From NCBI GenBank assembly GCA_003514455.1, contig DOQH01000037.1, forward strand, positions 1-31,013: a stretch of DNA of 31,013 bases. The letters are read 5' to 3'. This document shows, piece after piece, positions 1 through 31,013 of the stretch. Origin of the DNA: Candidatus Magasanikiibacteriota bacterium (lineage in GTDB: Bacteria; Patescibacteriota; Patescibacteriia; Magasanikbacterales; UBA10003). Positions within the stretch are counted from its first letter, which is position 1. Every line of letters starts with the position of its first letter. Under the pieces are notes generated by a model. That model ran no database searches, was not told the origin of the DNA, and worked only from the letters and a program-made list of their open reading frames with translations. The position numbers and the translations under genes were made by a program.

Positions 1-596
1 GTGATTTCATTGCGAAAGGCCTTGCCAATTTGCGCGATGCCAAAAGGCAATTTTTTACGCGTAGATTGTTGAACATTTTTGTAATTGACAAAAATTCCAC
101 CGGCTGTTTCCGGACGCAAATAAGCAACAGACGCGGAATTCTCGGCCGGGCCGACAAATGTTTTAAACATTAAATTAAATTGCTTGGCTTCGGTCAAGGC
201 GCCGCCGCATTCAGGACATTTCAAATCGCCTTTATCAGCCGGCTTTTCTTTGTCATAACCCGGTTCGCGGCTTCGCGCTTCCAATAAATGATCTTCACGA
301 AATCTTTGGTGGCATTTTTTGCACTCCACCAACGGATCAGAAAAATTCTGTATATGCCCTGATGCCTCCCAGACACGCGGATTCATAATAATCGCGGCGT
401 CAACTCCCACCATATCTTCGCGCTCGCGCACAAACATTTGCCACCAGGCCTTTTTTATATTGTTGGCTAACTCCACCCCCAAAGGCCCCCAGTCATAAGC
501 AGCTGAAAATCCGCCATAAATTTCCGATGATGGAAATATAAATCCGCGACGCTTGCAAAGGGAAATTAATTTGTCCATTTTTGATTGTTCGGACAT
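1..596 (-). CDS. glyS: Glycyl-tRNA synthetase, N-terminal part (cut by window edge)
   Basis: Cytoplasmic class II aminoacyl-tRNA synthetase that charges tRNA-Gly. Translating back from the ATG at 594-596 gives 198 residues before the edge, beginning [19 protein letters not shown]. Recognisable blocks are [17 protein letters not shown] and [15 protein letters not shown], two cysteine pairs (CKKCHQRF and CPECGG) likely to bind zinc, [11 protein letters not shown], and the class II motif 2 arginine in KAFRNEI at the edge. This is the single-chain alpha2 (eukaryote/archaea/Gram-positive) type, not the alpha2beta2 type. The symbol glyS is used for convenience (glyQS in some schemes). It is the last gene seen of the holB operon and starts one base after the frr stop (TAATATG), so translation is probably coupled. 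Confidence 0.95.
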
Positions 597-597
597 A

Positions 598-1149
598 TTA
601 CACTGTCATTATTTCTTTTTCCTTTTCTTCCCCCATTGCTTTTATTTTATCATTTATCTCTTTTACCATTTCATCCAATTTTTGCTGAAGACGAAATCTT
701 TGGTCTTCTCCAATTAACTTTTCTTTTTCTTCCTGCACAATTTTATCGCGCACAGTATCGCGCTGTTGACGCGTGGTAATGCGAGCATGCTCCAATTTTT
801 GATTAAGGATTTTGAGTAAATCCTTGCGCGATTCCTCTGTTAAAGACGGCATTGGCAAACGAATCAACTGGCCTTCATTCACCGGATTGACGCCGAGTTT
901 CGCGTCCAAAATCGCCTTTTCCACATCTTTTAAAATACTTTTGTCCCACGGCTCAACAGTAATTGTGCGGGCGTCAGGCACGCTGATTGAAGACACGCTT
1001 TTTAACAACATACTCTGTCCGTACACCTGCACTTGCACAGTATCCAAAATCGCGGCATTGGCTCGGCCAGTGCGCAAAGAACCAAGTTCAACTTTCAGAT
1101 GGTCAAGAATTTTTGTGAATTGAGGACGAAATGTTTCTAGATTTAACAT
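598..1149 (-). CDS. frr: Ribosome recycling factor
   Basis: Ribosome recycling factor, which with EF-G splits the post-termination ribosome in the cytoplasm. It has 183 residues against about 185 in the family. Conserved stretches include [53 protein letters not shown] and a C-terminal helix rich in EEKEK. The long-helix bundle and the domain II stretch are both complete, so the gene looks intact. It lies one base from the lipoprotein gene upstream and one base from glyS downstream, inside the holB operon. Confidence 0.97.
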
Positions 1150-1150
1150 A

Positions 1151-2227
1151 TTATTTTTTCACTTGTAAAAACGCCATATACATTACTTTTGGATCCAGTG
1201 GATCATTAATCAAAACAGTCGGCTGGCGAGTGCTTGGTAATTTTTTAGTTGTCCATTTTGTCCCTCCGTCAAATGATTTGTAAAACGTTGACGGCGTGGC
1301 ATAAAAAATCTCTTTTGGATTTTGCGGATTAACCGTCACCACTTTTAAATCAGCTCCGGAAGGTGGGGTTAAAAGTTGAAGTGCGGTCCAGCTCACTCCG
1401 CCATCTCCTGATTTAATCAATCCATATTGCGAAGATAACAATAAACTCTCGGCTTTGGCATCCATTAAAATAAAATCATGAAAAACAAAGGCACCACCGT
1501 ATTGCTTTAATCCCTGATTCAAATCCACCCAACTTGCTCCGGAATCGCCGGTGCGAAAAATTCCATAATCCTGCGTGGCCACATAAATCTTTCGCGTATC
1601 CAACGGATTCATCACCATTTTTGTAATGGAATTATCAAAATGACGAATCACCACCCAGGACTTGCCGGCGTCAGAACTTTTTAACAAATCACCAACGCTA
1701 TTACCCAAGAAAAGATTGGCTGAATTGTAAGAATCAATCGCAATTTGATTCAAAGTTACATCTGCCCGCGTTTCCTGATAAATTGAAACAAAATTGCGAT
1801 TGCAATCAACTGATTTCAAAATTTGATTGCCAACTGTAAGATAAATCACGCATTTGTTTTTCGGGTCAATAGCAATGGAGCGAATCGCGCCGGCCGTAAT
1901 TTGCGTTGGCTGCTGCCAGCTCGCGCCAGCGTCATAACTGTAAAACAAGCCATTGCCCGCTGAACCGGCGTAAATCGCGTTATGGTCAGATGGATCAAAC
2001 GCAAAACTGATTATATTAATGTTGCCAAAATTCTTAATTGCCCCACCCACGGCGAGAATTTGCGTTTTCTGCGCCCAAGTGTCGGCCTTGTCTTGGCTTT
2101 TATAAATTCCGCCGTCATTGCCGGTCGTCCCTCCTCCGCCAAAAGAAAAAGGGCCGATCTGGCACCCTGCGCCTGCCAACACCAGCGCGGATAAAATTAA
2201 ACCGAAAAAAAATATTGTCTTGCGCAT
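1151..2227 (-). CDS. Secreted lipoprotein with Asp-box (BNR) beta-propeller repeats
   Basis: A 358-residue exported protein. The N-terminus is a lipoprotein-type signal: MRK, a hydrophobic run, then LAGAGC with Cys22 as the likely lipidated residue; the -3 Gly is slightly off the classical lipobox. The rest carries about six Asp-box units of the S/T-x-D-x-G-x-S/T-W type: SQDKADTW, SYDAGASW, SSDAGKSW, TGDSGASW, SGDGGVSW and SFDGGTKW. Such repeats fold into a sialidase/sortilin/Ycf48-like propeller. No sialidase catalytic residues are evident, so a binding or scaffold role outside the membrane is more likely than an enzyme. The gene lies between holB and frr with gaps of 5 and 1 nt. The specific partner is unknown. 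Confidence 0.8.
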   Translation of the reverse strand: MRKTIFFFGLILSALVLAGAGCQIGPFSFGGGGTTGNDGGIYKSQDKADTWAQKTQILAVGGAIKNFGNINIISFAFDPSDHNAIYAGSAGNGLFYSYDAGASWQQPTQITAGAIRSIAIDPKNKCVIYLTVGNQILKSVDCNRNFVSIYQETRADVTLNQIAIDSYNSANLFLGNSVGDLLKSSDAGKSWVVIRHFDNSITKMVMNPLDTRKIYVATQDYGIFRTGDSGASWVDLNQGLKQYGGAFVFHDFILMDAKAESLLLSSQYGLIKSGDGGVSWTALQLLTPPSGADLKVVTVNPQNPKEIFYATPSTFYKSFDGGTKWTTKKLPSTRQPTVLINDPLDPKVMYMAFLQVKK

Positions 2228-2232
2228 ATTTA

Positions 2233-3267
2233 TTAGTAGAAAGATAAAATTAAATTTTCAATAATCAATTTGGGATTGACATTTTGACGCAAAAGCGCGA
2301 TGGAATCCTCAATTTTTTTAATCATTTCCGCGATTTGCGTTCCGCTGTATCTTTTGGCTTGCTTTTTTATTTCATCTTCTTTGGCTATATTAGCCACCAG
2401 CTCTCCGGCTCCTTGCCGCGAATATAAAATATCGCGCCATAAAGTTTGCCAAATCTTCAAAATCTCAATCAATTTATCGCGCGCCTCTATATGGTCATCC
2501 TTGCTGCCGAATAAATTTGCCAAACACGCCAATCTTTCCGCCAATCCGTCTGATAATAATTGCCAAAATCTAACTCGCTCATTTTGAAAAAATTTTAATT
2601 TTTCCGAATCGGCCAATAAATCCAAAGCGCGGCCGGGCGAGCCAAAAGCCAAACGAGCTATTTCCAAAGCCATATCCCGATTAGCGCCATTGGCAAGCAG
2701 GGCATTATAAATTTTTTTAGTCGGCACTTGATAAAATCTAACAACTTGACAACGGGAAACAATTGTGTCGGGCAAGGCCTTTTCATCAGTTGTTAAAAGT
2801 ACAATCAATGTTTTCGGGCTGGGTTCTTCCAATGTTTTGAGCAAAGCATTAGCGGCACTTATGCTCATTTGTTCAGCTGAATCTATTATAACAATTTTAT
2901 ACGAACTTACCAAAGAATGATGATTCAGCGACTCGCGAACTTCATGAATTTGCTTAATGGAAATATCTTTGCGCAATTTACCGGTTTTCTCGTCATAAAC
3001 CCGCTCCACAAATTTTATTTGCCAATCGTGACTTAAATCATCAACTAACCCGCCTTCTTCTATTCTCCCGACGCTTCCCGTTGTCATTCCCGGCTTGACC
3101 GGAAATCCAACAGACGCAATCCGTCCCAAACACCAATTAGCAAGCTCCGACGCCATTTTTTTTTTGCCTACGCCTTCAGGCCCCACAAAAAGATAAGCGT
3201 GCGCTAAATTACCGCTTTCAAAAGAGCGGCGAAGAAAACTTAACTGGGCTGAATGGCCGATAAGCAT
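2233..3267 (-). CDS. holB: DNA polymerase III clamp-loader delta' subunit
   Basis: AAA+ clamp-loader subunit that helps load the sliding clamp at replication forks; 344 residues. Seen: HAYLFVGPEGVGKKKMA (P-loop region; the K following GK is non-canonical, and delta' subunits usually do not hydrolyse ATP), SAANALLKTLEEPSPKTL, LLTTDEKALPDTIVSRCQ (the SRC motif) and a helical C-terminal collar. The zinc knuckle that normally follows the P-loop helix is missing: only Cys46 (ANWC) remains. Its place is taken by a stretch reading GFPVKPGMT, which is the translation of an interspersed repeat (see the repeat at 3082-3108). The next conserved element, VRESLNHHSLVSSYKIVIID, is normal. It is the first gene of the operon and its promoter places the RNA start at or near the ATG. 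Confidence 0.93.
   Translation of the reverse strand: MLIGHSAQLSFLRRSFESGNLAHAYLFVGPEGVGKKKMASELANWCLGRIASVGFPVKPGMTTGSVGRIEEGGLVDDLSHDWQIKFVERVYDEKTGKLRKDISIKQIHEVRESLNHHSLVSSYKIVIIDSAEQMSISAANALLKTLEEPSPKTLIVLLTTDEKALPDTIVSRCQVVRFYQVPTKKIYNALLANGANRDMALEIARLAFGSPGRALDLLADSEKLKFFQNERVRFWQLLSDGLAERLACLANLFGSKDDHIEARDKLIEILKIWQTLWRDILYSRQGAGELVANIAKEDEIKKQAKRYSGTQIAEMIKKIEDSIALLRQNVNPKLIIENLILSFY
3082..3108. repeat. Interspersed palindromic-repeat fragment inside holB
   Basis: The plus strand reads TGTCATTCCCGGCTTGACC followed by GGAAATCC. It contains a CCGG..CCGG mini-dyad and strongly resembles the TGTCATTCC...GGAATCC family of dispersed bacterial repeats. Read on the minus strand in the holB frame it gives GFPVKPGMT, covering about residues 54-62, where delta' subunits normally carry zinc-binding cysteines. 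There is only one copy of this form in the window, so calling it a repeat rests on similarity to known dispersed repeats, not on an internal copy. Confidence 0.6.
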
Positions 3268-3273
3268 GACATT

Positions 3274-3302
3274 ATTATACCAGCCGCAGGGTTAGTTGAC
3301 AA
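3274..3302 (-). promoter_or_regulatory. Consensus promoter of the holB operon, apparently leaderless
   Basis: On the minus strand: TTGTCA at 3302-3297, a 17-nt spacer, then TATAAT at 3279-3274, preceded by TGG (extended -10). The holB ATG begins 6 nt after the -10 box, where the transcription start would be expected. No Shine-Dalgarno exists upstream of that ATG. Confidence 0.8.
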
Positions 3303-3318
3303 TGTTTTGTTATTCTAA

Positions 3319-4371
3319 TTACTTCGCAACCGATCGATCGGCATCAAACCCAAACTGTTTCAAGAGTGGTTTATATATCCCAAAACCTGCAATCGGTGCG
3401 TCATAGCCACCTCTTGTCCTATAAAAATCTTTAAGAAAATCGTCTGATAATTTAATTTTAGTCCCTTCCGGTTTTTTACCTGTCTTTTGTTCCAATTGTT
3501 GCAAACGAGTATGATAAACGGAAATCTGTCCTCGAAGCACTGCTTCAATTTTTATAAATTCTTTTCTTTTTTCACCTACTCTTATTTTTAATTCATTCTG
3601 TCGGTTGACAAGTTCCGAAATTTTTTCTCCTAAAACACCGATCCTTTCTCTCAATTTTTTAACACCTAATTTCCAATAGCTTTGTTCCACAACTTCTAAT
3701 TTAGAAAGAGCTTCTTTCATTTCTTCATCCAACGGAGAAATATCTTTCTGTAATTCATCAACATCATTATTAAATAAACCTCCAACTTTGCTATAACCAA
3801 ACAAATGCAGTTTATCAAGATCAACAGACCACCCCTTATCCTCACTTAAAAAAGCAATCATTTTCATGACAAGTTCTCCAACTTTTTTTTCTTCTTCCCT
3901 AACTTCATCACTCAATTTTTTTATTTCAACCTCCTTGGCTTGTTTTTTCTTTTTTTCCGCTTCCTGTTTTTTCCTTTCTATCACCCCAGGATCTTTTCTG
4001 ATTTCATCCAATTCAGCGCGAAGCACCCGCAAACTATCTTCTGTTTGTTTAGCTGTTTCTTCCAATTCTTCAAATCCAGCGGTATATTCTTCAGAAACAT
4101 TTTTTTTGCCAGCAACGGATTCTCGAGCTATACCCAAGGCCTTTTTCGCTTCCTCCAATCTTGCCTGAAGGTTGTCAATTGTTTTGTTGCATTCAACTTC
4201 TCTTTCCAAAAGTGAATCCACTCGTTTTTCTTCCTCGCTCTCCAATCGAGATTGAGCTGATTGCATGCGTTCAAGAATTTGCGCCGGAGATAATTTTTCC
4301 GGCTTTTTGCCAGATTCTTCCGGCCTTTCAAGCGGTTTATTAATTGGCCCCATTTTTTCTCCATTAGACAT
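3319..4371 (-). CDS. Hypothetical coiled-coil protein
   Basis: I do not recognise this gene. It encodes 350 residues from MSNGEKMGPINKPLERPEE. Two upstream in-frame ATGs (4446, 4431) are rejected because they lie upstream of the best -10 box and would add an unrelated hydrophobic tail. Residues of about 40-170 and 210-310 are Glu/Lys/Leu-rich heptad-like helices, with a less charged central stretch (SEDKGWSVDLDKLHLFGYSK) and a non-coiled C-terminal part ending near FGFDADRSVAK. No signal peptide or membrane segment is seen. It lies between the holB promoter and a 75-aa hypothetical gene. A structural or cytoskeletal role is possible, but nothing shows it directly. Confidence 0.7.
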   Translation of the reverse strand: MSNGEKMGPINKPLERPEESGKKPEKLSPAQILERMQSAQSRLESEEEKRVDSLLEREVECNKTIDNLQARLEEAKKALGIARESVAGKKNVSEEYTAGFEELEETAKQTEDSLRVLRAELDEIRKDPGVIERKKQEAEKKKKQAKEVEIKKLSDEVREEEKKVGELVMKMIAFLSEDKGWSVDLDKLHLFGYSKVGGLFNNDVDELQKDISPLDEEMKEALSKLEVVEQSYWKLGVKKLRERIGVLGEKISELVNRQNELKIRVGEKRKEFIKIEAVLRGQISVYHTRLQQLEQKTGKKPEGTKIKLSDDFLKDFYRTRGGYDAPIAGFGIYKPLLKQFGFDADRSVAK

Positions 4372-4417
4372 ATGTTTTTGTTTAAAAAAATAATCCGACA
4401 GAGCGCCTCCTCTCCAT

Positions 4418-4423
4418 ATTATA
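4418..4423 (-). promoter_or_regulatory. Candidate -10 box for the coiled-coil gene
   Basis: TATAAT on the minus strand, 46 nt before the ATG at 4371. No good -35 box is seen at 17 nt (GTGTGT). It is followed by GGAGAGGAGGCG, a purine-rich stretch too far from the ATG to be a normal ribosome binding site. Weak support. Confidence 0.35.
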
Positions 4424-4455
4424 TAACACATAATAACAAAACACACTATCTATTT

Positions 4456-4683
4456 TCATGACTCTTCACTCTCCAACATATCTCCACACCCATCTCTTCT
4501 TATCTTCTCAAACACCTCCACTGCTCTGAATAAATCCTCAACCGAAATGGTATACTCTTTGTCATCTAAAATCATATCTACGAAGTTTGGATTGTTGCTG
4601 CAATCATCGTTGGTTAATTTTAGTTCGCACTTTTGTTCCTCCTCATTAAGTTCGTCTTTTTCAGCTTCTATTATTATTTGCAT
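4456..4683 (-). CDS. Small acidic hypothetical protein
   Basis: A 75-residue protein, not recognised. It is strongly acidic (runs such as KDELNEEEQ and CGDMLESEES) with three cysteines (CELKL, DDCSNN, DGCGD), no signal peptide and no membrane helix. It starts 23 nt downstream of the GT4 glycosyltransferase on the same strand, so it may be the last gene of that operon. No Shine-Dalgarno is seen before the ATG. Its composition looks protein-like (helix VEDLFRAVEVFEKIRR), but there is no family evidence. Confidence 0.55.
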   Translation of the reverse strand: MQIIIEAEKDELNEEEQKCELKLTNDDCSNNPNFVDMILDDKEYTISVEDLFRAVEVFEKIRRDGCGDMLESEES

Positions 4684-4706
4684 ATTATTTTTTTACTGTT
4701 ATCTAT

Positions 4707-5879
4707 TTAATCACAAATTGTATGATTACACAATTGCTCCCAAATCCCCCTCGCTGTCTTTTCCCACCCAAACTCCCGCACCCGAGTCAAACCACGCCGA
4801 ACCAATTCCTCTTTCAAGGCCGAGGAAGAAACAATTTCCAACATGGCTTGCGCGATATCCCCGGGCTTGTATGGGTCAACGAGTAAAGCCGCGCCATCTG
4901 CCACCTCTGGCAAAGCAGCACGATTGGATGCGACTATCGACACGCCGCAAGCCATTGCTTCCAAAACAGGAATACCAAAACCCTCATAAAAACTTGGAAA
5001 AACAAAGGCCGAAGCGCCAGCCATTAAATATGGCACATCTTCGGCCTCCACCCAGCCGGGTATAATAATGGTGTGTTGATAGCCGGATTTCCTAATTGCA
5101 TCCGTTACTTTTTTATAACCATAGCCGGGCTTGCCCAAAAGAACCAATGAATAATTTTCTAAATTGGATTTCAATAATATTTTTTCCTGAAAAATTTTAT
5201 ACGCCTCAATGATTCCAACGGTGTTTTTCTTTTCTTCCAGCCGGCTGATGCTTAAGAAATACGGCGGCTTGATGTTATATTTCTCCACGATTTTCCCAAT
5301 CGCTTCCTTATCATCAATCAGATGATATTTTGAATCATCAAAACCATTGGGGACAACCGTGATTTTCCCATTTCCAAACACACTCTCAATTTCTCTTTTG
5401 CTAAATTCCGATGGTGTGAACACGGTGGCGCAACGCAAAGCAAACCAAGTGGCGAACCGTGCGTACCATTTTTCAAATAAAGAATAGCCGGACGGGAAAC
5501 GCAATCCTCCTAAATCGTGAATGGTGATAAAAGTCCGCGTTGGGCAAACTAAAGGCAAAACATGCGCCGGAACAAACAAAACAATTTCTTTCTTTGGCAC
5601 GCCGGCGGCATAATTCCGTGATCCACTTTTTACTCGCCAAATTTCCCAAGACAATCGTATCTGTGTCCATAGCCGTCGAGGTGGCCAAGGCAAAACCTGT
5701 TCCTTCCAGTTTGGCGGCAAATTCGTCAGCTCGCCTTTGAGCGGCTCGCGAGTATACAAAATAACTCGCGTATCAGGCGACACGATTTTTTTCAATTCTT
5801 GAATCACAAAAAAACCGTACCACTCTACGCCTGTTTTCTGTTCATTATTGGCGCGAGACGCGTCAATGAGAAGTAACAT
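4707..5879 (-). CDS. GT4-type glycosyltransferase
   Basis: A GT-B fold retaining glycosyltransferase (family 4, glycogen-synthase-like) of 390 residues, likely to transfer a sugar from a nucleotide-sugar to a lipid- or glycan-linked acceptor at the inner face of the membrane. The N-terminal domain begins MLLLIDASRANNEQKTGVEWY. The C-terminal nucleotide-sugar domain has PYFLSISRLEEKKN and the E-x7-E motif in FYEGFGIPVLEAMACG near residues 295-310, then SNRAALPEVADGAALLVDP. No membrane helix is seen. It starts 5 nt after mreB, so it belongs to the envelope operon. The substrate cannot be read from sequence. Confidence 0.9.
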   Translation of the reverse strand: MLLLIDASRANNEQKTGVEWYGFFVIQELKKIVSPDTRVILYTREPLKGELTNLPPNWKEQVLPWPPRRLWTQIRLSWEIWRVKSGSRNYAAGVPKKEIVLFVPAHVLPLVCPTRTFITIHDLGGLRFPSGYSLFEKWYARFATWFALRCATVFTPSEFSKREIESVFGNGKITVVPNGFDDSKYHLIDDKEAIGKIVEKYNIKPPYFLSISRLEEKKNTVGIIEAYKIFQEKILLKSNLENYSLVLLGKPGYGYKKVTDAIRKSGYQHTIIIPGWVEAEDVPYLMAGASAFVFPSFYEGFGIPVLEAMACGVSIVASNRAALPEVADGAALLVDPYKPGDIAQAMLEIVSSSALKEELVRRGLTRVREFGWEKTARGIWEQLCNHTICD

Positions 5880-5884
5880 AATTT

Positions 5885-6892
5885 TTATCTGGTCGCGAGA
5901 ATTGACCTTTTATACGACTCCAAATTTTCCAAAGCAATGCCAGTTCCTTTGACCACGCAAAATACCGGCTCGTCTGCCACAAAAGCAGGCACGCCAGTTG
6001 CTTTGGCAAATAGTTGTTCAATGTTGCGCAATTGCGAAGAACCGCCGGAAAGCACCATACCCTTGTCCATTACATCAGCTGATAATTCCGGCGGGGTCTC
6101 GGATAATAATTCTTTCAAAGCGCTAACCATGCCTTCCAATTCCACTTGTATGGCTTCTGTAATATCATCGGATGTTAATTTTAAAATGCGCGGCAAGCCG
6201 GAAACCATATCGCGGCCTTTGATTTCCATTTCCAATTTTTTATCCAAAAACATAGCCGAGCCAATACCGATTTTCACTTCTTCAGCCGTGCGCTCTCCTA
6301 TTGCCAAACCGTATTTGCGCCGCGTATATTCTTGAATGGCCGAATCAAAACGATTGCCGCCAATGCGCACTGATTTGCTTGTAACAATTCCGCCCAAAGA
6401 AATCACCGCCATCTCTGATGTGCCTCCACCAATATCAACAATCAAATGTCCTGACGCGCTGCCAATTGGAATGTCAGCCCCAATAGCCGCCACAATCGGC
6501 TCTTTAATAATGTAAGCGGCGCGAGCTCCGGCCGCGATAGTCGCGTCAATCACAGCACGCCGTTCAGTGGAGGTAATGCCTCCGGGCACAGCCACCATTA
6601 CTTCAGGACGAAAAATTCTAAACCCGCCGATGGCTTTGTTGATAAAATAGCGCAACATTGCTTCGGTGCTTCTGTAATCCGCGATCACGCCGTCTTTGAG
6701 CGGACGCAAAGCGATAATGGTTTCCGGAGTTCTGCCAAGCATTTCTTTGGCTTCGCCGCCAACTGCCAAAATTTTGCGGTCGTCTTTGGAAATAGCCACA
6801 ACTGACGGCTCATTTATCACAACACCGCGTCCAGGCACATGAACCAGCACGCTCGTTGTTCCCAAATCAATGGCGATCTTTTTTATGAACAT
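5885..6892 (-). CDS. mreB: Rod-shape determining actin homologue MreB
   Basis: Bacterial actin that forms membrane-bound filaments guiding side-wall peptidoglycan synthesis; 335 residues, normal length. Phosphate 1 loop IAIDLGTTSVLV at the N-terminus, VINEPSVVAI, RPLKDGVIADY, phosphate 2 loop DIGGGTSEMAVISLGG, and adenosine-site LSGGSSQLRNIEQL. A rod-shape gene in a CPR-like genome suggests the cell has a peptidoglycan wall, which fits the L,D-transpeptidase at 17022-17609. The start (MFIKKIAIDLGTT) is the usual family start. AAGGA lies just one base before the ATG, too close for a standard Shine-Dalgarno. A 153-nt palindrome lies immediately upstream. Confidence 0.97.
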   Translation of the reverse strand: MFIKKIAIDLGTTSVLVHVPGRGVVINEPSVVAISKDDRKILAVGGEAKEMLGRTPETIIALRPLKDGVIADYRSTEAMLRYFINKAIGGFRIFRPEVMVAVPGGITSTERRAVIDATIAAGARAAYIIKEPIVAAIGADIPIGSASGHLIVDIGGGTSEMAVISLGGIVTSKSVRIGGNRFDSAIQEYTRRKYGLAIGERTAEEVKIGIGSAMFLDKKLEMEIKGRDMVSGLPRILKLTSDDITEAIQVELEGMVSALKELLSETPPELSADVMDKGMVLSGGSSQLRNIEQLFAKATGVPAFVADEPVFCVVKGTGIALENLESYKRSILATR

Positions 6893-6900
6893 ATCCTTCG

Positions 6901-7053
6901 GGCAGGCTCGGCAAGTGATTTTCTTTGCTTGGATAAACTCGCCTGGCCTTTCAGGCCACCGACCTCGGCATTCACGGCCTTAGCCATAGCAGAATGCCTC
7001 GGTCTGGCTCAAACATATCCTCGCTTCAGAAAATCACATTGCCTCCGCCTGCC
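6901..7053. repeat. Large imperfect palindrome between the DUF4012 gene and mreB
   Basis: The intergenic region is almost entirely one dyad. Outer arms: GTGATTTTCT at 6915-6924 and AGAAAATCAC at 7028-7037 pair perfectly, extended outward by GGCAGGC..GGC (6901-6912) against GCC..GCCTGCC (7040-7053). Inner arms: GACCTCGGCATTC near 6961-6973 against GAATGCCTCGGTC near 6992-7004, with 2 mismatches. The middle layers (TTTGCTTGGATAAACTCGCC against the GGCTC..GATA..CGCTTC stretch) pair imperfectly. A small extra hairpin GGCCTTTCAGGCC sits on one side. No U-tract follows, so it is not an ordinary terminator. Possibilities are a mobile palindromic element, an mreB leader structure, or a hairpin RNA. 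Confidence 0.7.
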
Positions 7054-7061
7054 AAAAAATA

Positions 7062-8483
7062 TCAAAATCTAAATCTCCTGTCTTCCAGCAAATTTGTCTC
7101 TTGATGCCGGGATTCTTGCTTAACAGTTTTACCAAAATCCACATCAACTGTCAATTTGGGTGCCACAGTGCCCAATTGCTTTTGAACAAATAATGTATAC
7201 AAGCCGGCCGTGGCCTGTTGAGTAATTTTTTCTGGTAGATAATACTCCAAAACCAATGTCTTACTCTCACCCGGTTCAACGGCAATAAATCCTCCAAAAA
7301 CTGTCTTGCCCAATTCCTCGCCAACCTTGGCTGGCACGGATTCAATTTTCCCATTGCTTCTAATTTTATCATTTTCAATAAAACCATTTGAACTGATTAA
7401 TTCACTGCTAAGCGGAACATACACACGGGTATAACTGCGATAACGAGTGGTCTTCCAATCAAATTCTCCGTGATGATTGTATGAAACAGTCACTCGCGCT
7501 TTTAGCCGCTCTCCATCTGGCTTGATTTCATAATGAATTGACCTGTCTACTTCCGGATCGGTTTTCAAAGCCGCCATATTGGCATCCACAACCATTAAAT
7601 GATCACCATCAACTTGTTTCACTTCACCGGCCCAGCCCTGTTTTATCAAAGCTGCCTCCATGGCGTCATCGCTACTCCAAATCATCAATTGTTTTTCTTT
7701 AAACATTTCTTGCGCCATTGAATAAATTCCCGCCCATTTCCACGGCGACAGATCAGCGATTTTTTTAAGCAATTCGCGCCCCAATTTCTCCACCAATTCC
7801 TTGCGCTCGGCGCGTGGCTTGCCTTCTTTTAAAAATCCGACCTCCACTTGATACTGCAATTCATCTATAATGTTTTCGGTGTTAAAAACTTTTCCTTCAA
7901 CTGTCACCGGCCCGGTGATTTTTACCAATTCCTCAACTATACGCGGTGTGAGTCCAATCACGCCGTCAATTTTGGATCCGTCCGCTCCGCCCTCAAAACG
8001 ATAAAACCACAACGCGGCGCGAGCGCTTTCGCGCCAATCCGGCGACCAATTAGCATCGCGAAAATACCAATTTTTCAAATACAAATATTTTTTCAATGCT
8101 TCAGGCGGCTCAACTTTAAAATCATCCGGCGCGGCCCAATCCAAATTTTCAGAACCGCTGGATTCAAACGATGTTAATTTGCCTTTGTCCAATTTCACAA
8201 CGGCGTAGCTTCCGATAAATCCTCCACCCGGCCGAATCTCGGCATTATTCAAAAATAATACAAGATAAATTCGCGGCTTATCATAACCCAAAAAATTGGG
8301 CATTAAAGAAACCGCGTCTTTCAGTTCGGTGGTATTTTGCAAAATTTGCGTCAAACCGCTTTCTTGAGTCGCGACTGGGGCAACGCCATTTTTTGATTGC
8401 CAAAATAATTTCGCAACAACGCCAATTGCGAAAACCAAAACAACGACCAACAAAATTTTAATCAGTTTTCTTTTTGCTGACAT
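7062..8483 (-). CDS. DUF4012 membrane-anchored protein
   Basis: A 473-residue protein with one N-terminal membrane helix (ILLVVVLVFAIGVVAKLFW, residues about 9-27) and a large outside domain. The stretch FLNNAEIRPGGGFIGSYAVV followed by KLDKGKL, and DGVIGLTPRIVEELVKITGP, are hallmarks of DUF4012. This family is common in Actinobacteria and CPR, usually next to glycosyltransferases, with a suggested but unproven link to surface polysaccharide assembly. The C-terminal part is beta-rich (YRSYTRVYVPLSSEL). Its start overlaps the end of the GT2 gene by 26 nt, so the two are co-translated. Downstream comes the palindrome and then mreB. Function unknown. Confidence 0.85.
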   Translation of the reverse strand: MSAKRKLIKILLVVVLVFAIGVVAKLFWQSKNGVAPVATQESGLTQILQNTTELKDAVSLMPNFLGYDKPRIYLVLFLNNAEIRPGGGFIGSYAVVKLDKGKLTSFESSGSENLDWAAPDDFKVEPPEALKKYLYLKNWYFRDANWSPDWRESARAALWFYRFEGGADGSKIDGVIGLTPRIVEELVKITGPVTVEGKVFNTENIIDELQYQVEVGFLKEGKPRAERKELVEKLGRELLKKIADLSPWKWAGIYSMAQEMFKEKQLMIWSSDDAMEAALIKQGWAGEVKQVDGDHLMVVDANMAALKTDPEVDRSIHYEIKPDGERLKARVTVSYNHHGEFDWKTTRYRSYTRVYVPLSSELISSNGFIENDKIRSNGKIESVPAKVGEELGKTVFGGFIAVEPGESKTLVLEYYLPEKITQQATAGLYTLFVQKQLGTVAPKLTVDVDFGKTVKQESRHQETNLLEDRRFRF

Positions 8484-9939
8484 AAAAACCCAAATAACGC
8501 CCCAACATCAGCCGCGTTTGCGCGTCAATGGCCGGTATGGAGCCGAAAATAATTAAAGTGACGGGAAGAAAAATCCACTGCAAAATCATAATCGGATAAT
8601 TCCACGGTTTGGACTTTGGCGGCTTTGGCAAAAGCAACACATTGAAAATCGCTGAAAACAAAATTCCGGCCATTGCCAAATTCATTAAAAACTCCAAAGT
8701 AAAAGGCGTATTTTGATAAAACGCCGAGCTACGCACCGCTTCGGGCGCCAGATACAATGGCAAACGGCCTAAAATGAAAATTAAAATCGGCGCGGAAGCC
8801 CAAGAATACATGCCCTCGCCCAAATTCCAAAGATATTTGATTTTTTTCGCCCACGGAATGTGCTTGTGCCGCATAAAATGCCACACCATAAAAGGAAAAT
8901 GCTCCACTCCCCAAGCCCACCGCCTCTGCTGTTTGTATACATTTTTAACACTGTCCCAAAAATGTTCTCCCTCGGCCGTATTCATGGAAACCGGCAAATA
9001 TATAGGCACAACGCGATAATCCCCGCTATAACGCAAAAAACATTGCAAAAAAATGCGCGAGTCCTCTGTCACGATATTTTTCTGCCAAAAACCCACATCG
9101 GTCAACGCTCGAAAAGACATGCTGTGCGAAGAAAAAGTAAAAAGCCGGTCCGGCCGCTCCAATTCAGTCATAATCCAAAAAGTCGTGCCAAAAGCAGTCA
9201 CGCGCAACAAAGGATTACTCTGCCAAATGTTATTGTTGTAAAGTGCCACCGGCTGGTACGAAGCGTGCATTGGTTTTGGTTCAGTGCAATAAAGATAGGT
9301 TAGATAGGCAAAATATTGCGGATGCACGCGCGTGTCAATGTCAAAACTGGAAACAACAATATCATCATAAGGAATTTTCTCTGTGTCAATCATTTTTTGA
9401 ACCAAGTGTCCGGCATAATTCAAATTTGACCCCTTGCCTTTTATTTCGCCAACCATGCCATCGGGGTGGACTGTGACAATAAATTTTTTAAATTTATCGC
9501 CAAATTGATTTTTAATCTTTTCGGCAATATTTAAAAATCTTTCTTTGCCGCCGCGCTCTTCACCGCACAAAACCACGATAAATTTATCCAAAGGATATTT
9601 GGCTTCGTTTAAGGCCTTAAAAGTGCCCTCAATCACATTAAATGGTTCGTTGGCGGTTGGCAAAAAAATCAAATGATATTTGTCTTTCCATGTTGGAACT
9701 TCTTTTTCCAATTTGGCCAACCAATCAATTTTCTTGGTGCGATTCAAGCGAAAACCGGAAATAAAAAGGTAAAAAATAAAATAACTGACGCGGAACAGCC
9801 AATACAAATCAAACACAATTACAAAATACATCAGCCACACCGGTTTTACAAAAGACAAAACTACGGACATTATCAAAGTCGTCCAGACCATAAAGCCCGG
9901 AATGATTTCCAAAAAACGATATTTTAAATAGTCGGACAT
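8458..9939 (-). CDS. Membrane glycosyltransferase, GT2 family
   Basis: A polytopic GT-A family 2 enzyme of 493 residues. Two or three membrane helices lie at the N-terminus (about residues 13-63). The cytosolic catalytic domain (about 85-345) has LIFLPTANEPFNVIEGT, a DxD-like metal site in SSFDIDTRVHP (about residue 203), the acceptor-binding TEDSRIFLQC and the QxxRW motif as QQRRWAWG (about residue 338). Three or four more helices follow. This layout resembles cellulose-synthase-like processive enzymes, so export or polymerisation of a surface glycan is likely; the sugar is unknown. It overlaps the TsaB-like gene upstream by 16 nt and the DUF4012 gene downstream by 26 nt. Confidence 0.9.
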   Translation of the reverse strand: MSDYLKYRFLEIIPGFMVWTTLIMSVVLSFVKPVWLMYFVIVFDLYWLFRVSYFIFYLFISGFRLNRTKKIDWLAKLEKEVPTWKDKYHLIFLPTANEPFNVIEGTFKALNEAKYPLDKFIVVLCGEERGGKERFLNIAEKIKNQFGDKFKKFIVTVHPDGMVGEIKGKGSNLNYAGHLVQKMIDTEKIPYDDIVVSSFDIDTRVHPQYFAYLTYLYCTEPKPMHASYQPVALYNNNIWQSNPLLRVTAFGTTFWIMTELERPDRLFTFSSHSMSFRALTDVGFWQKNIVTEDSRIFLQCFLRYSGDYRVVPIYLPVSMNTAEGEHFWDSVKNVYKQQRRWAWGVEHFPFMVWHFMRHKHIPWAKKIKYLWNLGEGMYSWASAPILIFILGRLPLYLAPEAVRSSAFYQNTPFTLEFLMNLAMAGILFSAIFNVLLLPKPPKSKPWNYPIMILQWIFLPVTLIIFGSIPAIDAQTRLMLGRYLGFYVSKKKTD

Positions 9940-10343
9940 GTAATGTTGGGCTCGCCGTTATAAATCGGTTTTATAAATTTTTCCTTTTTCGACGCTCGAA
10001 AATATTTTTCCATTGTTTGAATGATTTTTTGCCAATCATCGCCGTATTTTCTTTTGTCCACTCCTAACGCAGGAATTTTTTCCACCAAACAAATCGTGTT
10101 TAAAATTGCCGCGGCTTGACGAGTGCCTGAAAAACTTCCGTTGCCTTCCAACAAAACCAGACCTGATAAATCTTTTAATTTGATTTTTGCCTGCTTTAAA
10201 AAATTATCCAAACAAGCCAGAATGTTCAAATGCCGCCCGGGTAATTTTGGCCAAATTTTTTTCTTCAATTCACCGCTGCGCCAAAGGACTATGGTCAATT
10301 TTTCAAAATCAGTAATATCAATGATTAAAAACAATCCTGGCAT
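9924..10343 (-). CDS. TsaB-like protein, short form
   Basis: A 139-residue protein resembling the N-terminal lobe of TsaB (YeaZ), the non-catalytic partner of TsaD in making the t6A base of tRNA. The start LFLIIDITDF corresponds to the family ILAIDTS strand. LSGLVLLEGNGSFSGTRQ corresponds to the usual GPGSFTGxR loop (here GNGSFSG), followed by VEKIPALGVDK. Typical TsaB has about 220 residues; the C-terminal lobe is missing here and the sequence ends without a frameshift remnant. TsaB relies on its N-terminal half for TsaD contact, so the short protein may still work, but it could also be a diverged ASKHA paralogue. It overlaps the GT2 start by 16 nt. Confidence 0.65.
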   Translation of the reverse strand: MPGLFLIIDITDFEKLTIVLWRSGELKKKIWPKLPGRHLNILACLDNFLKQAKIKLKDLSGLVLLEGNGSFSGTRQAAAILNTICLVEKIPALGVDKRKYGDDWQKIIQTMEKYFRASKKEKFIKPIYNGEPNITCPTI

Positions 10344-10344
10344 A

Positions 10345-10965
10345 TTACTTTTTCAAACTATATGGAGTTGGTAAATTATCCACTGCCACAATATGTTTGT
10401 TTTCAAAAATAGCCGATAAAAATTTGTCAGCCACATCGCGGCGATACAAAAATTCCTTTGGCGTCATCATTGTGTAGCGCACCTCGCCGCCAAAATCATC
10501 TTCAAACACGCGAACCAATTTGCCCAAATCCTTTTTTGCCAAATTACCAACAATCAATAAATCAGTTGGTGCGTCAGGCAAATTTACAAAACGACCTGCC
10601 AAAACCAAAAAATCAATATGCCCGATTTTTTTCACTGTTTCAATCAATTGCCTCTCTCCCCAAAATTGCGCCTTTAACATCAGCGCCTGCAATTCAAGAT
10701 TGATAATGCCCTGCGGATTCAGACAATAATATTTTCTTTTGTTGCCTGCCTTGACCTTGACGCATTTTTCAGCCACAGATTCATCGGCCTCGCCCGGAAT
10801 AATAATTTGAGCCTCTAACAAATGCCCCAATTCGCGACGCACGGAATTAATCTGAGCGTCCACAAGCCGCGTCAGCTCACGGACAAAGAATTTTTGCTTT
10901 GGCTGATTAAAAAAAAGGCGCAAAAGCTTAAGACGGGTCTTTGAACCAAAAAGGTATTCGAGCAT
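10345..10965 (-). CDS. Winged-helix regulator with nucleotidyltransferase-like domain
   Basis: A 206-residue putative DNA-binding regulator. Residues 1-75 are a winged helix typical of ArsR/TrmB-like proteins: MLEYLFGSKTRLKLLRLFF, FVRELTRLVDAQINSVRREL, HLLEAQIIIPGE. The C-terminal part has the shape of a minimal nucleotidyltransferase (HTH-MNT layout): IDFLVLAGRFV, then APTDLLIVGN where active enzymes have SDIDLLI, then VRYTMMTPKEFLYRRDVADKFL. The metal-binding Asp pair is degraded, so this domain is probably not catalytic. It is the first gene of the envelope operon and diverges from the plus-strand membrane protein gene, a position where it could regulate both. Its target is not known. Confidence 0.75.
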   Translation of the reverse strand: MLEYLFGSKTRLKLLRLFFNQPKQKFFVRELTRLVDAQINSVRRELGHLLEAQIIIPGEADESVAEKCVKVKAGNKRKYYCLNPQGIINLELQALMLKAQFWGERQLIETVKKIGHIDFLVLAGRFVNLPDAPTDLLIVGNLAKKDLGKLVRVFEDDFGGEVRYTMMTPKEFLYRRDVADKFLSAIFENKHIVAVDNLPTPYSLKK

Positions 10966-10990
10966 AAATAAGATTAAAATTAATATTGAT

Positions 10991-11019
10991 TTGATAACAC
11001 ACTCTTCTTATAGTATAAT
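10991..11019 (+). promoter_or_regulatory. Sigma-70-type promoter for the large membrane protein gene
   Basis: TTGATA at 10991-10996, a 17-nt spacer, then TATAAT at 11014-11019. The expected RNA start near 11026 leaves a leader of about 115 nt before the ATG at 11143. The leader holds the hairpin at 11072-11099. Confidence 0.8.
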
Positions 11020-11071
11020 TTATGCAGGGTGCGCAGTCAAACGCACAGCATTATTATCAAGTGAAGCGAGA

Positions 11072-11099
11072 GAAATGAAAAACCGTAGTTTTTCATTTC
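11072..11099 (+). promoter_or_regulatory. Perfect 12-bp hairpin in the 5' leader
   Basis: GAAATGAAAAAC (11072-11083), loop CGTA, GTTTTTCATTTC (11088-11099). A perfect 12-bp stem with a 4-nt loop lies in the middle of the leader and about 43 nt before the ATG. It is AT-rich and not followed by a T-run, so it is not a normal terminator. It could be an operator dyad or a dispersed palindromic repeat. Confidence 0.7.
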
Positions 11100-11142
11100 C
11101 GAGTGAGCGCAGATAAAATACCCCGCGGGTTCATTTTTGTAT

Positions 11143-13425
11143 ATGCCGATCAATTCCACCGGACTAAATACATTTCTCGTGCAATCACCTCTCAAAGACC
11201 GCTCGCGCGTACTTTTGTCTTTAGCTCCGTTGCCAAAACATAATCTGCCAATGAGCCGCCTTTTTGTCATGGTGGAGCATCCTCCAATGCCCCATCTTAA
11301 AGAAGTGCTACCGATTCTTATCAACCAAATGCTTCGGCATTATGAAGAAGAAGTGAAAGATAATCCGGAAAACGCTTTTGAACACAATTTGGAATGGGCC
11401 AATCGCCTGATCAATCAAATGCTAAAGCCGAACGAGCTGAATGAATTGAATTTCATTTTTGGAGGCATAAAAAATAATCAATTACAGTTTGCTTATAACG
11501 GTAAAATTAACGGCTATATTATTTTTAAAGAAGGAGAAAAATATCGACACCTTGATTTAATAAAAACCTATGGCGATAAGCAAAAAGAAACCGGACCCTT
11601 TTTTTCCAATTTGATTTCCGGTGACTTGAGTCCTGACAATTTGGTGATATTTTGTACCGCCCCTGTTTTTGATTTCCTAACAATTGATCGTTTGGAAAAA
11701 ATAATACTGTCGCGCCCAATGGAAGATGCCTGCCGCTACTTGGAAAAAACATTAAACCAAATAGAAAATCAACTTTCTTTTGGCGGATTGATTATCAATT
11801 TGTTAACTCCAACTGCACAAAGACAGATTCAAATTGCCTCCTCTGTTAAAATTACACCGGATAATTCCATTCGCCGATTGGTGCGCAAAGAAAGAGAAAC
11901 GGAAAATATTTTGTCTCCATCTTTGTTGGCGGTATTTAAGAACTTTTTTGAAAAATTCGAAAAGAAAAAAGTGCCAAATAATGAAACGGAAACAGAACCA
12001 ACTGTCCAGCCTCGATCTGATTTGGAAACAATTAAAAAAATTGCGAAAATCTATAATCGCATTACCGGCTGGCAAGGACAGGTGAAAAAAACTTGGCGAA
12101 CGACAATTAAATTTTTCAGCCGACCGGCGCGACCAACGGAAGATGCGCCTGTGGAAAAAATAATTGCCTCAAAAAAATCGGCTAAAACAACACATTCAAA
12201 AATTCAATATAAAATTGAATTGAGACAAAAATTAATAAATTTGTGGCAAGTGGGTGTTGTTACAATAAAGATGCTGATTCAAAAACTTTGGCAAATGGCA
12301 CGCGCCAGACTCTTGGCGCTTCCACCAACCCGCCGCTATTTGTTTCTCGGAGCTGTGATAATTGGTACAATTTTTGTCGTAAGTGTTGGCTTGACTTATC
12401 AACAAAACAGTAATCGTCTGGAACAAGAAAAATATAATCAATTGCTTAATAGTATTAAAGAAAAAATAGATCAAGCCGATTCCAGTATTATTTACAAAAA
12501 CGAAGAACAAGCCAAAAAATTGTTAACGGAGATTAAAAATGATTTGGCCGGATTTCCGCGAGATACCGCTAATCGACGCGAAATTCGTAATAATTTATTG
12601 GCCAACGCAGACACCATTGCCGCCAAATTGCGACATTTGGAAACAGTCGTGCCAACACTCGCGGCTGATTTAACCGTCCTTAATTTAGCTTGCCAACCAA
12701 CTGATTTAATTAGCACCAAATTATCATTTTTCTTTTTCTGCAAAAATGACGAAAACTTTTGGCAATATGATATAAAAAATAAAACGACAGTCGGGCTTAC
12801 GTCTCCCATATTGGGAGAATTAAAAAATAAATTTGTTAAAAAAGACGGCGCAATACTTTTACTCAATGGCCAAAATCGACTTACCCAATTTGATCCTACC
12901 ACCGGCTCATTTTCTTCATTGGAAGTAACATGGCCAAAAACCGATTCGGAAATAAAACTCATCGGACACTACAATACTTATCTTTACTCGCTTGATACAA
13001 AAAATAATCTAATTACCAAGCATAAAGAAAGTACAACCGGATTTACCAAGGGTTCGGCGTGGCTTAAAGAAAACGGCTCCGTGTCTGACATTACCGCCTG
13101 GACAATTGACGGATCAATTTACACAGCCAAGCCAAATGGAACCATTAACAAATTTGACGGAGGCCAATTACAAAATTTTTCTCTTATCGCATTGGATCCG
13201 CAACTAAATTCGGCTGTAAAAATTTTCAGCTCACCGGATTCGACAAATCTTTTCATTCTTGACCCCGGACAAAAACGAATGATTATTTGGAATAAAAAAA
13301 CGCAAAAATTGATTGCTCAATATACTGCCGAAGAATTTATTGATCTAAAAGATTTCAGCATTGATGAAAAAAACAAAACAATTTACTTGCTGAATGGAAT
13401 GAAAATACAAAATATCAAATACTAA
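11143..13425 (+). CDS. Large single-pass membrane protein: degenerate PPM-phosphatase-like head, C-terminal propeller-like domain
   Basis: A 760-residue protein, not a known named family. The ATG at 11143 (MPINSTGL) is preferred over a TTG two codons earlier. Residues 1-225 resemble the PPM/PP2C fold in order of elements (RSRVLLSLAPLP, helices with NPENAFEHNLEWANRLIN, LNFIFGGIKNNQLQFAYNG, ISGDLSPDNLVIFCTAPV, QLSFGGLIINL), but the metal-binding Asp/Gly motifs are not seen, suggesting a pseudo-enzyme. A basic linker follows, then a membrane helix (YLFLGAVIIGTIFVVSVGL, about residues 397-418), a short coiled coil (about 425-490) and a beta-rich repeat region to the end (for example YDIKNKTTVGL, FDGGQLQNFSLIAL), likely a propeller outside the cell. 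A sensor or scaffold across the membrane is an inference. It diverges from the HTH regulator. Confidence 0.75.
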   Translation: MPINSTGLNTFLVQSPLKDRSRVLLSLAPLPKHNLPMSRLFVMVEHPPMPHLKEVLPILINQMLRHYEEEVKDNPENAFEHNLEWANRLINQMLKPNELNELNFIFGGIKNNQLQFAYNGKINGYIIFKEGEKYRHLDLIKTYGDKQKETGPFFSNLISGDLSPDNLVIFCTAPVFDFLTIDRLEKIILSRPMEDACRYLEKTLNQIENQLSFGGLIINLLTPTAQRQIQIASSVKITPDNSIRRLVRKERETENILSPSLLAVFKNFFEKFEKKKVPNNETETEPTVQPRSDLETIKKIAKIYNRITGWQGQVKKTWRTTIKFFSRPARPTEDAPVEKIIASKKSAKTTHSKIQYKIELRQKLINLWQVGVVTIKMLIQKLWQMARARLLALPPTRRYLFLGAVIIGTIFVVSVGLTYQQNSNRLEQEKYNQLLNSIKEKIDQADSSIIYKNEEQAKKLLTEIKNDLAGFPRDTANRREIRNNLLANADTIAAKLRHLETVVPTLAADLTVLNLACQPTDLISTKLSFFFFCKNDENFWQYDIKNKTTVGLTSPILGELKNKFVKKDGAILLLNGQNRLTQFDPTTGSFSSLEVTWPKTDSEIKLIGHYNTYLYSLDTKNNLITKHKESTTGFTKGSAWLKENGSVSDITAWTIDGSIYTAKPNGTINKFDGGQLQNFSLIALDPQLNSAVKIFSSPDSTNLFILDPGQKRMIIWNKKTQKLIAQYTAEEFIDLKDFSIDEKNKTIYLLNGMKIQNIKY

Positions 13426-13426
13426 A

Positions 13427-13457
13427 AATTCCCCGCTGATTCAGCGGGGAATTTTTT
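13427..13457. terminator. Bidirectional Rho-independent terminator
   Basis: Stem AATTCCCCGCTG (13427-13438), loop ATT, CAGCGGGGAATT (13442-13453), then a T-run to 13457. On the minus strand the stem is followed by a T-run from the A-run at 13424-13428. It separates the convergent membrane protein gene and rplL and should stop transcription from both sides. Confidence 0.93.
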
Positions 13458-13463
13458 AAAACA

Positions 13464-13859
13464 TTACTTCAAAGTCACTTTGCCTCCGGCTTCAGTCACT
13501 TTCTTTTGAATGGACTCGGCTGTGGCTTTATCCACACCTTCTTTAATCATTTTGGGTGCGCCATCAACCAATCCCTTGGCATCAGCCAAACCCAAACCTG
13601 TAACTTCGCGGACAACTTTAATCACCGCGATTTTGTTGCCTCCTGTTTCAGTCAATTCCACATTGAAAGATGACTTTTCTTCTTCGGCCGGAGCGGCAGC
13701 TACGGCAGCCGCGGCTGCGACTGGCGCGGCGGCGGAAACTCCAAACTTTTCTTCCAAAACCTTTACCAATTCGGCAAGATCCAAAACAGATAATTTTTCA
13801 ATCTGCTCAACTAATGCCTTGAATTTTTCAGGCACTTCTTTTTTTTGTTCGTCAGACAT
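13464..13859 (-). CDS. rplL: Ribosomal protein L7/L12
   Basis: Stalk protein bL12, which recruits translation GTPases to the ribosome; present as several dimers on L10. It has 131 residues: the N-terminal dimerisation domain ([20 protein letters not shown]), an Ala-rich hinge (runs of [12 protein letters not shown]), and the C-terminal domain with [35 protein letters not shown] and [20 protein letters not shown]. Complete. It lies 10 nt after rplJ and is followed directly by the bidirectional terminator, so it ends the rplJ-rplL unit. Confidence 0.98.
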
Positions 13860-13869
13860 ATATTTTTAA

Positions 13870-14391
13870 TTAAGCTTTAGATTTTTGATAAGCGTTAAGA
13901 ACTTGCACCAAACCGCGCAAATTACCGGCTAAAACATTGACAATTCCTGAAATCGGCGATTGCAAAGAACCAACCAATTTTGCCAGAAGTTCGGGCTTGC
14001 TTGGTAATTTGGCCAAAAAGCCGATTGCTGTTTTGTCTACAGTCTTCCCTTCCAAAATACCACCAAGGATTTTTAGGGCCTCATGTTTTTTGGCAAAATC
14101 AGCCAACATCTTGGCTGGAGCAACTTCGTCTTCCAATCCGCAAGCCATTGCATAAGAGCCATCCATGCTGTCAGGATTAAAATCCAAACCTGCATTTTTA
14201 GCAGCAATGCGGATTAATGTTTTTTTGGCCACGCCATAGGAAATTTTTTGACCCTGGCAAAGCCGACGCAATTCAGTAATATCTTTGACTTTCAAACCTT
14301 TGAAATCAGCAAAAACAGCTGACTTCATTTCCTTAAAAGTTTTGGTCAAATCAGCTACGATTTGCGTTTTTTCATCTCGTGTTTTTGGCAT
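13870..14391 (-). CDS. rplJ: Ribosomal protein L10
   Basis: uL10, the base of the ribosomal stalk, which binds 23S rRNA and L7/L12 dimers; 173 residues, normal length. Seen: VADLTKTFKEMKSAVFADFKG, VKDITELRRLCQGQKISYGV, AKKTLIRIAAKNAGLD, a central GGILEGKTVDKTAIGFLAKLPS and a C-terminal helix (GLVQVLNAYQKSK) that holds L7/L12. rplK and rplA are not adjacent, unlike in many bacteria. No Shine-Dalgarno is visible in the TTTATAT stretch before the ATG. The upstream region is an L10 leader with its own promoter, so L10 probably regulates its own synthesis. Confidence 0.98.
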   Translation of the reverse strand: MPKTRDEKTQIVADLTKTFKEMKSAVFADFKGLKVKDITELRRLCQGQKISYGVAKKTLIRIAAKNAGLDFNPDSMDGSYAMACGLEDEVAPAKMLADFAKKHEALKILGGILEGKTVDKTAIGFLAKLPSKPELLAKLVGSLQSPISGIVNVLAGNLRGLVQVLNAYQKSKA

Positions 14392-14524
14392 ATATAAACA
14401 AAAAATCTGTGTTTTACCACAGAAACTACGGTTTGCTTCGACCTTAATTTGCCTAAAATAGGCAAAATCAGCTCAAACCTCGGCAGGCAATTAAGGCCAA
14501 ATCGGCCACCTGCTGTCTATGGTT
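14392..14524 (-). ncRNA. Ribosomal L10 leader RNA
   Basis: The RNA between the rplJ promoter and ATG has the conserved blocks of the L10 leader family: GACAGCAGGTGG (minus strand of 14506-14517), CCTGCCGAGGT (14487-14477) and a 3' block with AAGGTCGAAGCAAACC. Stems seen: closing stem CCATAG (14522-14517) with CTGTGG (14422-14417); CCTTAATT (14496-14489) with AATTAAGG (14449-14442); and a local hairpin TTTGCCT/AGGCAAA near 14465-14448. The closing stem and the terminator stem cannot form together. By established knowledge of this leader, L10(L12)4 binding controls rplJL expression. Confidence 0.85.
14401..14423 (-). terminator. Attenuator terminator of the rplJ leader
   Basis: On the minus strand: stem TCTGTG (14423-14418), loop GTAAAA, CACAGA (14411-14406), then TTTTTT ending about 9 nt before the ATG of rplJ. 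It lies inside the leader, so it must act conditionally. Its 5' arm overlaps the 3' strand of the leader closing stem (CTGTGG, 14422-14417). Confidence 0.8.
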
Positions 14525-14530
14525 ATCTGT

Positions 14531-14558
14531 ATTATACAGGATATAAAAAAGGTGTCAA
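14531..14558 (-). promoter_or_regulatory. Strong consensus promoter of rplJ-rplL
   Basis: On the minus strand, TTGACA (14558-14553), a 16-nt spacer, then TATAAT (14536-14531): both boxes match consensus exactly. The expected start at about 14524 falls right at the 5' edge of the L10 leader closing stem. It lies just downstream of the 59-aa ORF. Confidence 0.93.
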
Positions 14559-14562
14559 GAAA

Positions 14563-14742
14563 TTATTTCCCCTCACGCTTATTTCCCAAAAACAATCGCC
14601 GCTTGGCTTTTTCAGCCGCTTCGGCTTGCGCTCCGCCTTTCCGCGCCATTCCGTCCAAACTTCTTAATTTGGCGTTTTGCACCTGCTCTTGCTCAAACCT
14701 AGCGCGCAATTCCTCCAATGAAATTGGTCTGCCTTCGGTCAT
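14563..14742 (-). CDS. Small hypothetical protein, 59 residues
   Basis: Not recognised. It starts MTEGRPISLEELRARFEQEQ and ends in a basic KAKRRLFLGNKREGK, with an Ala/Glu-rich helical middle (GGAQAEAAEKAK). Predicted to be mostly helical and basic, with no signal peptide or membrane helix. The ATG overlaps the UMP kinase stop as ATGA (14742-14739), the same coupling seen at other junctions of this operon, which is the main reason to believe it is a real gene. It is the last gene of the leuS unit; the rplJ promoter follows within a few bases of its stop. Nucleic acid or ribosome binding would fit the charge, but this is only a guess. Confidence 0.65.
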   Translation of the reverse strand: MTEGRPISLEELRARFEQEQVQNAKLRSLDGMARKGGAQAEAAEKAKRRLFLGNKREGK

Positions 14743-15428
14743 ATTATTTCTGTTCCTTTAAATTTCTTTCCCACAATCGCTTTTTCTACTTCCAATAAAT
14801 TTGTCCCGTCCATTACAATTACTTTTAATTTCATTTTCTCGGCCTCTTTACTGGCCACTGGATCAAACGGCCAATTGGCTCCTGGACTCCATTTATCACC
14901 CACAATTTTTCTATATCCGACCCAGGAAATTTCTTTTAATTTTTTGGCATCAGGAAATTTCTTGGGGTCTTTGTCGCAAACATAAGCTACATTGGAAAGG
15001 TTGATTACTGTTTTTGCGCCGTACAATTCCGCCAATTTAACAGCGTCATAATCAGTGGACCAGCCCGGCTTCCATCCGGAACCGACTAAAATCGGCTCTG
15101 TCCATTGTAATTTGTGAGTTGGGTCTTTCACTACCACTGAATGCGCCCACTTTCTGAAAATCGTGCGCATAAAATGGGCGTTTAGCCGCGTGGAATGTAT
15201 GCCAATCCAATCAATATCTTCCGGAGTCAATTCGCCAATACCTTTGGCAATATCCTGATACGCGCGCGCCGTGTGCCCTCCTCCGCAGACAATGATAAAT
15301 CGCGCGCCTTTTTTTACAAATTTCGAAATTAGTTTTTTAAAACCTTTGAGAAATTTTAAATTAAATCCATCTTTTGGAATAATCAAAGAACCGCCTAAAG
15401 ATAAAACAATGATTTTATTTTTTAACAT
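14739..15428 (-). CDS. pyrH: Archaeal-type UMP kinase (amino acid kinase family)
   Basis: A 229-residue amino-acid-kinase fold protein likely to phosphorylate UMP to UDP with ATP in the cytoplasm. Seen: IIVLSLGGSLIIPKDG (phosphate-binding GGS), FIIVCGGGHTARAYQDIA, DWIGIHSTRLNAHFM, WSTDYDAVKLAELYGAKTVI, NVAYVCDKDPKKFPDAKKL, and WPFDPVASKEAEKMKLKVIV. Order and spacing resemble archaeal UMP kinases more than the usual bacterial PyrH. A related kinase such as isopentenyl phosphate kinase is less likely. It starts one base after the 47-aa ORF and its TGA overlaps the 59-aa ORF. The symbol is by function; the bacterial-type frr-pyrH neighbourhood is not kept, since frr lies elsewhere in the window. 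Confidence 0.82.
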   Translation of the reverse strand: MLKNKIIVLSLGGSLIIPKDGFNLKFLKGFKKLISKFVKKGARFIIVCGGGHTARAYQDIAKGIGELTPEDIDWIGIHSTRLNAHFMRTIFRKWAHSVVVKDPTHKLQWTEPILVGSGWKPGWSTDYDAVKLAELYGAKTVINLSNVAYVCDKDPKKFPDAKKLKEISWVGYRKIVGDKWSPGANWPFDPVASKEAEKMKLKVIVMDGTNLLEVEKAIVGKKFKGTEII

Positions 15429-15429
15429 A

Positions 15430-15573
15430 CTAACAAACTCTTTTTCCTTTCAACCCCTTGCAATATTGCGCTTTTTCTTGCATTACCTCAATATTTTTTG
15501 TCACACGGAATCTACTGGGCGTGCGATAGGCCGTCTTGCCCGGAGTAGATGTTTTGCGCGAATAATTTTTCAT
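15430..15573 (-). CDS. Small basic hypothetical protein, 47 residues
   Basis: Not recognised. It reads MKNYSRKTSTPGKTAYRTPS then a short helix (VTKNIEVMQEKAQYCKG) and LKGKRVC at the end. Very basic, with two cysteines (one terminal). It lies 11 nt after xseB and its TAG is followed one base later by the UMP kinase ATG, so it fills what would otherwise be a 156-nt gap in a tight operon; this supports it being real. The Arg/Lys/Thr/Ser-rich N-terminus looks like a disordered RNA-binding tail, but there is no family match I can name. Confidence 0.6.
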   Translation of the reverse strand: MKNYSRKTSTPGKTAYRTPSRFRVTKNIEVMQEKAQYCKGLKGKRVC

Positions 15574-15584
15574 ACTAACTTTTT

Positions 15585-15842
15585 CTAAAATAATTTTCCG
15601 TCTTTTTCTTCTTCATCGTCGTCTTCCTCCGTGTTATTTTCAAACTTCGCTTTAATTTGTTTCACCTTGGCTTCAATATTTCCCAAGTATTTTTTAAGCT
15701 CTCCCACCAGCTTAATCCCATCTTCAAATTTTTTCACACCCTCTTCCAAATCCACATCGCCTTTTTCAAACCACTCCACGAGTTTTTGCAGTTCATCGTA
15801 GGATTTGGCGAAATTGATTTTACTTGTTGTTTTTGCTGACAT
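15585..15842 (-). CDS. xseB: Exodeoxyribonuclease VII small subunit
   Basis: Small subunit of exonuclease VII, which binds the large subunit and is needed for degrading single-stranded DNA to short oligonucleotides. It has 85 residues. The family core is clear: FAKSYDELQKLVEWFEKGDV, DLEEGVKKFEDGIKLV, and a helix with YLGNIEAKVKQI. The C-terminal tail is very acidic (TEEDDDEEEKDG). Located 4 nt after xseA on the same strand. Confidence 0.93.
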   Translation of the reverse strand: MSAKTTSKINFAKSYDELQKLVEWFEKGDVDLEEGVKKFEDGIKLVGELKKYLGNIEAKVKQIKAKFENNTEEDDDEEEKDGKLF

Positions 15843-15846
15843 AAAT

Positions 15847-17025
15847 TTAAAATTTCTTGTTAACCCCTGCTCCTAATTTCCCATTTCCCAATTCTACCAC
15901 AATTTCCTCCCCAATGGCTACATCCTCGGCGCGGCGGATGATACCGCGCTCTCCGCGGACAATGCTGTAACCGCGCGACAACAACCGCGCCGGGTCAAGA
16001 TTCACAAGCATTTTTTGAAAATTATTCAACCCCTGGCCGTAATTTTCCAGCTGAAAAAAGAAACTTTCAAAACGATGCTGAAAATTTCCAAACAATTCCT
16101 GGCATTTAATCAATGGCGCGCGCGCATTGTATTCAATCAAAGAAAAAATCCTGTCCACTTCATGACTCGCGTTGCTGATTTTATAATTCAAATTGCCTTC
16201 CATTTGTTCAATTATAAAATTCAGCTCGGAAACAATTTCCGTCCGGCTGGGCACGGCGCGTTCGGCCGCGTTGGAAGGCGTGGACGCGCGAACATCGGCA
16301 ACAAATTCCGCTAAACATTCATCGCGTTCATGGCCAATGCCGCAAATCACCGGCACTTTTACTCCATACACAGCTCGCGCCACCTCTTCGCTGTTAAATG
16401 CTTGTAAATCCTCCATTGACCCGCCGCCTCGAGTCAACACGCAAACATCATAATCATCCGCATGACTGTTAAGCCATTTAAAAGCACTCGTAATTTCCCC
16501 AATAGCCGAAGCGCCCTGCACTGTCACAGGAATCAAATCAATTTCCACCCCGCCCCAACGATTGTTTAAAATCTTTAAAAAATCAGTGTAAGCAGCCGCG
16601 CCCGGCGATGTAATCAAAGCGATTCGCGAAGGAAAACGCGGAATTTGCCGTTTGCGTTCAGACGCGAATAACCCCTCGGCTGTTAATTTTTTCTTTAACA
16701 AATCATACGCCTTTTTCAATGTCCCTTCGCCCAAAAGCTCCACTTTATTAACGGTAAAAGAAAATTTGCCGGATTTTTGATAAATTTTCGGATAGCCAAA
16801 CACGCGCACTTTCATTCCATCTTCCAAAGCCGTTTTCAAATTCCAAGCGGTCATAAAACAAGTGACAACTCCGGACTCATCTTTCAAACTAAACCAAATC
16901 CACTTACCTTGTGAAATGTTAAAATCCGCAACCTCGCCCTCAATCGCCAAATCATTATATGGAGCTATGGAAGCCAACGCGTCGTTAAGAAATTGAATAA
17001 ATTCGGAAACGGAAAAAATTGTCAT
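15847..17025 (-). CDS. xseA: Exodeoxyribonuclease VII large subunit
   Basis: Catalytic subunit of exonuclease VII; 392 residues, somewhat shorter than the usual 400-450. The N-terminal OB fold is SVSEFIQFLNDAL, LAIEGEVADFNISQGKWIWF, SLKDESGVVTCFMT. The catalytic domain has RIALITSPGAAAYTDFL, VCVLTRGGGSMEDLQAFNSE and GIGHERDECLAEFVADVRAS followed by TPSNAAE, matching the conserved GHE-x-D, AD-x-RA-x-TPS signature. The C-terminal part is helical, shortened, ending in LLSRGYSIVRGERG. Its start overlaps the L,D-transpeptidase stop as ATGA. Confidence 0.95.
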   Translation of the reverse strand: MTIFSVSEFIQFLNDALASIAPYNDLAIEGEVADFNISQGKWIWFSLKDESGVVTCFMTAWNLKTALEDGMKVRVFGYPKIYQKSGKFSFTVNKVELLGEGTLKKAYDLLKKKLTAEGLFASERKRQIPRFPSRIALITSPGAAAYTDFLKILNNRWGGVEIDLIPVTVQGASAIGEITSAFKWLNSHADDYDVCVLTRGGGSMEDLQAFNSEEVARAVYGVKVPVICGIGHERDECLAEFVADVRASTPSNAAERAVPSRTEIVSELNFIIEQMEGNLNYKISNASHEVDRIFSLIEYNARAPLIKCQELFGNFQHRFESFFFQLENYGQGLNNFQKMLVNLDPARLLSRGYSIVRGERGIIRRAEDVAIGEEIVVELGNGKLGAGVNKKF

Positions 17026-17609
17026 TTGATTATTATTTTAGTCCCTTTATCCGCCCACTGATACAATCCTTCCATATTGGCGTATGAAACGTTCACGCAT
17101 CCGTGACTCATCTGTTTGCCGAATTTGTTATGCCAAAAAGCGCCGTGAATGTAGTAATTAAAACCCTTGCCTTTTTTAAACATCAAATTCCACTTAGTGT
17201 TTGGATAACTATACCCGGGACCGCCATAATTTACCAGTGGCTTTTTTGCCAGCACTGTAAATTCTCCCTTGGGCGTGGGCATTTTGGGCAGACCGCTGGA
17301 AATCAAAAAACTTCCCAATTCCACATGACCTAAAAAATAGCTTAAGCGCTGAATGGCCAAATCAACTGCGATTTTTTTAGGCAATTTGATTGGCGCGGGA
17401 TCAACCGGACTATAGGCATTCTGCACTTCCAAACCATCAGGATAGCCGTCGTTGTCTGAATCAATTTTGGCAGAATCAGAGCCAAAAGCCAATTCCAATG
17501 CGTCAGTCAGGCCATCATTGTCAGAATCCGTTGCGTCAGATTCAATGGCTCGAGCGGGAGAGACAAAGAAAAATATAAACAATAGTGCAATAAAATAACG
17601 CATGAGCAT
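17022..17609 (-). CDS. Secreted L,D-transpeptidase (YkuD) with calcium-type DxDxDG repeats
   Basis: A 195-residue secreted protein. Signal peptide: MLMRYFIALLFIFFFVSPARA, with probable cleavage after residue 21 (a second ATG two codons in is also possible). Two thrombospondin-3-like calcium loops follow, DSDNDGLTD (28-36) and DSDNDGYPD (50-58). The YkuD domain has YYIHGAFWHNKFG and the catalytic SHGCVN with Cys171. L,D-transpeptidases make 3-3 peptidoglycan cross-links or attach proteins to the wall. It indicates a wall outside the membrane, consistent with mreB. The short linker between the calcium loops and the catalytic domain suggests wall or surface docking that depends on calcium. Coupled to xseA by a 4-nt overlap. 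Confidence 0.92.
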   Translation of the reverse strand: MLMRYFIALLFIFFFVSPARAIESDATDSDNDGLTDALELAFGSDSAKIDSDNDGYPDGLEVQNAYSPVDPAPIKLPKKIAVDLAIQRLSYFLGHVELGSFLISSGLPKMPTPKGEFTVLAKKPLVNYGGPGYSYPNTKWNLMFKKGKGFNYYIHGAFWHNKFGKQMSHGCVNVSYANMEGLYQWADKGTKIIIK

Positions 17610-17615
17610 ATTGTA

Positions 17616-18530
17616 TCATTTTATGGCCTCGCCGTCACTTGCCATCTCCACATCGCCATCTGTATCAGTGCGAAAAATTTTTACGCTGTTCCGCTCCAAG
17701 CGGCGCAGTGTGCGCAAATGCGGATGGCCAAAATCATTGCCAAGACCAGAAGAAATCACGGCCATTTGCGGCTGGACTGCTTTTAAAAATTTATCATTGG
17801 TGGATGAATGAGAACCGTGATGGGCGACTTTCAAGACATCCGCGCGCAAATCTGCTTTATCTTTTAATAACTCCTCCTCCACCGGAGTTTCCGCGTCGCC
17901 GGTGAATAAAAATTTCGTCCGACCATAAATCAGTTTAAAAATAATGGAAACATTATTCAAATTATTGATTTTCGCGAATTTTGATTCTTCCTGCCCTTTT
18001 ATTTCAATACCTGACAAATCTTTGTTGGGATATAAAAAATCCAATTTTATTCCGCTGTCCAATTCCAAAACCTGCGGCTTATCAATAGTTTTCATCGTGA
18101 TATTTTTTTCTTTTATCAATTTCAACCATTCCAAAAAAGAATAAGTGGTGTGCGCCACACCGGAATAATATACAACACCCACATCGTATCTTTTCAAAAC
18201 AGAAACCAAGCCATCCAAATGGTCGGCGTGCGGATGAGTCAAAATCATATAATCAATTTTCTTTTGACTCAACGGCAAATATTTTCCCAATTTTGTCAAT
18301 ACTTTGTCATCCGGTCCACCGTCCACCAAAATTGTCTTGTCTTGCGGCGTTATTATCAAAGCTGAATCACCTTGACCAACATCAAAGAAAATTACCCGTA
18401 ACGAAGAAGTTGCAATTTTTGATGAGCTAAAAATTGGCGGAGTGGCTATTTTCACCGGTTGACGATAAAAAAATAGGCCGATGACAGAGACAGCGACAAA
18501 AATGATGGCAACAAATAATTTCTTTTTCAT
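17616..18530 (-). CDS. ComEC-type metallo-beta-lactamase-fold protein
   Basis: 304 residues. Start chosen at the ATG 18530-18528, which overlaps the upstream comEC stop as ATGA; a longer reading to 18632 would run inside comEC and add a non-family tail. One N-terminal membrane helix (LFVAIIFVAVSVIGLFF), then the beta-lactamase fold: VIFFDVGQGDSALI, TILVDGGPDD, metal site THPHADHLDG (His99, His101, Asp103, His104), FLFTGDAE and VAHHGSHSSTN. This corresponds to the C-terminal domain of ComEC, proposed to cut or process DNA at the uptake channel. Here it is a separate polypeptide next to the channel gene. Confidence 0.88.
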   Translation of the reverse strand: MKKKLFVAIIFVAVSVIGLFFYRQPVKIATPPIFSSSKIATSSLRVIFFDVGQGDSALIITPQDKTILVDGGPDDKVLTKLGKYLPLSQKKIDYMILTHPHADHLDGLVSVLKRYDVGVVYYSGVAHTTYSFLEWLKLIKEKNITMKTIDKPQVLELDSGIKLDFLYPNKDLSGIEIKGQEESKFAKINNLNNVSIIFKLIYGRTKFLFTGDAETPVEEELLKDKADLRADVLKVAHHGSHSSTNDKFLKAVQPQMAVISSGLGNDFGHPHLRTLRRLERNSVKIFRTDTDGDVEMASDGEAIK

Positions 18531-20047
18531 AAATTTGCTGGACGCCTGAATCTCCACATAATCCAAATCAAAACCGCATACGCTAAAATCATCACCCACC
18601 ATGACACTTGCGGCACAGCGATTGACGCCCAACCCAAACTGGAAAAATACTCCACCACTTTAATAATGTATGTCAGCGGCAGCCAAACAACCGAACCCCA
18701 CACCTGTCCCAATGGAAAATACAATAAGCCCAAAATCATGGCGCCAAAACCCAAAGCCATGGTGTAAGGAATGGCTGGCAAAATCAATAAATTCACAATC
18801 GGCGCGACCAGAGAAAAACTGCCGAACGAATAGGCGATCAAAGGCGCGGTGGCCGCAATGGCGCTCAAAGTGGTAAGCAAAGATTCCTTAAACCCCAAAA
18901 TCTTGGGCCAAGACCGGCTGTAATTTTCCAAAATCGGCGACAAATACAAAATTCCCAAAGTGGAGGCAAATGATAATTGAAATCCGGCATCAAAAAAAAT
19001 CAGCCGCGGATTAAACAACAGCATTAAAAAGGCGGTAAAAACCAAAACCCGTCCGGCTTGACTCAATCGCCCAACATGGCGCGCCCACAAAACAATAATA
19101 CCCATAAGCCCTGCCCGCACCACAGACGCGCTCGCTCCGGTCAGCAAAACAAAAACAACAATTAAAACAACCGAAACCCCAAAAGCGCGCTTGCGCGGCA
19201 CGCTTAAACCCTGCAAAATCGCGAGAATAGCCGCGGCAATAATAGTGATATTATAGCCTGAGACAGCAACAATGTGCGCCGTACCGGTGCGGCTGAAAGC
19301 CAATTTTAAATCAGCTGGAATTGACTGACGCGCGCCGTAAAGCAAACCGCCGAGAAAAGACGATTGCGGTTCGGGCAAAATTTTATTCACTCCCTCAACC
19401 AAAATACTTTTAAATATTAAAATTTTTCCATAAAACCAATTACCGTGTCCCGGCTCAACTTCTTTAATTCTCCCGTTCAAACACACGCTCCAAACGCCCT
19501 GCCGCGCCAAATAGGCCGGATAAGAAAATTTTTGCTCGCCATCTTCGCTTTCCAACGGCTTGACCAAATTGCAATTTAATGATAATAAATCGCCATAATG
19601 ATATTCCGGATAACGATCTAAATACAAAATTGCCTTGCCGTTCACGGCGCGCGTTTCGTCATCGCTCGTGATGACTTTCAATTTCTCAACCTGTAAAATT
19701 ATTTTCTGCTTACCATCAAAACTTGGATCGTCGGAAATAACTCCTTCCGCCGCAATCCATCGATCATGATAAAAAATCAAATTTGACGGCGCGAGCGGCG
19801 GCTCAGTCATAGAAAAACGAAAAAAAGATAAAAATAAAAAAAGAGCGCCAAGAGACAACAGGCGCCAGTTCTTTTTTGGCCAAAACACCACCGCAGCCGC
19901 AATCAATAAAATAAAAATAAAAATCAGCTGGCTCAAATTGGCTCGACTGATTTTCAAAACAGGCGCGGCAACCGCGCCGATAATAAAGCTACTCAAAACA
20001 AAAATAAAAACACCGGATTTGGATTGGGCTAGTTTGTGTAAGAACAT
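18527..20047 (-). CDS. comEC: ComEC/Rec2 competence channel (membrane part)
   Basis: A 506-residue polytopic protein, the putative inner-membrane channel for single-stranded DNA uptake in natural transformation. The N-terminal helices are followed by an OB-like outside domain (DRWIAAEGVISDDPSFDG, LSLNCNLVKPLE), then the competence domain: FLGGLLYGARQSIPADLKLA, FSRTGTAHIVAVSGYNITII, GASASVVRAGLMGIIVLWAR, FFDAGFQLSFASTLGILYLS. About ten membrane helices in all. The fused C-terminal beta-lactamase domain of many ComEC proteins is absent here and encoded by the next gene, coupled by ATGA. The start lies one base after the leuS stop. Confidence 0.93.
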   Translation of the reverse strand: MFLHKLAQSKSGVFIFVLSSFIIGAVAAPVLKISRANLSQLIFIFILLIAAAVVFWPKKNWRLLSLGALFLFLSFFRFSMTEPPLAPSNLIFYHDRWIAAEGVISDDPSFDGKQKIILQVEKLKVITSDDETRAVNGKAILYLDRYPEYHYGDLLSLNCNLVKPLESEDGEQKFSYPAYLARQGVWSVCLNGRIKEVEPGHGNWFYGKILIFKSILVEGVNKILPEPQSSFLGGLLYGARQSIPADLKLAFSRTGTAHIVAVSGYNITIIAAAILAILQGLSVPRKRAFGVSVVLIVVFVLLTGASASVVRAGLMGIIVLWARHVGRLSQAGRVLVFTAFLMLLFNPRLIFFDAGFQLSFASTLGILYLSPILENYSRSWPKILGFKESLLTTLSAIAATAPLIAYSFGSFSLVAPIVNLLILPAIPYTMALGFGAMILGLLYFPLGQVWGSVVWLPLTYIIKVVEYFSSLGWASIAVPQVSWWVMILAYAVLIWIMWRFRRPANL

Positions 20048-20048
20048 T

Positions 20049-22508
20049 TTAAATAACTATATTCACCAATTTTTCCTTCACATAAATCACTTTTTTTGGT
20101 GTTTGGCCGGAAAGCCATTTTTGAATTGTCGCGCTCTCCAACGCTTTTTCTTTAGCTACATTTTCGGTTAATTCATCAGCTGAAATTTCAAATTGATCGC
20201 GTAATTTTCCGTTCACCTGCACGACAATAATTTGAGTTTGATCCTTGGCTTTGGTAGCGTCAAACTTCGGCCAAGCGGCAAAAATAATGGATTTCTTTTC
20301 GCCCAAGGTCTGCCACAACTCTTCGCACATATGCGGGGCAAATGGAGAAAGCAGCTGCAACAAAATTTTGTAATCCCACACTGAAATTTTGGCCAAATCA
20401 GCAAAAGCATTTGTTAAAATCATCAAAGCGGAAATGGCTGTATTAAATCGCATGGTGTCAATATCAGCTGTAACTTTTTTAATTGTTTGGTGAAGCAAAG
20501 ACTCAACGGACGATTCACTACCGCCCAACTTATCAGCCAATCCCCAAACCTTATCCAAAAATCGCCTCACGCCAACGAGCCCTTGAGTGCTCCAAGCGCA
20601 TGGTTGGTCAAACGGCCCCATAAACATTTCGTAAACGCGCATAGCATCAGCGCCATAATTCAAAATTACATCATCGGGATTTATAACATTGCCCCAGCGT
20701 TTACTCATTTTGCGTCCGTCTTCGGACAAAATCAAACCAACATGCTGCATTTTGACAAACGGCTCTTCATGACTCACAACGCCGATGTCAAATAAAAATT
20801 TGTGCCAAAAACGAGCATAAATCAAATGCCGTGTAGCGTGCTCTGCCCCGCCAATATAAATATCCACCGGCGACCAATATATTTCTTTGTCCTTATCCAC
20901 CAAGGCCTTATTATTATACGCGTCAATATAGCGGAGATAATACCAGCACGACCCTGCCCACTGCGGCATAGTATTGGTTTCTCGTTTGGCCGACCCGTTG
21001 CATTTGGGACATTTGGTATTGACCCATTTGTCAATTTTCGCCAAAGGCGATTCACCTGTGCCTGTTGGTTCGTATTTATCAACTTTGGGCAATTCCACAG
21101 GCAAATCCTTTTCAGGCACAGGCACCCAACCACACTTGACGCAATAAATCAAAGGAATCGGCTCGCCCCAATATCTTTGTCTAGAGAAAACCCAATCACG
21201 AATTTTATAATTTACATGTCGTTTGCCAAAATTATTTTTTTCCAACCATTGAATCATTTTTTCTTTGGCTTCGACTGTTGTCAAACCATTTAAAAAATCG
21301 GAATTTACATTCACGCCATTCGCTATAAACGCAGCTTTAATAACATCACCGCCTTTAACAACTTCTTTAATTTCCAATCCGTATTTTTTCGCAAACTCCC
21401 AATCGCGCTCGTCGTGCCCTGGCACAGCCATTATGGCGCCGGTTCCATAGCTCATTAAAACATAGTCCGCAATCCAAACTGGCAATTTCTCGTCATTCAC
21501 AGGATTTATTGCCTTAACCCCTTTTAATTCTACGCCATTTTTTTCTTTTGCCAAATCAGTGCGCTCCAAATCGCTTTTGTTTTTCACCTTGGCAATATAT
21601 TTCTCAACTTCCTGCCTGTTAGTGATTAGCTGTAAATTATCCGCCACTAAAGGATGCTCCGGCGCAACAACCGTATATGTAGCGCCAAAAAGAGTGTCGG
21701 GTCGGGTGGTGAAAATTTTTAAAATGTCATTGCGAGGAGCCGGAGGCGACGCGGCAATCTCCGCATTTTTATCACGAGATTGCTTCGCTTCGCTCGCAAT
21801 GACACTGAATGCCACCTCCGCCCCTTCGCTTTTCCCAATCCAATTTTTTTGCATGCCTTTAATTGATTCCTCCCACTCGGACAATTTTTCCAAATCATTA
21901 AGTAGCCGTTCCGCGTAGTCGGTGATTTTTAAAACCCACTGACGCATTGGTTTGCGTTCAATTATAGTGCCACATCTTTCGCACTTGCCGTCTTCCAAAT
22001 CCTCATTTGCCAGTCCGGTTTGGCAAGACGGACACCAATTGATTGGTTCATTTGATTCAAACGCCAAACCTCGTTTGAACATTTGTAAAAATGCCCATTG
22101 CGTCCATTTGTAATATTGCGGGTCAGTGGTATTTATTTCTCTGTCCCAATCATAAGTAAAACCCAATGTTTCCAACTGTCTTTTGAAAGTGGCAATATTA
22201 CGCTCCACGGCTTCGCGCGGATGCACATGATTTTTCAAAGCGTAATTTTCCGCAGGCAAACCAAACGCGTCCCAACCCATTGGATGCAAAACATTAAAAC
22301 CTTGCGCCATTTTCATTCTGGAAATAACATCAGTGGCAATATATCCCTTAGGGTGCCCAACGTGCAGGCCTACGCCAGAAGGGTATGGAAACATATCCAA
22401 AATGAATTTCTTTGGTTTGCTAAAATTGTTCGATACGCGAAAAATCTTCTCATTCTCCCAGTACTTTTGCCACTTTTTCTCAATTTTTTGCGGATTGTAC
22501 TTATCCAT
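20049..22508 (-). CDS. leuS: Leucyl-tRNA synthetase with a repeat-derived insertion
   Basis: Class I synthetase that charges tRNA-Leu; 819 residues from MDKYNPQKIEKKWQKYWENE (the longer reading to 22568 crosses the terminator hairpin and is rejected). Signature sites: MFPYPSGVGLHVGHPKGY (HIGH motif as HVGH), zinc-type CPSCQTG and CERCG, editing domain entry FTTRPDTLFGATY with GTGAIMAVPGHDERDWEFA, second cluster CPKCNG, and KMSKR in place of KMSKS. The C-terminal anticodon-binding region (PFAPHMCEELWQTLGEKKS) is intact. About residues 235-261 (SVIASEAKQSRDKN and EIAASPPAPRNDI) are translation of a palindromic element at 21725-21804, between WIGKSEGAEVAF and the editing domain. First gene of a nine-gene unit. 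Confidence 0.96.
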   Translation of the reverse strand: MDKYNPQKIEKKWQKYWENEKIFRVSNNFSKPKKFILDMFPYPSGVGLHVGHPKGYIATDVISRMKMAQGFNVLHPMGWDAFGLPAENYALKNHVHPREAVERNIATFKRQLETLGFTYDWDREINTTDPQYYKWTQWAFLQMFKRGLAFESNEPINWCPSCQTGLANEDLEDGKCERCGTIIERKPMRQWVLKITDYAERLLNDLEKLSEWEESIKGMQKNWIGKSEGAEVAFSVIASEAKQSRDKNAEIAASPPAPRNDILKIFTTRPDTLFGATYTVVAPEHPLVADNLQLITNRQEVEKYIAKVKNKSDLERTDLAKEKNGVELKGVKAINPVNDEKLPVWIADYVLMSYGTGAIMAVPGHDERDWEFAKKYGLEIKEVVKGGDVIKAAFIANGVNVNSDFLNGLTTVEAKEKMIQWLEKNNFGKRHVNYKIRDWVFSRQRYWGEPIPLIYCVKCGWVPVPEKDLPVELPKVDKYEPTGTGESPLAKIDKWVNTKCPKCNGSAKRETNTMPQWAGSCWYYLRYIDAYNNKALVDKDKEIYWSPVDIYIGGAEHATRHLIYARFWHKFLFDIGVVSHEEPFVKMQHVGLILSEDGRKMSKRWGNVINPDDVILNYGADAMRVYEMFMGPFDQPCAWSTQGLVGVRRFLDKVWGLADKLGGSESSVESLLHQTIKKVTADIDTMRFNTAISALMILTNAFADLAKISVWDYKILLQLLSPFAPHMCEELWQTLGEKKSIIFAAWPKFDATKAKDQTQIIVVQVNGKLRDQFEISADELTENVAKEKALESATIQKWLSGQTPKKVIYVKEKLVNIVI
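21725..21804. repeat. 80-bp palindromic repeat inserted in frame in leuS
   Basis: Ends are a perfect 12-bp inverted repeat: TGTCATTGCGAG (21725-21736) and CTCGCAATGACA (21793-21804). An inner dyad GCAATCTC (21754-21761) / GAGATTGC (21776-21783) surrounds a short AT loop. The sequence matches the widespread ..CATTGCGAG..GCAATCT.. type of dispersed repeat. It adds about 27 residues to LeuRS without breaking the frame. Confidence 0.9.
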
Positions 22509-22525
22509 ATTTATGCTATATATTT

Positions 22526-22559
22526 TAACAAAGAAAGGCGCGTATGGCAATACGCGCCT
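22526..22559 (-). terminator. Rho-independent terminator after the eamA-glycosidase unit
   Basis: On the minus strand: AGGCGCGTAT (22559-22550), loop TGCC, ATACGCGCCT (22545-22536), followed by TTCTTTGTT. A perfect 10-bp GC-rich stem with a T-rich tail, located 15 nt after the glycosidase-like gene stop and before leuS. TATATA about 8 nt before the leuS ATG could be a -10 box, but no -35 box is visible. Confidence 0.85.
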
Positions 22560-22574
22560 GTTCATCATTAAATC

Positions 22575-23558
22575 TTACTTCATCCACACCTTTTTCGCTT
22601 CGTCATAAAGCGAACTGTCGCCTTTTTTGTCTTTCAACCAATACCAATACTCCACGCCCCACAAATATGATTCGGCAAAACCGGTGCGACGAGCGAAACT
22701 TACTGCTTCACGAAATTTGGTCGCATCCATTGAATGGCGCTGTTCTTCCAAAGTAATTTTGCTGATATCTTCGCGCAACCATGGCTCTGCTTGCAACTCT
22801 GCGATAATCACGCCGGCAGGATAGAGCCCGGCCAATTTGGCTTTCCAATAATAAAGCGCTGGCGGAATCAGATATTTATAATTCCAATAACCAACATATT
22901 TATTCCACACAACGCGATAAAGTGTTGTGCCGAAAAAATCACCCAATCGCGACGCCGGCCGCCACCAGCCCAATTCCCCGCTATCAGTAATCAACACTGG
23001 CCGAAAATCCATTGATTTCACAAGCACAATTTCTTTTTTCACAAATTCCTTGTCCGCCTGACCGCACTGGCCAAACCAATTTACCAATGGCTCATTATCC
23101 ACCTGCCACATTATAATATTGCTTTGTTTTTTGTAATGTTTCACAACCGCCTGCAACATCTCAATCACCTGACCCTGTTTTTTATCCGGTGATAAATCCT
23201 TTGCCCAATCAGGCGCGTGGCATTCAGGCCAATGTGGCAAACGCTCGCCAATTGCCAAAATAATTTTGGCATTTCTCTTTTTGGCTTCGTTAATTTGCCA
23301 ATCCAAATCGCTGAAATCAAACTTACCCGACTCTTTTTCAATCTTTGGCCAATAAGCCAGCAAGCGCAGATTTCGCACTTTTAAATTATCCAGCATATCT
23401 ATATAGGTCTTTTTCCAATCCAGTCCCAAATATTCTGCTTGGGGCTGACTGAAAGTAACGCCAAAAATCATCGAACGACCAGAGGAATAATCGCGCGTCC
23501 AGAAAAAAACTAAAAATACCGCCAACAAAACCGCAATGGATATTAAAATTTTTTTCAT
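22575..23558 (-). CDS. Membrane-anchored TIM-barrel glycosidase-like protein
   Basis: 327 residues, with an N-terminal signal anchor (ILISIAVLLAVFLVFFW) and a (beta/alpha)8 domain of the GH clan A type. Seen: VRNLRLLAYWPKIEKESGKF then DFSDLDWQINEAKKRNAKI, the acid/base Glu in IIMWQVDNEPLVNW and a likely nucleophile Glu in VIIAELQAEPWL. This is the GH5/GH42-like arrangement (NEP after beta-4, Glu after beta-7). The glycan substrate is unknown; it could trim the cell's own surface glycan or host/environmental sugars. It starts 6 nt after the EamA transporter and is followed by a terminator, so the two form a two-gene unit. Confidence 0.82.
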   Translation of the reverse strand: MKKILISIAVLLAVFLVFFWTRDYSSGRSMIFGVTFSQPQAEYLGLDWKKTYIDMLDNLKVRNLRLLAYWPKIEKESGKFDFSDLDWQINEAKKRNAKIILAIGERLPHWPECHAPDWAKDLSPDKKQGQVIEMLQAVVKHYKKQSNIIMWQVDNEPLVNWFGQCGQADKEFVKKEIVLVKSMDFRPVLITDSGELGWWRPASRLGDFFGTTLYRVVWNKYVGYWNYKYLIPPALYYWKAKLAGLYPAGVIIAELQAEPWLREDISKITLEEQRHSMDATKFREAVSFARRTGFAESYLWGVEYWYWLKDKKGDSSLYDEAKKVWMK

Positions 23559-23564
23559 AACATT

Positions 23565-24449
23565 TTAAACCAACAAATACAATCCGGCGCCGATTAAAAT
23601 AATCGCCCCGATTTTTTGCGCCAACACCCCGCCGCGCAATTTCTCTTCCAATACTCGCGGCCGCCATCGCGCCAAAATCAAAACCATAATCAACAAAAAC
23701 ACATATTGCAAACCTTGCAAAGCATTGACAATCGTCACGCTGGAAATGGAAATCGCGTAATTAACCAAAAGAAAACTCGCGGCTCCGGCAACCTGGCCAA
23801 ATAAAAACAACAGCCCTGCTTTTTTAACTGTTTTTTCACTCGGATGAAAAATATCGCGCCGATTGGTAGCGCTATACAACAAAAACAATCCGCCAATAAA
23901 AGTTGTAATGCGCAGCCAGACAAAACCATTAATAAAAGACAAATTATTGTAAGCTAATTTTGTCAAAGTGTAAGAAATGCCAAACATCAAAGCCGAAATT
24001 CCAGCGTACAAAAAACCACGCGCCAAATTTTTCTTGTTGCTCTTGTCAAGAGAAATGAAAATCGTGCCGATGATGATTAAAATAAAAGCGAACAACTGTT
24101 TTCCGCCAAGCCGCTCGCCCAGCAACCAAAAAGAAAATAAAAACACAAAAATCGGCGACAAGCCGCCGATAAATGGCGTAATGCGCGAACTTTCATTCAC
24201 CGCCAACCCCTTAAAAAGATGCAAAAGCGCGCAAGTAAACGAGACGCCGGCTATAAAAACAATGCCAAAATTGTACCAGCCAATCCAGTCAAATCCCCAT
24301 GGTATTAAAACCAGTCCCAAAAGCCCTAAAGAGCTAATCGCAAACGCGTACACAGCCGGATTTGAAATTTTCTTGGAAATCAAAAACTTATCCACGACTG
24401 CCGCGATGGCGTTTAAAAAATAAGCGACGGCTGTAATTAAGAGCCACAT
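23565..24449 (-). CDS. EamA/DMT-family transporter
   Basis: A 294-residue membrane protein with about ten hydrophobic helices in two repeated halves, as in the drug/metabolite transporter superfamily. Seen: VAYFLNAIAAVVDKFLISKK in helix 1, INESS-like NESSRITPFIGGLSPIFVFL in the first half, and YAISISSVTIVNALQGLQYV in the second. The solute cannot be told; family members move amino acids, sugars-nucleotides and other small metabolites. It is transcribed from an extended -10 promoter whose start is at the ATG or one or two bases before it, and is followed by a glycosidase-like gene. Confidence 0.87.
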   Translation of the reverse strand: MWLLITAVAYFLNAIAAVVDKFLISKKISNPAVYAFAISSLGLLGLVLIPWGFDWIGWYNFGIVFIAGVSFTCALLHLFKGLAVNESSRITPFIGGLSPIFVFLFSFWLLGERLGGKQLFAFILIIIGTIFISLDKSNKKNLARGFLYAGISALMFGISYTLTKLAYNNLSFINGFVWLRITTFIGGLFLLYSATNRRDIFHPSEKTVKKAGLLFLFGQVAGAASFLLVNYAISISSVTIVNALQGLQYVFLLIMVLILARWRPRVLEEKLRGGVLAQKIGAIILIGAGLYLLV

Positions 24450-24457
24450 ACCTATTT

Positions 24458-24466
24458 ATTATACCA
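24458..24466 (-). promoter_or_regulatory. Extended -10 promoter of eamA, near-leaderless
   Basis: On the minus strand TGGTATAAT (24466-24458), 8 nt before the eamA ATG. The -35 position falls in the gdhA terminator stem (TCGCTC), so it is a TG-extended -10 promoter. RNA would start 0-2 nt before the ATG. Confidence 0.65.
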
Positions 24467-24473
24467 AAAAACA

Positions 24474-24500
24474 AAAAACCGAGCGAGTTGCCCGGTTTTT
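24474..24500 (-). terminator. Rho-independent terminator of the infB-trxA-gdhA unit
   Basis: On the minus strand: AAAAACCGGGC (24500-24490), loop AACTC, GCTCGGTTTTT (24484-24474), then further T. An 11-bp stem with one G-U pair, 4 nt after the gdhA stop. Its A/T arms make it look able to work in both directions. Confidence 0.9.
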
Positions 24501-24504
24501 ATTC

Positions 24505-25773
24505 TTAAATCACCCCCCTGCCTTTCATCGCCTCGCCCAAACGGCGCAAAGCAACGATGAAAGCGGCCACGCGCATAGTCACCTTTTGTTTTTCGCGCGC
24601 CTGCCACACAGCTCCAAAAGCCGCGGCCAATTTATCTTTCATTTTATTCAAAACCTCTTCTTCTTTCCAAGAATATCCGTAAAGATTTTGCACCCATTCC
24701 AAATAGCTTCCGACAACTCCGCCAGAATTTGCCAAAACATCAGGAATTATTAAAACATTCTTTTTCGCCAATTTGACATCAGCCTCTGAATCAATTGGAC
24801 CATTGGCAAGTTCCAAAATAATAGGCGCTTTGATACGATTGGCATTATGAGCCATAATTTGATTTTCCAAAGCAGCGGGCACCAGCACATCGCAAGGCAA
24901 TTCCAATAATTTTTCATTACTCACTGCCTGATAATTTTTGCAATCACACACAGAACCGGAGCAATAACATCCTGCCAAAAGCCCTTTACTCTTTTTTGTT
25001 TCCATCACATGATCAATGTCCATTCCTAAGCCGCGTTTGTCATAAATTCCGCCGCGAGAATCAGACACACCCACAATTTTCATCCCAGCGGCTTGCGCGG
25101 CTTTGGCAAACCAATATCCCACATTGCCAATGCCCTGAACCACCACTTTCATTTTTTTCGGGTCTTTTTTCATTTTTTTCAAAACTTCTGCGAGCACGAA
25201 AAAACCGCCGGTTCCGGTAGCCACTTCACGCCCTTCCGATCCGCCAATGGCAATGGGCTTGCCGGTCACAACCGCCGGCTTGTACTCACCAACTAAATTG
25301 CCAAATTCATCCGCGATCCAGCCCATTATTTTCCCGTTGGTATTTACATCAGGAGCCGGGATATCTTGTTTAGGCCCTATTGCCCAACGTAAAGCGCGAG
25401 TATAGCCGCGAGTCAAATGCTCCAATTCATGCTCGGATAATTTTTTCGGGTCAAGTTTAATTCCGCCCTTAGCTCCACCATAAGGAATGTCAGCCACGGC
25501 ACATTTGATTGTCATCCAAAAAGCCAAGGCTTTTACTTCATCCAAAGATGCATCGGGATGATAACGAATACCTCCCTTAAATGGCCCGCGCGCGTTGTTA
25601 TACTGCACGCGATAGGCCTCAAACGCTTCTACCGTACCATTATCTTTTTTCAAAGGCAATGATAATTCAATCACGCGTTGTGGTTTTTTTAAAACTTCCA
25701 AAACCGATGGATCCAAATTCATGGCCTCGGCCGCTGTTTTTAATTGATTGAGCGCTGATTTGAAAACAGACAT
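24505..25773 (-). CDS. gdhA: Glutamate dehydrogenase family enzyme
   Basis: 422 residues, full length for a hexameric GDH, which interconverts glutamate and 2-oxoglutarate plus ammonia with NAD(P). Seen: NARGPFKGGIRYHPDASLDE (substrate Lys in KGG), IPYGGAKGGIKLDPK (catalytic Lys), DIPAPDVNTNGKIMGWI, the Rossmann motif VVVQGIGNVGYWFAK, LVPAALENQIM and PDVLANSGGVVGSYLEWVQN. Unusual: a cysteine cluster C269-x-C271-x4-C276-x-C278 (GCYCSGSVCDCKNY) in the coenzyme domain, in a loop where well-known GDHs have none. A leucine dehydrogenase is less likely given the length and KGGIR motif. It starts 6 nt after trxA. Confidence 0.93.
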   Translation of the reverse strand: MSVFKSALNQLKTAAEAMNLDPSVLEVLKKPQRVIELSLPLKKDNGTVEAFEAYRVQYNNARGPFKGGIRYHPDASLDEVKALAFWMTIKCAVADIPYGGAKGGIKLDPKKLSEHELEHLTRGYTRALRWAIGPKQDIPAPDVNTNGKIMGWIADEFGNLVGEYKPAVVTGKPIAIGGSEGREVATGTGGFFVLAEVLKKMKKDPKKMKVVVQGIGNVGYWFAKAAQAAGMKIVGVSDSRGGIYDKRGLGMDIDHVMETKKSKGLLAGCYCSGSVCDCKNYQAVSNEKLLELPCDVLVPAALENQIMAHNANRIKAPIILELANGPIDSEADVKLAKKNVLIIPDVLANSGGVVGSYLEWVQNLYGYSWKEEEVLNKMKDKLAAAFGAVWQAREKQKVTMRVAAFIVALRRLGEAMKGRGVI

Positions 25774-25779
25774 AAAAAA

Positions 25780-26085
25780 TTATTTTAATAATTCTAATAA
25801 TTTTTCTTTGGCTTGAGCTCCCATTACCCGTTCAGTTTCTTTGCCGTTTTTAAAAACAATAAATGTGGGGATGCTCATTACTTCGTATTCCTGCGCCAAA
25901 TCATTGGCCTCGTCAACATTGATTTTGGCGACTTTGAAATTTTGTCCGGCGGCTGCGGCCAATTCCTCCACAATTGGCATCATAATTTTGCACGGCCCGC
26001 ACCAAGTGGCGAAAAAATCCACCAGCACCGGAACCGCACTTTCCAAAACCTCTTTTTTAAAATTGTCCTTATTTAACTCTAACAT
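25780..26085 (-). CDS. trxA: Thioredoxin
   Basis: Cytoplasmic disulfide reductase of 101 residues. FFATWCGPCKIMMPIVEELA holds the redox Cys29/Cys32 pair in WCGPC. VAKINVDEANDLAQEYEVMS then IPTFIVFKNGKETERVMGAQ has the cis-Pro loop. No signal peptide. It sits 4 nt after infB and 6 nt before gdhA. Complete and standard. Confidence 0.96.
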   Translation of the reverse strand: MLELNKDNFKKEVLESAVPVLVDFFATWCGPCKIMMPIVEELAAAAGQNFKVAKINVDEANDLAQEYEVMSIPTFIVFKNGKETERVMGAQAKEKLLELLK

Positions 26086-26089
26086 AAAT

Positions 26090-28138
26090 TTAAAATCCTA
26101 ATTTTCTTTCTTTAATTTCTTCGTGATACAACTCAATCTTATCCCCCACCTCAACCGCGTCTTTGGTCTGCAGTTTCAATCCGCATTCTTGTCCGGCCAA
26201 AGCGTCTTTGACTTTCTGCCGACCTGCTTGCAACTCAACCACTTCGCCAGAGCCAACTTGCTCGCCATTGCGCATAATGCGCGCCTTCACGTTATTTTCC
26301 GCTCGGCCGTCAGACACACGACCGCCCACTATTTGATATTTTTTCTCTGTTCTGAAAATCGCCAAAACCTCAATCTTACCAAGCTCTTCGCGCAAAATTT
26401 CCAAAGGCAAAAGTTTTTCTAATTCTTTTTTCACATCGCCCAATAAATCATAAATAATTTTGTAATGTTTAATCGTGACGCCTTTTTGTTTGGCTAATAA
26501 TTCCGCTTTTGGCGCGATTGGCACATGAAAACCCAAAATATGAGCTCCGGTAGCTGCCGCTCGCAAAATCTCGGCGTCGGTGACAGAACCTAAACCCTTG
26601 GCCACCACCTCCACACCGACTTCCGGATGAATCATTCTTTCCAATGAACCCAAAATCGCCTCTAAAGAACCAAGTACATCAGCGCGAATAATTATTGAAT
26701 ATTTTTTCTTTGCCACTGCTTCTTCACCTGCCGCCACCTGAATCGGCTGAGTAATCACTGATTTTTCCTGTACCAAATACGATGGTTTTAATTTTTTCTC
26801 CAAGCCCTTTACTGATTCCGGCACCTCCAAAATATCACCTACTGCCGGCGCGACTTTAAAACCCAAAATCTGCACAGGCATTGATGGCGGAGCAAATTTG
26901 GCAAACTCGCCTTTCCAATTTTTCAAGGCCTTAACACGGCCGTACAAAGCAAAATTTATTGCTAAATTTTCACCAACGCGCAAAGTTCCGCTCTGCACCA
27001 AAAGAGTTGCCACGGGCCCTGCCTGCGGGTCAATGTGCGATTCAACGATTGTACCAACCGCCCGACGATTGGGATTGGACACGATTTTTTCTTTATCAAT
27101 ATCAGCGAGCAATAAAACCATTTCCAATAATTTATCAATGTTCATTCCGGCCTTGGCGGAAATTGGCACAATCACTGTCTTGCCGCCCCACTCTTCTGCT
27201 TGCAATCCGATTTCCGCTAATTGCGCTTTCACTCTATCAATATCCGCCTCGGGCTTGTCAATTTTATTCAACGCCACCAAAAACGGCAACTTGGCCGCTT
27301 CAATAATTTTAACCGCCTCTTTTGTTTGAGGTTGGACTCCGTCATCAGCCGCCACCACGAGAATGGCAATATCAGCCACCTTGGCGCCGCGCGAACGCAT
27401 TACAGTAAAGGCCTCGTGACCAGGAGTGTCAATAAATGTCAGCGAACGATTTTCAATTTTTCCATGCGTTTCATTTTTAAAAGGCACCATTACTTGATAC
27501 GCGCCAATGTGCTGGGTAATGCCGCCGGCCTCGCCGCCCATGACATTGGTTTTGCGAATGGCATCCAATAGCCGCGTTTTGCCATGGTCAACATGACCCA
27601 TCACAACCACTACCGGTGGCCGCGGTTCCAAATCTTTTTTATCTTCGCTTTCCAAAATATCTTTTAATCTATCCAACGAAGTCGTATCTATTTCATCTCC
27701 TTTTTTTTCCACTTCCGGTTCAATTTTTACTCCCAAATCCCCGCCAATAATGTTCGCGGTTTCATAATCAATCCGTTCATTAAGCGATGCCAAAATTCCA
27801 TTTTTTAATAATTCACGAATAACAGTTGTGATTGGAAGATTCAGCCGGACGGCAAAATCGCGCACTGTAATGGCCGGTGGAACCGGCACAATTTTTTTCT
27901 CCACTTCTTCTCCGGCTCCCCGCGCTTTAAGCGCCTCATTCGCGTTTAAAGAATATTTGGCTTTTTGTTCATCCTGCCATTTTCTATACAATGGAGGCCA
28001 GGCCGCCTGTATTTTATACGCCACACGATCATCCACCTTTACGGCCTTGCGGCCAATATCAAAACCAAACTGCGGTAATAAATGATACAGTTCGGTAGTT
28101 GTGGTATTAAGTTGTCGGGCTAATTCAGAGACATTCAT
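26090..28138 (-). CDS. infB: Translation initiation factor IF-2
   Basis: GTPase that brings fMet-tRNA to the 30S subunit and promotes subunit joining; 682 residues, a short form. Two small IF2N-like helical domains (MNVSELARQLNTTTTELYHL; ITVRDFAVRLNLPITTVIRE) precede the G domain. GTPase motifs: VMGHVDHGKTRL (G1, near residue 180), GGITQHIGAY (G2), FIDTPGHEAF (G3), ALNKIDKP (G4), PISAKAG (G5). Domains II-IV follow and end in KIELYHEEIKERKLGF. nusA is not adjacent. It is the first gene of the infB-trxA-gdhA unit and is expressed from a promoter starting next to its ATG. Confidence 0.97.
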   Translation of the reverse strand: MNVSELARQLNTTTTELYHLLPQFGFDIGRKAVKVDDRVAYKIQAAWPPLYRKWQDEQKAKYSLNANEALKARGAGEEVEKKIVPVPPAITVRDFAVRLNLPITTVIRELLKNGILASLNERIDYETANIIGGDLGVKIEPEVEKKGDEIDTTSLDRLKDILESEDKKDLEPRPPVVVVMGHVDHGKTRLLDAIRKTNVMGGEAGGITQHIGAYQVMVPFKNETHGKIENRSLTFIDTPGHEAFTVMRSRGAKVADIAILVVAADDGVQPQTKEAVKIIEAAKLPFLVALNKIDKPEADIDRVKAQLAEIGLQAEEWGGKTVIVPISAKAGMNIDKLLEMVLLLADIDKEKIVSNPNRRAVGTIVESHIDPQAGPVATLLVQSGTLRVGENLAINFALYGRVKALKNWKGEFAKFAPPSMPVQILGFKVAPAVGDILEVPESVKGLEKKLKPSYLVQEKSVITQPIQVAAGEEAVAKKKYSIIIRADVLGSLEAILGSLERMIHPEVGVEVVAKGLGSVTDAEILRAAATGAHILGFHVPIAPKAELLAKQKGVTIKHYKIIYDLLGDVKKELEKLLPLEILREELGKIEVLAIFRTEKKYQIVGGRVSDGRAENNVKARIMRNGEQVGSGEVVELQAGRQKVKDALAGQECGLKLQTKDAVEVGDKIELYHEEIKERKLGF

Positions 28139-28146
28139 GTATTCAA

Positions 28147-28175
28147 ATGATACTCTTTTTGCGCTTTATAGTCAA
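28147..28175 (-). promoter_or_regulatory. infB promoter, near-leaderless
   Basis: On the minus strand: TTGACT (28175-28170), 17-nt spacer, TATCAT (28152-28147), then 8 nt to the infB ATG. The expected start lies 0-2 nt before the ATG. It is back to back with the promoter of the plus-strand gene; the two -35 boxes form a GTCAAA...TTTGAC dyad. Confidence 0.8.
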
Positions 28176-28185
28176 ATGGCGCGTT

Positions 28186-28214
28186 TTGACAAAACAGATT
28201 AAATGAAATAAAGT
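28186..28214 (+). promoter_or_regulatory. Promoter of the unrecognised plus-strand gene
   Basis: TTGACA (28186-28191), 17-nt spacer, TAAAGT (28209-28214; two mismatches to TATAAT). Start expected near 28221, giving a leader of about 40 nt that contains the hairpin and the purine-rich ribosome binding site. Confidence 0.65.
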
Positions 28215-28231
28215 GCAGATACACAACTAAC

Positions 28232-28249
28232 TCCTCTTTAACCAGAGGA
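28232..28249 (+). promoter_or_regulatory. Hairpin covering a Shine-Dalgarno-like sequence
   Basis: TCCTCT (28232-28237), loop TTAACC, AGAGGA (28244-28249), followed by AAGGGGGACAA and the ATG at 28261. The AGAGGA arm is SD-like and would be hidden in the stem, while AGGGGG (28251-28256) stays free at 4 nt from the ATG. A possible translational switch, or a simple stabiliser. Confidence 0.5.
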
Positions 28250-28260
28250 AAGGGGGACAA

Positions 28261-28842
28261 ATGAACGATGCGACTTTGAGTGTTTTGAAATTGATCAGGG
28301 ATTTTCCAAAAGGGACAGAAATTACTATACCATGCCGCGGCGAGTGGGAATGCATGCTGACATCATGTTGTAGCCGCGAATGGTTTACTGCCACAGTACA
28401 GTGCCCTGAAACAGATAACGATGGCAATCCAACTGGCCGCTACAAATTCTTTACAGTAAAAACTAGCGACCGGCATGGACCGCCAAAAGTTACCCAAGAA
28501 CCGACATTAGGTATACCCTGCCGCGCGGCTGGAGTTGATATACATGGACATATTATCAGCGGACTCGTGATTGATGCCGATGGCAAAATCACGAAGCGAC
28601 TTCAGTGGTCATACATAGTTTTTGTAGAAAAACGCGACTTTGAAATCACTCCGACCGGCTTGCTGTTTGTGCAAGACCCAGCCGGGACAAAGTTCCTTGT
28701 CGGCCGGTTACGCGCGCTCTTCCTACCGGACAAAAACCGCTTGGATGGCTATATTGGCGTCTTCGGCCCATCTGATCCAGACAATATCAAGCCGGTCAAA
28801 ATACTAAATATGGAGGATCTACTCTCACTCGCCTCGCTTTGA
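28261..28842 (+). CDS. Hypothetical protein, 193 residues
   Basis: Not recognised. It starts MNDATLSVLKLIRDFPKGTE and carries a cysteine-rich stretch, IPCRGEWECMLTSCCSREWF (Cys at four or five close positions), then beta-rich segments (YKFFTVKTSDRHGP, DIHGHIISGLVIDADGKITK, WSYIVFVEKRDFEITPTG) and a short acidic C-terminus. There is no signal peptide, membrane helix or enzyme motif. It is a monocistronic gene with its own promoter, a purine-rich ribosome binding site and a terminator, unlike the operon style around it. This stand-alone structure hints at acquisition or a special expression pattern, but it is not proof. Confidence 0.75.
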   Translation: MNDATLSVLKLIRDFPKGTEITIPCRGEWECMLTSCCSREWFTATVQCPETDNDGNPTGRYKFFTVKTSDRHGPPKVTQEPTLGIPCRAAGVDIHGHIISGLVIDADGKITKRLQWSYIVFVEKRDFEITPTGLLFVQDPAGTKFLVGRLRALFLPDKNRLDGYIGVFGPSDPDNIKPVKILNMEDLLSLASL

Positions 28843-28868
28843 CAACCCAACGAAACTCACCCTTCGCG

Positions 28869-28897
28869 CCGCTAGCTACCAAGCTGGCGGTATTTTT
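28869..28897 (+). terminator. Rho-independent terminator of the 193-aa gene
   Basis: CCGCTAGCT (28869-28877), loop ACCA, AGCTGGCGG (28882-28890) with one T-G pair, then TATTTTTT. It starts 27 nt after the stop codon. Confidence 0.88.
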
Positions 28898-28926
28898 TAT
28901 CTCTGCCACCGGTTTCAGCCCTAATT

Positions 28927-28955
28927 TTGACAAAAATTTCAATCTGTGCTATCAT
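28927..28955 (+). promoter_or_regulatory. Promoter of rny
   Basis: TTGACA (28927-28932), 17-nt spacer, TATCAT (28950-28955), with TGC before it (extended -10). Start expected near 28962, which leaves a long leader of about 207 nt before the rny ATG. Confidence 0.88.
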
Positions 28956-28961
28956 ATATTC

Positions 28962-29168
28962 ATACTTAATTATTAATTAAATCCTACCGGATTTTGGAAG
29001 CCAAAGGGTTGAAGTAAGGCAAAAACAGTGATTTTTCAGCCAAATTTTATCTTCATGTTCTTATTCTCCAATTCTGAAAAAATAACTACTCTACATTCTC
29101 GCCTGAATACAGGCAAATTTTTGCTTTCTATCAACCTATTCTAAACCCCTGGGGATTTGGAACGAGGT
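28962..29168 (+). other. Long untranslated leader of rny with small hairpins
   Basis: No convincing ORF is seen. It holds short hairpins: AAATCC-TACC-GGATTT near 28979-28994, TTGG-AAG-CCAA just after it, GCCTG-AATA-CAGGC near 29101-29114 and CCCC-TG-GGGA just before the gene. No match to a named riboswitch could be made by eye. In other bacteria mRNAs for RNases are often self-regulated through their leaders; that is a possibility here, not something shown. Confidence 0.45.
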
Positions 29169-30692
29169 ATGAATACAATTTTACTTTTCCTCTTTATTTT
29201 GAGCGGAGGACTCGGTCTTTTAATTGGCTATTTTCTGCGCCAACGCATTGCCCGCTCACGCGCTGATTCAGTGGAAGCCAAGGCGGAAAAATTAATCAAC
29301 GAAACAAAGGCCAAGCAACAGGAAATGGTGTTGCGCGCGCGCGAAAAGGCCATGCAGATTATTGACGAGGCAAAAAAAGAAGAAGAAACGCGCCGCCAAG
29401 AATTGCGCCTAATCCAACAACGGTTGGAAAAACGCGAATCAATGTTTGACCAAAAACTTTTGGAATTGCAGGATAAACAACAAAAATTGCAAGAACGGGT
29501 TGACAAACTTAATGAAATAAAAGCAGAGGTGGAAAAACTGCGCGACGAGGCCATTTTAAAATTACAAGCTGTGGCCGCTCTCACGCAAGAACAAGCTCGC
29601 GAAGAATTGCTCAAACAAGTGGAGCAAAAAATCAAAGATGATTTGATTGGCCGCGTCTACAAATTGGAACAAGAATCATCCGATGTGTTTGAACAAAAAT
29701 CCAAAGAAATTATTATCACTGCTATCCAGCGTTACGCGTCTTCGCACGCGGCCGAGACCACGAGCTCTGTGGTTGACTTGCCAAATGAAGAAATGAAAGG
29801 CCGTATTATTGGCAAAGAAGGTCGCAACATTAAAACAATTGAAAAACTTACCGGTTGTGAATTGATTGTGGATGATACTCCGCAAGCAATTACTATTTCC
29901 GGATTCTCGCCAATCCGCCGACAAGTGGCTAAATTGGCTTTGACTAAATTGATTGCCGACGGACGAATTCAGCCGGCGCGCATTGAAGAATATGTGGAAG
30001 CGGCCAAAATTGAACTGTCCACTGACATTAAAAAAACAGGTGAAGAAGCAGTATACCAACTTGGTTTTACCGGCTTGGATCCGAAAATGATTTCCATTAT
30101 CGGCCGTTTGAAATATCGCACCAGCTATGGCCAAAATATCTTGAACCACTCCACGGAGGTGGCGCACCTGTCCGCCATGATGGCTGAAGAGTTGGGCATA
30201 AATCCGGTGGTGGCTAAAAAAGCTGGATTCTTTCACGACATTGGCAAAGCCATTGATCATGAAACGCAAGGCGGGCATCCGGAAATCGGACACCAAATTT
30301 TAAAGAAATTTAATTTTGACGAAGAAATCGCTTACGCTGCTTTGGCGCACCATGAAGACAAGCCGACAACTTTGATTGCTTGCATTGTAAAAGCGGCTGA
30401 CGCAATTTCCGGAGCGCGGCGCGGAGCCCGCAAGGACTCATACGAACAATTTGTGCATCGTTTGGAAGAGTTGGAAAATGTAGCAAATTCTTTTCCTGGC
30501 ATTGAAAAAGTTTACGCGATTCAAGCTGGCCGCGAAGTGCGCGTGTTTGTAAAACCGGAAGAAATTGATGATTTAAACGCATATAATTTGGCGCGCAACA
30601 TCGCGCAGAAAGTTGAACAAGAATTGCAATATCCCGGTGAAATCAGAATTACAGTAATCAGAGAAAAAAGAGTGATTGAATACGCGAAGTAA
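29169..30692 (+). CDS. rny: Ribonuclease Y
   Basis: Membrane-anchored endoribonuclease that starts mRNA decay; 507 residues from the ATG at 29169 (a TTG four codons earlier is possible but less likely). Layout: membrane helix TILLFLFILSGGLGLLIGYF, long coiled coil (about residues 25-190, rich in EKxxR heptads), KH domain with MKGRIIGKEGRNIKTIEKL, then an HD domain with YGQNILNHSTEVAHLSAMMA, GFFHDIGKAIDHE (HD pair near residue 355) and ALAHHEDKP. The end QYPGEIRITVIREKRVIEYA is the family's usual C-terminus. It is followed one base later by the ymdB-like gene, the same pairing as in Firmicutes. Confidence 0.97.
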   Translation: MNTILLFLFILSGGLGLLIGYFLRQRIARSRADSVEAKAEKLINETKAKQQEMVLRAREKAMQIIDEAKKEEETRRQELRLIQQRLEKRESMFDQKLLELQDKQQKLQERVDKLNEIKAEVEKLRDEAILKLQAVAALTQEQAREELLKQVEQKIKDDLIGRVYKLEQESSDVFEQKSKEIIITAIQRYASSHAAETTSSVVDLPNEEMKGRIIGKEGRNIKTIEKLTGCELIVDDTPQAITISGFSPIRRQVAKLALTKLIADGRIQPARIEEYVEAAKIELSTDIKKTGEEAVYQLGFTGLDPKMISIIGRLKYRTSYGQNILNHSTEVAHLSAMMAEELGINPVVAKKAGFFHDIGKAIDHETQGGHPEIGHQILKKFNFDEEIAYAALAHHEDKPTTLIACIVKAADAISGARRGARKDSYEQFVHRLEELENVANSFPGIEKVYAIQAGREVRVFVKPEEIDDLNAYNLARNIAQKVEQELQYPGEIRITVIREKRVIEYAK

Positions 30693-30693
30693 T

Positions 30694-31013
30694 ATGTTAA
30701 AATTTCTCATTTTCGGCGACATTGTCGGCCGCACCGGTCGCGAGGCTTTGCAAAAAATTCTGCCGTCGCTGAAAAAACAATATAAACCAAACTTGGTGAT
30801 TGCTAATGCGGAAAATGCGGCGCATGGCTCTGGAGTTACTCCCAAAACCTTGCGCGAAATGCAACTGGCCGGCGTGGACTTTTTCACCAACGGTGATCAT
30901 TGTTTTGACAAGCCGGAAGTGGATCAAATTCTAACGGAAATTGACTCCCCTCTTTTGCGGCCGGCTAATATGGTCAATCAGCCTGGTGTTGGAGAAAAAT
31001 TGCTAACTCTTGC
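30694..31013 (+). CDS. ymdB: YmdB-like metallophosphoesterase, N-terminal part (cut by window edge)
   Basis: 106 residues before the edge, beginning MLKFLIFGDIVGRTGREALQ. This is the YmdB (TIGR00282) family, a calcineurin-like phosphodiesterase that in Bacillus acts on 2',3'-cAMP and affects RNase Y-related regulation. Metal-site blocks: GDIVGRTG (Asp9), VIANAENAAHGSGVT (Glu40, Asn41), and TNGDHCFDK, where the family usually has a GNH motif; here Asp68 replaces the Asn. It is one base downstream of rny (TAATATG) and likely co-translated with it. The remaining metal-binding histidines lie beyond the window. Confidence 0.92.
   Translation, partial: MLKFLIFGDIVGRTGREALQKILPSLKKQYKPNLVIANAENAAHGSGVTPKTLREMQLAGVDFFTNGDHCFDKPEVDQILTEIDSPLLRPANMVNQPGVGEKLLTL

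Follow-up and report, generated by a model that had tools for sequence, protein, structure and literature searches.

The closest described counterparts of the element reported here are the Rickettsia palindromic elements (RPE; Ogata et al. 2000, 2002), which sections of PMC10969869 and PMC3733652 present as dispersed palindromes lying in frame in conserved genes and translated with them. A further point of reference is the superfamily of CGTC-tagged REPs (Di Nocera et al. 2013, PMC3733652), for which the sections consulted give a tag of the form CGTC, TGTC or CCTC, a stem of 8-9 bp starting with AT, a loop of 4-5 nt and a 3-nt tail that is mostly CCA. According to the same sections, dimers of these repeats encode 20-30 amino acids inside genes and no dedicated transposase accompanies them; REPs occur in tRNA synthetases of three species, a single case of insertion at the same site is given (recB in two Xanthomonas), and no hotspot shared by several families is reported there. 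In-frame REPs are already known, then, in Rickettsia and in several REP-rich bacteria, and the new part is a single loop of leucyl-tRNA synthetase (LeuRS) that is a hotspot for multiple families. No report of this LeuRS loop as an insertion site was found in the openly available literature, judged mostly by title, and the literature match for CPR bacteria with a LeuRS insertion (PMC8629427) is, in the part consulted, on genetic codes.

The locus resembles RPE in that repeats are inserted in frame in protein genes, here those for LeuRS, MurC, RsmI, an EpmA-like protein and a GT4 glycosyltransferase; it differs from them in its CPR host, in the structure of its 80-bp dimer (units of about 29 and 37 nt) and in the convergence of several families on one loop. 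With the CGTC-tagged REPs it shares the TGTC variant of the tag, a stem that begins with AT and a translated dimer inside genes. In contrast with them, the outer stem of our unit is 5 bp long, with an inner hairpin that differs between copies, in place of an 8-9-bp stem with a 4-5-nt loop, and the tail is CTC rather than CCA. Although the unit behaves like a CGTC-tagged REP, it departs from the superfamily in stem and loop geometry and in the CCA tail, both of them defining features, and we have therefore not filed it there. Short palindromic units in inverted pairs also recall the REP/RAYT (GTAG) system, but a GTAG tag is absent here and the only Y1 gene found has no unit in its 2.9-kb locus. 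The terminal inverted repeats, perfect arms of 12 bp, are shared with MITEs, from which the element differs in that there is no target-site duplication at leuS.

The element in leuS and its place in the protein

The window, by which we mean the whole stretch of 31,013 nucleotides that was analysed, belongs to the genome of an uncultured bacterium (G000), a draft of 766,759 bases in 50 contigs that is 95% complete. The features discussed below are the following.

20049..22568, minus strand: leuS open reading frame, encoding LeuRS (from the open reading frame, its translation, homologues and Pfam)
22508, minus strand: conserved MDKYNP start of leuS, giving a product of 819 amino acids
21725..21804, minus strand: 80-bp REP-like dimer, translated as VIASEAKQSRDKNAEIAASPPAPRND, LeuRS residues 236-261
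21725..21761, plus strand: REP unit 1, composed of TGTCATTGCGAG, an inner hairpin and GCAATCTC
21776..21804, minus strand: REP unit 2, in opposite orientation to unit 1, TGTCATTGCGAGCGAAGCGAAGCAATCTC
21725..21736, plus strand: left arm of the outer 12-bp inverted repeat
21793..21804, plus strand: right arm of the outer 12-bp inverted repeat
21754..21761, plus strand: left arm of the inner 8-bp dyad
21776..21783, plus strand: right arm of the inner 8-bp dyad

The preliminary description of this DNA had proposed that a CPR-type genome has a palindromic repeat translated in frame within an essential synthetase whose core motifs are intact on both sides, and our analysis bears this out. The coordinates that it gave for the element, the perfect terminal arms and the inner dyad are all exact, the minus-strand open reading frame reads through the element, and the motifs HVGH and KMSKR are both intact in the translation. 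The protein is a LeuRS of Magasanikbacteria type (named matches such as P0003), and its closest solved structures are bacterial LeuRS. As RNA the element forms a hairpin of -35.7 kcal/mol, and its fold departs from that of shuffled sequences with z scores of -5.9 for DNA and -4.8 for RNA, none of 200 shuffles being as good. Rfam has no family at the 80-bp element; elsewhere in the window it recognises a ribosomal protein L10 leader (RF00557, 62 bits) at 14391-14540 on the minus strand. Four of the six frames are open across the element, and the 12 full units of the genome (see below) average 4.6 open frames against 3.8 for random segments of the window, so that the repeat is only mildly predisposed to translation.

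Two statements of the preliminary description need to be revised. The insert had been placed before the editing domain, yet it lies inside it, the Pfam match to PF13603 covering residues 221-423. It had also been credited with about 27 added residues, whereas the net gain over the commonest loop of the relatives, 16 residues, is 20, because such a loop has lost some 20 nt here. In the alignment with Thermus LeuRS, WIGRSEG is followed by a strand and then by a short turn, at which the insert falls. An AlphaFold2 model (55 sequences, mean pLDDT 84.9, pTM 0.79) flanks it with strands at residues 226-238 and 261-267, the first three residues of the element extending strand one and its last residue beginning strand two; the only segment of at least three residues below pLDDT 50 is 241-258. 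In this structure prediction, which had been proposed as a check, the insert appears as the one low-confidence segment between two strands, and it presumably forms an external loop. The synthetase with its insert is probably made and active.

Copies of the unit and other genes that carry it

Two copies of a widespread REP-like unit, facing in opposite directions, make up the insert. The full unit consists of GTCATTGCGAG, a variable inner hairpin and then GCAATCTC; its ends are constant between copies, its outer stem of 5 bp is ATTGC/GCAAT, and its length in G000 ranges from 28 to 49 nt. Allowing one mismatch, TGTCATTGCGAG occurs 22 times in this 767-kb genome (3 times for the reversed control pattern), and the full-unit pattern GTCATTGCGAG-N0-30-GCAATCTC is found 12 times, against none for its reversed control, which is absent from all 57 genomes searched. 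The TGTC tag is present in 11 exact 12-mers, its first base being variable in some of the others. All 12 units start with GTCATTGC, a feature fixed by the design of the pattern; the CTC tail, too, is required by the pattern, but it is also present in the unrestricted listing. A chance palindrome is ruled out by copy number and fold statistics. The preliminary description would have been refuted by a stretch conserved among relatives in a genome free of other copies, and what we find is different: the search that it recommended returned the copies just counted, and LeuRS of the close relative P0004 has a loop of 16 residues at this place.

Beyond the host, 44 full units are present in the congener G001 and at least one in 14 of the 57 genomes, G000 included, with none in G002 and G003 of the same family. 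An exact 30-mer of unit 2, one base longer than the unit itself, is contained in at least 119 stretches of named genome contigs; many phyla are represented among the matches listed, in which single records may reflect cross-contamination of metagenome bins.

Other units of G000 lie inside open reading frames for MurC, RsmI, an EpmA/LysRS-like class II synthetase, a GT4 glycosyltransferase and the C-terminus of Lgt, as well as inside one further frame that has no Pfam match. A single Pfam match spans the insert in MurC, RsmI and the EpmA-like protein, and in the GT4 glycosyltransferase the insert sits between two domains. MurC was matched in 14 of 23 genomes searched: the insert is absent in seven (G001 and six others), six could not be parsed and one is G000 itself. 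The RsmI insert is absent in all three relatives compared, and that of the EpmA-like protein is common to G000 and G001 and absent in G002, G029 being unparsed. As a separate observation, the RsmI insert (L009, about 1445-1510) looks composite, a GTCATTTGAAGAATCCC-like piece adjoining a GTCATTGCGAG unit.

No dedicated transposase for the units was found in the 95% complete draft of G000. The single Y1 transposase gene of the genome, IS200-like by our own reading, encodes 142 amino acids (L078, 1477-1905, on contig C10), and no REP unit is present in its 2.9-kb locus; matches to ATTGCGAG in this locus are all mismatched, and their number, 3, is no more than chance would give (2.98 expected). 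A RAYT as driver was accordingly rejected, the only Y1 gene found being of this size and having no unit nearby.

The same loop in related bacteria

At the protein level we compared 121 LeuRS, query included, the 120 homologues being the best 120 of 7,996 matches to the insert-bearing query; the loop was parsed in 119, two rows being dropped, and P0002, a near-self entry, was not counted as an independent witness. The loop has 14-20 residues in 77 of the 119 proteins, and in others this point is occupied by domains or by repeat-like peptides that are unrelated to each other. At the DNA level 149 loops were available. Fifty belong to the order set (57 genomes searched, 55 loci read and 49 loops parsed, with G048 added from another locus), and 99 come from 120 further genomes of the phylum, for which 136 genomes were searched, 125 matched, five overlapped the order set and 120 loci were read, 21 of their loops remaining unparsed. 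The loop is of 18 residues or less in 89 of the 149, of 19-70 residues in 50, and holds whole domains (more than 70 residues) in 10. Among the 50 loops of 19-70 residues, 7 contain inverted arms that pair perfectly over 10 bp or more, as do 3 of 1149 length-matched control windows taken from the same loci; with a threshold of 8 bp the counts are 15/50 and 58/1149. The other 35 loops of this size class do not have such arms, and many long loops are therefore not clear palindromes.

Among the longer loops there are at least four GTCAT-tagged REP families and also unrelated palindromes, with family assignments made by eye. Within the order, GTCATTGCGAG units occur in G000 with G001, in G032 and in G055, GTCATTCCCGC units in G025 and G033, GTCATCC(T/A)GAG units in G038 and G048 with a remnant in G014, and GTCATTCCGA units in G043 and G051, as well as, with one mismatch and up to the contig end, in G046; to these are added a CCCCTCC palindrome in G044 and GGGGACTGTCCCC in G006. 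In the wider phylum we recognised GTCATTCCGG in G118, GTCATCCTGAA in G080 and G129, a composite in G166 and other inverted repeats in G065, G066 and G132. These inserts belong to repeats that are dispersed in their own genome, wherever the search pattern covers them. Copies of the GTCATTCC(C/G)G type number 120 in G118, 49 in G025 and 43 in G033 (the pattern, GTCATTCC followed by any base and G, cannot match the GTCATTCCGA family of G043 and G051), and those of the GTCATCCTGA type number 55 in G048, 49 in G014, 37 in G038, 29 in G080, 16 in G166 and 12 in G129. The leuS unit of G080 has three identical copies elsewhere in its genome.

In evolutionary terms, the distribution of these families can be read on a tree of 54 LeuRS of the order built with the loop columns left out, in which the loop was read in 50 rows and 13 were labelled; G046, with a contig that ends inside the insert so that only its start is visible, was left unlabelled. 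The 13 labelled rows need 12 changes, and hence only G000 and G001, in which the insert occupies the same leuS site with substitutions of its own in G001, share an event. The turn is a recurrent landing site, entered independently by different repeat families and by whole domains, and among the sites of LeuRS the turn of the first editing hairpin is the one that most often keeps such DNA. REP motifs elsewhere in leuS are rarer: they lie at about P0004 residues 665-734 in G005, G019, G023, G044 and G055, at residues 555-608 in G033 and G048, and at the very C-terminus in G001. Other matches in leuS to an 11-mer with one mismatch, where no partner motif accompanies them, were taken as chance.

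Several observations on LeuRS architecture may be recorded separately, the identity of the loop domains having been read from sequence, with Pfam for some proteins. A serine (alpha/beta) hydrolase-like domain of about 190 residues lies in the same editing-domain hairpin of eight genomes of the phylum: G082, G152, G179, G125, G091, G094, G072 and G064 (loci L364, L353, L344, L346, L355, L361, L343 and L367, respectively). It is also found at the LeuRS loop of P0017, P0021 and P0034, and the same hairpin holds an RdgB/HAM1-like domain in G008 and a HAD-like domain in G059. Nudix and further hydrolase domains are present inside LeuRS of the order (e.g., P0009, P0015, P0028, P0048), and split LeuRS matches have breaks near P0001 residues 386-395 and 455-460. 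Short tandem repeats of about seven bases occupy the hairpin in G019, G020, G124, G158 and G173. The insert-free P0004 has another repeat-like peptide, SVIPSGARSAEPRDP, near residue 680, in the linker before the anticodon-binding domain.

Arrival and retention of the inserts

In all 11 loops of the form GTCAT...ATGAC, a count that leaves out G032, G033, G038 and G014, which have no second arm, an excess of 7-20 nt remains when the net gain over a loop of 16 residues is subtracted from the length of the insert; the reference for this apparent loss of native bases is the modal loop of relatives, not the true site before insertion. MurC, similarly, has 38 nt of repeat for a net gain of 33 nt over G001. 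By inspection, the leuS flanks (AAAA and CTGA) contain no target-site duplication. Clean transposition with target duplication was rejected on both grounds, the lack of duplication at leuS and the apparent loss of native bases at leuS and MurC, and a copying or repair event that replaces few bases would fit the sequences better than clean insertion.

We consider it very probable that two inverted REP-like units entered leuS and are translated there in place of the turn of the first CP1 editing beta-hairpin, that the same turn has been entered repeatedly in the phylum and that the core of the enzyme has been kept. In molecular terms, a dimer of GTC-tagged short palindromes would have taken the place of the hairpin turn in such a way that the first strand runs on through its terminal GTC-ATT codons (V-I) and the second starts with its final D. 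Most of the residues between them, predicted without confident structure, would presumably form a flexible external loop, leaving the enzyme core unaltered. The elements would then be selfish or neutral DNA that persists where the structure tolerates it, and may have arrived by a copying process that replaces few native bases, such as template switching or the action of a transposase in trans.

A different reason for the retention of the inserts might lie in the nucleic acid itself, for example in a strong hairpin in mid-gene at which ribosomes would slow down as they reach the editing domain, or in a protein-binding site, and we regard such a role at the DNA or mRNA level as unlikely, even if some data speak for it. 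Between G000 and G001, codons for identical amino acids show a single synonymous change among 32 in the leuS and EpmA-like inserts taken together, against 275 among 910 in the rest of the two genes (Fisher p 0.0003), or 128 among 492 when the comparison is restricted to codons that occur in the inserts (p 0.002); the EpmA-like insert alone gives 0/10 vs 81/268 (p 0.04). Along leuS, DNA identity is 91% in the element and 85% in the rest, with dN of 0.08 vs 0.07 and dS of 0.15 vs 0.79. Synonymous change inside the two shared inserts is lower than a neutral translated spacer should show, a point against our main reading and a hint of constraint on the DNA or of conversion between copies. Moreover, 11 of the 12 outer pairs of the leuS element are still perfect in G001, and the stability of the RNA hairpin points in the same direction. 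However, the test concerns two inserts in one species pair and was chosen after inspection of the data, and gene conversion would look alike; selection on the palindrome, conversion by other copies or parallel insertion could each cause the deficit, with the similar spacer between the leuS units of the two genomes speaking for common descent. Third-position differences as few as those of the leuS insert are met in 13 of 764 windows of 26 codons, its non-synonymous change is ordinary (equalled in 43% of such windows), and the single synonymous change sits in the inner dyad. Many relatives, finally, have a short loop, of at most 18 residues in 89 of the 149 loops.

The same predominance of the short turn, the commonest state, argues against co-option of the peptide by LeuRS, be it as a docking loop or as an extended hairpin with an influence on tRNA binding or editing. 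Whole domains do sit on this hairpin in 10 of the 149 loops and in further homologues, but between genera the inserted peptides have neither sequence nor length in common, and the loop is without confident structure in the model, which makes this explanation improbable. An artefact of assembly or binning, with a repeat stitched into leuS, would be conceivable given that repeats break assemblies and that the contig of G046 ends inside such an insert. Yet the separate genome of the same genus, G001, has the insert at the same place with its own substitutions, and the reading frame is kept in the parsed loops; we consider this possibility extremely remote.

Our preferred reading, the entry of palindromic repeats into a tolerant turn of the editing domain, adds CPR bacteria to Rickettsia and the few others known to have translated palindromic repeats. 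More tentatively, and with considerable doubt, the first LeuRS editing hairpin could be seen as an evolutionary port of these organisms, through which unrelated repeats, and then whole enzymes of serine hydrolase-like and RdgB/HAM1-like type, may enter repeatedly, the REPs being under DNA or RNA selection, or converted by other copies, while they are translated. If this were true, one sequence would be read both as protein and as palindrome. The loop of one essential enzyme, with independent repeat families across the phylum and insert-free relatives, provides a natural replicate experiment, which makes it testable how far structure decides the survival of mobile repeats in genes, whether inserts originate by replacement or by clean insertion, and whether the presence of repeat peptides prepares a site for later domain insertion.
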